Below the pieces are notes generated by a model. The model ran no database searches. It saw only the letters and a program-made list of their open reading frames with translations, and was not told the origin of the DNA. A stretch of 54,866 nt of DNA from a virus, in IMG/VR virus record IMGVR_UViG_3300043425_000164, positions 1 through 54,866 of that record; one strand, given 5' to 3'. Below, piece by piece: positions 1 through 54,866 of this stretch (positions are counted from its first letter, which is position 1; the number at the start of each line of letters is the position of its first letter). A program made the position numbers and the translations under genes.

Positions 1-82
1 CAACGAATCTTTCGTAATCTTCAGTCTCGACCATTTCAAATCCAAACATTACACCTTTAATTAAATATAGATTAATAGACAT
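1..82 (-). CDS. 5' part of a 40-residue protein cut by the contig start
   Basis: This is the left copy of the gene annotated in full at 54696-54818. The ATG is at 82, preceded by an AGGATC-like ribosome site. The reading frame runs off the left edge and continues on the circular map into 54736 and downward. Function unknown. Confidence 0.6.
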   Translation of the reverse strand, partial: MSINLYLIKGVMFGFEMVETEDYERFV

Positions 83-126
83 AATTTGATCCTTTATAGG
101 GCTTCTACGGCTTCAAGGGCTACAAT
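1..126. repeat. Terminal direct repeat, left copy
   Basis: The first 126 bases are identical to 54737-54862. The last four bases of the window (TATG) no longer match, which looks like a contig-end artefact. The repeat cuts through a small leftward gene that is complete only in the right-hand copy, so the contig closes as a circle. A length near 126 is typical of assembly overlap, so it need not be the physical terminal redundancy of the virion DNA. Confidence 0.95.
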
Positions 127-297
127 CTTAGCCCGTAACTTTTCAATCTCAGCATCACGCTCTTCTAGCTTTTTAATCAAGCTGGTATTCATATCTGCCC
201 ACATCTGCAGACCTTCCATACGCTCTTTGTGGTCTTCAAACATCACCTTAAACATACGTTCGGACGCTTTAACCTGCTGTTCGATAAAGTCAATCAT
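94..297 (-). CDS. Small coiled-coil protein, unknown function
   Basis: A 67-residue protein rich in Glu, Lys, Arg and Leu/Met. Its second half (KKLEERDAEIEKLRAKIVAL) has clear heptad spacing, so a coiled coil or helical oligomer is likely. It is near the 3' end of the leftward unit, after the basic small proteins. An AGGAGA ribosome site precedes the ATG. No enzyme motif is visible and no family was recognised. Confidence 0.7.
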   Translation of the reverse strand: MIDFIEQQVKASERMFKVMFEDHKERMEGLQMWADMNTSLIKKLEERDAEIEKLRAKIVALEAVEAL

Positions 298-305
298 TTT
301 CTCTC

Positions 306-539
306 CTAACGGTATTTAGCAGTTTTAGCTGCAATTTTCTTTGGTTGAGCTACAAACTGTTTGCCCTTGGCTTTACCTTCTCTTTTTGCTTTTGTAGTTG
401 CAGCATATTCTGCTGAGGATAAAGCACCAATGGCTTTTTCAGGCAAATATCTTTCGCCTGTTTTAGATGATGGTTTACCTGATTTGGTACGCCACTTCTG
501 GTCTGTCCAGTCCTTCAATGATTTCTGAGGGGCTTTCAA
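306..539 (-). CDS. Lys-rich small phage protein (DUF5872-like)
   Basis: A 77-residue, strongly basic protein. Its N-terminal part (SLKDWTDQKWRTKSGKPSS, then RYLPEKA) resembles small conserved proteins that travel with other basic proteins in environmental phages. The C-terminal half is mostly Lys/Ala. The ATG overlaps the previous stop by 4 bases, so translation is probably coupled. Basic charge and late location suggest DNA binding or packaging with the genome, but this is inference. The family name is from memory. Confidence 0.7.
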   Translation of the reverse strand: MKAPQKSLKDWTDQKWRTKSGKPSSKTGERYLPEKAIGALSSAEYAATTKAKREGKAKGKQFVAQPKKIAAKTAKYR

Positions 540-724
540 TCTTTATACCCCCCACCAGCTTCTTTGTATTTCTTAGCCACTAACTGGGCTTTACGAGCCG
601 ACCACTGGCCTGCTTTTGTACCGTGCGTAGCCGATGCTTTTACTTGGGCTACGATTCTTTTGCGGAGTTCAGGCTTTGTATAGTTACCTGCTGCGTTTAC
701 AGTAGACTTCTTTTTGGTAGCCAT
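536..724 (-). CDS. Small basic phage protein (DUF5872-like)
   Basis: A 62-residue protein containing YTKPELRKRIV, then GQWSARKAQLVAKKYKEAG, a pattern I associate with a widespread uncharacterised phage family. I chose the ATG at 724, which overlaps the upstream stop as TAATG, rather than an upstream in-frame start. The protein is highly basic. It sits between two other basic small proteins, which suggests a co-translated set. Function unknown. Confidence 0.75.
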   Translation of the reverse strand: MATKKKSTVNAAGNYTKPELRKRIVAQVKASATHGTKAGQWSARKAQLVAKKYKEAGGGYKD

Positions 725-993
725 TAGCAATCCCACTTCTTCAAAGACAAGGCTTTACGAGTTGGACGACCCTTCTCGTCTTTCATTGGGCCTGGCATAC
801 CAGACATACGAGCACAGAATGACTTACGTCGTGCGGCTTTTGCAGGAGATTTAGCAGCTTCTTTAGCCGATACAGGCGGCTTGAGCCCAGGTTTGCCTGG
901 ATTTGCTGCGTTATAACTTGCACGCCCCTTTGCGTTTAAACCGCCTTCAGGATTCTTACCTTCTTTACGAGTCCATGCTGGTGTCTTTGCCAT
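724..993 (-). CDS. Small basic Cys-containing phage protein (DUF6321-like)
   Basis: An 89-residue protein with an N-terminal segment WTRKEGKNPEGGLNAKGR and a C-terminal KSFCARMSGM motif followed by KKWDC. This motif set occurs in small conserved phage proteins without known function. It is Lys/Arg/Ala-rich with two Cys. First of three consecutive basic genes with overlapping stop and start codons. Possible nucleic-acid binding is inference. Confidence 0.75.
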   Translation of the reverse strand: MAKTPAWTRKEGKNPEGGLNAKGRASYNAANPGKPGLKPPVSAKEAAKSPAKAARRKSFCARMSGMPGPMKDEKGRPTRKALSLKKWDC

Positions 994-995
994 GA

Positions 996-1355
996 CTATT
1001 TCCTTTTGGTTGTCCGTTTTTTAGCCGCTACTGCGGTCCGAGTACTTGCTACGTTCTTCTTTGGCTTCGCCATTAAATACTTAATTAAGTCTGGATTATC
1101 ACCTAGAAGTGCATAAAGAGCGGTACCCATACCGTTTACTTGCTTCTCAGACATATTTAACTGCATGCAATAGTCAATAGCATGGATGGCTTCGTGCAAT
1201 AAGGTATCTCTTTCTAAGTCATGAGCCATACCGTGAGAAATTTTAATCTCTTGCTTGTTGTCGTCACACTGCCCACAGTCTTCTACCATAGGGACATCTG
1301 TTAACTTTATTGCGTAGTTCTTTCCTACAATCCGTAATACTTTTGGCAATGTCAT
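996..1355 (-). CDS. Putative zinc metallopeptidase-like protein (HEAIH)
   Basis: A 119-residue protein with a canonical zinc-binding HEAIH motif at residues 54-58, preceded by a short beta-rich region and followed by helices, as in minimal gluzincin-like proteins. The Lys/Arg-rich tail (last about 20 residues) is unusual. I chose the ATG at 1355. It lies one base past the stop of the 2275-residue gene and has GGAG about 7 bases upstream; a TTG start further upstream is less likely. Substrate unknown. Confidence 0.7.
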   Translation of the reverse strand: MTLPKVLRIVGKNYAIKLTDVPMVEDCGQCDDNKQEIKISHGMAHDLERDTLLHEAIHAIDYCMQLNMSEKQVNGMGTALYALLGDNPDLIKYLMAKPKKNVASTRTAVAAKKRTTKRK

Positions 1356-1356
1356 G

Positions 1357-4300
1357 TCATAGCTCCGATGTTTGGCGAACAAAACCTTTATTGGCTCTGT
1401 TAGTTGTTACTCCGCCAACTACACCTCTTTCGCGTTTAGCCTGTTCTTGTGGAGCTTTTAGTAATGTTGATAATGGCTGTCTTGTGTAACCATTACGAAC
1501 ACGTGATTGCTGTAGTTTTTCCCAATCTTGTCTTGCTTCCGATAGGGCTGCTCCATCACCTTTTCTATACGCCCGTGCATACACACGTTTGATTTCGCTG
1601 GCCTTATCATTATAGAACTGATCGTACTCAAACTTGGCGCTTTGTAAAAATTGTTTATCAGTGAACTGCTTAGTTGGTAAGCCTAAGCCAACCATAAAGG
1701 CCTCTAAAGTACTGACTTCATCTGGGCTGATAAGTACATCGTCTGTACGTGATGTAACGCCCTCAGTGGCGAACCTATAGCCTTTCATGACTTGGGCTAG
1801 TCCGGTGGGCATCAGCTGCTCAATACCTTTGTAGTAGCTTCCCTGACCCATGAGAGATAGGCCGTCGGCTGCTTTTAAGGTTAGGCCACCAAATGGGCCG
1901 GTCATTAGGGCATACCCTGCCTGAGCCACACCTGCTTTGCTAAAGTCAATGTCTGTATATGGCAGGATTGAAAGCATTTGACCCATACCGATCTTACCCG
2001 ACACATCCACACCCATAGCCGCAGGTACACCCTTAACCAGCAAATCAGCTAAGAAATCATCACCAATCGCCCGGCGCATAGCAAGTTCTGGATTATCTGG
2101 CTCATCTTCGTCACCAAAGACTAGACCATATAGGAAAGATAGGGCCGCAAACCCAGGTAATCCCATTACACCGCCCATAGCTGCGGTATGTCCAATTGTG
2201 AACATCAGGGCGCGGCGCCCGATTTGACGAGTCTGCTCATCTTGTCCGGCAAACGCATCATTAAATAGACGGGCCATTAGGCTTAACTGAATTAGCTGAA
2301 ACTTACGGAACTGAGTAGCTAAACGACCTAAACCCTTACGGCTAATACGAGGAGCATTACCTACGCTATAGTCACCGTGGGTGGTGTAAATAACCTTGTC
2401 AGCATAATCAATAGCATTGTTCTTATTAACCCGAGCCTCTAAACGGTACGCTGCTACAGCGGTTGCCACACGGTTAATGGATTCAATGTCTTGTGCAATA
2501 CCACGCAAATACTCTGTAGCACGGCCAAACTTAGCTAGCTTGGAATCCTCAGTAGACCTCCAACGACCTAAGTCCTGCTCAAGGCTAATGTCGATTCTTC
2601 CGCGATTAACGAGCTCCTCAACAACATCTCTAACATCGGCGGGTAGTTTGTTATAGCTATTCTCATCAAGACCATGCTTACGAATAACGCTAGCAATATC
2701 CGAGTACGCATTAGTAAACTCCTTCCAGGCTTTATCGTAGCCATGCTTAGCGCCAATTACAGGCAACGACATCATGAATGGCTGAGTCATATTCTGTAAG
2801 TAGTAAGCAGGATTGGTCAAAAGCATCCAGACAGAGGTTGTATTCAGTGCTTTATCAATAAACGGCGATGGCTCATAATCCAAGCTCATTACATGCCGCT
2901 TCATAAACTCGTTGTAATACCGGCGACGCTCAGCGCGACCTGGGGTACGGGCATCGGCTTCTGCTTTCATCTGACGCAGACTATCGTAAATCTCATCAGA
3001 GTTTTCCAATGAGGAAATAAAGTGTGCCGTGGCTCGACCCTGAGTAGCAAACGCCCGCATCATATCTTTTTCAGCACCAGCAATCTTACGACGGCGACGC
3101 TCAGACTGGCGAGCAGACTGCTCAGACAGCATTGTTAAATGAAGATCGGATAATAAGCGGTTAATCGCTCGTTGAGATTTGTCAGCAGTATTATCGTCCT
3201 GGGTCTCTTCGACCATATTACGTAGGCGATAGAAAAGTCCCTGTACATCTGCTCCGCCGTAGAGGGCGGTACGGGCTGTGTCTTTTTCAAACGGTTCGAC
3301 GAGCGCATAGTTTGTCTCCTCATCACGAGCAATAGCCTTAGCTTCACCCATTGTTTCTGCAAACTGAACAAAGTAATGATCTTGGTTTTTCTCCATTTCA
3401 CGCAGCTTGCTATTTGCTTCGGCTACTTGGTCAGGAGTTGAGTTGGGGTTATCCCTAATATTTTCTTGGTCTAGATATGCCTGTGAACGACCAACCACTA
3501 CATAGTTACCAAAACGCTTCAGAGGCGCATATGGAGATTTGCTATTTACCCGCATCAAGGTGCGGTACTCAGTCAGCGAATTAGCCTTCTTTTTGGTTAG
3601 CTCTGCCACTTCTTGGGCATCACCAGCTTTTTGCGCTGCAGCAATTAATGCATCGTATTCAGTATTAATGTTACGGATAACTGCATCTTGCATTGCCTTT
3701 AATACCTGCTGACCGTGAGTAAAGACTTCTTTAATTAAATTCTGTGCTGCAGCTGGGAACGCATCAAAACGAGCCTTTAATTCAGGGTCAATCTTAGCGC
3801 CCTTGATATTTGGGTCATACGCCCACTCGCCCTTCATCGTCATATCTTTGAGGAACTGATTAACGCTATTCTCGCCAACACCCTTAACTTGGTCTGGCAG
3901 GGCATCGTATTTCTGCAAGATTTGATCTACCCGACGCTCAAAGCGGGTTTTAACAGCTTGCTGCTCTTTAATTAACTGGACATACTTCTTGGCAGAAGGA
4001 ATAAACTTAGCAGCTAGGTCAGCAAGATCTTCGGTAAATGCAAAATACGGTAAACCTTTCTTAGCGAAGTCGACAATGTTATCTGTGATCTGCTGTAATG
4101 GGCCACGAATTGGCTTGGGTAACTTGGCTACCTGTTGTGCAGTGGCCTCTCTAACTTTATTTAGATTAGCGGATTTACTAATATTTGTACGAATAGATGG
4201 GCTTACTTGTACTCGTAGAGCATCCGCTGCTGTTTTCATGCGACTAAGTACGTCAGCAGGCAAAGCCCCTTTAAACGACCCGACATCGACCCTTGCTACT

Positions 4301-7300
4301 CCGCTTGTATCCCCCATTTTGATGCCGGGCAGATATATCGTATTACCAAGTCTATTAGTGGCTTTATATAATGAATAGTCACCTTCTACCCATACCGGAG
4401 CACCATAATCCGCATTTAATGACCAGGTAGGCCATTTGGTAACATTAGTCTGTTTTCCAAAAGATTGAAAGCGTTTGTTAGCTTCTGCAATGTAAGGAGT
4501 TAGAGACTCTGTAAACATACCTTCTGAAATAGCCATTAAGTTGGCCAGAGCAGAATCAGATCTAACTGGTAGGTTTAGAGCACTAGAGATTAGTTTTACA
4601 AACTTGTCCCAGAAAGTAACTTTTGGTGATACTACAACGCTTGCTAAATATTCTTGGAAGTCTTTATTTGTTAAACCCCATGCCAGCAATTCGTCTGGGT
4701 CAGCTAAAGAATTATTTTCTCTTTGGAAGTACCGTTTTTCAAATTCATTTAGTGTACCGTCTGCGGCACGCTTGTTGTAATACGTTACTATTTCGTTAAA
4801 AAGCTCTCTTAACTGTTTGGCTGCTGAGCTGTCAGGAGCCATTTTTATTTGTCCTTGGGTTACAGCATGGATTAGCTCATGTACTAATGTTTCGTAATTA
4901 GTACCGGCTTTGTCCCCAGTATGGGCACCATTAAGGATAACGTCTATCTTTTGAGCCTGACCTAAACCGGCAGGAGTGTAAATAGATATTCCAGATGCGT
5001 TACCAGTTAGTTGTTTACCTGGATTTGTGAGGCTAAAACTAAATTCAACTCCTAAGCTAGCTAGCTCTTTTAAGCGAGCGTCTATTGCACGTAAAACCGT
5101 GCGCTCGTAGTCGTTTCTTGCTTTCGATAAAGCCCAGTTCATTGCCTCTTGAATTGTTTTACCACGGAGGGCTGCGTCTACTTCTTGAGACTGAGGGTCA
5201 ATTAGTGGATTATTTTCGCTAAAAGATCTTTGAACACTTTGAGCTGGAGTCATCATTTTAGCGAGCTTGACTAGCTCAGTTTGAACATCTTCAGGAGTCC
5301 AGTTTTCTTCGCCAAAACTAATCCAGTCGGCTTGCTGTTCTTCACTCAACTCTGAGAACTTTGGAGCATCAGGAAAATCTTTTATGCCTCTGTTCCATGC
5401 TTGCTCAGCTTGTTCTTCTAGCGTCCTCGCGCTGACTTCTTCATCGGCTTGTTCAGCTTCTGCGGCAGCTTCGTCCCTTTCGGTGTCTTCGCTTGGAACT
5501 CTTTGGCGAGCTTCGGCTTGTTTGCGTACAGATACCCTTTTTGTGCTTCGCTTTTGAACGGCATTATCTTCTCCTTTAGCAACACGAACTTCTTGACGAC
5601 GGTTGATTTCTTTAATAATAGCGTCTAGGTCAGAATCAACAATACGCTCATCAATAGCTAAGTTATTAAGTTCAAAGTCTTTTAGGGCTTCAATACCTTT
5701 TTTCTTAAACTTTTGATACGTTCTGTTGGCAGATGCAGCATCTTCTAATTCAGTAGCACCACTTACTTGTGGGTTAAATACTCGGAATCCAGATGCACCA
5801 CCACCTTCTTTTTCGCTAGTTTCTTCACGACCAAGAGTTTGGTCTTCTTTCTCAGCAACCATAGCTGCTTCTTCAGCCATGCTTGGGCCTGCTTCATCCG
5901 ATACGGCAGCTTCACGAGCCGCAACAGCTTCAAAGTCTAGGTCTTCTTCCGTTAATGCTTGCGCTTCGGTTTCAGTTTCTGCTTTGGCAGTAGACTTAAC
6001 CAATAGGTTATAAACATCGTCTTTCGTATAACCTAAGCGTTTAGCGGCTGCAAAGATTCGAGCGCCCCAAGTTTCTTGGGCTGTTGGTCCAGCGATTTGA
6101 GCAATACGAGCATCTGATACACCGTATTCTTTAGCAATTTCAACAGAAGTTTTTTCTCCTGTCAGATACTCCATAACGATACCGCCATCACGAGTACCAA
6201 AAGCGGAGTTAACAATAGTTCTAACCCGCTCTAATGCTTCAATACGATCATCAGGAATTACTTGCGCTTCTTGCCCAGTACTGGGAACGGCATTACTGAC
6301 CCGACCGGCACTGGGCTCAACCCGTGCTCGTACACTTCCTGGTCCGACATTTTGGACTGTACTCGGGAGTATAAGGTTGCTTCCTGTCCCGATGGGTCGA
6401 ACTTCGTTGGGTCGTACAGGCCCACTGACTCCAGGGCTTGCTTCTGCTGCTCTTCCTTGCTCTGATACTGTTCCCAGCCCGGCAGGACTCGGCACTCGCA
6501 GTTGTTGTCTTTCATTTGTTGCTCCTTTAGTTGTTTCGGATGCTAGTTGCTGAAGGGCTACAAAAGCTGGCGCATCCTTGCCAGTCAAAGCCTTATAAAA
6601 ACTATTAAGCTGGTCAGCCTCTTTTAGTGCTTTTGGACCTTCCAAACTTCCAATCAAAACATCTGCACGCTCGGCAGCATCTGCTTTATCCGCAGAACTA
6701 TCGATACCCCACTCAGATAAAAATTTAACTGCTGCGTTATTTACAGTTTTAGCATTTGACTTTAGGGGTACTTTTACAGCGCCAGAATTAAGAGCAGCGC
6801 CAATAATTGATTTTTGCTCAGGGGTCTTGTCTTGATTTAGAGCATCAAGATCAGCCAAAAACTTAGTAGCATCAGCTTGGGTAAATAAAGTCTTACCTGC
6901 AACGGTATAACGTCCTGCAACTTGAGTAGGTTGAACACCATAGGTAGAAGAGATTTCGTCAAACGCAGCTTGTTGCTCTGCTCGTTGTTGAGCAGCTTGT
7001 TGTTCTGCTTGTGTTTGAGCTACTCTTGCTGCCTCAATTTGAGACTCAATATTTTGTCTAGGATTTAAAACAGGGTTGCTATCAATCTGAGCTTGCACAG
7101 CGGCTACTTCTTGCTCAGTTCTAGTTCTCTGGGGTGGGCCTACTAAGATCTCAGAACTATTAGCATCAATGGCTTTATTGATGGCATTACCATCAGGGGT
7201 GGTCGCTTCGCCGGTGCTTAGGTTTGTAGAACCTGGCAATAAACTTCCGGGAGCAGTAACACGATTTAACGTACCAACAACGGCACCAGTACCACCACCT

Positions 7301-8184
7301 AATAAACCGCCTAATGTAGCCGAACCAATAACACCGGTCATAGGCTGAATACTTGGAGCCATTTCACCAGCGGCAAGATTTGCCGATAACTTGGTAGCAC
7401 CTTCTTCAATAAATTCTGAACCAGCCTCAACACCGGTTGTGCGTAAAATGCTCTTTGTACCAGCAGCAAATGCTTTATCAGCACCAACTAAACCAGAAGC
7501 GGCACCAATAACAAAAGGAAGTGGCGTAGCTTTTCTAGCAGCATCAGTCGCCATTTTTTCACGCTGTTCAATTGGTAAGTCCTGTAGTTCAGGAGCATTC
7601 ATTACCATTTGATACGCATCACCAGCAGCATCACCACCAGCTAGCACAGCACCAGCAGCAGAACCACCGGTTAAACCGGCACGGGCAACACCACGCTCGG
7701 TAAGACCGAGGGCACCACCTATCATCTTTCCGCCCTTAATTGCTGCACCAGGACCAACAAAGCTACCAATAGCTTGCGACGCAGCAAGCATAGGATTTTC
7801 TCTTACGTATTTAAAAGCTCCGCCAGCTTGTTCAGCTAGGCTCTCAGACTGCATAGAACGACCGAGTTGGAACTTAGCTTCGGCAGCTTCTAAAGATTGT
7901 TTCTTTTCACCTTCTTCAATAAAACGACCAATAGCAGCAGAAGCCTCTGTGCCGGGCTTTACTATATCTAGGGCTGCTTTAGGAAGGGATGCGACAGCGT
8001 TTGCAAACTCAATAGCGTAATCGTTTGCCGCACCAAATATGCCTCGTTTTTCAGTTACACCAAGATAGCCCGCTACTTCTTTCGGAGATAGACCAGTAAG
8101 TTCGACCCCTTTATCTAGGATCTCTCTATCACTTAGGTCTTTAGCCCACGGTGCTGCTTGGCGAATTTCGTCAAACAAAGACAT
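1357..8184 (-). CDS. Giant virion protein with metallopeptidase motif, probable ejection protein
   Basis: A 2275-residue protein, the largest in the genome. It lies directly after two internal-virion-type genes, where podoviruses encode DNA-ejection proteins. Residues about 125-310 are Gly/Ala-rich with hydrophobic stretches, and another hydrophobic segment lies near 2000-2025, consistent with membrane insertion. The zinc motif HELIHA starts at residue 1102. The middle is charged, with low-complexity Glu/Ala segments. It resembles large multi-domain phage polyvalent proteins. An internal-virion role is inferred from position, size and composition. No transglycosylase motif was identified. Confidence 0.85.
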   Translation of the reverse strand: MSLFDEIRQAAPWAKDLSDREILDKGVELTGLSPKEVAGYLGVTEKRGIFGAANDYAIEFANAVASLPKAALDIVKPGTEASAAIGRFIEEGEKKQSLEAAEAKFQLGRSMQSESLAEQAGGAFKYVRENPMLAASQAIGSFVGPGAAIKGGKMIGGALGLTERGVARAGLTGGSAAGAVLAGGDAAGDAYQMVMNAPELQDLPIEQREKMATDAARKATPLPFVIGAASGLVGADKAFAAGTKSILRTTGVEAGSEFIEEGATKLSANLAAGEMAPSIQPMTGVIGSATLGGLLGGGTGAVVGTLNRVTAPGSLLPGSTNLSTGEATTPDGNAINKAIDANSSEILVGPPQRTRTEQEVAAVQAQIDSNPVLNPRQNIESQIEAARVAQTQAEQQAAQQRAEQQAAFDEISSTYGVQPTQVAGRYTVAGKTLFTQADATKFLADLDALNQDKTPEQKSIIGAALNSGAVKVPLKSNAKTVNNAAVKFLSEWGIDSSADKADAAERADVLIGSLEGPKALKEADQLNSFYKALTGKDAPAFVALQQLASETTKGATNERQQLRVPSPAGLGTVSEQGRAAEASPGVSGPVRPNEVRPIGTGSNLILPSTVQNVGPGSVRARVEPSAGRVSNAVPSTGQEAQVIPDDRIEALERVRTIVNSAFGTRDGGIVMEYLTGEKTSVEIAKEYGVSDARIAQIAGPTAQETWGARIFAAAKRLGYTKDDVYNLLVKSTAKAETETEAQALTEEDLDFEAVAAREAAVSDEAGPSMAEEAAMVAEKEDQTLGREETSEKEGGGASGFRVFNPQVSGATELEDAASANRTYQKFKKKGIEALKDFELNNLAIDERIVDSDLDAIIKEINRRQEVRVAKGEDNAVQKRSTKRVSVRKQAEARQRVPSEDTERDEAAAEAEQADEEVSARTLEEQAEQAWNRGIKDFPDAPKFSELSEEQQADWISFGEENWTPEDVQTELVKLAKMMTPAQSVQRSFSENNPLIDPQSQEVDAALRGKTIQEAMNWALSKARNDYERTVLRAIDARLKELASLGVEFSFSLTNPGKQLTGNASGISIYTPAGLGQAQKIDVILNGAHTGDKAGTNYETLVHELIHAVTQGQIKMAPDSSAAKQLRELFNEIVTYYNKRAADGTLNEFEKRYFQRENNSLADPDELLAWGLTNKDFQEYLASVVVSPKVTFWDKFVKLISSALNLPVRSDSALANLMAISEGMFTESLTPYIAEANKRFQSFGKQTNVTKWPTWSLNADYGAPVWVEGDYSLYKATNRLGNTIYLPGIKMGDTSGVARVDVGSFKGALPADVLSRMKTAADALRVQVSPSIRTNISKSANLNKVREATAQQVAKLPKPIRGPLQQITDNIVDFAKKGLPYFAFTEDLADLAAKFIPSAKKYVQLIKEQQAVKTRFERRVDQILQKYDALPDQVKGVGENSVNQFLKDMTMKGEWAYDPNIKGAKIDPELKARFDAFPAAAQNLIKEVFTHGQQVLKAMQDAVIRNINTEYDALIAAAQKAGDAQEVAELTKKKANSLTEYRTLMRVNSKSPYAPLKRFGNYVVVGRSQAYLDQENIRDNPNSTPDQVAEANSKLREMEKNQDHYFVQFAETMGEAKAIARDEETNYALVEPFEKDTARTALYGGADVQGLFYRLRNMVEETQDDNTADKSQRAINRLLSDLHLTMLSEQSARQSERRRRKIAGAEKDMMRAFATQGRATAHFISSLENSDEIYDSLRQMKAEADARTPGRAERRRYYNEFMKRHVMSLDYEPSPFIDKALNTTSVWMLLTNPAYYLQNMTQPFMMSLPVIGAKHGYDKAWKEFTNAYSDIASVIRKHGLDENSYNKLPADVRDVVEELVNRGRIDISLEQDLGRWRSTEDSKLAKFGRATEYLRGIAQDIESINRVATAVAAYRLEARVNKNNAIDYADKVIYTTHGDYSVGNAPRISRKGLGRLATQFRKFQLIQLSLMARLFNDAFAGQDEQTRQIGRRALMFTIGHTAAMGGVMGLPGFAALSFLYGLVFGDEDEPDNPELAMRRAIGDDFLADLLVKGVPAAMGVDVSGKIGMGQMLSILPYTDIDFSKAGVAQAGYALMTGPFGGLTLKAADGLSLMGQGSYYKGIEQLMPTGLAQVMKGYRFATEGVTSRTDDVLISPDEVSTLEAFMVGLGLPTKQFTDKQFLQSAKFEYDQFYNDKASEIKRVYARAYRKGDGAALSEARQDWEKLQQSRVRNGYTRQPLSTLLKAPQEQAKRERGVVGGVTTNRANKGFVRQTSEL

Positions 8185-8198
8185 ATTGTATTAATCCT

Positions 8199-9518
8199 TT
8201 ACGGTGCTGCGATGGTTCCGATATTTCTATCTGTATCGTCTGGTATTGCCTTAGGTGGTAATTTTGCCCGAGTTTGTGGAGCTCCGCCAGGGGGATTACC
8301 GTTAAAGTTCCTAAATGCATCTACTACAGGGTTAGCCGCTCCACCGGGGAGTCCTGTTGCCGGTAAAAAATTACCTGGACGCTTTGGATCAGGGATAAAG
8401 ATCTGATTACCAATAGTTACCGATCCGTCTGGATTAACTGTAGGAGCTTTAGTATCAGGAGCTTTAAGAACTAGACCAATAGCTTGTTTTCTAGCCTCTG
8501 GTAGGGTATATGGCTTACCTGTTTTAGGATTATTTTCTCCGGACTCAACAAGTAATTCAGCGTATTCTTCGGCACGAGCTTTTGCACTATCAGCTTTTGT
8601 TCTGCCACCGCTGCGAAGATAAGCACCATAATCTTGATAATATTGGCCTTTATCTTCAGCTTCTTTTTCTTTAATCTTAAGTTGACGCTCACCTTGCATA
8701 TAAGCAATAACTTTATCAGGCGAACCTAGCAGGCTTACAGACTCATTCATAAAGCGGCCCATAGCAGCTTCGGATAATTTATCCACTGCCATATTTAAAT
8801 CGCTAATGGTTTCTAATACATCGCCCTTGGGGCCAAGAACTTGAATGCGGCTACCAATACCGTTCTTACCCTCTACGAACTTGATGTTTTTCATGCCGTT
8901 TTTAGAAGCGACATCGTAGACACCTTTTAGACCAAATGAATCGGCTGCTCCTCTAATAGAGGCTAAGTCATCGTTTAGTTTCTCTTGCTTCTTAAAGAAC
9001 TTGTCTTCGTTTTCTGATTGACGAACTAGCTGTTTTAGCTGAATAGCTTCTACTGTACCTTTACGGCTAATCTGACCGGCTGCTTTTACATAGTCTTCCA
9101 TGCCTTGAGCTTTAGTAAACTCAGTTGGTTTCATTTCAGGAAGGGCAGCTTTACTAGCAGGGATATCACCTTGGCGAACAGCGTTTTCACGCATAGCACC
9201 AGCAGCAGCTTCAGCAGATGCACGCTCAAAGGCTTGATCTTCGGCAGTATTCCCAGGTAAGGCACCTTGATTAGAAAGCATCTGAGCTTGTTGCGTACCA
9301 ATTTCACTACCTGTTTTAAGGGCTTGGGTATAGTCATCAGATTGTCCGACACGAGCTTGTGATTGACGCCATGCTTGATCAAGGGCTTCTTTTTCAGCAA
9401 TTTCTTTGCGTAACTGCTCACGCTGCATTGCACGAAGTTGTTCTTCGCCTAAACGCTCATATGTACTAATTCCGGTGTTTACTGCTGCGCCAAGGGCTGC
9501 ACCTAAGTTAATCGCCAT
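8199..9518 (-). CDS. Probable internal virion protein
   Basis: A 439-residue protein beginning with a hydrophobic Ala/Gly-rich segment (INLGAALGAAVNTGIS), followed by a long charged, Gln/Glu/Lys-rich helical body. The tail is Pro/Gly-rich. An AAGGAAT ribosome site precedes the ATG. Its place between the 319-residue internal protein and the 2275-residue protein matches the three-gene ejection cluster of podoviruses. Assignment rests on context and composition, not on a recognised domain. Confidence 0.75.
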   Translation of the reverse strand: MAINLGAALGAAVNTGISTYERLGEEQLRAMQREQLRKEIAEKEALDQAWRQSQARVGQSDDYTQALKTGSEIGTQQAQMLSNQGALPGNTAEDQAFERASAEAAAGAMRENAVRQGDIPASKAALPEMKPTEFTKAQGMEDYVKAAGQISRKGTVEAIQLKQLVRQSENEDKFFKKQEKLNDDLASIRGAADSFGLKGVYDVASKNGMKNIKFVEGKNGIGSRIQVLGPKGDVLETISDLNMAVDKLSEAAMGRFMNESVSLLGSPDKVIAYMQGERQLKIKEKEAEDKGQYYQDYGAYLRSGGRTKADSAKARAEEYAELLVESGENNPKTGKPYTLPEARKQAIGLVLKAPDTKAPTVNPDGSVTIGNQIFIPDPKRPGNFLPATGLPGGAANPVVDAFRNFNGNPPGGAPQTRAKLPPKAIPDDTDRNIGTIAAP

Positions 9519-9533
9519 ATCTATTCCTTATTT

Positions 9534-10493
9534 TTAAGCTTTACCAGCTAAGGCAGTCGGGCCGCCAAGATAATACTTCAGACCAATACCAGCTAAACCG
9601 CCCACAGCAGAACCCCAGCCAGCGGAGCTTTGTGCATTTGCTTGTTGCTGAGCTGAGTATGCATTAACGTCAGCGTTATATTTCTGAACACCAAGCTGAC
9701 CAACCTGATTCCAGCCTTGCATTGCTCCACCATAAGTACTACCCATAGCGCCAGTCATAGCACCATAATTAGCCATGGGTACTTGACCGGACTGAAGAGC
9801 CTGATTGCCTGCACTTAGAGCTAAGCCAGTAGAAGTTGCTTGATTACCAAACTGACCTTGAGATAGAGCAATCGCATCCATCTTCTTAGCCCAGCCTAAC
9901 TGCTCAGCAGCAGTACGAGCACGAGTAGCAGCCGCAGAACCAACCGCAGCTTCCATAATTGCATTAGCATTTGCTGTAGAAGTCGCACGACCTGAAGTGG
10001 GGTCAATTCCAAAAGACTGTAAACGACGCTGCTCATCCGCTGCTTTAATACCAAACGCAGACTTTACATCACCCATAGCTTCAGCTGCAATACGCTCACG
10101 ATTAGCTTCGGTGTCATACTCTGCTGCTCGTTTATAAATATCTTGACGAAGAGGAGCGCCATACTGCTCAAACTCTTGCATGGTTTTCTTTGCAGATTCG
10201 ATCTGCATAGTTTGCAGTTCTCGGTCTAATGCAAATTGCTCATCAGCACGAATTTCTTGTTTTTCAGCCTGCTCCTTCATTTTAGGCCAAACTTCTGTTT
10301 TCCAAGATTCGAGATACTCTTTAGAAATAGCAGCTAATTCACGCTGAGCAATACCAATATTGGGGTCTGGTGCAGGAGCAGAACCACCGCCTCCGCTTTT
10401 ACCACCTTCTAGTGTCATACCACGGGCAAATGGCCCTTTACCCCTAGGCTGGAACGCCCGTTCGGGTAGCATGTCATCGTATCCAAGTCTCAT
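9534..10493 (-). CDS. Probable internal virion / ejection protein
   Basis: A 319-residue protein. The N-terminus is Gly/Pro-rich, then comes a long helical region (about residues 45-190), and the C-terminal third is Gly/Ala/Gln/Ser-rich, ending in a hydrophobic stretch (WGSAVGGLAGIGLKYYLGG). The ATG at 10493 overlaps the upstream stop as ATGA and has GGAG upstream, so I preferred it to the longer frame. First of three adjacent genes likely forming the internal core or ejection apparatus. Confidence 0.75.
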   Translation of the reverse strand: MRLGYDDMLPERAFQPRGKGPFARGMTLEGGKSGGGGSAPAPDPNIGIAQRELAAISKEYLESWKTEVWPKMKEQAEKQEIRADEQFALDRELQTMQIESAKKTMQEFEQYGAPLRQDIYKRAAEYDTEANRERIAAEAMGDVKSAFGIKAADEQRRLQSFGIDPTSGRATSTANANAIMEAAVGSAAATRARTAAEQLGWAKKMDAIALSQGQFGNQATSTGLALSAGNQALQSGQVPMANYGAMTGAMGSTYGGAMQGWNQVGQLGVQKYNADVNAYSAQQQANAQSSAGWGSAVGGLAGIGLKYYLGGPTALAGKA

Positions 10494-10912
10494 CGTTTCA
10501 TCTCCAGCCAACGGCACTCTTCTTTAAGCATGCCATATAAAATTAAATTACTACCATCGTCTGCGCCACGTCTAATAAGTCCTTCTTTTTTAAACCCAAG
10601 GTGCTCATCAAAACGCTGTGCATCTAAATTGTCTTCCCTTACCAAACCACCTACACGGTGGCATTTCAATTGTATAAAAGGGTAAGCAAAACAACGATAT
10701 AGGTAATCTCGTGTCAACCATCTGCGCCCCGGTTCTGCCGCCACATGCATCATAATTGACGGGCCGGTATACAAATTAAACACAACACCTGCTATAAGCT
10801 CACCATCTTCTTCTAGCCCAATTGCCACAGCATCGCCAAATTCATCCTCATCGATTCTATAACCGACCCAAGGGATTACTCTATCTTCTTGGCCATAAAC
10901 GACTGTTTTCAT
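10490..10912 (-). CDS. GNAT-like acetyltransferase in structural region
   Basis: A 140-residue protein. The middle (GVVFNLYTG, then RDYLYRCFAYPFIQL) and the end (LGFKKEGLIRRGADDG followed by LILYGM) follow the GNAT fold: alternating strands and helices with the typical late beta strand. GNAT-like proteins occur in phage virion clusters, with unknown targets. A sigma-70-like promoter lies directly upstream. The conserved acetyl-CoA P-loop is not obvious, so activity is uncertain. Confidence 0.65.
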   Translation of the reverse strand: MKTVVYGQEDRVIPWVGYRIDEDEFGDAVAIGLEEDGELIAGVVFNLYTGPSIMMHVAAEPGRRWLTRDYLYRCFAYPFIQLKCHRVGGLVREDNLDAQRFDEHLGFKKEGLIRRGADDGSNLILYGMLKEECRWLEMKR

Positions 10913-10925
10913 TAGGTTAACTACC

Positions 10926-10954
10926 TATATACCACATATGCATCCTATTGTAAA
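10926..10954 (-). promoter_or_regulatory. Sigma-70-like promoter before GNAT-like gene
   Basis: Read on the minus strand: -35 TTTACA (10949-10954), 17-base spacer, -10 TATATA (10926-10931). Each box matches the consensus in 5 of 6 positions. It lies 14 bases before the start at 10912 and would drive the internal virion genes. Confidence 0.6.
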
Positions 10955-11167
10955 TCACTGTCCGGACGCATTCAATCTAACAATTATTTCATTTATTTTT
11001 GCAACTACTTCCGTCAGTGTCGCCGCTGGATCTAGGGTACTAATTTCGCCAATACCAATACGAGCGCCATTGATTGTTTCTATGTTTTCCTTAATAGCAG
11101 CAATTGCCTGATTTAGAGTTCTATCAGGTGTGTTAACCGCAGGAATACCTGGTTTTCTAAAAGCCAT
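10955..11167 (-). CDS. Small conserved virion-region protein
   Basis: A 70-residue, mainly helical protein with repeated Ile/Ala-rich segments (LNQAIAAIKENIETINGAR, then VVAKINEIIVRLNASG). Its ATG overlaps the stop of the nozzle gene by one base, so it is probably co-translated with it. Could be a small tail or head-completion accessory. No family recognised. Confidence 0.7.
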   Translation of the reverse strand: MAFRKPGIPAVNTPDRTLNQAIAAIKENIETINGARIGIGEISTLDPAATLTEVVAKINEIIVRLNASGQ

Positions 11168-12990
11168 TACGGAGCAACCTGTCTAAGTTCGCCAATTGAG
11201 CTAGCAATAGCTACCATACGGGTAGGGGTGTTTCCGGAAATAAGGATCTCATATACATACCCTTTTTGTAACGCTGGCAATCTTAATGGCTCCTGATTAA
11301 GTATGTCTCCCTGCCAGATTTGAACTCCATCAGCATACAAAATTACGTTTATATACCTCGTTGTACCGAGCGTAGGAATGTCTAATAAAAGGCTACCGTT
11401 AAAAGAAAACTGATTTATATAACCAGTATTAAACATACCTTCAACATTACCAGCATTTCCTATAAACAGCGCAGCATTTATGGCTTCTACATAAGCTACA
11501 TATGCGTTATAAGCATCTAAGTCATCCATAAATCCAAAGTCTGCTTGGACTTTAATTGCCGCAAAATTAGTAGGGTTTGGCATTACAAACTTTTTAGACA
11601 ACCACTCAAAAGTTGTAAAGTTAATATCAGAAGCATCTAGCTGATAAACGGTATTGTTTGTATTATCTACGGCAAAAATATCAGATGTGCTTCGATCTAC
11701 AAATACAGAACGAGCAGGAAAATCCAGATTAACAAGTGGAGGAATATCCCCCCTAGACAACACTAAGCCCGTACGCTTAATACCATCAGGCGAGTAAAAA
11801 CCCATGTACATATTGTTGTATATCATCCCAACCATTGTTTCGGGCTGGAGAGCTTGCCATTCGTCTCGGGTATAAAGAGGTACAGTAACAACGTCTTGGC
11901 TGCCAGAACCTAGGGAAACTAAGCCATTAGGAGATGCGTAAAGAACACCGTACTGGTCTGAAGCAATTGACTTTTTGGATACGCAAGGCTGTGGAATTGG
12001 CAGCTTCTGCTGTGTCATAGACGATGGCGAAACACCAGAAACTAAATAAGGAAACTTAGTCGTCAGTACAACAAGCGTTGTTTCATAAACACCAAGGCCA
12101 ACAATAGGGTAATCAACGGTTAGCGCATAAATATCTGGCCATGCATGAGGGTAATATGGCTCTGAAAAATATATCTGATTACCTTCAAACGCAGCCAAAA
12201 TACCATTAGGCATTGCCACTAAACCTTTTAGCCCGGTGGGGGGAGGTGTCCAATATAAAGAAGGCAATTCAGACCCAAGCTGGGTAACAGAAAGGCTGTC
12301 CACATAACTTGTTGTTGCAATCGGAATCTCAGCTACAAAGCTGTACACGACATTAGTAGCACCGGTAATTGTTCTATAAATACGACGGTGAGTGATGTTA
12401 TAACCGGTTGTGGGTGCCGCAGTAAAACCAGAAACCGTAACCGTTGCGCCGCCTGATGTACTAACAGTTACAGTAGCGGCAGGGCTAGGAGCAGATTCTT
12501 CTTTGACAGTTCCAAAAGTACTAACGTATGTATATACGTAAGCTCTAGTTTCATTAGGGGCTGCACCACTAGATGCAGCAAGAGTAGCAGCTCCTGTAGG
12601 AGCAGGGACACCCATATACAACCATGCATCAGGGAAAGGCCTTACACCGGTTCCGCTAGTCGTTGCTAATGCATAATTAGTCTTTTTAGGAGCTCCGTCG
12701 CCAGTGTAGTAATACCGAAATTCATTAATATCAGCTACTGGGCCGGGAACCATATCAACATCGGTAGCCCACTCTAACCAATATTTTTGCCCGCTAGGGC
12801 TATCGATACGATAAATAGTCTGGACGTTTGGTGTAGTCGGAACATACTCTAAAACAGGATCAGCCCACGACCGTAATTCCCTAGATTGGAGCTTTACGTT
12901 AAGTGCAGTTTGAGCTTGATTAGCCTCAATTTGGGTAGGGCCTGTCCTAGGAACAATTCCTGAGAAATCTTCGACCTTAATATATGGCAT
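11167..12990 (-). CDS. Tail nozzle / packaged-DNA stabilisation protein
   Basis: A 607-residue, beta-rich protein. It has the character of podoviral tail nozzle or DNA-stabilisation proteins (T7 gp12 / P22 gp10 type): repeated short strands and Asn-Gly turns, a segment RAYVYTYVSTFGTVKEESAP typical of the family, and GILAAFEGNQIYFSEPYYPH. It would close the tail tube below the adaptor and help hold DNA in the capsid. Located between the lysis genes and the internal virion genes. The domain call is from memory of sequence style and length. Confidence 0.75.
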   Translation of the reverse strand: MPYIKVEDFSGIVPRTGPTQIEANQAQTALNVKLQSRELRSWADPVLEYVPTTPNVQTIYRIDSPSGQKYWLEWATDVDMVPGPVADINEFRYYYTGDGAPKKTNYALATTSGTGVRPFPDAWLYMGVPAPTGAATLAASSGAAPNETRAYVYTYVSTFGTVKEESAPSPAATVTVSTSGGATVTVSGFTAAPTTGYNITHRRIYRTITGATNVVYSFVAEIPIATTSYVDSLSVTQLGSELPSLYWTPPPTGLKGLVAMPNGILAAFEGNQIYFSEPYYPHAWPDIYALTVDYPIVGLGVYETTLVVLTTKFPYLVSGVSPSSMTQQKLPIPQPCVSKKSIASDQYGVLYASPNGLVSLGSGSQDVVTVPLYTRDEWQALQPETMVGMIYNNMYMGFYSPDGIKRTGLVLSRGDIPPLVNLDFPARSVFVDRSTSDIFAVDNTNNTVYQLDASDINFTTFEWLSKKFVMPNPTNFAAIKVQADFGFMDDLDAYNAYVAYVEAINAALFIGNAGNVEGMFNTGYINQFSFNGSLLLDIPTLGTTRYINVILYADGVQIWQGDILNQEPLRLPALQKGYVYEILISGNTPTRMVAIASSIGELRQVAP

Positions 12991-13007
12991 ACCCTACCCT
13001 TGGTTTA

Positions 13008-13226
13008 TTACTCAGCTGCTTCTTCAGCCTTGTCTTTGGCTTTTTTAGCAGCTTTAGGTTTATCTAGTGCTTCAATCATAACTTTACCCTCGGGGGTGAT
13101 TTCAAAAACACCGTCTTCGTTTGTCTTACCAACAAACACTCGGTTTTCTAAAATCCCGCAAATCAGATTACCTGCCACAATTTCTGCACCTAATTTCTTC
13201 TGCACTTCGTCAAATGTATATGCCAT
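13008..13226 (-). CDS. Small protein with Lys/Ala-rich tail
   Basis: A 72-residue protein. An N-terminal compact part (about 45 residues; ITPEGKVMIEAL) is followed by an Ala/Lys/Glu-rich tail (KAAKKAKDKAEEAAE). An AGGAGAG ribosome site precedes the ATG. It sits between endolysin and nozzle genes. Function unknown. Confidence 0.65.
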   Translation of the reverse strand: MAYTFDEVQKKLGAEIVAGNLICGILENRVFVGKTNEDGVFEITPEGKVMIEALDKPKAAKKAKDKAEEAAE

Positions 13227-13247
13227 GCTTCTCTCCTTTTGGTTGAA

Positions 13248-13700
13248 CTAACTAAACATTCTAGTGCCTTTTGAGTCAATAATCAAAGCACTTCTCCTTG
13301 GGCGACCGTCAGCAGAATTAGGTACAGAAATATGCACCCATCCGCCGGGTTTGCCTTCTTCGTAGAATTCTTGAATTAACTGATCAAATGGGATTCCGCT
13401 AGCAATAACTAACTTACATACATCTCTAGGGGTCATCCCTGTAACACGAAAATCTGCCGCACAACCAAGCCTATGCTGGGACGTATCCCGACTGCCTATA
13501 GCGTCATTAACTAATTTAGACCTAAAGCCGGAAGTAATAATAATTGGCTGAAGCACTACGTCCCTAACCATTTCAAGCAAATGCGCAAGACGAGTCAGGT
13601 TCTGAACTTCTGCTTCATTAGGAGTATTGTCCCAGCCGCGTCTAGCCGCAGTTTCGGAAGCAGTTAGCTCTTCAAGAGTGAAGTGTCTAGTTAAATTCAC
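13248..13700 (-). CDS. Endolysin, peptidase M15 family (L,D/D,D-peptidase)
   Basis: A 150-residue protein of the peptidase M15 type. It should cut peptide cross-links in peptidoglycan to release progeny. Key features: SGFRS (57-61), SQHRLGCAADF with putative zinc ligands His76 and Asp83, and WVHIS with the third ligand His123. Length fits single-domain phage M15 endolysins. The ATG overlaps the holin stop by 4 bases, giving a coupled holin-endolysin pair. Confidence 0.9.
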   Translation of the reverse strand: MNLTRHFTLEELTASETAARRGWDNTPNEAEVQNLTRLAHLLEMVRDVVLQPIIITSGFRSKLVNDAIGSRDTSQHRLGCAADFRVTGMTPRDVCKLVIASGIPFDQLIQEFYEEGKPGGWVHISVPNSADGRPRRSALIIDSKGTRMFS

Positions 13701-14161
13701 TTTTTCTCCAGCATCTTGTCTATAGCAGAATTCTTAGCCGCGCTACCTTGGGAGCTACCAAAATAGTACGAAATAATTTGGGTGGCAATCGCTGACAAAA
13801 CCCCCAAGACATAAATAAGTATATCTTTGCGGGTAGAGTCAATACTGCCGTCGTCAAACAAAACTAAGCCAAACAGAATAAAAGTCATCAGCAGCACAGA
13901 CGCTGCCAACACAGGGGTAATGATCTTATTAATTAAAGGCGCAACATCGCTAGTTACAATCTCTGCTTCCCGCTTACGGGCTGAGTCTACGTCTGCAGCA
14001 TAAATTTTAGCTAGCTCGGTATCATTAGCCATCTTAGCTAACTCGCCGTCATTCTGCATTTTTAAAAGCTCGTATTGCGCTTTTGCTCTTTGCTCTGGAT
14101 CAGGTAAAAACCTGTCAATTAGTTTACTACCAATATCTAGGATTGCTCCGATGGGGAACAT
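13697..14161 (-). CDS. Holin, three-TM-superfamily type
   Basis: A 154-residue protein: an amphipathic N-terminal helix, a charged helical domain (residues 20-70), then hydrophobic segments near 78-102 and 114-134 and a short polar tail. This matches the phage holin family with a charged N-terminal region. It would permeabilise the inner membrane to time lysis. Directly followed by the endolysin. Confidence 0.85.
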   Translation of the reverse strand: MFPIGAILDIGSKLIDRFLPDPEQRAKAQYELLKMQNDGELAKMANDTELAKIYAADVDSARKREAEIVTSDVAPLINKIITPVLAASVLLMTFILFGLVLFDDGSIDSTRKDILIYVLGVLSAIATQIISYYFGSSQGSAAKNSAIDKMLEKK

Positions 14162-14162
14162 A

Positions 14163-14366
14163 TTAACCCCCTATTTTGATATGCCCTACACCTGCAAAAT
14201 ATGTTACAAGGCTAATAGCTCCTAGGCCAACTACCCAAAAGAACTTCTTCACAATGGATTCACCCACCGAGATGTATACATTCTGAATAACTCTTTCAGT
14301 CACTCTTTCAACTAGATGCTCTAGTTGCTCATCAGTCAGCGGTATTTGCGGTTTCTGGCTGGACAT
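14163..14366 (-). CDS. Small single-TM lysis-region protein
   Basis: A 67-residue protein: a charged N-terminal helix (EQLEHLVERVTERVI), then one membrane segment at the C-terminus (FFWVVGLGAISLVTYFAGVG). Stop and start are one base apart from the holin gene. It could be a holin partner, antiholin or spanin-like accessory; no lipobox or clear spanin pair was found. Confidence 0.7.
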   Translation of the reverse strand: MSSQKPQIPLTDEQLEHLVERVTERVIQNVYISVGESIVKKFFWVVGLGAISLVTYFAGVGHIKIGG

Positions 14367-14374
14367 ACATACAC

Positions 14375-14734
14375 CTATTTTAAGTTGCGCAGTTTATAAA
14401 TCGTAGACAGATAAGTTTCTACTGCAGTATCAATAAGATTCTGAATAGGTGTGTCTGTCTTCTCAACCGCAGTATATCTGATCTTTTCAAGCATTCCAAG
14501 GTGTTTTTCAAGGATGTCTGCAATATCACCAGTATCGGACTCAGCTAGCATAGGAATCTTGCCAATCAAACCGTGGCGGCCTTGGTAAGCTTCTGCAATT
14601 GCGTCCGCATTGTCTATGATTTCGTCATAAAACGAACCTAAAGCCATATGTTGTGCATATGACTTAGTATTTAGATGCTCACGATGAGCAACTTCTCTGC
14701 TTAAAAACATAATAGCTATTAAACGCGCAATCAT
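14375..14734 (-). CDS. Helical protein of DUF5856 type
   Basis: A 119-residue, all-helical protein with HLNTKSYAQHMALGSFYDEI and a second half of amphipathic helices. The His/Glu pattern recalls ferritin/Dps-like folds, and the sequence style matches the uncharacterised phage family I know as DUF5856. The start overlaps the upstream stop by 4 bases. Role in the lysis/late region unknown. Confidence 0.7.
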   Translation of the reverse strand: MIARLIAIMFLSREVAHREHLNTKSYAQHMALGSFYDEIIDNADAIAEAYQGRHGLIGKIPMLAESDTGDIADILEKHLGMLEKIRYTAVEKTDTPIQNLIDTAVETYLSTIYKLRNLK

Positions 14735-14919
14735 ACTGTTTCCTTTTGTTTGACTTTAATTACTGAGATATTTGTCCATTTATTCAAGGGACATTCAACC
14801 TTAGGTAAATAAACTTTTGCCTTCATGAAGCAGCCGCATATGCGGCACTTTGCAGAGAATGCGACAAACTGATCACATTGCTTGCATACCGCATAGCGTT
14901 TTTCAGCCCACTCAAACAT
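14731..14919 (-). CDS. Zinc-ribbon small protein (DUF6171-like)
   Basis: A 62-residue protein with two Cys pairs, CKQC and CRIC followed by GC, near residues 12-29, plus a further Cys near residue 44. This is a likely zinc ribbon. Small proteins with this layout occur near tail fibre or lysis genes in many phages. GGAG lies about 9 bases before the ATG. Function unknown. Confidence 0.7.
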   Translation of the reverse strand: MFEWAEKRYAVCKQCDQFVAFSAKCRICGCFMKAKVYLPKVECPLNKWTNISVIKVKQKETV

Positions 14920-14934
14920 TAACCATCAATCTCC

Positions 14935-15090
14935 TTACGCTGCTTCGGTTTCTTTAACTTCGACTACTGGGACATCCTGCCACTTACTTGTGTAACCCTG
15001 AGTGATGTTCACATACCTCAGCTGGAGGGTCTGCTCGCCGTTTGGATATTTGAGTACACGAAACTCAGGGGTTGCGCCTGGATAGATCAT
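14935..15090 (-). CDS. 51-residue protein, tail region, unknown
   Basis: A short frame running from ATG at 15090 to TAA at 14935-14937. It begins MIYPGATPEFRVLKYPNGEQ and then has a predicted beta-strand run (TLQLRYVNITQGY), ending in an acidic tail. The start overlaps the stop of the tail-fibre-chaperone-like gene by 4 bases, typical of coupled genes here. It lies tightly between two accepted genes, which supports coding. Function unknown. Confidence 0.65.
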   Translation of the reverse strand: MIYPGATPEFRVLKYPNGEQTLQLRYVNITQGYTSKWQDVPVVEVKETEAA

Positions 15091-15530
15091 TGGCTACTCC
15101 ACACCTCATCGGGTCTTGTAGGCCAGGTAATAAATCCTTCTTGCGGGTCTACTGCAATTGCCCGCAATGCACTGCGATAAGCCAGGAAGTCTGCTTGATT
15201 GGTCAGGTATGGATTACTAATTTGCGGATCGGCAATAGATTCAGTTGCCGTCCAATCTGATTCTTGTAGCAATCGAACCGCTTTTTCTTTGTTTTGTTCA
15301 GCGCTTGGCGGCACGATGGGTGGAACTGGCTCTGGTTCAAATTCAGCAATTTCACCGTACTCGCCAGCAATGCCGTTAGTCCAAATCTCGTGGATATGAG
15401 CATATGGGTCGGTTGCGTTAGCACTAGTAGGCATCTCTTCATTAAATTCTTCGTATTTAACAACGCAGGAAAATGAAGTGTGCTCTGCGTTATCCCACTG
15501 TAACTCTTTAACGTATTGAATAGTAAACAT
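15087..15530 (-). CDS. Tail fibre assembly chaperone-like protein
   Basis: A 147-residue protein. The C-terminal half (KAVRLLQESDWTATESI, then a YRSALRAIA helix and FITWPTRPDEVW) is the pattern seen in small phage proteins encoded next to fibre genes, thought to act as fibre assembly chaperones. The N-terminal half is variable. It directly follows the fibre genes. Good match in context; the specific role is inferred. Confidence 0.75.
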   Translation of the reverse strand: MFTIQYVKELQWDNAEHTSFSCVVKYEEFNEEMPTSANATDPYAHIHEIWTNGIAGEYGEIAEFEPEPVPPIVPPSAEQNKEKAVRLLQESDWTATESIADPQISNPYLTNQADFLAYRSALRAIAVDPQEGFITWPTRPDEVWSSQ

Positions 15531-15541
15531 GATTTCCCCTA

Positions 15542-16174
15542 TTAAGACACTCGGACTGCAGAAACAAAAAAGGTATATGTATATGTTTCTGATTCTCCGT
15601 TATAGCAGGCATAACCACCCGGGGAATTATGTAAAATTCTATAAGTTCCTGATAATGCCGTTGTGCCACCCGGAGCTTGGTATCCTGTGCTTCCTGAAGT
15701 TGTTCTATATGTATATGCACCATACCCACCATTAATGCTAGTTCTTGGAGTTCCCGCACCGCCTTCAATTTGGAATCCACCACCATAATTACAGCCAACG
15801 GCAGTAAGATTGCTTACATATCTAAGGGTGCTACCACTTACTGTGCTTCCAGCCGCTATATTTGAAGTGCTTGCATAAAGATACATTCCCGACAGCCCAA
15901 TAGCATTAAGATCTGTTGTAGTAATTGCACCTGTTTGTCCGTTAAGGGAGGTGACACCGCCACCTGATGCGGAAATAGTAACCCCACCCGTCGAAGCTGA
16001 CACTGAAATACCAGAGCCCGCAGTTACGGAAGTAACCCCAGTGTTGGTAATAGTTGGTGTCTTACCACCAGCTACAGAAATACCTGTCCCCGCAGAAACA
16101 GAGGTAACTCCTGACGTAGTTTGTGTAGTGGCGTCGTTAAACGTTAGAGTTGTATTATTAATTGATACTGGCAT
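15542..16174 (-). CDS. Tail fibre protein, probable receptor-binding tip
   Basis: A 210-residue protein. It begins with a beta-repeat region (GVTSVSAGTGISVAGG, GVTSVTAGSGISVSAS) also found in the 666-residue spike, followed by a Gly/Ser/Tyr-rich C-terminal domain. The shared repeats suggest a trimeric beta-helical shaft. The terminal domain is the likely host-contact part. Last of three consecutive fibre genes, before the chaperone-like gene. Confidence 0.75.
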   Translation of the reverse strand: MPVSINNTTLTFNDATTQTTSGVTSVSAGTGISVAGGKTPTITNTGVTSVTAGSGISVSASTGGVTISASGGGVTSLNGQTGAITTTDLNAIGLSGMYLYASTSNIAAGSTVSGSTLRYVSNLTAVGCNYGGGFQIEGGAGTPRTSINGGYGAYTYRTTSGSTGYQAPGGTTALSGTYRILHNSPGGYACYNGESETYTYTFFVSAVRVS

Positions 16175-16189
16175 GTATTTACTCCTAAA

Positions 16190-16699
16190 TTAAGGCGCGG
16201 CTGTAATTGTGCCGTCACTAGCAATTTGAGCTATGGTGACACTGTTGTACTGAAAAGCTAAATTTGAACCTACTTGGACTATTTTAAAATTCGCCCCTAC
16301 ATTATAAGTATTGCTACCTGTAAATGTGTTATTTCCACTGAAAGTATTGTTTCCACTGAAAGTATTGTTTCCACTGAAAGTATTGTTTGCATCTAACTGA
16401 GCAAAATTGTTAAATATAGCCGCCACCGGGCGCATTGCAAAACCAGAACCTGCATTAAATGGCAATGGATTAGTGCCGTCTTGGGCTCGAACTACAGTTA
16501 ATGTATCTGTAGCCCTAGCAGTAACTTTAACAATCTCATAGTTCCCTACGTTATCAAACAAAGTACCGTAGAAGTAATTACTGCCGGTGGGCAGTGGGAA
16601 AGTATTGCCTAAACCAGCGGCTAGAACAATCGTAGTATCAGTATTAGTGATACTAGCTGCTATAGTCGCTGTGGCATTATTTTTAAATAGTGCTGGCAT
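16190..16699 (-). CDS. Short tail fibre / fibre connector with NTFSGN repeats
   Basis: A 169-residue protein. Residues about 105-130 carry tandem NTFSGN hexapeptides, ending in NTFTGS, encoded by exact 18-bp direct repeats. The N-terminal half (FPLPTGSNYFYGTL, VRAQDGTNPLPF) resembles the conserved beta domain found in many small phage tail proteins. The start overlaps the stop of the 666-residue gene by one base. It is probably a fibre subunit with a repeat-adjustable shaft. Confidence 0.75.
   Translation of the reverse strand: MPALFKNNATATIAASITNTDTTIVLAAGLGNTFPLPTGSNYFYGTLFDNVGNYEIVKVTARATDTLTVVRAQDGTNPLPFNAGSGFAMRPVAAIFNNFAQLDANNTFSGNNTFSGNNTFSGNNTFTGSNTYNVGANFKIVQVGSNLAFQYNSVTIAQIASDGTITAAP
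16332..16385. repeat. Three exact 18-bp tandem repeats inside a fibre gene
   Basis: The unit TTTCCACTGAAAGTATTG on the plus strand is repeated three times without a mismatch, with a fourth, partly diverged unit before it. Since the unit is six codons long, loss or gain of copies keeps the frame and changes the fibre length. Confidence 0.95.
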
Positions 16700-18699
16700 T
16701 ATTTACCTACCTTTGACTTTAGTTCTTCAACTTGGGCAGCCAAGTCTTTCATGCCTTCAACCAACAAACCGAGTAAGTTACCATAAGCAACCGATAAATC
16801 TCCGGTAGGAGCGACTACTACGGCTTCTGGTACGACTTTCTGTACATCTTGAGCACTTAAACCGGTACCGGCTAAGCCGGAGTCTTTCCATTTGTAGTTA
16901 ATACCACGGAGTTGCTTAATCTTAGCTAGGGCATCCGTAATAATTGTAATTTCGTCTTTTAGGCGTTCATCAGAAGTTGCCGAGAAAACTGTTGCACTAG
17001 CAGTTCCGGTTGAAGGATTATAAGTAAGCTTAGTGCTTGATGTATTTACAGCAGTTAATGTGCCGCTTGTTACATCATCAAACAGAATATAACGGGTTGC
17101 ATTAGTTGTGGTGTCATCTGTAATTGATGCACCAGTAACTGTGCTACTAATTGTTACTCCACCAGTACTAGCAGATACACTGATACCTGTTCCAGCAGTG
17201 ACAGAAGTTACACCAGCGTTATTAATAGTAATTGCGGCAGAACCGTTATAAGTTGTTCCAGCACTATAAGAAATACCTGTACCGGCTGTTAATGCATTAG
17301 CAACACTTCCTGCAGACCCTGTTGTGTTTTGATTTAAGGTTGGGACATCGGCTGCTTGGATAGCAGACATTACAACGTCCGTGCCATTACCACGTAGATA
17401 TTGACCTGAAGTAACTGCACCAGCCAAAGCGTCCATAGCATCTTGACGTGTTGTAGCCCCAGTTCCGCCGTTAGCAATAGCCACGGTGCCGGTTACGTTT
17501 GAGGCTGTGCCGGTAGTATTTTGATTAAGAGTTGGAATGTCTGCTGCGACAATAGCTCTAAATGTTGGTACCCCAGCTGACCCATTCGGAGCAGCCAAAA
17601 AGTTATTAGCCGTTTTACTTGCGTATGGGTTTTGTGTATCACCATATCCGGAAGCAAGGCTAATTGCAGGAGTTGCGCCACCGCTCGATGTCACAGGGCT
17701 TGTGCCAGTTACAGATGTAACACCAGTATTGGCAATAGTTACTGAACCTGCTCCATTAGTTACAGAGACGCCCGTTCCGGCAGTAATGCTTGCATTTTTC
17801 CATACACCAATTGGGCTTGTAGTGGCGTCATAAATTAATACATTACCGCTAATCGGGGTTGTAATTCGAACATCATGCAGTTCGTCTAATTCGTAGCCGT
17901 TGTCAATTTTTACGTAGATAGAACCTACGATATTATCTACCCGCTCGACCCAACCCAAAACTACTAGCTGTTGCGGAGCTTGGGGTTTGGTTGTAGTAAT
18001 CGCACCAGCAGTTGTGGGCGATAAATAAACAGTCGCACCGGCTACAAGGGCAGATGTATCTAACTTGTAAAGGGCGCCCGATACGATGATGAAGCCCTCT
18101 GCACCGTTAGCTATGGTTTCAGCAACCAATCCAATCGTGCCAAATGAAGTCGCTTCTACATCGGCTCTAGCCAATTTTACGGCTACTCGGTTACCTTGTG
18201 CGCCTGAAATATAAACTACTTGACCACGGGTAAGGGTTGTACCGCTATCATTAAACACCCGTGCCAACTCTTGCGTACCGACTTGCAAATTGACATTGCC
18301 GCCTTTAAGAGCAACGGTCGGCACTCCATCGCCATCATCCCAAGACATTGTGCCTACGGTTGTGGGTACGGTTGCAGGGGTAGTATCTAATCCAAGTGAA
18401 TTGGCGTTAATGATATTGCCATTATCGTCAAGAGTGACGGTAGAATTTTGAATTAATTTACCGGTCGTACCATCAAAACGGGTAATCGCGTTATCTGTAG
18501 ATGAAGTAGGGCCAGATACTACGGCTGGATTTACAGGGACACTTAGGTTTCTAGAATCTCCGGTACCAGTAATAGTAACCGAGGCATCTGTAGACGTAAG
18601 TGTCTCTATCTTAGCCGAGTTAAGATTTGTAAAGTTGGTATCGACCTCGTTATTAGTTAACGGCGATCCTTTACCAGCACGAGTAACAATGGTAGTCAA
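16699..18699 (-). CDS. Tail fibre/spike with S74 intramolecular chaperone
   Basis: A 666-residue protein. The N-terminal part (TNNEVDTNFTNLNSAKIETL) is the usual start of fibres attached through a beta domain. The middle has many Gly/Thr/Ser-rich beta repeats. The C-terminus carries a peptidase S74 chaperone domain: SDERLKDE near residues 576-583 with the presumed self-cleavage Ser576, and GLSAQDVQKVVPEAV. The S74 domain should fold the trimer and then be released. Main adhesion candidate. Confidence 0.85.
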   Translation of the reverse strand: MTTIVTRAGKGSPLTNNEVDTNFTNLNSAKIETLTSTDASVTITGTGDSRNLSVPVNPAVVSGPTSSTDNAITRFDGTTGKLIQNSTVTLDDNGNIINANSLGLDTTPATVPTTVGTMSWDDGDGVPTVALKGGNVNLQVGTQELARVFNDSGTTLTRGQVVYISGAQGNRVAVKLARADVEATSFGTIGLVAETIANGAEGFIIVSGALYKLDTSALVAGATVYLSPTTAGAITTTKPQAPQQLVVLGWVERVDNIVGSIYVKIDNGYELDELHDVRITTPISGNVLIYDATTSPIGVWKNASITAGTGVSVTNGAGSVTIANTGVTSVTGTSPVTSSGGATPAISLASGYGDTQNPYASKTANNFLAAPNGSAGVPTFRAIVAADIPTLNQNTTGTASNVTGTVAIANGGTGATTRQDAMDALAGAVTSGQYLRGNGTDVVMSAIQAADVPTLNQNTTGSAGSVANALTAGTGISYSAGTTYNGSAAITINNAGVTSVTAGTGISVSASTGGVTISSTVTGASITDDTTTNATRYILFDDVTSGTLTAVNTSSTKLTYNPSTGTASATVFSATSDERLKDEITIITDALAKIKQLRGINYKWKDSGLAGTGLSAQDVQKVVPEAVVVAPTGDLSVAYGNLLGLLVEGMKDLAAQVEELKSKVGK

Positions 18700-18725
18700 A
18701 ATCTACCCCTTTATCCGTTTGTTTC

Positions 18726-19169
18726 TTACGAAATTGTAACAGTCCAGGTGATGCTCATCGCATCATCAACACCTTTATTTACAACTGCAAATACTGTACG
18801 GCATAACATTGTTCCGGCTACGCCTGCGTTGAAAATACCTGCTTCAACAACAGCACCGGTACCTGTGCCTGCTGGGAAAGTAGCAGTATAAGTAACAACG
18901 TTAGTAGCAGCAGAAGCGCCAGCTAAAGCAACACGGCCTAGCTCAGAACCTAAAGCGGTATCGCCAGCTGCTGCTGGGGTGTTATTAGATCCGATAGCCA
19001 TGTGGCTCATAACGGCGGCAGAAGTGCCGACCATACGAGATGCGACAAAGTTCTTACCTACGGTAACAACTAGGTTTTTAAATTCACGTTCCTCTTTTAC
19101 CTTACCATCAGCACCGGTAACAACGACTCGCAAGGAGCCGGAGGCTTTTAAGTTTTCAGTTGCGTTCAT
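18726..19169 (-). CDS. Probable tail fibre or virion surface protein
   Basis: A 147-residue beta-rich protein. Motifs such as GKVKEEREFKNLVVTVG and MAIGSNNTPAAAGDTALG are typical of small phage tail proteins with a jelly-roll-like domain found near fibre genes. It ends in TITWTVTIS-like strands. Located between the spike and a repeat-containing tail protein. The exact position in the particle is unknown. Confidence 0.7.
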   Translation of the reverse strand: MNATENLKASGSLRVVVTGADGKVKEEREFKNLVVTVGKNFVASRMVGTSAAVMSHMAIGSNNTPAAAGDTALGSELGRVALAGASAATNVVTYTATFPAGTGTGAVVEAGIFNAGVAGTMLCRTVFAVVNKGVDDAMSITWTVTIS

Positions 19170-19178
19170 TACAGCTCC

Positions 19179-20039
19179 TTATGTAAATGTGCGGGATACG
19201 CCCACATAGTCTTCTAAAAAATAGGTTATATCGCAGTAGTCTTGCATGGACAAGATCCCACTACTAGATAATACCGCATTATCTGACTTATTTGATGCAA
19301 AATCAACCGCTTGTGCGTCAGAAGCCACAAGTAGCTCACTTACTAGCTTAATAAAGACGTACTCAATGTCCCCGTCCATATTGTCTAATAGGTTTAATCC
19401 TTCGGAAAATGCTTTATCTACAGACAAAACATCTGTATCGACAGAAGATAGTACTTCGCTTTTACTCAATTGAGGCAATACATCAACATCATCTGAGGCC
19501 GAGCTACTATCCGCGAACGTGCGTATAAATATAAGCGTAGTAGTAACAAAGTCGCTAAAAGTGGTAGTTTCAGATAAACTTTTTTCTATTGCGTAAGCCA
19601 CTGAATCGACAGGGGTATTTACTATATCGGCTAGTTCTTTTACAAAAGATAACTGTTTTACGTCGGCCGGAGTTAGACTCTCAAACAAACCTTTTAAAAG
19701 CTGATAAGCGTCTGTATCGCTAATACCTTGGGTGTCAGCAAGTAACTTTTGCAAAAAGAAATCAATATCTATATCGTCAGTCATAGTGACTGAATCAGTA
19801 CTTGCTTTTACAAAACCCCTAATTGCTGTGTCTTGGAATCCTGAATAAGTATCCGAAAGAGCTTTTGTAGTAGTTAAAGCTACCAAATCGGTGGGAGTTA
19901 CCACATCCACTGACAATACATCAGGGAAAGTTACGGCTGCACAAATATTTATGTCTAAATAACTAACTGTAAAAGTAGGTTGTAGATAAGAAACCTCAAC
20001 TTTTACTGCTTGGTCAGGATTAAGACAGGTAAAAGCCAT
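19179..20039 (-). CDS. Acidic repeat-containing tail protein
   Basis: A 286-residue acidic protein built of degenerate repeats of about 35-45 residues, each with Leu-Ser/Ala-Glu/Asp plus aromatic elements (for example KALSDTYSGFQD, KSLSETTTFSDFVTT, KAFSEGLNLLDNMDGD). Such Ser/Asp-rich repeats are seen in fibre proteins of aquatic phages. The start overlaps the upstream stop by one base. Probably part of the tail fibre or its attachment; unproven. Confidence 0.65.
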   Translation of the reverse strand: MAFTCLNPDQAVKVEVSYLQPTFTVSYLDINICAAVTFPDVLSVDVVTPTDLVALTTTKALSDTYSGFQDTAIRGFVKASTDSVTMTDDIDIDFFLQKLLADTQGISDTDAYQLLKGLFESLTPADVKQLSFVKELADIVNTPVDSVAYAIEKSLSETTTFSDFVTTTLIFIRTFADSSSASDDVDVLPQLSKSEVLSSVDTDVLSVDKAFSEGLNLLDNMDGDIEYVFIKLVSELLVASDAQAVDFASNKSDNAVLSSSGILSMQDYCDITYFLEDYVGVSRTFT

Positions 20040-20365
20040 TAGAAATCAGCGCGTAAGGTAAAGTTAAGAAGGTCAAAGGCAGTCAAAATCTGACCATTGA
20101 AGCTAATCTCGATCTCACCCTGATACTGTCCGGCCGGCACATCTAATGTAGTACCAGGAAAGCCGAACCGAACAACTCCATTGGCTGGATCTACTTTTGA
20201 ACAAGCGAGCGTAGATAAAACTGTAGTACCGCCTAAAGCACGGAATTTAACAACTACCGTAGTTGTAGCTGCGGAAAGGTCGATAGGGTCGCCAGTATTA
20301 CGGTCGGTAAGAGTTAAAGTTACCTCTGGTAGATTGTCGTTTTGTACAATTTTTATAGTGCTCAT
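20039..20365 (-). CDS. BppU N-terminal-like tail/baseplate domain protein
   Basis: A 108-residue single-domain beta protein: VTLTLTDRNTGDPIDLSAAT, then VVKFRALGG and PAGQYQGEIEISF. This matches the Ig-like N-terminal fold of BppU-type phage proteins that hold fibres. I chose ATG at 20365, which overlaps the preceding stop as ATGA and has GAGGTGG upstream; the GTG two codons earlier is less likely. Confidence 0.7.
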   Translation of the reverse strand: MSTIKIVQNDNLPEVTLTLTDRNTGDPIDLSAATTTVVVKFRALGGTTVLSTLACSKVDPANGVVRFGFPGTTLDVPAGQYQGEIEISFNGQILTAFDLLNFTLRADF

Positions 20366-21024
20366 GCCCACCTCTGGAATTCAGTTCTTGTTGAGCCACG
20401 GGTTAATCCTTTGTTCATTTGGATTCTAGCTCTATTGATATGGTAGTTAAACATCTTAGCAGCCTCAATAGCCCCTGCTTTATCAGTGTAATCCTGCCTT
20501 GGCTGGGCCAATAAACGGGCTCTAGCACCCCAAGCAATTGCTTCGGCCCATTGTTCATAAATCTCAGAATCAACCTCTGTAGAGTCTTGGGTTGGGGCTA
20601 AAGCAGTTCTTACATATAATGAAGCGGGCTGAGTTACATAAGGAATAGGCACCAAAGTAACTTCTGGTTTGATGATTCTGGTGATGTATTGAGGCGATCC
20701 TTGCAGCTGATCCCACGCGCCCATACGATAAATGTCAGCTAACTCGTCAGGGCTCTTAGGAATAAGAAGCAAAGTATTAAAGTATGCCTGTACAGGCCCC
20801 ACAAACTTAGTATCTGCTGGGGTAGGAATTACGTATTGAGACTGCCCATTAACTACACCGATTGCTGGGGCTTCATACTGCCAAATATAGGTTCTTTCGC
20901 AGAACTCAATACAAGCCTGTTTGATAGCGTCAATAGCAATAAATTCAGATGCATCAGGTACATACTGCAGTACTCGAGGCAAAAACTGATCGTAAGAAAC
21001 GGAGAAACCGTATGCCTGGGTCAT
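20362..21024 (-). CDS. Head-tail/tail adaptor protein
   Basis: A 220-residue protein with GFSVSYDQFLPRVLQYVPDA at the start, a beta-rich middle and C-terminal helices (WAEAIAWGARARLL). Size, style and place directly after the 228-residue adaptor-like gene fit a second ring component of a podovirus tail. The exact ring position cannot be determined by eye. Stop and start codons overlap on both sides. Confidence 0.7.
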   Translation of the reverse strand: MTQAYGFSVSYDQFLPRVLQYVPDASEFIAIDAIKQACIEFCERTYIWQYEAPAIGVVNGQSQYVIPTPADTKFVGPVQAYFNTLLLIPKSPDELADIYRMGAWDQLQGSPQYITRIIKPEVTLVPIPYVTQPASLYVRTALAPTQDSTEVDSEIYEQWAEAIAWGARARLLAQPRQDYTDKAGAIEAAKMFNYHINRARIQMNKGLTRGSTRTEFQRWA

Positions 21025-21707
21025 GACTCAGATCCTGGTTTATTGGGGTCTTTCGGAGTGAAGTTTTGATTCGGGCTATTAGCCAGCTCAGAAGCCTGCT
21101 TAATTTGCATAGCAGCCATAAATGTCTGCAGATAACCGGATGCAAGCTGCAATCCTGGAGCGTATTCTGCGTCTTTACTACAAGCTCTATAGAGTATGTA
21201 GTCTAATAACGCCGGTTCAAAAGTATCACTAATAGAAATAGCCGTGCTTTCCGAAGTAATCATCGGTGGCACTGGGGAATAATTAAGTTGTACATAACCC
21301 TGCCCGTTATTGGGGGGATATACATAAAAAACAGTTTGATCTTGTTGATCAAAAACGTAATGCTTTGGAACTGCAGATTTTGTGTCTGCATGCCAATTAG
21401 GGTTAAAAGAATCAATAAGTTCTCTAGAAGTTACACGAATTGCACGTCCTGGTTTTGTACCATCCGTGCCCATATATCGAATAAGCTCTAATAAAGTCCA
21501 CCCGTCTGACGGGATGCTTTGTCTAGTACCTGCAACTAGCTGAACTACGCTAACCTTATTGGTTGCGCTAGGAGACATAACAACAATCTGCTTTTGTCCT
21601 TGATTAAGCCAGTCTAGCAACTCAGCCCGAGTCCAACGGGTATTCCCGATGTCAGTTAGCTGAATCGCTGCTTTATTAATTATGGATTGTGCAGTTATTG
21701 TTCCCAT
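21021..21707 (-). CDS. Head-tail adaptor protein (DUF6682-like)
   Basis: A 228-residue protein starting ITAQSIINKAAIQLTDIG, then TRAELLDWLNQGQKQIV, and a Pro/Tyr-rich middle (VFYVYPP, VQLNYSPVPP). This layout matches adaptor proteins encoded downstream of the capsid gene in many podoviruses (uncharacterised family recalled as DUF6682). It would link portal to tail nozzle. Followed with overlap by the second adaptor. Confidence 0.75.
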   Translation of the reverse strand: MGTITAQSIINKAAIQLTDIGNTRWTRAELLDWLNQGQKQIVVMSPSATNKVSVVQLVAGTRQSIPSDGWTLLELIRYMGTDGTKPGRAIRVTSRELIDSFNPNWHADTKSAVPKHYVFDQQDQTVFYVYPPNNGQGYVQLNYSPVPPMITSESTAISISDTFEPALLDYILYRACSKDAEYAPGLQLASGYLQTFMAAMQIKQASELANSPNQNFTPKDPNKPGSES

Positions 21708-21725
21708 ATCCCAATTATATTAGAA

Positions 21726-21741
21726 AGGGGCCGAAGCCCCT
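21726..21741 (-). terminator. Hairpin terminator with UUCG loop
   Basis: Read leftward: AGGGGC, loop TTCG, GCCCCT, then TTTCT. The six-pair GC-rich stem with a stable tetraloop lies 8 bases after the decoration gene stop and before the adaptor gene, so it may partly terminate the high-level capsid transcript. Confidence 0.65.
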
Positions 21742-21748
21742 CGGTTTA

Positions 21749-22267
21749 TTACGATGCAGTAACAGTTACTGTAGACGGAGAGCTATTAACAGTACCATCA
21801 TTTACTACTAGGCTAGCAACATATGTACCGGCCAAATCAGCAGTAAAGGTTGGGCTAACAGTCGTAGCACCAGTCAAGGTAGCTGTACTTAAAGCAGGCT
21901 TAGAAGTTAAAGTCCAAGCGTAAGTAAGCGGATTACCGTTTGAGTCAGTGCTTCCAGCGCCTGTCAAAGTGACTAAATCACCTGCGGTTACAGATTGGTT
22001 CGGACCAGCGTTAGCAACTGGAGCAGTATTAACTGCCAAAGCTGCAACAATTGCCGGAACTTGCGTACCAAACCACAAACCATCAACTACTAATTGGTTT
22101 GAAGTAATACTACCTGCGTTCAAAGCTGCAATATCTGTAGCTTGAGTAGAAGAAAAACCAGCCACTACTAAATCTACAGTAGTAGCAGTGCTTACGTTAA
22201 GTCCAACTACAGCTTCCGCTTGTGGGATGGAAAATCCGCTAGCAACTAAATCATCAATAACAGCCAT
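21749..22267 (-). CDS. Capsid decoration candidate with PKD/Ig domain
   Basis: A 172-residue protein with two parts. Residues 1-75 contain three related helical repeats (LVASGFSIPQAEAVVGL, LVVAGFSSTQATDIAAL, LVVDGLWFGTQVPAIVAAL). Residues about 80-172 form a PKD/Ig-like domain (NAGPNQSVTAGDLVTLTG, then NPLTYAWTLTSKP). Position right after the capsid gene suggests a head decoration protein. I chose ATG at 22267 with AAGGAG upstream; the longer frame lacks a good ribosome site. Confidence 0.75.
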   Translation of the reverse strand: MAVIDDLVASGFSIPQAEAVVGLNVSTATTVDLVVAGFSSTQATDIAALNAGSITSNQLVVDGLWFGTQVPAIVAALAVNTAPVANAGPNQSVTAGDLVTLTGAGSTDSNGNPLTYAWTLTSKPALSTATLTGATTVSPTFTADLAGTYVASLVVNDGTVNSSPSTVTVTAS

Positions 22268-22292
22268 TTGATACTCCTTAAAATCAAAGTGG

Positions 22293-22312
22293 GGGTGGGG
22301 ACATCCCCACCC
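22293..22312 (-). terminator. GC hairpin between capsid and decoration genes
   Basis: Read leftward: GGGTGGGG, loop ATGT, CCCCACCC, followed by CCACTTTGATTTT. The stem has eight perfect pairs. It could be a leaky terminator, or an mRNA-stabilising hairpin at the capsid 3' end, which would raise capsid relative to downstream genes. Confidence 0.6.
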
Positions 22313-22327
22313 ACCTATCATCAGCTA

Positions 22328-23332
22328 TTAACCTGCTGCTTGCAAGAGTGCCAAACCATCGGCTTGAACAACTTTGTAGCCGTAGACATTTAAGCCACGG
22401 ATCAAAGTGCCGAAGTCGTTGGGGTTCTGTAAGCTCTCAACCTTAGCGATCTGAGATGCAAAGGTGATTGCAGACTTGTGACCAGCCATGATTGCGTGAC
22501 GCTTCAACGCGCCAACTTGTGCACCGCCGCTATAGTTCTGACCAGCAGCCGCACGTGGGAGCAAGTTAGAAACATAAACAGTGAAACGATCAATCATACC
22601 GATCTTACCGTTACGGAGGATCGAAGATGGGTCACCCATGAACTGAGCTTGAGCCAAGTTAGACTGCATGAGGATCTGACGCTCTGTTGGGCTGATAACT
22701 AACCAACGGTCGGTCTCAGGAACGTTTGCCTCGTCCAAAACGCTCGACAAAGCGGTGATGCTCTGAAGAATGTTAAGAGCTGACAAAGTTACAGGAGCAG
22801 CGTCAGTACCTAGGTTGAAAGATGCAGAGATCTTACCAGCGGTTGCACCTTGGTTATAAGCAGCGCCTTGATTGAAGGTGCCAGCTAATACGTCGGTATC
22901 AACAGCGATCTTCATCTGCATAGCAGCGTCGTTGGTGAATACATCCATCAATTTTGGCTTAGCTTGCAACTCGAGAACGTTGTTAACGTTAACACCGAAA
23001 TACTTACCTTTGTTGATTGTCAAGGTAATGGTGCTTGGAGCTGGAATCTCATAAGCAAGATTCTGACCAATGCTGTAGTTGTTGATGGTGATCGTTGGGA
23101 TGGTGTTGATAATTACTGAGTCACCCATACCAGTGATGTCGCCTTGCCAATCGGTGTTAGCAATTTCACCAAAAACGGTAGCGGCATAGAATTTCTGTGC
23201 CAATTTGCCCGACCAGAGGGTGGGGATGAAAGTACCAGAATAAGCGGTACCTGCGTAAGCGGTAGCGCCGTTTGGTGCGTTAAAACCACCCGCATTAATG
23301 GGGTAGGCTGCTGCTGGGGTTACTGTAGACAT
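22328..23332 (-). CDS. Major capsid protein
   Basis: A 334-residue protein. Its place right after the scaffold gene, its length, and sequence style (FIPTLWSGKLAQKFYAATVF; YEIPAPSTITLTINKGKYF; a TDRWLVISPTERQILMQ stretch) fit a podovirus major coat protein with the HK97-type fold. It would form the procapsid on the scaffold and expand on packaging. A GC hairpin follows its stop. Confidence 0.85.
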   Translation of the reverse strand: MSTVTPAAAYPINAGGFNAPNGATAYAGTAYSGTFIPTLWSGKLAQKFYAATVFGEIANTDWQGDITGMGDSVIINTIPTITINNYSIGQNLAYEIPAPSTITLTINKGKYFGVNVNNVLELQAKPKLMDVFTNDAAMQMKIAVDTDVLAGTFNQGAAYNQGATAGKISASFNLGTDAAPVTLSALNILQSITALSSVLDEANVPETDRWLVISPTERQILMQSNLAQAQFMGDPSSILRNGKIGMIDRFTVYVSNLLPRAAAGQNYSGGAQVGALKRHAIMAGHKSAITFASQIAKVESLQNPNDFGTLIRGLNVYGYKVVQADGLALLQAAG

Positions 23333-23388
23333 TTAAATTTCCTTTCTAGTGTCTATTTAAATTCCGCTTTCACCCCAGGGTTTACTTC

Positions 23389-24393
23389 TTATCGAATTCG
23401 CCCCTCGGCGATTGCGGTGTGAATTTGTTTTTCCATATCTGCCGCTTCCTGTTCATCGTAGAAGCCTCTACGCCAATCTGAGTAAAACTGTTCAATATCC
23501 TTATTAGTGAATATTCTGTCGTTTACTCCATCAGCAGGCGTCGTCGTCGAACGAGTACGGGTCGGCGCAACTTGACGTTGAAGCTCTTGTTTTGCCTTAC
23601 TTGGAGCAGGAGTCTGCGGTAATGTTTGCTTATAAGCCTTAAAGATATTAGCCACGCGGATAACATCTAGAGCCTCATAAGCATTCGATAACGCAGCTTG
23701 GCGCGGTACTCCGTACACTGGATCTACTTGCTGGAGCCACCCCAAGAAACCTTGATCAACGTTCAAAGTCTCCCAGTCTGGAACCTGCTGTCCTAGACCC
23801 ATCAAGAATCTGTCTTTATCAGACATAACCTGACGTTCGGTTACATTACCAAGTTGTCCTTTTAGCTCTTTAATCTCGCTAATTAATTCGCTTTCTTTAG
23901 CACGTAGGTTCGCTACTTTTGCTTCAGTCGCACGCTCAATTAGGTCAATCAAGTCAGGGCCAAATGCTTCTCTATCTTGTTCAGTGATCAAAGACTCCAC
24001 TGTCTGAGCTGGCGCTTGTTGTACTGTCTTTGCCGCAGCTTCAGCAGCTGCTTTATCAGCAACTAACTGTTGAACTTGCGCTTTCATCTCGCGCAAATCG
24101 CTGTACAAACGTGGTACTTCAGCGTCGTACATTCCTTTAAGAGTATGGTACTTTTGGGCCCATGTTTCTTCAGGAACTTCAGATTGTCTAGTCTCTTTTG
24201 AAACAGTATTGTCAGGCGGCGGATCGTTTGCTGGCGGATCTTTAGGCGCGTCTTGTAAGACTTGCTTCAAATCTGGTTGTTCATTTGGCGGGTCAGTCTC
24301 CGGAGGGTTTCCTTCGGTCTTATCTCCGTTTATGTCAGCCACAATACGGTCTGCTTCTTCAATTTGTTGTTGAACTGCCTTTGGCAATGCCAT
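23389..24393 (-). CDS. Scaffold protein
   Basis: A 334-residue, highly charged protein. The N-terminal region is Pro/Asp-rich and disordered, the middle has long coiled-coil-like helices (LREMKAQVQQLVADKAAAEA; LRAKESELISEIKELKGQL), and the C-terminus is basic and helical. This composition, directly upstream of the major capsid gene, is typical of phage scaffolds that guide procapsid assembly and leave before DNA entry. Confidence 0.8.
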   Translation of the reverse strand: MALPKAVQQQIEEADRIVADINGDKTEGNPPETDPPNEQPDLKQVLQDAPKDPPANDPPPDNTVSKETRQSEVPEETWAQKYHTLKGMYDAEVPRLYSDLREMKAQVQQLVADKAAAEAAAKTVQQAPAQTVESLITEQDREAFGPDLIDLIERATEAKVANLRAKESELISEIKELKGQLGNVTERQVMSDKDRFLMGLGQQVPDWETLNVDQGFLGWLQQVDPVYGVPRQAALSNAYEALDVIRVANIFKAYKQTLPQTPAPSKAKQELQRQVAPTRTRSTTTPADGVNDRIFTNKDIEQFYSDWRRGFYDEQEAADMEKQIHTAIAEGRIR

Positions 24394-24435
24394 TTCAATC
24401 TCCTTTAGCTCCGACTCTCGCGTACGCTCCGCCTA

Positions 24436-24466
24436 AACGGTCTGCGCAAACTCGATAACGGTCTGC
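24436..24466. repeat. Two 10-bp direct repeats in the scaffold leader
   Basis: AACGGTCTGC occurs at 24436-24445 and 24457-24466, 21 bases apart start to start, in the 89-base gap before the scaffold gene. The spacing is two helical turns, so a protein could bind both on one face. No other signal was found in the gap. Confidence 0.6.
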
Positions 24467-24482
24467 TACTACGGTTGTAAAA

Positions 24483-24725
24483 CTAACCTTTACGGTTAGC
24501 GGTCAATTTGGTGATCAACTCATTAGAGTTTTTGACATGGGCGAGTAAGTCCGCCAATATCCCGGCTTCACCTTGTAGCCGATAAATATGTTCTTGTTGT
24601 ATGGCTCCTGCTAATTGCTCGAGGGTTCCGTTTCGGCTCTCCCTTAACCAGTCAACTAGCGGCCTAAATTCTTCTGCCTGTAACCGTTGAAAACAACGAG
24701 CTACACGCTCATCAAGTCTTTGCAT
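24483..24725 (-). CDS. Small helical protein between portal and scaffold
   Basis: An 80-residue helical protein (CFQRLQAEEFRPLVDWLRES; then AIQQEHIYRLQGEAGILADL). Its starting ATG lies 4 bases after the upstream stop. Similar short helical proteins lie between portal and scaffold in other podoviruses, but I can give no function. Confidence 0.7.
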   Translation of the reverse strand: MQRLDERVARCFQRLQAEEFRPLVDWLRESRNGTLEQLAGAIQQEHIYRLQGEAGILADLLAHVKNSNELITKLTANRKG

Positions 24726-24728
24726 TAC

Positions 24729-24920
24729 TTACTTGCAGAGACCTTCAGTTTTTGCGGATTCTTGAGCGTACTCTTTACCGCCGCGCATGCCGAGAGCGTC
24801 GTTGTTACCGTCAGCGCCACCAGCGCCTTGAGTAGCAGCACCTTTGCTCATGCCATCGGTCTTTGCAGACTCTTGTGCATATTCAGCACCACGCTTTTCC
24901 ATTGGGGAAATAGCTTTCAT
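24729..24920 (-). CDS. Small protein with duplicated EYAQESAKT segment
   Basis: A 63-residue hydrophilic protein. EYAQESAKTDGM near residues 13-24 recurs as EYAQESAKTEGL near 51-62, separated by a Gly/Ala-rich linker, so it is an internal duplication. An AAGGAG ribosome site precedes the ATG, and a promoter and a 16-base palindrome lie upstream. Function unknown; the repeat could bind two copies of a partner. Confidence 0.7.
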   Translation of the reverse strand: MKAISPMEKRGAEYAQESAKTDGMSKGAATQGAGGADGNNDALGMRGGKEYAQESAKTEGLCK

Positions 24921-24938
24921 AAAAACTCCTTTTTGTCA

Positions 24939-24954
24939 TCAGACAACTGTCTGA
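24939..24954. promoter_or_regulatory. Palindrome at the start of the scaffold-capsid transcript
   Basis: TCAGACA-AC-TGTCTGA is a perfect 7+7 inverted repeat with a 2-base centre. It lies directly downstream of the -10 box of the leftward promoter, overlapping or following the likely start of transcription. It could be an operator, or form a short 5' hairpin protecting the mRNA. Confidence 0.5.
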
Positions 24955-24963
24955 TTTAGTTAC

Positions 24964-24992
24964 TATTTACAACGTATATACAAACTTGTCAA
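24964..24992 (-). promoter_or_regulatory. Sigma-70-like promoter before scaffold-capsid genes
   Basis: On the minus strand: -35 TTGACA (24987-24992, full consensus), 17-base spacer, weak -10 TAAATA (24964-24969). The spacer contains TGTATATAC, similar to the promoter at 29853-29881. It lies in the 76-base gap after the portal gene and would drive the capsid block. Confidence 0.55.
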
Positions 24993-24996
24993 GCCT

Positions 24997-27114
24997 TTAC
25001 TGCGAAAATCTATTTACTACTGGTGAACCATCCATCAAGTTCTGACCTCCTGGTGCTGCTGGAGGTGTTCCGCCTGCTTGAGCTTGGCCGTTTTGCTGCG
25101 CCATCTCTTGAGACATTGCTTGTTGTTGCATCGCTGTAGCTTCTGCTGCCTTAGCTTTCATGGTCTCTACAGAAGGAACAATCTTGTCGACGTTCATATC
25201 TAAAGTCATAGCTGTCTGACGTAGAAGTTCTGCGATACCTTCCATACCAACAACCTGTTGAGCAACTGGGCTATTAAGCGCCAGACCCAAGAATTCATTG
25301 CGACGCTGCTGGGCAGACTCTTTCTCAAGGATCGATGCTGCACCACGAGCTACGATGTCTACGTCACCCTTGAGATCTGGATCATCCGAGTAACGCATAT
25401 TGTAGTAATACAAGCGGTCAATACATGGCTTAATAACGTGCTCGTCAATATTTGCGATGACTTGTTTAATGGATTTACCAGCATTAGTCATCAACATCGA
25501 CATACCGGAAGCAGTTCTTCCTGCTCCACCGGCTGGCGTACCGCCTGTCATATAACGTGGAATACCGGTGTACTCATCAGCAAGAGTTGCAAACTTCTCA
25601 TAAACCGCCATCAATTCATTAGCTTGTGAGCTTGGTTGATAGAAAGTTACAGGAGTCTGGTTTGCACCTAATGGGTCAGAGGTAACCTGCCAAACTTTCC
25701 AGGGGTACAACTGAGTAATGTTTTCACCCTCAGGTAGGCGATCGATGTTGTAAACAACCTGTGGGCCAGAAGCCAAGCTCATGTTATTTACGAGGCTGCG
25801 GGCTGCAGCGTTACAGACATCTTGTACGTCACGGCATAGATCTGCTACAGAGTTGCCCCAGAACGCGCCTGGAACTTCTTCGTAGGAGGTTTTGTAATAA
25901 GGTTTACGACCGAGTGGATCTGGGTTAATAACCGCTTTGATGATCCATGTACCGATGAGCCATGCTTCGATAGGATACTCAGCCATTGGGTCAGGTACTT
26001 CTTCTGGAGACATGCCCCAGTCAATCAACAAACGACCTTGTACAGAACCCCAGAACTGCAATGCGTCAATTAACTCCGAAGGGTTTTGACCAGCAGCAGT
26101 AGTGGATTTACCTTCAGCTGTTGCTCTAGTAAGGTCAACATAGATCCATTCGCGTAGGCCGCCCTTTCCATAAGCTTCCAAAACTTGACGTATGGCTCCA
26201 TCGCTATAACCATCAACTCCGATAAGCTCGTGTAGATCAGCCCTTGATAACTTGTGTCTTTCAATTAGGTATCCGTCGTTAATAGTAGAAGCATCAGGAG
26301 CAGGGTACATATTGAATGGGCTTACACGCTCCCACTCTAACGCTAAAGTTTTCTGAACCTGCAAGTCGTATTGACCGTTTGGTAACTTCACCCACTTTAA
26401 CTCTGGGCGGTTACGAACAACAGGGCCTTTTAAAATCGCTGCAGGGAATGTAACGAGGTCATCAATAAACTGAGCAAAAGCAGTAGTCCACTGGCCTTCG
26501 ATCATCTGCTGATGCATTTTCTTTTCCATGCGCTTAGCAGTTTCTTCTGCAATCTCACCTAACTGGCGATACGCTGCATCTTTGAGGTCAAGCAACATCT
26601 GACGTACTTCGACATCAGTTGGGTTAATGCCTGACATCAACATCTGCTCAAGCTGCTGCTGAGCACGCATCATTAGGTCTTGCAGAATGTCCGGCTCCAT
26701 ATCTGGAATTGGACTTGGGCGCAAGCTCCATGGTTTTTCTTCAGGAGTCGACATAACAACATCACGTAACCAGCTTGAAGCGGCACGGCACTTGTTAGAA
26801 GTCAACATCATGTAAATCGTTGAGCTGCCCTGCTCACGTAACTGTGCGAGTTTGTCAGGATCATACTGACCGCGTCGTTGACGCACACACTTAAGCATCT
26901 GTTGCTCGATCGTATACTCTTTTGCCATACGAGCGTACATCCACTTCTGTTTGATATACGCAGCAAGATTCTGTACTACTGGACTAGAATTTGCAGTGAC
27001 GGCTGCAGCACGCTCCTCTTCTTGGAGCTGTTTAATCGATTTGATTGGCACGATACCGCCCACGGTCGTATAACCGGGAGCAGACGCGTTTGTAATATTC
27101 AACGCAGCATCCAT
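24997..27114 (-). CDS. Portal protein
   Basis: A 705-residue protein, the length of P22/T7-type portal rings (500-750). Supporting segments are the N-terminal helical region, DKLAQLREQGSSTIYMMLTS, GAFWGNSVADLCRDVQDVCN and YTGIPRYMTGGTPAGGAGRTA, with a long helical, Gln/Met-rich C-terminus (possible barrel). It sits directly after the large terminase. It would form the 12-mer through which DNA enters and leaves. No clear ribosome site; a strong promoter lies just upstream. Confidence 0.9.
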   Translation of the reverse strand: MDAALNITNASAPGYTTVGGIVPIKSIKQLQEEERAAAVTANSSPVVQNLAAYIKQKWMYARMAKEYTIEQQMLKCVRQRRGQYDPDKLAQLREQGSSTIYMMLTSNKCRAASSWLRDVVMSTPEEKPWSLRPSPIPDMEPDILQDLMMRAQQQLEQMLMSGINPTDVEVRQMLLDLKDAAYRQLGEIAEETAKRMEKKMHQQMIEGQWTTAFAQFIDDLVTFPAAILKGPVVRNRPELKWVKLPNGQYDLQVQKTLALEWERVSPFNMYPAPDASTINDGYLIERHKLSRADLHELIGVDGYSDGAIRQVLEAYGKGGLREWIYVDLTRATAEGKSTTAAGQNPSELIDALQFWGSVQGRLLIDWGMSPEEVPDPMAEYPIEAWLIGTWIIKAVINPDPLGRKPYYKTSYEEVPGAFWGNSVADLCRDVQDVCNAAARSLVNNMSLASGPQVVYNIDRLPEGENITQLYPWKVWQVTSDPLGANQTPVTFYQPSSQANELMAVYEKFATLADEYTGIPRYMTGGTPAGGAGRTASGMSMLMTNAGKSIKQVIANIDEHVIKPCIDRLYYYNMRYSDDPDLKGDVDIVARGAASILEKESAQQRRNEFLGLALNSPVAQQVVGMEGIAELLRQTAMTLDMNVDKIVPSVETMKAKAAEATAMQQQAMSQEMAQQNGQAQAGGTPPAAPGGQNLMDGSPVVNRFSQ
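27042..27071 (-). promoter_or_regulatory. Strong sigma-70-like promoter before the portal gene
   Basis: On the minus strand: -35 TTGACA (27066-27071, 6 of 6) and -10 TATAAA (27042-27047, 5 of 6), spacer 18 bases, though the sequence runs slightly into the gap after portal. The distance from -10 to portal start leaves a very short leader between the genes at 27115-27174. Confidence 0.55.
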
Positions 27115-27174
27115 AGACTATTTCGAAATGTCAATACCTGCTTTATAAGCTATAAACCATTGATCTGTCAAGCC

Positions 27175-28575
27175 CTAGTCCCAAACAAAAGTTGTTTTTT
27201 CTACGGGTCTAGCTTTCCGGGTTAACACATCCCCTGTAATGTTGCCATCTGCATGCAAACACGCGTACTGAAATGCGTCCGCAATGTGAGAGTAACTGTT
27301 TTTCTCGGGTTTGTCATCTGTATCCCCGTTATTTTTAATTTTATACCGATACCCACCGCGTAGTGCATTTATGAGCTCTCGGCAGTCTGGATCGATCAAC
27401 ATCGCTGCTCTACCATCCACGATACGCGTCAAAAGCGCATCAACCGCAGATAACCGAGCAACGATACTGTTTGATTTTGCTGGAATTACTCTAAAACCTT
27501 CCGCTTTCAAAATATCAAACACTGACCGCTCATCTGTCTGAGCTCTCTGCTGTCCTGCCGGGTCACCAATAATCAGGCAAGGCATACCCGGAAATTTATT
27601 CGCAAGCACCGGTTTAAGCTTCTCTCTTACAAATCTTAACGTTCCCATACCCTCAGACGTTAGACAGGCATATGTCAAAAATCGCCCCTGAGGATCGACC
27701 TGACTAATCGTAGCAGCTGGTGTCAAACCAAAATCCATCCCAATAATCAACGGGTTAGTCGACAGTTTGATGTAATTCAGTGACTTTTCAGCCACATGTA
27801 AGTCCCGATCGAAAGCCCTAAAAACAGGCTGACCTGATAACGATTTACCAAATTTTGCGTTGATATAAACATCAACCCAGTCTTCAGACTTGCCCTCTGC
27901 CAAATTCTCATAGTACCCTTCCGGTAAAAACTCAAGCCAATCAGCCTCTTGGGACAATCCGCTAGGCTGAAAGTAACACTCTGCGTTATCCGGTGGATCC
28001 GATAAGTACTGCTCCCAGAACGTATCCATGTCTGGTGGGTTGGTCATCCCCCAGATGTGAGCATTAGACTTACCAGAATCATCGACGCAACCCATGCCAT
28101 TGTCCAGCTTAGAAGGGAAACGACCAAGACGCCCCTGAAGAGCGTTAAAGATGTCTGGGTTAATTTCTCGAAATTCGTCCAAGATACCAAAGCTAGCTTG
28201 TAAAGACAGCAAGCGCCGAACGTCATTAGAATCATCGAGGCCACGAAATAAAATTTCACATTCAACATCGTCGAACCTTAAAATAAATTTATATTCGGAC
28301 TTGAGATACGTCCCCGCTTGGCCGTCCGGATACCAGCGTAGTACGTCAGGGATGGATGTATCTCGCAGCTGCTCTCGCGTATTACGCACCCATATGGCTC
28401 GACTTCGACGTATGCCATCTTTACATTTCGCCATCTTCTTGGCGTGGTAGGCAATTTTCATTATGCCCGCCGTGGTTTTGGTACTACCCACTGGCCCCAC
28501 GATCAACGAAATAAACGCATCGGAAGTCAAAAATCCTTTTACGGACTCGGGTGGTGTGTACTGTAAATTACTCAT
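27175..28575 (-). CDS. terL: Terminase large subunit
   Basis: A 466-residue packaging ATPase/nuclease. Walker A-like GPVGSTKTT (27-35) and Walker B ILDEFREI (131-138) are clear. The nuclease half shows IIGMDFGLTPAATIS, CLIIGDPAG and a late HIADAFQYACLH, giving the expected acidic residues. It translocates DNA through the portal and cuts it. The start overlaps the small-terminase stop by 8 bases. A lysine-containing GPVGSTK loop, rather than the usual GKT/S form, is common in this family. Confidence 0.9.
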   Translation of the reverse strand: MSNLQYTPPESVKGFLTSDAFISLIVGPVGSTKTTAGIMKIAYHAKKMAKCKDGIRRSRAIWVRNTREQLRDTSIPDVLRWYPDGQAGTYLKSEYKFILRFDDVECEILFRGLDDSNDVRRLLSLQASFGILDEFREINPDIFNALQGRLGRFPSKLDNGMGCVDDSGKSNAHIWGMTNPPDMDTFWEQYLSDPPDNAECYFQPSGLSQEADWLEFLPEGYYENLAEGKSEDWVDVYINAKFGKSLSGQPVFRAFDRDLHVAEKSLNYIKLSTNPLIIGMDFGLTPAATISQVDPQGRFLTYACLTSEGMGTLRFVREKLKPVLANKFPGMPCLIIGDPAGQQRAQTDERSVFDILKAEGFRVIPAKSNSIVARLSAVDALLTRIVDGRAAMLIDPDCRELINALRGGYRYKIKNNGDTDDKPEKNSYSHIADAFQYACLHADGNITGDVLTRKARPVEKTTFVWD

Positions 28576-29080
28576 CAGCCTCTAGTGGTTTCGTTTTTAT
28601 TTCAAGCTTCGGAGGTTCAAACTCAATAACATCCGGGTCTGGCATGTCGATGGTCTGGGACTTTTTGGGGGTGTCTGCCAAATTTATGGTAATACTGAAC
28701 CCTGGGCCACTAGCGACTTGAGCACTAGCCTTCGGCTCCATGTCTCCAAGTTTAGCACCAAGTTTAATAAATTCCAGCTTCTGCAGTAACGTCGCATCAT
28801 TTGACCGAGCGATTTTATACGCATCCTCAAATACATCCTCTGTCAGCGCCTTGGCTTTTATGCGAAATGTAATGCCGTTCTGCTCAAGCTCCGCCTTCTG
28901 TTTGGCAACAGCATCAAGAAACGGCTTCCACACCGATAGAGATTTCCAGCGAATTCCCTCAAACCCATAGCGAGACGCTATCTCGGATGGCTCTTCCATC
29001 CCTATGGCTATGGCCAGGATCATCTCCTGGGGCACATCAAGCGCTGGCGGTGGTGTTGTCGGTAGTAGTTCTTCGTCCAT
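28568..29080 (-). CDS. Probable terminase small subunit
   Basis: A 170-residue protein: Pro-rich N-terminus, helical middle (AIGMEEPSEIASRYGFEG looks like a helix-turn-helix) and an acidic Pro-rich C-terminus. Directly before the large terminase, so it likely recognises packaging DNA. I place the start at ATG 29080. A TTG at 29092 would add four residues; neither has a good ribosome site, and both lie inside the overlapping ribbon-helix-helix gene, suggesting translational coupling. Confidence 0.75.
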   Translation of the reverse strand: MDEELLPTTPPPALDVPQEMILAIAIGMEEPSEIASRYGFEGIRWKSLSVWKPFLDAVAKQKAELEQNGITFRIKAKALTEDVFEDAYKIARSNDATLLQKLEFIKLGAKLGDMEPKASAQVASGPGFSITINLADTPKKSQTIDMPDPDVIEFEPPKLEIKTKPLEADE

Positions 29081-29198
29081 CGAGGTAGTCAACTAGTGCT
29101 TGGCGGATAAGTTCAGAAACGGTGGTATGGCGCTTTTCAGCTAGAACTTTAAGCTCAACCATAACCTGCTCAGGTAAGAAAAAGTTATGCCGCTTCAT
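29037..29198 (-). CDS. Ribbon-helix-helix DNA-binding protein
   Basis: A 53-residue protein from ATG 29198 to TGA 29037-29039. Residues 1-40 form a typical ribbon-helix-helix: strand MKRHNFFLPEQV, helix MVELKVLAEKRH, turn TTVSELIRQALVDYL. It is too short for many gene callers. The start overlaps the upstream stop as ATGA, and its 3' end overlaps the small terminase by about 44 bases. It may regulate its own operon through the palindrome at 29404-29415. Confidence 0.8.
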   Translation of the reverse strand: MKRHNFFLPEQVMVELKVLAEKRHTTVSELIRQALVDYLDGRRTTTDNTTASA

Positions 29199-29347
29199 TT
29201 TTTAACTGCCTTCTTAGTCGTTTTCTTAGCCGCTGGTTTCGCAGTACGCACCTGTTTTTTGGCTGGTGTGGATTTAACTTCTGCTTTGGGTAGGGGCTTT
29301 CGGGGACGGAAATAATCTAAAAGTTTTTGCATTGCTGCCGTTATCAT
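29195..29347 (-). CDS. 50-residue Lys-rich basic peptide
   Basis: ATG at 29347 with AAGGAGAG upstream; stop overlaps the next start as ATGA. The first half is amphipathic (MQKLLDYFRPRKPLP), the second half is a Lys/Ala/Thr tail (KPAAKKTTKKAVKK). It resembles histone-like tails and may bind nucleic acid. First gene after a strong promoter. Function unknown. Confidence 0.65.
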   Translation of the reverse strand: MITAAMQKLLDYFRPRKPLPKAEVKSTPAKKQVRTAKPAAKKTTKKAVKK

Positions 29348-29403
29348 GGTTCTCTCCTTTTGATGGGGCTACTCGCTGCACTGGAACTCCCGGTAAGGAG
29401 TCT

Positions 29404-29415
29404 GTTTGGCCAAAC
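29404..29415. promoter_or_regulatory. Perfect 12-bp palindrome, candidate operator
   Basis: GTTTGGCCAAAC is a perfect palindrome 28 bases downstream of the -10 box of the terminase-operon promoter, within the untranslated leader. Ribbon-helix-helix proteins often bind such sites, and one is encoded in this operon. A second hairpin (ACTCC/GGAGT) lies next to it. Confidence 0.5.
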
Positions 29416-29442
29416 CCAGCATTTGCTTTCGCCGTAGTGTGG

Positions 29443-29470
29443 ATAATACATCATGTGTGTCTAATGTCAA
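29443..29470 (-). promoter_or_regulatory. Strong sigma-70-like promoter for the terminase operon
   Basis: On the minus strand: -35 TTGACA (29465-29470, 6 of 6), 16-base spacer, -10 TATTAT (29443-29448, 5 of 6). It starts inside the 3' end of the HNH gene and gives a leader of about 90 bases before the basic-peptide gene. Confidence 0.65.
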
Positions 29471-29846
29471 CACTATTTTTTGAGCGCTTCTTTGATTTGG
29501 GTTTACTGGCTCTATGCTCAGCGTAGTGATGCTTTCTGTGGCAGTTGGCGCATAGTACGATGCACTTCTCTCGGATCTCTTTGATTGCTTGTCCAATCAT
29601 GCCATCGTGAACGAGTTTAAAGACCTTACGGTTTGATGGATCTCTAACTACGTGGTGGAAGTCTAAGGCTGCTGGATGATTCTCCCCACAATTGCTGCAC
29701 TGCAGCGTTTTCTTAAATTCATGCCACTCTTTGCGCAGACGTCTTCGCCTTGCTGCCACTGCGTCTTTAACCTTCTGCTTATGGTTCTCGTAGTGGCGCC
29801 GTTGGGCTTCTAGCTTTCTCGGATCGTTCGGATCTTTGTAGGGCAT
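29451..29846 (-). CDS. HNH endonuclease with zinc-binding Cys
   Basis: A 131-residue protein, basic at the N-terminus (RRHYENHKQKVKDAVAARRR), with two Cys pairs (CSNC; CANC) and the HNH core: LDFHH then CIVLCANCHRKHH. It should cut DNA; phage HNH enzymes often act as packaging nicking enzymes or homing endonucleases. Its place next to the terminase favours the packaging link. I chose ATG 29846, since a GTG at 29873 lies within the promoter. No ribosome site is visible. Confidence 0.85.
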   Translation of the reverse strand: MPYKDPNDPRKLEAQRRHYENHKQKVKDAVAARRRRLRKEWHEFKKTLQCSNCGENHPAALDFHHVVRDPSNRKVFKLVHDGMIGQAIKEIREKCIVLCANCHRKHHYAEHRASKPKSKKRSKNSVDIRHT

Positions 29847-29852
29847 TGCGTG

Positions 29853-29881
29853 AATGTAATGTTTTGTATACACATTGTCAA
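29853..29881 (-). promoter_or_regulatory. Sigma-70-like promoter for the leftward unit
   Basis: On the minus strand: -35 TTGACA (29876-29881, 6 of 6), 17-base spacer, -10 TACATT (29853-29858, 4 of 6). The start of transcription would fall near 29846, at the HNH start codon, so this mRNA may be leaderless. The spacer includes TGTATAC. Confidence 0.6.
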
Positions 29882-30084
29882 CATGGGATAAACCCTAGGT
29901 GTGGGCGCGGATTTGATGAGCTACTAGCTGTAGGTATGAAGGCAGAAAAAATCCCTACTTGTCATATCCTCCGATGTCTGCCTGACCGCCCACTGGGAGT
30001 GTACTTCAGTGTTGTAAAAAAGTGACAGTAAAGCTACATAAACGTTGCCTTAAGTGGGTTAATGCTTCTTTTATGAATCATTAT

Positions 30085-30103
30085 CTATACAACGTGTGTA
30101 TAG
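30085..30103. promoter_or_regulatory. 19-base dyad, candidate operator
   Basis: CTATACA-ACGTG-TGTATAG is a perfect 7+7 inverted repeat with a 5-base centre. TGTATA also occurs in spacers of two leftward promoters (24964-24992 and 29853-29881). It lies before the candidate non-coding RNA, where it could act as a control site for rightward transcription. Confidence 0.5.
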
Positions 30104-30145
30104 TCATATTTTTACCGGGCGCATTACGGCTAATACGTAAGCATG

Positions 30146-30600
30146 GCCCCCCACCCCCACCCCCTCTGGTCAGGGGGGTATCCCCTTAGCCCTCTGCCTA
30201 TGGTGTAGGTCGAGGCATTTAGTCCTCTGCCTATATCGCAGAGCACCGCTACGGGTTGATCTCTACCTGAGTATCCTTGAGATTATGGCGAGTAGGTTGT
30301 CCGTGCTGAATGTTGAGTCATTCTGATACTTAGTAGGCACAATGGATTTGCTGAAACCATGCGGGATAGTATCCGTGTAAAAGTGAGCAGAATACCGCTT
30401 ACACACCTGAGCGAACCGCACTTGACCTAGATGTCAAGATTTGGGTAGATTACCTGAACCGCAGTGTTCGAGTAATAGCGTATCTCCCCAAAGTGTCGAA
30501 AACAATGGCAGACACAGGCACAGGGTTATGAGAATTCCTACCCTTGAGTGCAAAGGTATTAGGTCAAACCTCGATACCCCATAACACTCAAGGGGTTTTT
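30146..30600 (+). ncRNA. Candidate large structured non-coding RNA
   Basis: An ORF-free stretch of about 450 bases with a chain of hairpins: CTCTGC/GCAGAG (30225-30243), TGATCTC/GAGATTA (30257-30285, one G-U), GTGC/GCAC (30303-30340), GGAT/ATCC (30364-30374), GTGTAA/TTACAC (30375-30404), CTTGAC/GTCAAG (30421-30438), GGTA/TACC (30444-30454), GAAC/GTTC (30456-30469). It ends in an intrinsic terminator, as an independent RNA would. CCTCTGCCTA occurs twice (30190-30199, 30224-30233). I could not match it to a known RNA class; ends are approximate. It could instead be a control region or origin. Confidence 0.4.
30541..30600 (+). terminator. Strong terminator with nested stems
   Basis: Perfect 10-pair stem CCCTTGAGTG (30541-30550) with CACTCAAGGG (30585-30594), enclosing a second stem GGTAT/ATACC (30555-30559 with 30574-30578) and an inner GGT/ACC, followed by five T at 30596-30600. 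It ends transcription arriving from the left, 60 bases before the first rightward gene. Confidence 0.85.
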
Positions 30601-30630
30601 ATCAAGTGCATTAGCAATAGTGTGCTTGAT
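30601..30630 (+). promoter_or_regulatory. Hairpin in the leader of the first rightward gene
   Basis: ATCAAGTGCA (30601-30610) can pair with TGTGCTTGAT (30621-30630): ten pairs, two of them G-U, with a 10-base loop. It directly follows the terminator and precedes the TAACTTACT motif and ribosome site. It may stabilise the mRNA or tune translation. Confidence 0.55.
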
Positions 30631-30636
30631 TCTGAC

Positions 30637-30645
30637 TAACTTACT
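30637..30645 (+). promoter_or_regulatory. TAACTTACT leader motif, copy 1
   Basis: The nine-base motif lies 14 bases before the ATG at 30660, just upstream of the AGGAAAA ribosome site. Identical copies precede genes at 34175, 35959 and 40970. Confidence 0.5.
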
Positions 30646-30659
30646 TAACAGGAAAAATC

Positions 30660-31172
30660 ATGGCTCTATTAAATGCTAAAGACCTCGAATCAAAAATTGC
30701 ACAAATTGGCAAAACCGCTGGTGAGTTGCAGTCTGAGATTCAAATCGCCGCAGTAAATGCAATTGGTTATTCAATCGAGCATGGTGATATTCGCTACGGG
30801 CAGAAGTTGTTTGATGTATTGCCTAGCGGTGTTCGTCGTGCTAGTTTGGTAGCTTTCCTCGAAAAGCATGGCAATTTTGCCTACCTCAAAGAGGACAAGA
30901 AGTTTGCGTTTTACAAGGCTCAGGATTCCTTTGACGAAGTCGCTTTATTGGCTACATCATGGGCTTCCGCTAAGACTGAGAACATCACATCTGAGTATGA
31001 TGTGCAGAAGATGTTTGACAGCCTCATGAAACGCATCGAGTCCGCTATCAAGAAGTCTGGTGATGGCTCGGTTAAGGTTCTCAATACACCCCTGTATGAC
31101 TACCTTCAAGAAGCACAAGACCGCTTCAATGCCGAGCGTGAGTTCGTGCAACCCGAAGTCAAAGTAGCGTAA
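30660..31172 (+). CDS. First rightward (early) protein, unknown function
   Basis: A 170-residue, helical, charged protein (SEIQIAAVNAIGYSIEHGDI; then VRRASLVAFLEKHGNFAYL). I recall similar proteins among early genes of podoviruses, without a known role. It has its own leader with a terminator upstream, so it is likely separately controlled and strongly expressed soon after infection. No catalytic motif seen. Confidence 0.8.
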   Translation: MALLNAKDLESKIAQIGKTAGELQSEIQIAAVNAIGYSIEHGDIRYGQKLFDVLPSGVRRASLVAFLEKHGNFAYLKEDKKFAFYKAQDSFDEVALLATSWASAKTENITSEYDVQKMFDSLMKRIESAIKKSGDGSVKVLNTPLYDYLQEAQDRFNAEREFVQPEVKVA

Positions 31173-31238
31173 TCTCGCACCCTGCACCGCCTACGGGCGG
31201 TGCTACATTAAATCCACAACACTCATTGGAGTTATCTT

Positions 31239-31412
31239 ATGGGCTATTCTCTGCAATGTTTGAAGTTTGCTAATCCTGTAATCCCCAAGGGTGCGTATGC
31301 ATCCAAGACTTATGCCAACAAACGGGACAACCGCAAACCATCTGCCGTAGAAATTTATAAACCAAACGCATCAGGTGCATTAGAACTTGTAGTGCGTGTA
31401 TCAATTAAATGA
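31239..31412 (+). CDS. 57-residue early protein, unknown
   Basis: ATG 31239, preceded by GGAG, to TGA 31410-31412. Basic with aromatic residues (LKFANPVIPKGAYASKTYAN), ending in a strand-like LELVVRVSIK. No overlap with neighbours and a good ribosome site support coding. No family recognised. Confidence 0.6.
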   Translation: MGYSLQCLKFANPVIPKGAYASKTYANKRDNRKPSAVEIYKPNASGALELVVRVSIK

Positions 31413-31444
31413 ATTATGTGTGTCCGATGTATCCACAAGTGGGG

Positions 31445-31730
31445 TAATTATCCAATTTGAGGGTGTTAAAAAACGGATAATTACAACGGATAATTACAAA
31501 CCCTTATAAATCAATACTTTGGAAGGGTATTTATCTAATTATCCAATTATCCAATAAAAATATATATATCGAAAAGTATTTGGATTGCTTGGACACTATG
31601 TGTGCGTGTATGAATATATCTCTCGTATATGGATTATATAGGGGGGCATTTTCCGAAAATCAGCAAAACGGATAATTACATGCAACCCATTGAATTCATT
31701 ACACTTTGTATTTATCCATTCTAATTATCC
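31445..31730. repeat. Array of seven GGATAATTA repeats, possible origin
   Basis: The 9-mer GGATAATTA or its complement TAATTATCC occurs at 31445-31453, 31475-31483, 31488-31496, 31536-31544, 31670-31678 and 31722-31730, with an eight-base match at 31545-31552. Copies occur in both orientations. The 388-base gap (31413-31800) is very AT-rich, including ATATATATAT, and has no convincing ORF. It looks like an iteron-type replication origin or a multi-site operator. Confidence 0.6.
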
Positions 31731-31800
31731 GCTTTCTATCCCACCCAAAAACTACATAAAATCCATTCAATCCATCACATTTTTTAGAGGAATCCCGATC

Positions 31801-31959
31801 ATGCAAAACTTCGACGCATACGAAAAAGACCGTAAAAAATTCATCGAATCCACAAAACCCCCGATTGAGGAGCGGTATGGAAATCTGCTTTTAGGGTTCA
31901 CGATCCTCTATTTCGGAGGTCATCTCATATATCAGTTATACCTACATTGGGGAGGGTAA
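31801..31959 (+). CDS. 52-residue single-TM protein
   Basis: Starts at ATG 31801 with GAGG about 10 bases upstream; an upstream in-frame start falls in the repeat region and lacks support. The N-terminus is charged (NFDAYEKDRKKFIESTKPP), followed by one hydrophobic segment (LLLGFTILYFGGHLIYQLYL). Probably a small inner-membrane protein. Unknown role. Confidence 0.65.
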   Translation: MQNFDAYEKDRKKFIESTKPPIEERYGNLLLGFTILYFGGHLIYQLYLHWGG

Positions 31960-31963
31960 TCAA

Positions 31964-32191
31964 ATGAATTATTTGTGCGTAGCTTGTTACGGAGGTCATG
32001 TCAATCCAGAACGGGCAAAAGCCCTAACTAAAAACAATCAACCCATCACATGCATCGAATGTGGTGATGCACTAGCCAAACAAAAGGCGAAGATGTATAC
32101 AGTTGCACCGATGCACAAATCTAACTATGTTCTTGTAACTAATCGGGATGACCTGAAAGGTTTGAACAATAAGGGAGGGCTGATTAAATGA
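31964..32191 (+). CDS. Small zinc-finger-like protein
   Basis: A 75-residue protein with CVAC near residues 5-8 and CIEC near 30-33, suitable for one zinc ribbon, followed by a basic tail. The end overlaps the next start by 4 bases. Could bind nucleic acid or protein. No family named. Confidence 0.65.
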   Translation: MNYLCVACYGGHVNPERAKALTKNNQPITCIECGDALAKQKAKMYTVAPMHKSNYVLVTNRDDLKGLNNKGGLIK

Positions 32192-32784
32192 CCGCTCGAA
32201 TAGATTTGACAGGAAAGCAGTTCAATAGGCTAACAGTCCTAGGGTATTCACATACAGATACACGTGGTCAAGCAAAGTGGCTTTGTCGGTGTGAGTGCGG
32301 GACAGAGAAGACCTATTTCGGAAGTTCTCTTAAAAAGAAAAATACCCAATCTTGCGGGTGTTTGCATAGGGACATCATAAGCGGTATGAATAATTACCAA
32401 GCGAAACGAGCATTAGAAAAGCATGGGGATTACATACGAGCAGATGACCCATGGTATGAGAGGGCGGGTGCACTCATGAGAAATGCGAAACGAAACAACG
32501 TGCATGTTGAATTTGAATCAATCGCTGAGTTTGCTCTCTATGTGAAGTCCATCGCACCCGAAAAATGCCCTGTATTTGGGGTGAAGTTCGCTGAGACAGG
32601 TAATGGATATAGTCCTTGGAGTCCGAGCATAGACAAAATTATTCCTGAAAAGGGGTATGCGAGGGGCAACATACAGATTATTAGTTATATGGCTAATGCC
32701 ATGAAGCGAGACGCCTCAATCAAACAACTTATACAGTTTGCGTATTGGATATTAAAAACTTTTGTTAAGGCAAAACATGCCTAA
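32188..32784 (+). CDS. HNH-like endonuclease with N-terminal zinc domain
   Basis: A 198-residue protein. The N-terminal part (DLTGKQFNRLTVLGY; WLCRCECGTEKTY; QSCGCLHRD) is the Cys-rich module common in phage HNH/homing proteins. The C-terminal part (KCPVFGVKF, then SIDKIIPEKGYARGNIQIIS and AN-MK) matches a divergent HNH pattern in which His of the first motif may be replaced. It is probably a mobile, free-standing homing endonuclease. Activity not certain because the catalytic His is not clear. Confidence 0.75.
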   Translation: MTARIDLTGKQFNRLTVLGYSHTDTRGQAKWLCRCECGTEKTYFGSSLKKKNTQSCGCLHRDIISGMNNYQAKRALEKHGDYIRADDPWYERAGALMRNAKRNNVHVEFESIAEFALYVKSIAPEKCPVFGVKFAETGNGYSPWSPSIDKIIPEKGYARGNIQIISYMANAMKRDASIKQLIQFAYWILKTFVKAKHA

Positions 32785-32965
32785 ATACATAGCACTCATC
32801 ATATCCATAGTATCCCTAGCTTTTCTTATTGGGTATTTGCTACATATAATTAGTGAAGACATGAAAGGGAATCCCAATGGCGACACATTACAAAGGAAAA
32901 CCGATCGAGGAAATACTCGACGAACTACGAACGGCAAAAGACGTATTCGATCAGGTAGACCCTGA
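32777..32965 (+). CDS. Possible small membrane protein, overlapping frame
   Basis: A 62-residue frame starting at ATG 32777 (8 bases inside the previous gene). One strong membrane segment near residues 4-24 (YIALIISIVSLAFLIGYLLH) and a basic tail. It overlaps the next gene by 89 bases in a different frame. The TM-plus-basic-tail layout speaks for it, the overlap against it. Confidence 0.45.
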   Translation: MPKYIALIISIVSLAFLIGYLLHIISEDMKGNPNGDTLQRKTDRGNTRRTTNGKRRIRSGRP

Positions 32966-33071
32966 CTCATTAGACCATTCCATGTTTGCCAAGGTGTGTA
33001 GAGGTTATGCATATATCGCTATCGCCAAGGCAAAACTAACCGCATTACAACGGGAGGACATTAAACCATGA
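32877..33071 (+). CDS. Small helical protein, unknown
   Basis: A 64-residue protein (IEEILDELRTAKDVFDQV; CRGYAYIAIAKAKLTAL) with an AAAGGGAA ribosome site. It ends 4 bases inside the next gene. Acidic and helical; no motif. One of a chain of short overlapping early genes. Confidence 0.65.
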   Translation: MATHYKGKPIEEILDELRTAKDVFDQVDPDSLDHSMFAKVCRGYAYIAIAKAKLTALQREDIKP

Positions 33072-33337
33072 CAACATTTACCACAGAGGACAGAGTAATG
33101 GCAGAAGTAATTAAACCCGTGGAGCTGCCAGCGGGCAACGACTTACGACCCAAGCTACAAATTGTTGTGCAACTTAAAACCAACTACGGACAACAGACAA
33201 TCTATCCGATCTGCGACAAGGCTAAGAAGTTCGCATACCTTTTGAATCAAACGACTCTCACCCCGCACAACATTCGGGTAATAAAAGACCTAGGCTATGA
33301 AGTCGTGGTCAAACCATCGGAACCGAGGACACTATGA
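33068..33337 (+). CDS. 89-residue protein, unknown
   Basis: Contains a predicted beta-rich region (RPKLQIVVQLKTNYGQQTIY), then CDKAKKFAYLLNQTTLTPHN. Overlaps neighbours by 4 bases on both sides, so it is probably co-translated with them. Function not recognised. Confidence 0.7.
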   Translation: MTTFTTEDRVMAEVIKPVELPAGNDLRPKLQIVVQLKTNYGQQTIYPICDKAKKFAYLLNQTTLTPHNIRVIKDLGYEVVVKPSEPRTL

Positions 33338-33678
33338 AACGTATTTATGCAGTAGATGATGCAGTAGAACAAATAGAAAACCTCACCGAATTCCAACTCA
33401 AACGACCTGACCAAACACCCATATTCTCAGTAAATCGGGAAAAGACTTATACGGTTTATTCATATGGAGAACATTACCCAATGTATGTATACGATAGGAC
33501 TGTTGATCGTTGGTATGGTAATGCAGACAAATACTCTCGCACGACATCGAAGCACATGAATAAGTTACGACCTGAGTGTGGGGTGTATCAGTATGTAAAT
33601 ACAGCTAGGCTTAAAGTAATAGCATACAATGGCATACTTCAAACTGTTACTAACCGAATGGAAGAGAGTTATGCCTAG
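33334..33678 (+). CDS. 114-residue Tyr-rich protein, unknown
   Basis: Rich in Tyr, Asn and Arg (EHYPMYVYDRTVDRWYGNA; ECGVYQYVNTARLKV). Starts within the previous stop and ends 8 bases inside the sigma-region-4-like gene. No family or motif identified. Confidence 0.7.
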   Translation: MKRIYAVDDAVEQIENLTEFQLKRPDQTPIFSVNREKTYTVYSYGEHYPMYVYDRTVDRWYGNADKYSRTTSKHMNKLRPECGVYQYVNTARLKVIAYNGILQTVTNRMEESYA

Positions 33679-33883
33679 ATCGTATATCCCCAAATCATTT
33701 GGGGCAATAGAAAGACCTGACCGCACCGCACCAACTCAGAGGGCTATGACGCTCGAAGAGATCGCTGATGTATTTGGCACAAGTCGGGAACGGATCAGGC
33801 AGATAGAGCAAATGGCACTCCGTAAGATACGGGGTAGGCTACGAGCAAGAGGAATAGATATTAAAGATTACTTACCTGACTAG
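33671..33883 (+). CDS. Miniature sigma-70 region-4-like protein A
   Basis: A 70-residue protein that is almost only a helix-turn-helix of sigma-70 region 4: MTLEEIADVFGTSRERIRQI, then EQMALRKIRGRLR. In host RpoD this part contacts the -35 box and the RNA polymerase beta flap. Regions 1-3 are absent, so it cannot act as a full sigma factor. I chose ATG 33671 with GGAAGAGAG upstream. It may bind the polymerase or -35 elements to redirect transcription. Confidence 0.85.
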   Translation: MPRSYIPKSFGAIERPDRTAPTQRAMTLEEIADVFGTSRERIRQIEQMALRKIRGRLRARGIDIKDYLPD

Positions 33884-33890
33884 GACTAAC

Positions 33891-34079
33891 ATGCCATCTA
33901 AAAAACCAAAGACTAAACCGTTTGACGGAATTCCCCGAGCCATGACGCTTGAGGAAGTAAGCACAGTCCTTGGCTTGAGTAGGGAAAGTATTAGCCGTAT
34001 CGAAAAGCGAGCGATGTATAAGATCGAATCGTATCTACGAGCAAGGCGAACAAAGAAGGAAGACTTACTTCCTGATTAG
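33891..34079 (+). CDS. Miniature sigma-70 region-4-like protein B
   Basis: A 62-residue relative of protein A located 8 bases downstream. Shared parts are the basic N-terminal tail, MTLEEVSTVLGLSRESISRI, and the endings DYLPD (A) and DLLPD (B). The recognition helix differs (ESISRIEKRAMYKIES), so it may prefer another DNA site. A tandem duplication is likely. A hairpin and an intrinsic terminator follow. Confidence 0.8.
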   Translation: MPSKKPKTKPFDGIPRAMTLEEVSTVLGLSRESISRIEKRAMYKIESYLRARRTKKEDLLPD

Positions 34080-34089
34080 GGTAACTCCT

Positions 34090-34109
34090 ACCTAGGGTTT
34101 TCCCTAGGT
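34090..34109 (+). terminator. Perfect 8-pair hairpin after sigma-4-like genes
   Basis: ACCTAGGG-TTTT-CCCTAGGT, with an 8-base perfect stem. It has no T-run behind it, so it may protect the 3' end rather than terminate. The terminator at 34124-34150 follows immediately. Confidence 0.6.
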
Positions 34110-34123
34110 GTGAAGTGCAGTGG

Positions 34124-34150
34124 GGCAGACCTTAGGGTTCTGCCTTTTTT
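34124..34150 (+). terminator. Intrinsic terminator ending the first early operon
   Basis: GGCAGA (34124-34129) pairs with TCTGCC (34139-34144), followed by six T (34145-34150). It separates the first early cluster from the AAA+/VWA cluster, whose first gene has its own leader motif. Confidence 0.85.
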
Positions 34151-34155
34151 ATTAT

Positions 34156-34164
34156 TAACTTACT
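34156..34164 (+). promoter_or_regulatory. TAACTTACT leader motif, copy 2
   Basis: Exact copy 10 bases before the ATG of the AAA+ ATPase gene at 34175, immediately followed by GAAAGG, the ribosome site. Confidence 0.5.
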
Positions 34165-34174
34165 GAAAGGCAAT

Positions 34175-35158
34175 ATGAAATTCTCTGACATAAAACAATC
34201 CATAGTGGCTCAGTTCAACACCACTAACGCAGTTGTGCCATACATTGAGGGTGCGCCAGGCGGCGGCAAGTCTGCACTTGCAAAACTTATTGGTAAGGAA
34301 CTTGGCTTTGAACGAGTCGAGATGTTCTTTGCATCCTTGCGTGACCCAGTCGATTTGCTCGGCACACCGAACAACAACGGCGAAGTAACGACATGGAAAC
34401 CACCTGAGGAATTCCACTCACTTCAAACTGGTCGCAATCTTTTAATTCTTGACGAACTCTCTGACGCTGTAACGCCGATGCAGAATGCATTGTGCGGTCT
34501 GATTCTTGAGCGGAGAAGCGGTCGGGTTCACCTATCACCGCAGACCTACATCATCGCCACGGGCAACCGAACCAAAGACAAGTCGGGTGCAAACCGAATC
34601 GTGTCTAAATTGCGTGGTCGTGTTCGCACATTTGAATACACCGAGAACATCGACGATTGGGCTGAGTGGGCTTTGATGAACGACATCGATCCTGTATTGA
34701 TTCAGTTCTTGCGTTTTAGACCTGACTTACTCTCAGCGTTTGACCCTGACAAAATCTGCCCGACACCTCGTAATTGGGAGCGTGTGAATCAGATTCCTAC
34801 TGAACTACCCACAGAAATCTATTTTGGTAATGTGGCTGGCGATGTGGGCGAGGGTGCGGCGGCTGAGTATACAGGCTTTCGTCGTATCTACGAGAACCTA
34901 CCGAATATCGATGGGATTCTCATGAACCCAAGCAAAGCGGAAGTTCCCAAAGACCCCGCAGTTCTTTATGCATTGACGGGTGCATTGGCACATAAGACAT
35001 CGAAGGATAACTTTGACAGAGTCGCAGAATATGTGGACAAACTTTCTCCCGAGTTCCAAGTGATGTGCGTGTCCGATGCCATGAAGTTGAAGCCTGAAAT
35101 CAAAACAACTAAAGCATTTGTCAATTGGGCGGTTAAGAACTCTAACGTAATGATCTAA
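34175..35158 (+). CDS. MoxR-type AAA+ ATPase
   Basis: A 327-residue AAA+ protein. Walker A GAPGGGKSA (26-34), Walker B LLILDELSD (89-97), a sensor-1-like IIATGNRT and an Arg-rich segment (SKLRGRVRTFEY) are visible; the later PTPRNWERVNQIP portion is typical of MoxR-like proteins. MoxR ATPases work with VWA-domain proteins to remodel or insert metals into targets. A VWA protein with HExxH is encoded at 37602, about 2.4 kb downstream, so they are likely a functional pair. Confidence 0.9.
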   Translation: MKFSDIKQSIVAQFNTTNAVVPYIEGAPGGGKSALAKLIGKELGFERVEMFFASLRDPVDLLGTPNNNGEVTTWKPPEEFHSLQTGRNLLILDELSDAVTPMQNALCGLILERRSGRVHLSPQTYIIATGNRTKDKSGANRIVSKLRGRVRTFEYTENIDDWAEWALMNDIDPVLIQFLRFRPDLLSAFDPDKICPTPRNWERVNQIPTELPTEIYFGNVAGDVGEGAAAEYTGFRRIYENLPNIDGILMNPSKAEVPKDPAVLYALTGALAHKTSKDNFDRVAEYVDKLSPEFQVMCVSDAMKLKPEIKTTKAFVNWAVKNSNVMI

Positions 35159-35167
35159 GGAGGTCAT

Positions 35168-35431
35168 ATGTATTGGAATCATAGACTAGTAAATGTAGCC
35201 AAGGACAACGATGGCGAGGATTACTTCCAAGTCTCCGAAGTCTTTTACAACGATGCGGGACAACCCGTGGGGTATACAAGTGCTGACGTAAGTGGCGAGA
35301 CCATGGAGGAAGTATTACTTACCTTGCAGAGATTTGCCGAGGCAGTCAAACATCCAATCCTCAACGCTGAGACAGACTTTATAGGCGAGTTTGAGGAAGA
35401 CGATGACGAACCTACGGGAGATTTGCACTAA
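35168..35431 (+). CDS. Acidic protein between AAA+ and VWA genes
   Basis: An 87-residue acidic protein (GEDYFQVSEVFYNDAG; GETMEEVLLTLQRFAEAV) ending in an Asp/Glu-rich tail. AAGGAGG precedes the ATG. The stop overlaps the next start by one base. Function unknown; possibly an accessory of the AAA+/VWA module. Confidence 0.7.
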   Translation: MYWNHRLVNVAKDNDGEDYFQVSEVFYNDAGQPVGYTSADVSGETMEEVLLTLQRFAEAVKHPILNAETDFIGEFEEDDDEPTGDLH

Positions 35432-35940
35432 TGGGATGCGACATTCACATGATGATCGAGGCGAAAGCCAAGACACAAAAGCATGGCGATGTATGGGTCA
35501 CAGTCAATTCATTAAATGCAGTTTACCCCGATGGTTTAGTCCGAGCAGATAGATTGGAAGACTCACCGTATGGGTATCACTACCGTATTGAGATGCGTAA
35601 CTACCACTTCTTTGCAGACATAGCGTGTGTGAGGGGTGAGGGTGAGTATCAAGATAGGGGTTTACCCGATGATGTATCAGCACTAGCACTAGCGTATTCA
35701 GAAAGCTGGGGCTATGACGGACATTCCCATTCATACCTGTATGCCGACGAGATGATACCGCTTTATATCAAACACCATCTAAGCGACGAGGAGAAAGCAA
35801 AGCTGGTGTCTGACCGTATGTCAGGGGGATTAAGTGACATACAAGTATTCCATTTAATTATGGAGAGGCATTTCAACATAGCAACACGAGAAGAGGACAA
35901 CCCACAAGATTATCGTTTTGTGTTTTTCTTTGATAACTAA
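35431..35940 (+). CDS. MGCDIH-family phage protein, unknown
   Basis: A 169-residue protein with the N-terminus MGCDIHMMIEAK, which I recall in many phage and bacterial hypothetical proteins. It has a central Tyr/His-rich part (SPYGYHYRIEMRNYHFF; GYDGHSHSYLY) and a C-terminal acidic segment. Conserved Cys/His/Asp suggest a metal site, unproven. It lies between the AAA+ and VWA genes. Confidence 0.8.
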   Translation: MGCDIHMMIEAKAKTQKHGDVWVTVNSLNAVYPDGLVRADRLEDSPYGYHYRIEMRNYHFFADIACVRGEGEYQDRGLPDDVSALALAYSESWGYDGHSHSYLYADEMIPLYIKHHLSDEEKAKLVSDRMSGGLSDIQVFHLIMERHFNIATREEDNPQDYRFVFFFDN

Positions 35941-35946
35941 CTTACT
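35938..35946 (+). promoter_or_regulatory. TAACTTACT leader motif, copy 3
   Basis: Exact copy overlapping the stop codon of the MGCDIH gene and ending 12 bases before the ATG at 35959; the ribosome site GGAGG follows. Confidence 0.5.
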
Positions 35947-35958
35947 AACGGAGGACTT

Positions 35959-36519
35959 ATGGCTAACCTAGAGCCAAAACGTATTAACTATAAGTATGAC
36001 CTGATGCACTTAAACACCCCGTCGTTTGCATCGACGACAGTCACATGGGATACAAGCAAACTAACCAAGATCACCAAGAACAGAGTATTAAACGCATTAA
36101 AAACGGGATACATAAAGTTTAGTAGAGGTGATGCGGCAAATATGTATCGAGAAGTTCGTCAGCGGTTTGAGATCCCTGAGTTCATTGTAAATAAACCCAC
36201 AAAGAAGAAAGACTATGTTCAAAGTGGTTATCTCCATTGGGAATTTAAGACTGAAAAACTTAATGAACTAATCAATCTAATTTATCAGACAGAGCGAGTG
36301 GCACGGCGACTCGAGGGCAAGTATTTGCCTTGGTATATGGAACATGACAAACTATCTGACAGTCAAAACTATATGTATCTTGAGCAAGAGCATGACTTGA
36401 GCGAGATAGAAGCAGAGATTGCACGTATTACAAGTGCTGATGAAATTAGAGACAAACGTGAGCAAGCCATAAGATTTGTCGAACAGGGCGGTAAATTAAC
36501 TTTCACATGGAGGGAATAA
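35959..36519 (+). CDS. Protein of the AAA+/VWA module, unknown
   Basis: A 186-residue, basic, mainly helical protein (NRVLNALKTGYIKFSRGDAA; then NELINLIYQTERVARRLEG). GGAGG precedes the ATG, and the stop overlaps the next start by one base. Conserved place between AAA+ and VWA genes suggests an adaptor or substrate-binding part. No family recognised. Confidence 0.7.
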   Translation: MANLEPKRINYKYDLMHLNTPSFASTTVTWDTSKLTKITKNRVLNALKTGYIKFSRGDAANMYREVRQRFEIPEFIVNKPTKKKDYVQSGYLHWEFKTEKLNELINLIYQTERVARRLEGKYLPWYMEHDKLSDSQNYMYLEQEHDLSEIEAEIARITSADEIRDKREQAIRFVEQGGKLTFTWRE

Positions 36520-37397
36520 TGCAGATAACTAAACTATCTGAGAAGGCAATGTTGGTAAAACTGACCATGCGTCGGGCTAACCTGACAAAGCGTGACACAT
36601 ATGCTGAGAACTTAATACAGCAACAGCTAGACGATACGAGTTTGATCGTGAACTCTAAGTTGTTTAGGGACAAGGCAAACCCGATCAATAAGATTATGTC
36701 GGCGGCGAATGAGGTTTACTCTGAGCATAAGCGACGGACTCTTAGTTGGGCTGACAAGGGACCTAGGGTTTTACCTAATAGTCAATACATGGAATACACA
36801 CAGATAATGAGGGGTAAGATTTCCCAAGTGGATTCAATGATGCAGACTTACTTACCTAACTACGACACCTTTGTGCAACAGGATATTTCATACAGAAGTA
36901 AGAGTCCTAACACACGGGCTAAGATCGAAGACTACCCAACGGTGAGTGAGTTCCAAGCCAAGATGGGGTTCGATCTAAAGTTTATGCCCATGCCTGACAA
37001 ACGGCATTTCTTGTTTGACTTATCGGAAGACGATGAGAAAGCATTCGATGAGTTAATGAATGATGTTCAGGTAGCCACTCGTAACGAGACTATTGAGAAG
37101 ATGCTTGATCCATTGGCTAAGTTGGTAGAGAAGTTAAATACACCAATCGGTTCTGACGGTTCGATATTCCGAGATAGTGCGGTCGAGAACATCATCGAGG
37201 GTATTGATCTTGCTAAGAAGCTAACTCTTGACGAGAGCCCTGAGGTTAAGAGATTGACCGACGAGTTGAATAAAGAAGTAAGCAAGTATGCCGAGCATAT
37301 GAATTGGTTGCGTGAAAGCCCAATCGTTCGTGAGCAAGCGGCTAAGAAGTTAAGCGATATTGCGTCGCAGATGAGTGCATTCATGGGAGGTGCATAG
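36519..37397 (+). CDS. Helical protein before the VWA gene, unknown
   Basis: A 292-residue, highly helical protein, rich in Lys, Glu and Met (LTMRRANLTKRDTYAENLIQ; LVEKLNTPIGSDGSIF). I chose ATG 36519 because GGAGGGA lies just upstream and it overlaps the preceding TAA by one base. Possible coiled-coil. No motif; it may belong to the AAA+/VWA system by position. Confidence 0.75.
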   Translation: MQITKLSEKAMLVKLTMRRANLTKRDTYAENLIQQQLDDTSLIVNSKLFRDKANPINKIMSAANEVYSEHKRRTLSWADKGPRVLPNSQYMEYTQIMRGKISQVDSMMQTYLPNYDTFVQQDISYRSKSPNTRAKIEDYPTVSEFQAKMGFDLKFMPMPDKRHFLFDLSEDDEKAFDELMNDVQVATRNETIEKMLDPLAKLVEKLNTPIGSDGSIFRDSAVENIIEGIDLAKKLTLDESPEVKRLTDELNKEVSKYAEHMNWLRESPIVREQAAKKLSDIASQMSAFMGGA

Positions 37398-37627
37398 TGG
37401 AATTTACTACGATGGAAACGGTGTTGGCGGTATACAGTGTTGCGATGACTTGCTTTACTGTGCATTACTTTTTGAAGTTTAAGCAAGCCGTATTTGTAGG
37501 ACTCATGATGACTCGCTCACTCATGGGGGTAGCAGTAGGTAAAGTAGAAGTAAGTATCAACGACGAAGGACTCCTAAAAATTACTGACTTAGAGGATGAA
37601 AATGGCAAACCAAGTAAGCAAGATTGA
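37397..37627 (+). CDS. 76-residue single-TM protein, GTG start
   Basis: GTG at 37397 overlaps the previous stop (TAGTG) and has GGGAGG upstream. One membrane segment near residues 8-28 (TVLAVYSVAMTCFTVHYFL), then a possible second and a short soluble tail. Its 3' end overlaps the VWA gene by 26 bases. It could anchor the module at the membrane. Confidence 0.65.
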   Translation: MEFTTMETVLAVYSVAMTCFTVHYFLKFKQAVFVGLMMTRSLMGVAVGKVEVSINDEGLLKITDLEDENGKPSKQD

Positions 37628-38756
37628 CAAAGCAAAAGCGCAGATCGTATTAGATCATCCGTTCTTTGCAAGTATTCTGCTCAAGAAACAGCTTAAAGCA
37701 GACAACAGTATCCCGACATTGTGCGTTGATGCGCGGGGCAATATCTCATACAACGAGAAGTTTATTGACAGCTTGACCGTGCCACAGATCGTGTGGGGTC
37801 TATGCCATGAGGTCGGTCACGTTATCGGTCAGCATGCGATGCGTCGTAAACATCGAGACGCATTCAAGTGGAACTATGCAGGTGATGCATGGATCAACGA
37901 CATGCTTGATGATGCGGGTGTTGGGCAACGTATTGACGGCACAGTCGATATGCAAGGCTCGAAAGATAAAACCACCGAGACTATCTACGATGAATTGCCC
38001 GAAGGCGGTAAAGGTAAGGGTAAGGGTAAAGGCTCAGGTCAAGGCGGTGGCGACGGCGACGGACAAGACTGGGACAACGGATTGGGTAACGATATTAAAG
38101 ACGAGAACCTAACCGAGTCTGAGGTCAAAGAAATCGAGGCGATGAACAAAGTCGATATTGCACAAGCGGCTCAGGCAGCGAAAGCTCGGGGCAAGTTGAG
38201 CGGTAAGTTGGCTGAGATTGTGGCAGATATTATCAACGTCAAAACACCGTGGTATGACATCCTCGAGCGATACATGAACAGTAAGACTCGTCAGGACTAC
38301 ACATGGACTAGACCTAACCGCAGATATGTAGGCATGGATTTGTATCTGCCAAGTATGGCGACTGAGCCTTGCATGGGTGAGGTAGTCTTGCAGATCGACG
38401 TATCGGGTTCAATCTCCCGCAAGGAATTGGATTACTACAACGGACATATTAGTCGCATCATGAAGTCATGCAATCCTGAGAAAGTCCATGTGATCTACAC
38501 CGATACCGAAGTTAAGAAGCATGACGTGTTTGACCAAGGACAAGACGTTAAGTTGGAGTTCTATTCAGGCGGTGGCACACATATGCCTGCGGGTTTTGAT
38601 TACTGCGTTGAGCAGGGTATCGAGCCTGATGTATTCGTATGCTTGACTGACGGTTATACAGACTTTGGTGAAGCACCTGGCTTTCCAGTTGTGTGGTGTA
38701 TCAGTTCAGATGTGCAAGCACCGCACGGTGAGAATATCCACTTTGAGTTGGAGTAA
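37602..38756 (+). CDS. Metallopeptidase-like VWA protein (DUF2201 type)
   Basis: A 384-residue protein. The N-terminal part has HEVGH (69-73), zinc-peptidase-like. A low-complexity Gly/Lys linker lies at about 135-160 and helices follow. A C-terminal VWA-like domain has the MIDAS motif DVSGS (266-270) and later acidic loop TDGYTDFG. This is the domain order of DUF2201-type proteins, which pair with MoxR AAA+ ATPases. I chose ATG 37602 with GAGGATG upstream. The target is unknown. Confidence 0.85.
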   Translation: MANQVSKIDKAKAQIVLDHPFFASILLKKQLKADNSIPTLCVDARGNISYNEKFIDSLTVPQIVWGLCHEVGHVIGQHAMRRKHRDAFKWNYAGDAWINDMLDDAGVGQRIDGTVDMQGSKDKTTETIYDELPEGGKGKGKGKGSGQGGGDGDGQDWDNGLGNDIKDENLTESEVKEIEAMNKVDIAQAAQAAKARGKLSGKLAEIVADIINVKTPWYDILERYMNSKTRQDYTWTRPNRRYVGMDLYLPSMATEPCMGEVVLQIDVSGSISRKELDYYNGHISRIMKSCNPEKVHVIYTDTEVKKHDVFDQGQDVKLEFYSGGGTHMPAGFDYCVEQGIEPDVFVCLTDGYTDFGEAPGFPVVWCISSDVQAPHGENIHFELE

Positions 38757-38758
38757 AA

Positions 38759-38968
38759 ATGGACAACAAACCAGTAGATATTTGGACTTCTTGCCTTGAT
38801 TGTGGTCAACGAGTAACTGGCGATTCCATTCATACTTGTTCACCACAAATAAAAGAGTTAAGTGATGAGGAAATAAGAGTATTTATGGCTGAAATGCCAC
38901 ATTTGACTGAAAGAAAAGATTTGCTGATGTTTGCTAGAGCAATACTAAAGAAAGCGAGTGAGAAATGA
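38759..38968 (+). CDS. Small Cys-containing protein, unknown
   Basis: A 69-residue protein starting with CLDC and a third Cys (HTCSPQ) near residues 15-29, then an acidic helical tail. Likely a small zinc-binding fold. Two bases after the VWA gene and overlapping the next by 4. Confidence 0.65.
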   Translation: MDNKPVDIWTSCLDCGQRVTGDSIHTCSPQIKELSDEEIRVFMAEMPHLTERKDLLMFARAILKKASEK

Positions 38969-39165
38969 AACCTGATTTATCACACCCCAAACCTGAGGTA
39001 ATTATTGAGCGGCTACACAGACGAATCGAGGGGCTCAGAAATGAACTAGAAATTCTGACCGCTAAATATTTGCAGTTGCAAGGCTGGATGCTGGACTGCG
39101 GACATGCCGCAGAGTATGACGCATGGAGAGTAGGTAAACGTATACAAGGGGAGGAAGTATGTTGA
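38965..39165 (+). CDS. Small coiled-coil protein, unknown
   Basis: A 66-residue protein with a heptad-like helix (IIERLHRRIEGLRNELEILT). Starts in the preceding stop and overlaps the next small membrane gene by 7 bases. No function recognised. Confidence 0.65.
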   Translation: MKPDLSHPKPEVIIERLHRRIEGLRNELEILTAKYLQLQGWMLDCGHAAEYDAWRVGKRIQGEEVC

Positions 39166-39275
39166 GTTTATTAACTGCGTTCTTTTTAGCCCACGGAGAC
39201 GCAAGCTGGTATTGGTGGGTATTTTGGGTGGTGTTTGCTTTTATGGAGTTCTTAAAATTCGTAGAGGAGAATTGA
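39159..39275 (+). CDS. 38-residue Trp-rich membrane peptide
   Basis: ATG 39159 with GGGGAGGAAG upstream; stop TGA 39273-39275. It begins MLSLLTAFFLAHG and continues with an aromatic membrane segment containing WYWWVFWVVFAFM. Such short, very hydrophobic frames in phages are often membrane modulators. The start overlaps the previous stop. Coding supported by RBS and tight packing only. Confidence 0.5.
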   Translation: MLSLLTAFFLAHGDASWYWWVFWVVFAFMEFLKFVEEN

Positions 39276-39276
39276 T

Positions 39277-39459
39277 ATGGAAGAAGGTATCCCATTTGCA
39301 GGCTGGGTAGATGTAGATAAAGAAGATACAGAAGAGATGTTGCGACATCAAATGCATATCATTTATGCGGAGTTGCAAAAACTTAGAGAAGAAAACATGA
39401 GACTCATTTCATTAGTCCACGATCTTGAGTCTAGGTTATACGGCGGGTCGGTCTTATGA
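39277..39459 (+). CDS. 60-residue acidic/coiled-coil protein
   Basis: Acidic start (EEGIPFAGWVDVDKEDTEEM), then a helix (YAELQKLREENMRLISLVHD) with heptad spacing. GAGGAG precedes the ATG. Ends 4 bases inside the next gene. Function unknown. Confidence 0.6.
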   Translation: MEEGIPFAGWVDVDKEDTEEMLRHQMHIIYAELQKLREENMRLISLVHDLESRLYGGSVL

Positions 39460-39551
39460 TGTTCGAACCTGTAAAAGTTATATTTCTTGCGGTGGCGATT
39501 AGTGTTGTGCTGATCGCTTTTATTTTACATATAACGGATAAATTCAAATGA
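39456..39551 (+). CDS. 31-residue single-TM peptide
   Basis: ATG 39456 overlaps the upstream stop (ATGATG), stop TGA overlaps the next ATG as ATGA. Almost entirely one membrane segment (VIFLAVAISVVLIAFILH) with a short basic end. Packing in a chain of overlapping genes supports coding. Confidence 0.5.
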   Translation: MMFEPVKVIFLAVAISVVLIAFILHITDKFK

Positions 39552-39853
39552 AGAACTTACTTATTGCATTACTTATAGTATCAAGCCCGTTGCAAGCCGC
39601 ATCTATTGCATCCATGAATAACCAAGGTGGGGGCAAGATCGTTCTGACTGATGAGCGATGCAGACTAGCAAAAGGTAAGTTCCCCGATCTTTACCATGCT
39701 TACTTCTATACGGCAGAGGGCATTACGGGAGATGGGTGCTACACAGTTCAAGACGATACGGTTGTCGTCGTGTGGGATATAGATGGGAGCGGCGAGACGA
39801 GGCGGTATCCGATTCGTAACTTTACCTTAACTAAACCAAAGTCTAACTTATGA
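39548..39853 (+). CDS. Exported protein with signal peptide
   Basis: A 101-residue protein. The first 18 residues (MKNLLIALLIVSSPLQAA) form a classical signal peptide with likely AXA-type cleavage near 17-18, so the product should go to the periplasm. The mature part is small, beta-rich and has two Cys (DERCRLAKG; GDGCYTVQDD), possibly a disulfide. Phage periplasmic proteins can interfere with superinfection or the host envelope; inferred. Confidence 0.7.
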   Translation: MKNLLIALLIVSSPLQAASIASMNNQGGGKIVLTDERCRLAKGKFPDLYHAYFYTAEGITGDGCYTVQDDTVVVVWDIDGSGETRRYPIRNFTLTKPKSNL

Positions 39854-40122
39854 AAAAACTATTACTAATCATAGCGTTGCCAACAACTGTATTGGCTCAG
39901 CAGTCTACATACTTTACAGATAGGAACGGACTACCCGCAGGGCAAGCATGGAGTTATGGCAACCAAACATTCTTGAGTGACCCCGTTGGTAGACCGTTGG
40001 GCAGTGCATCAAACCTAACACCACCAGCACCGCCTGCGGCAGTGATACCACCACCTATGATGGAACTGCCACGCATTGAGCCCATTAGACCATTAGAACT
40101 ACCGCCATTGAGGATTCAATGA
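39850..40122 (+). CDS. Exported Pro-rich protein with signal peptide
   Basis: A 90-residue protein. MKKLLLIIALPTTVLAQ is a signal peptide with probable cleavage after ALA-type VLA near residue 16. The mature protein has an aromatic/Gly-rich start and a proline-rich C-terminal tail (PPAPPAAVIPPPMMELP). Overlaps both neighbours. No family recognised; a periplasmic or envelope role is likely. Confidence 0.65.
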   Translation: MKKLLLIIALPTTVLAQQSTYFTDRNGLPAGQAWSYGNQTFLSDPVGRPLGSASNLTPPAPPAAVIPPPMMELPRIEPIRPLELPPLRIQ

Positions 40123-40376
40123 GAAACCTATACGGGACTAAGTTAGCTGACGAAAATCCTTTTCCCGATCAACCCCTAGGCATTCATTGGTATTCAAGAA
40201 AATACGGAGACGAATTATGGGATGAGGGTCATGCAGTTGGTAGCATTAAGCCAGCTTTTGGTGGTGGCTGGTGGGTTAGCCCATATTGGAGAGAAGATAA
40301 TACCGACGCATTTGATACAGAGGAAGAAGCAAAAGCATACTTAGTAACTATTTACAGATTGGAATCAACAACTTAG
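40119..40376 (+). CDS. 85-residue Trp-rich protein, unknown
   Basis: Contains GIHWYSRKYGDELWDEGHAV and GGGWWVSPYWRED. Acidic with many aromatic residues; a helical end. ATG overlaps the previous stop by 4 bases. Function unknown. Confidence 0.65.
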   Translation: MRNLYGTKLADENPFPDQPLGIHWYSRKYGDELWDEGHAVGSIKPAFGGGWWVSPYWREDNTDAFDTEEEAKAYLVTIYRLESTT

Positions 40377-40384
40377 GAGAGTGT

Positions 40385-40954
40385 ATGGAACTTACTGACG
40401 AACACAAAGCACTAATAGAAAAACATAGAGAAATAAACCTAAGCTACGAATGGTGGGATGATGTCTACGAAATGTGGGCTGAGAAGTTAATTGAGAAAGG
40501 TATCGAGCCGAAAGACTTTGTATTCAGCGGCTTTTGGTCGCAAGGCGACGGGGCATCATTTACAGGTAGCCTTAACTTATTGCAGTTCTTACGAGCCCAT
40601 CACCTAGATCAAGAGTTTCCTGCGGCGACATTCTTTGCTGATGAGACTTTAACAGCCTCGCTAGTTAGAAGGTCAAGTCGTTATTCCCATGAGCATACAG
40701 TAAATATATGGCTTGATCATAACTACTACAACGACTACGACGAAGATGATTTAAGGGCTAGCGTTTATGACACCATGAACGAAGAACTTAATGATGAGTG
40801 GGCAAGATTAGAGGAAACCCTAATTGACATCTGCCGTGGGTATATGAGAGCCTTGTATTCCGACTTACAAAAAGAGTATGAGTATCTCACTAGCGACGAA
40901 GCAGTATACGAAACATTAGAAGCAAACGATTTATTAACCGAAGTAACTTACTAA
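40385..40954 (+). CDS. Acidic protein with FSGFWSQGDGASF motif
   Basis: A 189-residue, strongly acidic protein. The segment DFVFSGFWSQGDGASFTG is a motif I recall in a phage family of unknown function; the rest is helical with Tyr/Asp-rich clusters (HNYYNDYDEDD). Acidic DNA-mimic-like character could suit an anti-restriction role, but no direct evidence. GGAGAG precedes the ATG. Confidence 0.75.
   Translation: MELTDEHKALIEKHREINLSYEWWDDVYEMWAEKLIEKGIEPKDFVFSGFWSQGDGASFTGSLNLLQFLRAHHLDQEFPAATFFADETLTASLVRRSSRYSHEHTVNIWLDHNYYNDYDEDDLRASVYDTMNEELNDEWARLEETLIDICRGYMRALYSDLQKEYEYLTSDEAVYETLEANDLLTEVTY
40944..40952 (+). promoter_or_regulatory. TAACTTACT leader motif, copy 4
   Basis: Exact copy inside the last codons of the preceding gene, ending 17 bases before the ATG at 40970; AAAGGAGAG, the ribosome site, lies between. 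Confidence 0.45.
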
Positions 40955-40969
40955 CTAAAGGAGAGCATT

Positions 40970-41617
40970 ATGGCATTTGTAGGTATATCAAAACATTTCG
41001 TAGAGCGTGTCGAAGATAAGATTAATAAGATGCGTGAGGCTGAACTCAAGAGCATAGGGGAGGCTCCTACTATTTCAATCACAGATTCAGAGCCGTGGGT
41101 ACTTAGAACATTGTGGGGTGAGCACCTTCACTTACTTGAGCAGATGCCACAAGAATGGCTTACCAAAGTAGAAAACGTTCGGTTCCAAGTAAAGGTTAAT
41201 CAGCCTGATCTTAAAGAAGACGACCAGTGGTTTAGCTTTAGTACCAAAGCACCTAAGCATGTATATGTTCCTCCGAATACAGATTGGTATATGACACATA
41301 AAGTAGATTCGTCTATTCCCGAGATTGCTCCAGTCTTTGAGTATGCGACCAAGCACAAAGAAATTCATGCCCGTTGGCATAAGGTTAAACAGCAAGTCAC
41401 GGACTTCCTATATTCTTGCAAGTCAGCTAACGAAGCAGTCAAACTATGGCCCGACGTTAAGATGTATTTTGATAAGTCAGACATCGACCGCCTAGATGCT
41501 AAGACTGTGCGTAGTGGTACATCAGAGTCCGAAGCCGCCAAGAAGTTGGCAGAACTTGATACGACTAGCCTGACAAGTGCGGCAGTTATTGCTCGTATGA
41601 GTGGCGCTCAGGTATGA
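40970..41617 (+). CDS. 215-residue early protein, unknown
   Basis: A mixed alpha/beta protein with a Val/Trp-rich middle (SEPWVLRTLWGEHLHLLEQM) and C-terminal helical region (AKKLAELDTTSLTSAAVIAR). AAAGGAGAG precedes the ATG. It has its own leader motif, so is likely well expressed. I recall similar proteins in other phages without function. Confidence 0.7.
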   Translation: MAFVGISKHFVERVEDKINKMREAELKSIGEAPTISITDSEPWVLRTLWGEHLHLLEQMPQEWLTKVENVRFQVKVNQPDLKEDDQWFSFSTKAPKHVYVPPNTDWYMTHKVDSSIPEIAPVFEYATKHKEIHARWHKVKQQVTDFLYSCKSANEAVKLWPDVKMYFDKSDIDRLDAKTVRSGTSESEAAKKLAELDTTSLTSAAVIARMSGAQV

Positions 41618-41874
41618 GCGTAGCGTTCAAAGTTGCGAGTTCAGGAAGAAGACAAATGGGAACACATCCAACAAGCAGCACAAGTCCTGCGAAGTTAAAG
41701 CCCATCATCTATATCGCAGGCATGTGGCCTTTCTATCAGACAACGTTGTACTGCCTAGTTAAAGGTGAACAACGCATTCAACACTTTGGGAAAAGAGCTT
41801 TGACTGCTTATTTGGTAGAAAGAAGAATGGAAGAAGAGCATGTAATCAAAGACGAAAGGAAGCTCTGGAAATAA
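41614..41874 (+). CDS. 86-residue protein, unknown
   Basis: A basic, mixed protein (PIIYIAGMWPFYQTTLYCLV then RALTAYLVERRMEEE). Overlaps the previous gene by 4 bases and touches the next. No family seen. Confidence 0.6.
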   Translation: MSVAFKVASSGRRQMGTHPTSSTSPAKLKPIIYIAGMWPFYQTTLYCLVKGEQRIQHFGKRALTAYLVERRMEEEHVIKDERKLWK

Positions 41875-42042
41875 ATGCAATACAAATATTTAATTTACGA
41901 CGAGGAAGGTAGCCCGATGAGGTGGGTCTGCACCAAAGCCGAAGCGGAAGAAGTAGTTTCCATTCGGGAGGGGTGGAGCTTCACCTATCATCAGCCTCCT
42001 TCTGCCAAGCAACAATTTACTTTTGAGGAAGCACCATTTTGA
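41875..42042 (+). CDS. 55-residue protein, unknown
   Basis: ATG 41875 directly after the previous stop (TAAATG), TGA at 42040-42042. Begins MQYKYLIYDEEGSPMRWVCT and ends acidic/aromatic. Strand-helix pattern with a short Cys. Its stop overlaps the next TTG start. Unknown role. Confidence 0.55.
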   Translation: MQYKYLIYDEEGSPMRWVCTKAEAEEVVSIREGWSFTYHQPPSAKQQFTFEEAPF

Positions 42043-42248
42043 AAGACGACGTACAAACCCGACTAACCCGCATAGAATCACGCCTTGTTCAAATCATGCT
42101 ACACCTTGGCATGGATCCTTATAGAAAGATGTATGACGCAAATGCTAGTGAATCACATAATCCAGACCCAGCAAGTTTTAGCCTTAATACACAAAGCGGA
42201 AGCAATAAACAAGAGGATAAACAGTACATCCCTAGGTGGATTGATTAA
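42039..42248 (+). CDS. 69-residue protein, TTG start, unknown
   Basis: TTG at 42039 overlaps the preceding TGA, with GAGGAAG upstream. N-terminal helix (VQTRLTRIESRLVQIMLHLG) and a disordered Ser/Asn/Gln-rich tail. Start not certain because it is a rare codon. Confidence 0.5.
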   Translation: MKDDVQTRLTRIESRLVQIMLHLGMDPYRKMYDANASESHNPDPASFSLNTQSGSNKQEDKQYIPRWID

Positions 42249-42393
42249 CTCGTGCATCTCAATACTGGTCTTATACCTAAGGCAGCCCTCACCACGAGTG
42301 ACTTTACAACAGTTAAAGATCATAAATGAGTTGCGTTTATTTGTGGAAGCTGATAACATACACACCCCACAGGAGGAATTAAATGGCAAATAA
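42133..42393 (+). CDS. Possible overlapping small protein with TM
   Basis: An 86-residue frame in +1 relative to the previous gene, starting at ATG 42133 and ending 11 bases inside the next gene. It has a weak hydrophobic segment (LINSCISILVLYLR). It would fill the otherwise empty interval 42249-42382. No clear ribosome site, so this is tentative. Confidence 0.35.
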   Translation: MTQMLVNHIIQTQQVLALIHKAEAINKRINSTSLGGLINSCISILVLYLRQPSPRVTLQQLKIINELRLFVEADNIHTPQEELNGK

Positions 42394-42691
42394 AATGTAC
42401 CACTATGTTTTAGGCAGTCCCTTTATTGCCCAAGATGGCACACAGCATCAGGTAGTTAATTTTTCAAACTTGAATTCTTTTCAAACTGAGGCTGTGAATA
42501 ACATTAATAACCTAATTGACCACGTTAATGCATTGCATACAAAGACACAGCGTTTTGAAAAAGCAATTGCATTTGCTGACTGGGTTGCCGAGGTTTATCC
42601 CGAGATCATTGATAACTACAAGACCTCCGAACGTGTAGCCAAACGTATGGATGATGGCATTCCACAAGAAGTCTGCGAGTCAGCATCATGA
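42383..42691 (+). CDS. 102-residue helical protein, unknown
   Basis: Preceded by a strong AGGAGG ribosome site. Helical second half (EAVNNINNLIDHVNALHTKT, then FADWVAEVYPEIID). Ends 4 bases inside the next gene. Not recognised. Confidence 0.7.
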   Translation: MANKMYHYVLGSPFIAQDGTQHQVVNFSNLNSFQTEAVNNINNLIDHVNALHTKTQRFEKAIAFADWVAEVYPEIIDNYKTSERVAKRMDDGIPQEVCESAS

Positions 42692-43038
42692 GCATCGGTG
42701 ACGTAAATAGTAATGAGAAAGGCTCAGGCGCTCGTTATAACGACGACAAACCTGACTTTAGCCTTATCCCGTTATGGACTTTAGAAGACGAAGCCCGTGT
42801 ATGGGGCTACGGAGCAAAGAAATATAAAGCATGGAACTGGGCTAAGGGTATGCCTTGGAGTGTGCCTTTTGCTTGTGCAATGCGTCATTTATCGGCATGG
42901 CAACGAGGTGAGGATATTGACCCCGAATCGGGTCAGCCTCATTTAGCCCACGTCATGTGCAATATACGGATGCTTACGCTTTATGCAAAAACTTATCCCG
43001 AAGGGGATGATCGACCACCACAGGAGTTAATGAAATGA
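42688..43038 (+). CDS. dATP/dGTP diphosphohydrolase-like (MazG-related)
   Basis: A 116-residue protein of the dATP/dGTP diphosphohydrolase N-terminal family: ARYNDDKPDFSLIPLW, YGAKKYKAWNWAKGM, MRHLSAWQRGEDIDPESGQP, HLAHVMCNIRML. The conserved acidic/His residues fit the MazG-type helical fold that hydrolyses dNTPs to dNMP and pyrophosphate. It may shape the dNTP pool for the DNA polymerase 1.7 kb downstream. A related enzyme (MazZ) acts in Z-DNA phages, but no purZ-like gene is present. Confidence 0.85.
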   Translation: MSIGDVNSNEKGSGARYNDDKPDFSLIPLWTLEDEARVWGYGAKKYKAWNWAKGMPWSVPFACAMRHLSAWQRGEDIDPESGQPHLAHVMCNIRMLTLYAKTYPEGDDRPPQELMK

Positions 43039-43271
43039 GCGATATGTTTACACACATCAATAACATAGAAACATTTATTTATAGGGTCTCAGGAGCCGCT
43101 GACGTTCTTGAAGTAATGGCATCAGAATGTTCGGAAGACCCGACATCAGGAGCGTTGTGGTATTTGCGAGATACATTAAAAACACTTGTTGAGCAAGCCG
43201 AACTAAATATTGAAGAGATATATTCCATTAGCAGACAGATGCAAGAGAAACCAAAGAAAGGTAAGAAATGA
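43035..43271 (+). CDS. 78-residue helical protein, unknown
   Basis: Acidic with helices (ETFIYRVSGAADVLEVMASE; TLVEQAELNIEEIYSISR) and a Lys-rich end. Overlaps both neighbours by 4 bases. No motif. Confidence 0.65.
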   Translation: MSDMFTHINNIETFIYRVSGAADVLEVMASECSEDPTSGALWYLRDTLKTLVEQAELNIEEIYSISRQMQEKPKKGKK

Positions 43272-43480
43272 TTTCAATTAGAAAATGCAAAGAACATCCT
43301 GACGGATCAGCAACTTGCGAATTTACATTTGGTAAAGAAGACCATCAAGTAATTCTTCGCCATGGTTTAGTAGCTTTGCTGACATTAGGAGCAGATATGT
43401 ACAAGCCAGTTCTTGATAAACCTGCAAAGAAAGTAGCCAAAAAGGTTGTAAAGAAAGTGGCTAAGAAGAAAACGAAGTGA
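43268..43480 (+). CDS. 70-residue protein with Lys-rich tail
   Basis: N-terminal beta-rich part (CKEHPDGSATCEFTFGKE) and a tail of Lys/Val/Ala repeats (KKVAKKVVKKVAKKKTK), a histone-like character. Unknown; could bind nucleic acid. Confidence 0.65.
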   Translation: MISIRKCKEHPDGSATCEFTFGKEDHQVILRHGLVALLTLGADMYKPVLDKPAKKVAKKVVKKVAKKKTK

Positions 43481-43722
43481 GACAGACCAAGTGGGGCTCG
43501 TTCATCGAAGCCTGTATCAATGTGTTAATTGGCTTTGTAATCAACTACATAGCTAACTTAATCATATTGCCACTATTCGGGTTACATGTAACGTTACTTG
43601 AGAACTTGTATATAGGTCTGCTATATACGGTGATTTCAGTAGCACGTAGTTACATTGTGCGTCGGTGGTTTGATGAACGAATCCACAAAGCTGCGTTAAA
43701 ATTAGCGAAAGAAACAAAGTGA
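43477..43722 (+). CDS. Small two-TM membrane protein (DUF7220-like)
   Basis: GTG at 43477 overlaps the previous stop (GTGA). 81 residues with hydrophobic segments near 12-35 and 45-60 (CINVLIGFVINYIANLIILP; LYIGLLYTVISVARSY), and a basic C-terminus containing RRWFDERIH. I recall this short family in phages (DUF7220). Role unknown. Confidence 0.7.
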   Translation: MRQTKWGSFIEACINVLIGFVINYIANLIILPLFGLHVTLLENLYIGLLYTVISVARSYIVRRWFDERIHKAALKLAKETK

Positions 43723-43934
43723 ACTACATCAAATGGTCAGGAACGATTCTTTGTTTGGCAGGCATTGGGCTTACGAGCTTCAATATTTACCCGATAAACA
43801 TTTTCCTCAGTTTGATTGGTAGTGCTTTATGGACTTACGCAGGCTATAAGCAAGACGATATTCCTTTGTTCTTAGTGGAACTGGTAGCAGTTCTTTTTTA
43901 TTTGGCAGGCGCATTTACTTGGGTATATAAATGA
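43719..43934 (+). CDS. Small two/three-TM membrane protein
   Basis: GTG start overlapping the previous stop. 71 residues, nearly all hydrophobic (GTILCLAGIGLTSFNIYPI; FLSLIGSALWTYAGY; PLFLVELVAVLFYLAGAF). Could be a holin-like or superinfection protein; no evidence for either. Confidence 0.65.
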   Translation: MNYIKWSGTILCLAGIGLTSFNIYPINIFLSLIGSALWTYAGYKQDDIPLFLVELVAVLFYLAGAFTWVYK

Positions 43935-44134
43935 AGGATTACGCAGAACACGCATTAGCAATCAAAAGATTAGAAAAAGAAATTCATAATTTAGTATTAA
44001 GACGTAAATATAAAGAAGCAGAAGCGCTGGCAGGCGAGTTATTAGTAGATGCAAGACAACTGTGGATTTGGTTAATCCACGCACAGGAGAATGACCATGA
44101 GTTTAACAACATCAACGGCAATAGGAACGGGTAA
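43931..44134 (+). CDS. 67-residue helical protein, unknown
   Basis: Charged helical protein (YAEHALAIKRLEKEIHNLVL; YKEAEALAGELLVDARQLW). Overlaps neighbours on both sides. No motif. Confidence 0.65.
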   Translation: MKDYAEHALAIKRLEKEIHNLVLRRKYKEAEALAGELLVDARQLWIWLIHAQENDHEFNNINGNRNG

Positions 44135-44348
44135 CGTAGTTCTTGGGACACCCCTTACAAGTGCGACATTACACTATCCCCAAACAGAAAACTATTACGG
44201 GCACAGACGCAATCACAGTTTTAACTGTAATCAAGTAGAGAACGGTTGGGTTCTTACTTATAACGACAAGCATTATGTGTTCGAAAACGCATCAGATATG
44301 GTTGCGAGGATGAACGCTTTGCTCGTAGAAAGTGCATTATCCAAATGA
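44097..44348 (+). CDS. 83-residue protein, unknown
   Basis: Ser/Thr-rich start (MSLTTSTAIGTGNVVLGTPL), then NHSFNCNQVENGWVLTYNDK and a C-terminal helix. I chose ATG 44097 because AGGAG sits 7 bases upstream. It overlaps the next gene by 4 bases. No function recognised. Confidence 0.65.
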   Translation: MSLTTSTAIGTGNVVLGTPLTSATLHYPQTENYYGHRRNHSFNCNQVENGWVLTYNDKHYVFENASDMVARMNALLVESALSK

Positions 44349-44743
44349 AAAAAGATTACACTTTTTGGGCTACTAATGATTGGTTTGGAGAGTATTACTA
44401 CGGATTTTGCCCCAGCGTAAAAGCATGGCAAAGAACTTTTAAGAACATCCAGCAAGGCAATAGCGGCATTCCGCCATACCCGTCAAATCAAGCCTGTACT
44501 TATAGCTTTGATAGTCGTAATTACAACGTAAAAGGGCCTTGTTCCTTAGTTACCATTACTGGTGATGAGAATCGTAGCCCCACACAAGTAGCAGGTTTGT
44601 TAGTTCACGAGGCAGTTCACATTAAACAGTTAATCCTTCGAGATGCTGGGGAAGACAATGTCGGGGATGAGACTGAAGCATATCTAGTACAACGGATTGC
44701 TCAGGATTTAATGGTTTGGTACACACAGTCGAGGGTAGTATGA
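44345..44743 (+). CDS. Putative metallopeptidase-like protein (HEAVH)
   Basis: A 132-residue protein. HEAVH at 88-92, with a downstream GDETEAY (near 107-113) that could supply the third zinc ligand, makes a gluzincin-like arrangement. The N-terminal half is Trp/Tyr-rich and has Cys residues. Directly before the DNA polymerase (ATGA overlap). Target unknown. Confidence 0.7.
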   Translation: MKKDYTFWATNDWFGEYYYGFCPSVKAWQRTFKNIQQGNSGIPPYPSNQACTYSFDSRNYNVKGPCSLVTITGDENRSPTQVAGLLVHEAVHIKQLILRDAGEDNVGDETEAYLVQRIAQDLMVWYTQSRVV

Positions 44744-46650
44744 GCAGAATAGTTACGTTGGATATGGAAACTTACTACGACAAAGACTATAGCCTCAAGA
44801 AATTAACCACCGAGTCTTATATAAGAGATGAGCGGTTTGAGGTTATCGGTGTCGCAGTTAAGGTAGATGATTACCCCGTGGACTGGTTTAGCGGATCCAT
44901 GGAAGAGACTAAACAATGGCTAAGCGCCTTATCTTGGCAGGACTATTACCTGCTATGTCATAACACGGCATTTGACGGGGCGATTCTTAACTGGCACTTC
45001 GGAATCAAACCCAAGTTCTACTTAGACACCTTATCCATGTCTCGCCCAATTACAGGACTATCAGTCGGTGGCTCCCTGGCAGCGCTAGCTGAGTTCTACA
45101 ACATCGGCAAAAAAGGTAAGGAAGTTATTAATGCACTTGGTAAGAGGCGCGTTGACTTCACGAGTGTTGACTTAGAGCAGTACGGTAACTACTGTAAAAA
45201 TGATACACAGCTTACTTATCAGCTATTTAATATCCTCAAGAACGACATCCCTAAAAAAGAGTTATATATCATTGACTTAATGGTTCGGATGTTTACTGAC
45301 CCCGTATTAGAACTGGATGAAGGTAAGTTAGAAACTCATCTAATTAACGTACAAAAGAAAAAAGAACTCCTTATGGATCGGTTGTTTAGTGCTAATCAAG
45401 ATATTGCTGTGGACATGATTGAGCAACGACTAGAAGGAGCAACTAAAGAAGAGATTGTTCGAAAAATGCTCATGAGCAATCCACAATTTGCAGAAGTATT
45501 AAAGAAACTAAATGTAGAACCACCGACAAAGATTAGTGCACGCACAGGAAAGGAAGCATATGCGTTTGGAAAGACGGATCAAGCATTCAAAGCGTTACTC
45601 GATCATGAAGATGAACGAGTACAAGCCGTCGTGTCAGCTAGGCTTGGAATCAAGAGCACTTTGGAAGAAACTAGAACGGCTTCGTTTATTGGAATCTCGC
45701 AAAGGGGGCCACTTCCCATCATGCTTAATTACTATGGGGCGCACACGGGTCGTGCATCAGGGGGAGATAAAATCAATTTACAAAATCTCCCACGGGGAGG
45801 TGAACTACGTAAAAGTATTAAATCACCCAAGGGGCACTTACTTGTGGCATCAGATTCGGCGCAAATCGAAGCCCGAGTGGTTGCTTGGCTGGCGGGAGAA
45901 ACGTCGCTTGTCGAAGACTTTAGAAAGAACGTAGATATTTATTCTAAATTTGCATCGGAGGTATATGGTTACTCTGTTCAAAAGGAAACGCATCCGACAG
46001 AACGCTTCGTCGGTAAAACCTGCATTTTGGGTCTCGGCTATGGCATGGGTGCGGAAAAATTTAAGGGCACTCTCAAAATAGGTGTTGCTGGTATATCGGT
46101 AGACTTACCGCTTTCAGAAGCCCAGCGAGTTGTAAAACTCTATCGGGACTCATACCCCTACATTGCTAAGCTATGGAAACAAGGTCAAGAAGCACTTGAG
46201 TCCATGATCGCAGGGCATGAGTATGAATTGGGAGAGGCTATAAAACTTAAATGTACGGGTAATAAGATATGGCTACCCAACGGTATGTTTATTAACTACC
46301 CGAATCTCCGTAAGTCAGGCAATGAATTCTTATATGATTCCCGTTATGGCCCAAACAAAATCTATGGTGGTAAGGTAATTGAGAATGTCGTGCAGGCTTT
46401 GGCTCGTATCGTGGTGTTCGATCAAATGGCTAAAATTGACCAAGAGTTTAGGAAACTTGACACCCCTACAAAACGACATAAAGTTTGCTTAACTGTGCAT
46501 GACGAGATTGTTGCAGTCGTACCCAAAAACTATGTAGAAGAAGCGGTACATTTCATGGGTAAGATTATGTTGCAGACACCATCGTGGTGTAGTGATTTGC
46601 CTGTATCGTTTGAAGCTGATTCGGGTGAGAGCTATGGGGATTGCAAATAA
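44740..46650 (+). CDS. DNA polymerase, family A, with 3'-5' exonuclease
   Basis: A 636-residue replicative polymerase. Exonuclease: DMETYYDKDYSLKK near residue 6 (Exo I), CHNTAFDGAIL (Exo II) and YCKNDTQLTYQL (Exo III). Polymerase: DSAQIEARVVAW starting near residue 372 (motif A), KTCILGLGYGMGAEKF (motif B) and CLTVHDEIVAV near 583 (motif C). I chose ATG 44740, which overlaps the previous stop as ATGA, with GAGGGT upstream. No 5'-3' exonuclease domain. Confidence 0.95.
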   Translation: MSRIVTLDMETYYDKDYSLKKLTTESYIRDERFEVIGVAVKVDDYPVDWFSGSMEETKQWLSALSWQDYYLLCHNTAFDGAILNWHFGIKPKFYLDTLSMSRPITGLSVGGSLAALAEFYNIGKKGKEVINALGKRRVDFTSVDLEQYGNYCKNDTQLTYQLFNILKNDIPKKELYIIDLMVRMFTDPVLELDEGKLETHLINVQKKKELLMDRLFSANQDIAVDMIEQRLEGATKEEIVRKMLMSNPQFAEVLKKLNVEPPTKISARTGKEAYAFGKTDQAFKALLDHEDERVQAVVSARLGIKSTLEETRTASFIGISQRGPLPIMLNYYGAHTGRASGGDKINLQNLPRGGELRKSIKSPKGHLLVASDSAQIEARVVAWLAGETSLVEDFRKNVDIYSKFASEVYGYSVQKETHPTERFVGKTCILGLGYGMGAEKFKGTLKIGVAGISVDLPLSEAQRVVKLYRDSYPYIAKLWKQGQEALESMIAGHEYELGEAIKLKCTGNKIWLPNGMFINYPNLRKSGNEFLYDSRYGPNKIYGGKVIENVVQALARIVVFDQMAKIDQEFRKLDTPTKRHKVCLTVHDEIVAVVPKNYVEEAVHFMGKIMLQTPSWCSDLPVSFEADSGESYGDCK

Positions 46651-46715
46651 TGAAAATAGGAGTAATATAGACACACCACGAAATGCAGTTTGTGGTGATA
46701 CTCATTGGAGAAAAT

Positions 46716-47369
46716 ATGGCACTTCCATCAGCATGGACATTCTCAGGCTTAGAAAAGTTTGAGACTTGCCCTAGACAGTTCTACCATGTCAGGGTTAAAC
46801 GAGATATAAAAGAGCCCCCTACCGAAGCAACAAAATGGGGTGAACGAGTGCATCAGGCACTAGAACTTAGAGTTACGCAAGGGTTTAAGTTACCTGAAGG
46901 CATGGAGCAGTGGGAAGGTTTAGCGGCTAAGTTAGCTGAAGTACCCGGCAAGAAGTTAGCTGAGTACAAGCTAGCCGTGAATGACAGTTTTGAAGCCTGC
47001 GAGTGGACTGAGGCATGGAGCCGTGGTATCGCAGACTTGATAATTGTTGCAGGTAAAAAAGCAATTAACTTAGATTACAAAACAGGAAAACGTAAACCAA
47101 CCGAGCAGTTAGCGTTGTATGCAGGTTATACGTTTGCTCATTTTCCTGAAGTAGAAGAAGTTGAGACGGGGTTTGTTTGGCTCAAGGACAAAAAGATTGA
47201 CAAAGAAAAGTTCACACGAGAAGACATACCCAAGATATGGCAGGAGTTTTTACCACGGGTGATTAAATTAGAGTCAGCATATGAGCGGGATTCTTGGCCT
47301 TGCAAACCGTCAGGTTTATGTAAAGGCTGGTGTCCTGTAAAGACTTGCGATTATTACAAAGACAAGTGA
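46716..47369 (+). CDS. Cas4/RecB-type PD-(D/E)XK exonuclease
   Basis: A 217-residue protein. N-terminal FSGLEKFETCPRQFYHV (first Cys), catalytic-like GIADLIIV, then NLDYKTGK (D-x-K), a middle helical part, and three Cys at the end (CKPSGLCKGWCPVKTC), a possible Fe-S ligand set as in Cas4/AddB. It should act as an exonuclease in recombination or DNA processing. I chose ATG 46716 with GGAG upstream rather than the longer frame. Confidence 0.85.
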   Translation: MALPSAWTFSGLEKFETCPRQFYHVRVKRDIKEPPTEATKWGERVHQALELRVTQGFKLPEGMEQWEGLAAKLAEVPGKKLAEYKLAVNDSFEACEWTEAWSRGIADLIIVAGKKAINLDYKTGKRKPTEQLALYAGYTFAHFPEVEEVETGFVWLKDKKIDKEKFTREDIPKIWQEFLPRVIKLESAYERDSWPCKPSGLCKGWCPVKTCDYYKDK

Positions 47370-47373
47370 TACT

Positions 47374-47709
47374 ATGGCACAGACCCCTGAAGGTAAAGTA
47401 AAAGACGCAATTAAGAAGGTCTTAGATACACACGGGTTTTGGCGGGCTGGAACTAAAAAGCCTGACCAAGTAGAAGGATGGTATTACATGCCAGTATCCA
47501 ACGGCATGGGAGTTCATGGAATTCCTGATTTTGTATGTTGTTGGAAAGGTAAGTTCTTCTGCATTGAGGCAAAGGCTTCGGGAGGCACAACAACGGCAAA
47601 TCAAGACGCAAGGCATGATGAAATTCGTGCGGCTAAAGGATGGGTGTTAGTTGTTAATAATAAAGAAGTATTAGAGGAGTTTTTAGAAAATGCCCGACAT
47701 AGTAGATAA
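47374..47709 (+). CDS. VRR-NUC nuclease
   Basis: A 111-residue VRR-NUC type nuclease. The core is GVHGIPDFVCCWKGKFFCIE followed by AKA (PD-ExK) and an RHDEIRAAKGWVLVV helix-strand. In phages these cut branched DNA or resolve replication intermediates. It follows the Cas4-like gene at a 4-base gap. Confidence 0.9.
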   Translation: MAQTPEGKVKDAIKKVLDTHGFWRAGTKKPDQVEGWYYMPVSNGMGVHGIPDFVCCWKGKFFCIEAKASGGTTTANQDARHDEIRAAKGWVLVVNNKEVLEEFLENARHSR

Positions 47710-47887
47710 GGCAAACGATTTAGTATCGCTAAGTGAAGAACTTGCTTTGCGAGAAATTCGTTCCATGAAACCCGAAGCCGTGTACACAGGCGAATGCTTG
47801 TTATGCGGTGAGGAACTTGAGCCACCAAAAAGATGGTGCGATGCGGATCATCGTGACCGTTGGGAACTTGAAAGGAAACGCAAATGA
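47690..47887 (+). CDS. Zinc-binding protein with CxxCG motif
   Basis: A 65-residue protein: acidic helix, then CLLCGEELEPPKRWCDADH and RDRWELERK. Three Cys and a His form a small zinc finger seen in other phage proteins. Overlaps VRR-NUC by 20 bases and the next gene by 4. Role unknown, perhaps linked to the nucleases. Confidence 0.75.
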   Translation: MPDIVDKANDLVSLSEELALREIRSMKPEAVYTGECLLCGEELEPPKRWCDADHRDRWELERKRK

Positions 47888-48147
47888 ACAAAGGCGGACC
47901 GACAAAAGCAGCTTACGATAAAGCGTATAATGCAAAACCCGATCAGCTAAAGAAAAGAGCAGCACGTAATGCCGCACGTCGTGAACTTATGGCGGATGGC
48001 AAAGTAAGTAAAGGTGACGGAAAAGATGTAGATCACAAGAAGCCACTCAAAAACGGAGGCACAAACGCTAAAAGTAACTTAAAAGTTACTAGCCAAACTG
48101 CGAACCGTGGATGGAGAAAAGGCAAAAGTGGCTACTCGGTTGATTAG
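47884..48147 (+). CDS. HNH endonuclease, short
   Basis: An 87-residue, basic HNH protein: Lys/Arg-rich N-terminus, KDVDHKKPLKNGGTNAKSNL (HNH core, His of DH and Asn), and a C-terminal ANRGWRKGK. It should nick or cut DNA; compact phage HNHs may act in packaging or recombination. Its end overlaps the next frame. Confidence 0.85.
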   Translation: MNKGGPTKAAYDKAYNAKPDQLKKRAARNAARRELMADGKVSKGDGKDVDHKKPLKNGGTNAKSNLKVTSQTANRGWRKGKSGYSVD

Positions 48148-48379
48148 AAGAATAAACACAACATACTTAGCAAGAATATTAGGTGTTGATTGTGTAGAAG
48201 AGACGTACTATCCGTGTGAGGATGAAGTGCGGTATGTGTGTCTCACCGAAGGCAACGAAGTATGTAGTATGAGATTTACTGACGATACACCATTAGAAGA
48301 CCGCATAGCGGCGATGTTGGTGTCAATAAGGATAGAACATGGCAACGATAGTGAAGGAAAAGGAGGCTGTACTCCTTAG
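48128..48379 (+). CDS. 83-residue protein before the helicase, unknown
   Basis: I place the start at GTG 48128, with GGAGAAAAGG upstream, rather than the longer frame. Acidic, beta-rich (VEETYYPCEDEVRYVCLTEG; CSMRFTDDTPLEDRI). Overlaps both the HNH gene and the helicase by 20-40 bases. No family recognised. Confidence 0.6.
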   Translation: MATRLIRRINTTYLARILGVDCVEETYYPCEDEVRYVCLTEGNEVCSMRFTDDTPLEDRIAAMLVSIRIEHGNDSEGKGGCTP

Positions 48380-49904
48380 GCTACGCAACCCCGCAAGGGT
48401 TACAACGGTCATCCCGACCGCCAAGAAGATAATGCATAAAGGTGTGGAATTAGTAGCTGTTCCACATCGACCTGATGAAGCTCGCATTCTCAAACAGTTA
48501 GGTTACGAAACACCTGACCCAATGAAGTTGCACTACGAATGGCCAAAAGCAGGGGGTCGATTTCTACCTTTTGCCGCCCAGGTTGAGACCGCTAACTTTG
48601 TAACCATGCACAACAGATGTTTCATACTTAATAGTATGGGCACAGGCAAGACCGTAAGTTCGTTGTGGGCTTATGACTATATGCGTAGCCGTAAACAGGT
48701 AAACAAAGCCCTTATCGTATGCCCACTTAGCACCATGGAACGCACATGGGCTGACGAAGTATTCAAGACATTTCCCCATCTCGATGCTCAGGTATTGTAT
48801 GGGACTCGTGAACGTCGGCGCAAACTGCTAAAAGAAGACTCTCATTTGTACATCATCAATACAGATGGACTAAAAACTATTGAAGACGACTTAAAGAATA
48901 GAACTGACATTGACCTACTAATCATTGATGAAGTAGCCATGTTCAGAAACGGTAGCACCAATCGTTGGAAGACCATGAACGCTATTGCAAACAAGCAGTG
49001 TTCTCGTCGTATATGGGCTTTGACCGGTATGCCAACACCAAATGCACCTACCGACTCATGGGCACAATGCAAACTTGTCAATCCAAATAATACGGTTGTC
49101 CCTAGTTACTTTACCAAGGCTAGGGATGCGCTCATGCGGCAAGTCAGTCCATTCAAGTGGGTTCCACGAGACAACGCTAATGATGTAGTCAAAGAGTGGA
49201 TGCAACCCGCCATTCGATTTAGCCTAGACGATTGCACAGATTTGCCCGAGCAGATTCATATGTCCCGACAAGTTGAGATGTCAGACGAGCAGAAAAAAGC
49301 CTACAAAGAAATGTTCGGTAAGCTAAAGACTGAGTTTGAAGGCGGTGAGATCTTAGCGGTCAACGAAGCAGTTAAAGCCAACAAGCTTGTACAGATTGCC
49401 TGCGGTGTGGCTTATGGGTCAGGTGGCGAACCAATTATTCTGCCTTCGGCTCAACGACTAGACGTACTGCAGGAAGTCATAGAAGAATCTGAGGGCAAAG
49501 TTATTGTGTTTGTCCCGCTAACCGCTGTGCTTGAGCATGTGGCTGAGCATCTGAGTAAAACCTGGGAAGTTGCAATTGTCCATGGAGAAACATCGAAGTC
49601 AGACCGAGACGAGATATTTAGGGCATTTCAGCACTCCCCAAATCCACATGTGTTGGTGGCTAATCCAGGAACTATGAGCCACGGGTTAACCCTAACCCAA
49701 GCTACAACCATAGTCTGGTACGCACCAGTCCATTCGAACGACACTTATGAGCAGGCTTGTGCAAGGGTTCGCAGACCTGGTCAAACAAGAACAACAGTGA
49801 TTGTGCATATCTCTGGTTCTGAAATCGAGCGTAGGATTTACGAGCGGTTGAAGACGAAACAAAAAATGCAAGGTTTGCTCTTAGACATGATGAAGGAACT
49901 ATAG
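48339..49904 (+). CDS. SNF2-type DNA helicase/translocase
   Basis: A 521-residue superfamily 2 helicase. Walker A SMGTGKT (99-105), motif II DEVA (197-200), motif III-like TGMPTPN, and C-terminal NPGTMSHGLTLTQ, then ARVRRPGQTRT (motifs V and VI). The SNF2-like second half resembles phage DNA remodelling or recombination helicases. It uses ATP to move on DNA, probably in replication or repair. A short hairpin follows its stop. Confidence 0.95.
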   Translation: MATIVKEKEAVLLRLRNPARVTTVIPTAKKIMHKGVELVAVPHRPDEARILKQLGYETPDPMKLHYEWPKAGGRFLPFAAQVETANFVTMHNRCFILNSMGTGKTVSSLWAYDYMRSRKQVNKALIVCPLSTMERTWADEVFKTFPHLDAQVLYGTRERRRKLLKEDSHLYIINTDGLKTIEDDLKNRTDIDLLIIDEVAMFRNGSTNRWKTMNAIANKQCSRRIWALTGMPTPNAPTDSWAQCKLVNPNNTVVPSYFTKARDALMRQVSPFKWVPRDNANDVVKEWMQPAIRFSLDDCTDLPEQIHMSRQVEMSDEQKKAYKEMFGKLKTEFEGGEILAVNEAVKANKLVQIACGVAYGSGGEPIILPSAQRLDVLQEVIEESEGKVIVFVPLTAVLEHVAEHLSKTWEVAIVHGETSKSDRDEIFRAFQHSPNPHVLVANPGTMSHGLTLTQATTIVWYAPVHSNDTYEQACARVRRPGQTRTTVIVHISGSEIERRIYERLKTKQKMQGLLLDMMKEL

Positions 49905-49917
49905 GGAAAACCCCTAT
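49901..49917 (+). terminator. Hairpin after the helicase gene
   Basis: ATAGGG-AAAAC-CCCTAT, starting at the stop codon. Six pairs with no T-run, so termination would be weak. It may instead stabilise the upstream mRNA end. Confidence 0.45.
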
Positions 49918-49964
49918 GTAACATACACACGTTTGAGAGTATAGTTGTAAACACAGGAGGTAAT

Positions 49965-50345
49965 ATGAAACTTAGTGACTTAGTATCAAAGTACATCGAG
50001 CTTCGAGATAAGAAGTACGAACTCAAGCATCAGTACGAATTTAAAGCAGGAAAAATAGACGAAGTATTAGACAAGATAGAAGCAAAGCTTTTGGAAACAT
50101 TCGATACCGCAGGTATGGACTCATGTAAGACCGAGTTTGGAACTGCATATGCTTCCACAAGAAGTACTGCTAGCGTGGCTGATCCCGAGGCTTTTATGAA
50201 GCACGTGATTGAAAACGAAGAGTGGTCGTTGCTTGAAAAGCGCGTAGCTAAAGGCGCAGTAGAGCAATATAAAGAAGCAAATGGCGATATTCCCCCCGGT
50301 ATAAATTATCGTGAGGAACGTGTTGTCAATATTCGCAGATCGTAG
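49965..50345 (+). CDS. Conserved protein next to SSB, unknown
   Basis: A 126-residue protein with a charged coiled-coil-like N-terminal half (YIELRDKKYELKHQYEFKAG then DKIEAKLLETF) and MDSCKTEFGTAYASTRSTAS, ending PPGINYREERVVNIRRS. I recall this family next to phage single-strand binding proteins, without known biochemistry. CACAGGAGG precedes the ATG. It could be an SSB partner. Confidence 0.75.
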   Translation: MKLSDLVSKYIELRDKKYELKHQYEFKAGKIDEVLDKIEAKLLETFDTAGMDSCKTEFGTAYASTRSTASVADPEAFMKHVIENEEWSLLEKRVAKGAVEQYKEANGDIPPGINYREERVVNIRRS

Positions 50346-50377
50346 TAACCTAGTAACCCAACAGGAGAGTATTAAAA

Positions 50378-51286
50378 ATGACTAATATAGTCCCATTTGA
50401 GTCGGGTAATTTACCCGCTTACATTAAAGCATCAAACGTTTCTGAATTAAATCAAGACCTTACATCACATGCAAGTAGTGGCTTCCCCATTATGAGCATC
50501 AAAGGTAAATTATTTACCGTGGTTCGTGGCGATGATCGCAAGGTATTACCAAATCCAAAAGATCCCGATAGTCCTGCGACTGCCATTGACGTGATTATTG
50601 TTAAAGCAAACAAAGGTACATCAAAAGTATTCTACGCAAGCGGTTATTCCGAAGGCGGCGAAGCTAAGAAGCCTGACTGCTTTTCAAATCATGGTGATAA
50701 ACCTGATCCAAGTTCTAAGTCGCCTCAAGCCAAGTCTTGTGCAGTATGCCCACACAATCAGTGGGGTAGCAAGATCGGCGATAACGGCGGTAAGGGTAAG
50801 GCATGCCAAGATTCAGTCCGTATTGCAATTGCATCTCCGACATTAATTAATGACCCGATGTTATTGCGTGTTCCACCTGCGTCGATTCGTGCACTTGGCG
50901 AACTAGGTCAAGCGTGTGCTAAGCGTGGTGTGTCATACAATATGGTCGTTACAAAAATTGCGTTCGAGTTAGAGTCACCAACACCGAAGCTAACATTCAA
51001 ACCAGTTGGTCTTCTATCGGAAGAAGCGTTTGAGCAAGTTGCTCAGGTTGCAAACAGCGATGTTGTTAAGAACATCTTAGGCCCTGGATTTACCACGGAG
51101 CCTGCCGAACCAGCTGAGAAAGCAATTGCGCAAGCAAAAGAAAGTAGTAAGGAAGCATATCCAGCAATTAAACCAAAAGCAGAGCAAGCGGCTCCAGTAG
51201 AGGAGAAACCTGCAAAAGCAAAGGCTAAAGTTGCTGAGGTTGATATTAGTGGTCTAAACTTAGACGACTTAAATTTCGACGATTAA
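50378..51286 (+). CDS. Single-stranded DNA-binding protein candidate
   Basis: A 302-residue protein. The C-terminal tail (SGLNLDDLNFDD) is acidic with an end typical of phage and bacterial SSBs that recruit replication proteins. The central region has Cys at KPDC, SCAVCP and KAC, a possible zinc site, and beta-rich stretches fit an OB-like core. It sits between the helicase and primase-helicase. Assignment is by context and tail, not by a recognised fold. Confidence 0.75.
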   Translation: MTNIVPFESGNLPAYIKASNVSELNQDLTSHASSGFPIMSIKGKLFTVVRGDDRKVLPNPKDPDSPATAIDVIIVKANKGTSKVFYASGYSEGGEAKKPDCFSNHGDKPDPSSKSPQAKSCAVCPHNQWGSKIGDNGGKGKACQDSVRIAIASPTLINDPMLLRVPPASIRALGELGQACAKRGVSYNMVVTKIAFELESPTPKLTFKPVGLLSEEAFEQVAQVANSDVVKNILGPGFTTEPAEPAEKAIAQAKESSKEAYPAIKPKAEQAAPVEEKPAKAKAKVAEVDISGLNLDDLNFDD

Positions 51287-51298
51287 CATAGCAACCTA

Positions 51299-51397
51299 TA
51301 GCAGATGGGTGGGGCGCAGCAGCCCCTTTTGTCCTCCATCCTTCACGGGATACTAGCCTTAACGTCAAAGGTAATCTGCTGAAGACGTGACATTCGG
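51299..51397 (+). promoter_or_regulatory. Folded leader before the primase operon
   Basis: AGCAGAT (51299-51305) can pair with ATCTGCT (51374-51380), closing a loop that holds GGGGC/GCCCC (51311-51315 with 51322-51326, followed by four T) and CCTT/AAGG (about 51357-51372). A further TTCGG/CCGAA stem follows up to about 51397. It lies in the 140-base gap before the gene at 51427. A terminator-like stem inside a larger fold suggests an attenuator or riboswitch-like control, but no class was matched. Confidence 0.45.
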
Positions 51398-51426
51398 GAG
51401 AGACCGAAACTAACTAGGAGCTATAA

Positions 51427-51681
51427 ATGAATGTACCCATAGAACAAAGAAAAGTAGCTGGCGTAGTTATTGAAGCCAGCCGTATATTGGCAGATAAAGG
51501 ATTTAACAGAGGTGAGATTATCCTAGGATTATCAGAATTAATTGGCAGATTAATTGTTGATTCAGTTGAGAACACAATTCAAGCAGAAGAATTAACAAAA
51601 ATCGTAGGCGGACACATCGCTAAAACAATTGAAATCGGAGTCCAAGCAACCCAAAAGCGTATTGTAACTCCAGGAGGTTAA
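51427..51681 (+). CDS. 84-residue protein before the primase-helicase
   Basis: Helical, mixed charge (VAGVVIEASRILADKGFNRG; IGRLIVDSVENTIQAEELTK). AGGAGC precedes the ATG. The stop directly abuts the ATG of the primase-helicase. Could be an accessory replication factor; not recognised. Confidence 0.7.
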   Translation: MNVPIEQRKVAGVVIEASRILADKGFNRGEIILGLSELIGRLIVDSVENTIQAEELTKIVGGHIAKTIEIGVQATQKRIVTPGG

Positions 51682-54615
51682 ATGAATACCCTTGAGTTTT
51701 TCAAGGCGATATTGCCCGCCGAGGGGGTTTACTTCCTTGCAATATTTAAGCCAAATTCAAAGGCACCTACCCACAAGGCTTACGAAAGTCTTGAGGATAT
51801 GGCTCATGCCGTGGCTGACATTGAGCAGAAGAACCCCACTTGGACTATCTACCATGCTTGCAGTTCCTATAAGCAGGCTAGTGTAGAAGTAGATGGTAAG
51901 AAGAAATATCGTGTAAAAGAAAACTGGGATTCTGCTAAAGCATTTTGGTGCGACATTGATTGCGGTGAAGATAAAGCCGAAGAAGGTAAAGGCTATGCAA
52001 CCAAAAGACTAGCGGCAGAAGCATTAGTTAAGTTTTGTAAAGACACAGGTTTTCCAACCCCGATGTTTATTGACTCGGGTAACGGAGTTCATTGCTATTG
52101 GCCTTTGGCTAAACCTATTCCTGCATCAGCATGGCAGGCTATGGCTAGCGAGATCAAGGCTATCTTTGACGCACATGGACTTTTAGTAGACCCATCAAGA
52201 ACAGCAGACTTTGCATCGATTCTTAGACCAGTCGGTTCTTTCCACAAGAAAGGCGATCCTAAAGAAGTTATATGTAAAAAGACTGTAGCGGATATTAAAC
52301 CGAGTGATTTGCTTGCCAAAATCAAAGAGTTATCTGTAACTCCAAAGAAAGAACCTGTTTATCAGGCGGCGGATAACGACGACTTAATTAGTCATGCCCC
52401 AGTAAACCTACCGTCTAGTGCTATTGAGATTGCAAACAAATGTAATCAAGTTGCGCAGATGCGGGATACAAAAGGCAATGTAGATTATGAGCATTGGAGG
52501 GGTGTAATCGGTATTATCAAGCACTGTACCGAGGGTGCTTATTTGGCTCACGAGTGGAGTTCAGGTCACCCACAATATAGTTACGATGATACACAGACTA
52601 AGTTTGATACTTGGAATACACCACCTACACTATGCAAACGCTTTAGCGAAGTAAACCCAAAGGGCTGTGAAGGCTGTCCACACAGCGGCAAGATTAGCAC
52701 TCCAATGGTTTTAGGACGTGTTGTCGAGCAACAGAAGGATTTAGTTGTTGAAGCCACTGTCGACGGTAAGACGATGGAGTTCCAAATACCTGAGTTCCCT
52801 GAGAACTTTAAGTATGAGAATGGTCAGATGGTTCGCTACATGCAGGATAAAGACGAAATCTGGCATGCCTTTCCGTTTGCACCTAACTTGTTTTACCCAA
52901 TCCACCGTATTAAAAAGGAAGACGGGACATTTAGTCTTGGCATTCGTTTGCACTTACCTGATAACAGAACTCGGGAATTTGCAATTGACACCAAGTTGCT
53001 AGCGTCTTCTCAAAAGCTACTTGACGGTTTGGGTGACTACGAGCTTTTTGCATTAACCACAAAAGACGCATCAAACCATATGACTGCTTATCTACGACAC
53101 TACTTAGAAAAGTTAATGGCTGAAGCTGAAGAGCTAAACACCATGACTTCGTTTGGCTGGCGTGAGGACTTACAGTCTTTCTTAATCGGTGATCGTTTGT
53201 ATCATCGTGACGGAACGATTCGTAAGGTACTTACCGGTGGCTACGCTAAAGACAAGGAATCTTCGTTTCCGCCTCCAAGGGGTACAACCCAGGGTTATGC
53301 CAAGGCATTGAACTTTTTATATAACAGATCGGGTTTAGAGTATCGCCAGTATGCGATTGCTTCGGGCTTCGGTTCTATCCTGACACCATTCGGGGATTCT
53401 TTATATAAAGGTTTGCTGTTTGCCATTACTGGTGCAGGTACATCAAGAGGTAAGACCACTTTATGCCGAGCCGCTTTGTATGCGTTTGGTGATGCGGACA
53501 AGATGACAATTAAGACCGAGAAAGGTGCTACATTAAATGCACGTAATGCTCGGATGGGAACATACAACAATATCCCGTTCTTATTTGACGAGTTGACCCA
53601 CATTGATGCAGAAGAGTTTTCCCAGCTTGCCTATACCGTATCGTTAGGTGAAGAGAAGGATCGCTTGACTGTAACCCGTGGCAATAGCGGAACCCGTATG
53701 GCGGCATCAAGTACATGGGCTATGAGTCCTTACGTTACTGCAAATACTGATCTGCATTCGATTCTTGCAAGCCGAGGCGACAGCCAAGCGGAAGCGGTGC
53801 GTCTAATTCAGATTCGTATCGACCAGTATCAAATGAGCGACCTAAAAGGTAGCGAAGTCACCGCAGCCATGAAACAGATGGAACTGAATATGGGTGCAGC
53901 GGGCGAGGAGTACATTAAATACGTCGTGACTCATATTGAGGAAGTTCTTGAACTCATGGCAAAGTGGGGCAAGCGTATTGAAAAAGACATCCCTGACCTG
54001 AAGTATCGCTTCTATCGTGCTCATGCAGTATGTTCAATGGCTGCGATGGAGATTACTAATCAACTTCATATCACCGAGTTTGATTTAGAAAAGCTCTATA
54101 CATTTGCCGTCGAACTGTTCCACGAGCTAGCCGAGGTTGTTACCGAGAAAAATACCATCAGTCCTGAAGAAGCTCTCAACCGTATGGTCACGGATTTATC
54201 TCCACGGGTTATTACGACTGTGGAATACCGAGATGCGCGTGACGGTCGGGGTCCTGAGGATGTAAGGTACAACAGTAACCATGCACCAGTTGGGCGTTAT
54301 ATTACTGGTAGTGCAAACAGCAAAGACAATCCATTAGCAGGTAAGTTGTTCTTGTGCCGCAAGGATGTACTTGAGTGGTGTGACAAACAGCGTGTTGATT
54401 CTAAGAACATGCTAGCTTATGCGCATCAGGCAGGTTTACTGATTGAGTGGAAAGACAAATTCACTATCGGAAAAGGAACTAAGATAACTACAGGAAACAC
54501 ACGTTGTATAGTTCTTGACTACGATAAGATGCAATCCGTAAGCGCAGAAGCTCCAAAACTTACTGTACACACATTAAAGCCAGTACAGTCTGGTAACACA
54601 GCTGTAAATAATTAG
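51682..54615 (+). CDS. Primase-helicase (AEP primase plus SF3-like/DUF927 ATPase)
   Basis: A 977-residue replication protein. N-terminal PrimPol-type primase: FWCDIDCG (D-x-D, near 88-95), SGNGVHCYWPL (131-141) and ADFASILRPVGSFHKK. The middle carries Cys-rich CEGCPHSG. The C-terminal ATPase has Walker A GAGTSRGKTT (583-592), FLFDELTHID (Walker B) and TANTDLHSIL. This matches a DUF927-like helicase fused to an AEP primase. It should start and unwind DNA for the family A polymerase. Confidence 0.9.
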   Translation: MNTLEFFKAILPAEGVYFLAIFKPNSKAPTHKAYESLEDMAHAVADIEQKNPTWTIYHACSSYKQASVEVDGKKKYRVKENWDSAKAFWCDIDCGEDKAEEGKGYATKRLAAEALVKFCKDTGFPTPMFIDSGNGVHCYWPLAKPIPASAWQAMASEIKAIFDAHGLLVDPSRTADFASILRPVGSFHKKGDPKEVICKKTVADIKPSDLLAKIKELSVTPKKEPVYQAADNDDLISHAPVNLPSSAIEIANKCNQVAQMRDTKGNVDYEHWRGVIGIIKHCTEGAYLAHEWSSGHPQYSYDDTQTKFDTWNTPPTLCKRFSEVNPKGCEGCPHSGKISTPMVLGRVVEQQKDLVVEATVDGKTMEFQIPEFPENFKYENGQMVRYMQDKDEIWHAFPFAPNLFYPIHRIKKEDGTFSLGIRLHLPDNRTREFAIDTKLLASSQKLLDGLGDYELFALTTKDASNHMTAYLRHYLEKLMAEAEELNTMTSFGWREDLQSFLIGDRLYHRDGTIRKVLTGGYAKDKESSFPPPRGTTQGYAKALNFLYNRSGLEYRQYAIASGFGSILTPFGDSLYKGLLFAITGAGTSRGKTTLCRAALYAFGDADKMTIKTEKGATLNARNARMGTYNNIPFLFDELTHIDAEEFSQLAYTVSLGEEKDRLTVTRGNSGTRMAASSTWAMSPYVTANTDLHSILASRGDSQAEAVRLIQIRIDQYQMSDLKGSEVTAAMKQMELNMGAAGEEYIKYVVTHIEEVLELMAKWGKRIEKDIPDLKYRFYRAHAVCSMAAMEITNQLHITEFDLEKLYTFAVELFHELAEVVTEKNTISPEEALNRMVTDLSPRVITTVEYRDARDGRGPEDVRYNSNHAPVGRYITGSANSKDNPLAGKLFLCRKDVLEWCDKQRVDSKNMLAYAHQAGLLIEWKDKFTIGKGTKITTGNTRCIVLDYDKMQSVSAEAPKLTVHTLKPVQSGNTAVNN

Positions 54616-54668
54616 GGTACTATATGGGTGCTGACACTGCCATGTTAGCTCTCCTGTGGTAAAAACTA

Positions 54669-54693
54669 ACCCCCGCTTCGGCGGGGGTCTTTT
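54669..54693. terminator. Bidirectional terminator at the convergent junction
   Basis: ACCCCCGC-TTCG-GCGGGGGT: an 8-pair GC stem (54669-54676 with 54681-54688) with a stable TTCG loop. On the plus strand TCTTTTA follows, and on the minus strand TTAGTTTTT follows, so it can stop both the rightward and the leftward transcript. Confidence 0.85.
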
Positions 54694-54695
54694 AT

Positions 54696-54818
54696 TTAAT
54701 ATTCGATGTATATTCGAAGTATTCCTAGGTCAAACACAACGAATCTTTCGTAATCTTCAGTCTCGACCATTTCAAATCCAAACATTACACCTTTAATTAA
54801 ATATAGATTAATAGACAT
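54696..54818 (-). CDS. 40-residue protein, last gene of the leftward unit
   Basis: ATG 54818, AGGATC upstream, TAA at 54696-54698. Begins MSINLYLIKGVMFGFEMVET and ends DLGILRIYIEY; mixed beta-rich. The left copy at 1-82 is truncated. It lies just before the shared terminator. Function unknown; coding supported by ribosome site and location. Confidence 0.6.
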   Translation of the reverse strand: MSINLYLIKGVMFGFEMVETEDYERFVVFDLGILRIYIEY

Positions 54819-54862
54819 AATTTGATCCTTTATAGGGCTTCTACGGCTTCAAGGGCTACAAT
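54737..54862. repeat. Terminal direct repeat, right copy
   Basis: Identical to 1-126. After 54862 the last four bases differ from the left copy. Together they allow circularisation of the contig. Confidence 0.95.
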
Positions 54863-54866
54863 TATG

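Follow-up and report, generated by a model that had tools for sequence, protein, structure and literature searches.

A large structured RNA at the head of the replication operon in a group of related phages

Introduction

What occupies the junction between the two divergent gene units of the virus record IMGVR_UViG_3300043425_000164, and what might it do there? The record, a viral entry, was analysed over its whole 54,866 nt, the stretch referred to hereafter as the window. A direct repeat of 126 bases is found at both ends (1-126 = 54737-54862), so the window is probably a complete genome, circular or terminally redundant. Structural and packaging genes (portal, tail fibre, internal virion proteins) make up the leftward unit, which starts at ~29.87 kb, and replication genes (DNA polymerase, helicase, primase) make up the rightward unit, which starts at 30.66 kb. 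A 2275-aa virion protein encoded on the minus strand (1357-8184) has a DarB-like antirestriction match in its C-terminal part, and a 140-residue part of the same protein matches a virion RNA polymerase profile.

A preliminary description of the letters had proposed a large non-coding RNA between the two units, at 30146-30600, and had pointed to Rfam and to covariation among homologues as the means of checking it. Here we examine this RNA, its relatives and the roles that it might play.

Results

A structured, untranslated RNA at the divergent junction

A structured RNA lies on the + strand at the divergent junction between the leftward and rightward units; it is untranslated and stands just ahead of the rightward (replication) operon (Table 1). 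It is all but certain that the segment 30111-30600 forms a structured non-coding RNA. The preliminary description was right that there is an RNA here but placed its 5' boundary too far in, as the conserved unit begins at ~30086-30111, where a promoter-like motif is found. Its estimate of about 450 bases without an ORF was borne out: the longest start-to-stop ORFs overlapping 30146-30600 have 55 aa on the + strand and 52 aa on the minus strand, and none is gene-sized. A conserved ORF, which it had named as evidence against an RNA, was rejected, since no reading frame stays open across the homologues of the region. The many hairpins it listed form a fold better than chance on the + strand (-160.5 kcal/mol, z -4.4; 0 of 100 shuffles equal); the minus strand folds less strongly (z -2.6).

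Table 1. Positions in the window of the RNA, its parts and its neighbours
Feature	Position	Strand	Evidence or remark
Structured non-coding RNA, ~490 nt	30111-30600	+	fold z -4.4, homologues, covariation, no Rfam match
Promoter-like motif: imperfect dyad TATACAACGTGTGTATA overlapping -10-like TATAGT	30086-30104	+	conserved block, alignment A1
C-tract cluster, C5-6 repeated	30147-30190	+	alignment, regex survey
Helix A, AUCUC 30259-30263 / GAGAU 30279-30283	30259-30283	+	7 haplotypes, 35/35 pairs kept
Helix B, UAUGG 30284-30288 / CCAUG 30357-30361	30284-30361	+	9 haplotypes, 41/45 pairs
Helix D2, GUGAG / CUUAC	30383-30402	+	7 haplotypes, 35/35
Helix E, UUGAC / GUCAA	30422-30437	+	5 haplotypes, 24/25
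Helix F, UUUGG / CCAAA	30440-30492	+	14/15 pairs; P 0.33 vs shuffles, weak
Helix G, GUGUC / GACAC	30493-30515	+	7 haplotypes, 32/35
Candidate pseudoknot, UUAUG 30526-30530 / CAUAA 30580-30584	30526-30584	+	invariant in window clade
3' stem CCCUUGAGUG / CACUCAAGGG, intrinsic-terminator-like end	30541-30600	+	covariation
13-bp hairpin AUCAAGUGCAUUA-GCAA-UAGUGUGCUUGAU, between terminator and ribosome-binding site	30601-30630	+	10/13 pairs with double changes
First gene of rightward unit, 170 aa, phrog_1448, function unknown	30660-31172	+	ATG at 30660
Structured leader with pseudoknot, leftward (HNH nuclease, terminase; late) unit	29901-30003	-	covariation
Terminase	27175-28575		leftward unit

Homologues and their distribution

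Besides the window, 14 other viral contigs contain the full-length RNA, and the same 14 were returned by scans with the downstream protein and by DNA patterns for the RNA or the hairpin behind it; a further contig, L022, is cut off inside the RNA. The window and its relatives amount to 12 distinct sequences with 56-97% identity. No match to the RNA, in a cultured phage or otherwise, was obtained by blastn against 50,697 phage records, and none in prokaryote genome contigs searched by protein and by DNA pattern.

A scan by terminase alignment yielded a wider phage group of 80 loci. The covariance model R1, built on the 3' domain, matched five further phage lineages (L086/L088, 65.7 bits; L094, 55.5; L081, 53.9; L063, 42.1; L068, 28.3). 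Weaker matches in L104 (E 0.013) and L080 (E 0.07) were accepted only on position and 5' architecture, the model scores being weak. Locus L016 was rejected as a homologue and left out of the counts; its TerL is 55% identical but the covariance model gave only 7.6 bits. An intergenic region of L016 carries, at 8816-8837 on the minus strand, a single and unexplained match to the 22-nt motif TGCAAAGNNNNTAGGTCAAACC. All diverged copies occupy the same divergent junction, on the strand opposite to terminase. Among the homologues found, the RNA is always at the leader position and never elsewhere, and its middle domains differ strongly from lineage to lineage.

Covariation of the helices

Compensatory changes went beyond those of shuffled controls. 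In alignment A4 (MAFFT) of the 3' domain, 97% of the pair cells were standard and double changes were seen in 11 of 37 pairs, a result reached by 0 of 500 shuffles; sliding the partners by 1-3 columns lowered pairing to 33-49%. With the diverged copies added (A8, 15 distinct rows), 95.2% of the pair cells were standard and 28 of 32 pairs had double changes (0/500 shuffles), figures that lean towards structure because the alignment was fitted to the covariance model. For the full-length alignment, in which power was low with 12 sequences, our own phylogeny-aware, R-scape-like null gave E 0.025 for two pairs and 0.075 and 0.15 for two others; the top four pairs were all standard in 12 of 12 sequences and fell within helices. 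The fold is preserved by evolution across related freshwater phages.

In the middle of the RNA, pairing in helices A, B, D2, E and G was kept through 5 to 9 sequence versions, with P values that are optimistic because the helices were picked by eye. Helix B closes a domain that holds a conserved GAGUCA..UCUGAU loop. Pairing in helix F was within the range of the shuffles (P 0.33), and the candidate pseudoknot near the 3' end showed no covariation and is not clear in all distant relatives.

The 5' part

The -10-like element reads TATAAT or TATATT in the relatives, and the same promoter-like motif is present in distant leaders. The segment 30086-30104 would act as a promoter with a putative start at ~30111. 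The motif has only one other site in the window, at 54494, with 0.16 matches expected by chance; this imperfect copy (TATACAACGTGTGTTTC, 54494-54510, minus strand) falls within the primase gene, close to where the operon ends.

Three features recur in the leaders: a motif resembling GTGTGTATA together with a -10-like element, a stretch of A or T, and clustered C-tracts, the last being a hallmark of the group's leaders. The C-tracts, C-rich and G-poor, appear to resemble a Rho loading region. In the nearest relatives, and not in others, the last C-tract can pair with GGGGGG. The strand opposite the C-tracts at 30147-30165 has a G-quadruplex-like pattern. In KPP25 and Rollin, the regions examined contain neither boxA nor a C-tract cluster.

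The 3' stem and the hairpin behind it

The 3' stem has 10 bp (30541-30550 with 30585-30594) and is followed by five T at 30596-30600 (UUUUU); it encloses inner hairpins at 30555-30578 and 30561-30571, with CAAA and CCAUA loops. The window clade has GGGG UUUUU at the end of the stem, and in the window 30541-30600 has the make-up of an intrinsic terminator, a G+C-rich stem and then a U-run. A simple terminator scan misses it because the loop is ~34 nt long and itself folded. The preliminary description had seen this stem and its five T, but they do not stand exactly before the gene, as it had put it: 59 nt, with the 13-bp hairpin among them, separate the terminator from the ATG of the first gene.

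It had also argued from the terminator that a separate RNA ends here. That argument is weakened by L063, L068 and L080, in which the 3' stem is kept by compensation and the U-run is missing, and by L086, in which the U-run is weak; the stem is therefore conserved for more than termination. Other lineages have additional terminators: in L002, L003 and L005 a second, canonical terminator hairpin follows the 3' stem, giving two in tandem, and a separate terminator is present in L081 and in L094. Ending transcription at the 3' end of the RNA thus does matter in some lineages. The 3' stem, CAAA and CCAUA loops included, is a conserved RNA domain to which some lineages add termination.

The 13-bp hairpin is present in nearly all relatives, so it too is transcribed, and its G-U pairs place the RNA on the + strand. 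A reasonable guess is that it serves in processing or protects the 5' end of the mRNA.

Comparison with known RNAs

As the preliminary description had been unable to place the RNA, we compared it with known families. No covariance model of Rfam 15 reached gathering in the window for the + strand RNA, and those of GOLLD and ROOL found no match up to E 10 over 29874-30700 and none in 14 related loci. By these tests the RNA is no member of GOLLD or ROOL. Together with the covariation of the homologues and the lack of a conserved ORF, this supports the earlier proposal of a new, large structured RNA; it matches no known RNA family.

Like GOLLD and ROOL, it is a large, ornate, non-coding phage RNA, in its case with candidate pseudoknots. 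Many members of GOLLD exceed 800 nt, and GOLLD and ROOL are often near tRNA islands and assemble into RNA nanocages. The window RNA differs in having no match to either model, in its length of ~490 nt and in its fixed place in the early operon; ARAGORN found no tRNA in the window.

boxA in related leaders

Leaders of the wider group carry a known signal. The motif TCTTTAA[AC]A occurs 11 times in the 8.9 kb of 15 wider-group leaders, always on the RNA strand, compared to a single copy in 280 kb outside the leaders in these loci, counting both strands, from which 0.03 copies would be expected in the leaders. An rRNA-type boxA was found in 10 of the 15 related leaders sampled (CGCTCTTTAACAATT in L068, for example), suggesting that the boxA-bearing leaders are long RNAs, transcribed but not translated, and that many of them are targets of host Nus factors. 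No boxA within 2 mismatches occurs in the window RNA, and a regex survey found none in the loci of its own clade.

Most related leaders examined thus resemble the leaders of rRNA operons and boxA-bearing CRISPR leaders in being long untranslated RNAs with a boxA; they differ in that the RNA is phage-encoded, has an unrelated fold and a 3' terminator, and is without boxA in the window clade. A second comparison is with the put RNA of phage HK022 and the nut sites of lambda. The put RNA is ~70 nt long; it binds to RNA polymerase and suppresses terminators that lie further on. The window RNA shares with these a place in a phage early leader, a terminator behind it and a possible cis action on polymerase, but is far larger and more complex than put RNA. 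In the cultured Rhizobium phage RHph_TM27A (L042, 17560-18190), ~640 nt at the divergent junction are unannotated and fold with z -3.7; GCTCTTTGACATCGTG in this stretch looks like an alphaproteobacterial boxA.

A structured leader on the minus strand

A structured leader is found on the leftward unit too, so that each of the two divergent units is headed by a structured RNA. In the minus-strand element, pairing held in 99.5% of the pair cells, and 13 of 20 pairs had double changes. A possible ORF on the + strand at 29900-30025 was discarded in favour of this leader. RF02496 (Atu_At1) scored 84 bits at the corresponding site in L099 and in L107; the window copy aligned with it over the full length at 21 bits, below the gathering threshold of 60. 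The element is a divergent relative of Atu_At1, with the same layout of hairpin, pseudoknot and outer stem; it differs in its score and in being the leader of a phage late operon. The Atu_At1 family is named after a Rhizobiales sRNA, and may be of phage origin.

Discussion

The RNA probably controls the transcription of the early genes or is released at its start. We favour, with a probability of about 0.5, a cis-acting leader of the early operon, made by host RNA polymerase, that would modify the polymerase or shield it and give a discrete RNA as well. Host RNA polymerase would transcribe ~490 nt rightward from the promoter near 30086-30104, and the product would be the leader of the early (replication) operon. 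It would work in cis on the transcribing polymerase, in the relatives through Nus factors bound at boxA and in the window clade perhaps through a structural module at ~30251-30290 that takes the place of boxA, the latter being a guess. The leader would protect the long untranslated transcript from Rho and set the share of polymerases that pass the 3' stem. Those that do not pass would end transcription at the 3' terminator, freeing a discrete RNA, while those that pass would make early mRNA beginning with the 13-bp hairpin. The constant position before differing first genes points to a leader for the operon, not to a switch for one gene, and the fixed position, the boxA of the relatives and the variable 3' terminators favour cis action on polymerase. 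Counted against this are the lack of boxA in the window clade and of the terminator in several relatives; moreover, a boxA needs about a dozen bases, which does not explain a 490-nt fold.

The size of the fold and its discrete end are also compatible with the main rival: a stable, free, trans-acting large RNA, in kind like GOLLD, ROOL or OLE, made from the early promoter. It would be parted from the mRNA by the terminator, or by processing at the 3' stem, with the help of the 13-bp hairpin, and boxA would only ensure full synthesis and correct folding. The size, the many helices, the candidate pseudoknots and the discrete 3' end fit such an RNA, as do the existence of GOLLD and ROOL as large ornate phage RNAs (PMC12286853) and the part of boxA complexes in promoting the maturation of structured rRNA (PMC4807359). 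The ties to the leader position in every homologue found and the strong variation of the middle domains speak against it, and we regard a free RNA as possible but on balance somewhat unlikely.

A riboswitch-like attenuator, in which a ligand or protein would toggle the 3' stem between terminator and antiterminator, seems improbable. Pairing of AGGGU (30522-30526) with ACCCU (30540-30544) is possible in the window and would rival the terminator, but this candidate was rejected as an antiterminator: its sequence is conserved, but 0 pairs have double changes. The attenuator has against it, too, that the U-run is not conserved and that the downstream genes differ between lineages. A DNA element (replication origin, packaging site or operator array) would suit the unique divergent junction, the C-tract cluster and the dyad at 30086 but is very improbable, as DNA sites are not expected to keep standard pairs, with G-U on the + strand, or to show compensatory changes between stem halves as far as ~70 nt from each other, and the boxA of the relatives is an RNA signal.

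The cis-acting leader may be taken one step further. The variable modules of this class of large phage RNA, boxA in some and a pseudoknot-rich domain in others, might all reprogram host polymerase from the early leader, as a processive antitermination device, RNA-only or Nus-assisted, several times the size of put RNA; we hold this extension to be doubtful.

Large structured phage RNAs without known function are an open problem, to which this work adds a new RNA family that recurs in many related contigs at one fixed control point. In boxA the family brings a built-in clue to its partner, the host Nus machinery. As RHph_TM27A is cultured and has a structured stretch at the corresponding place, the question is open to laboratory experiment.
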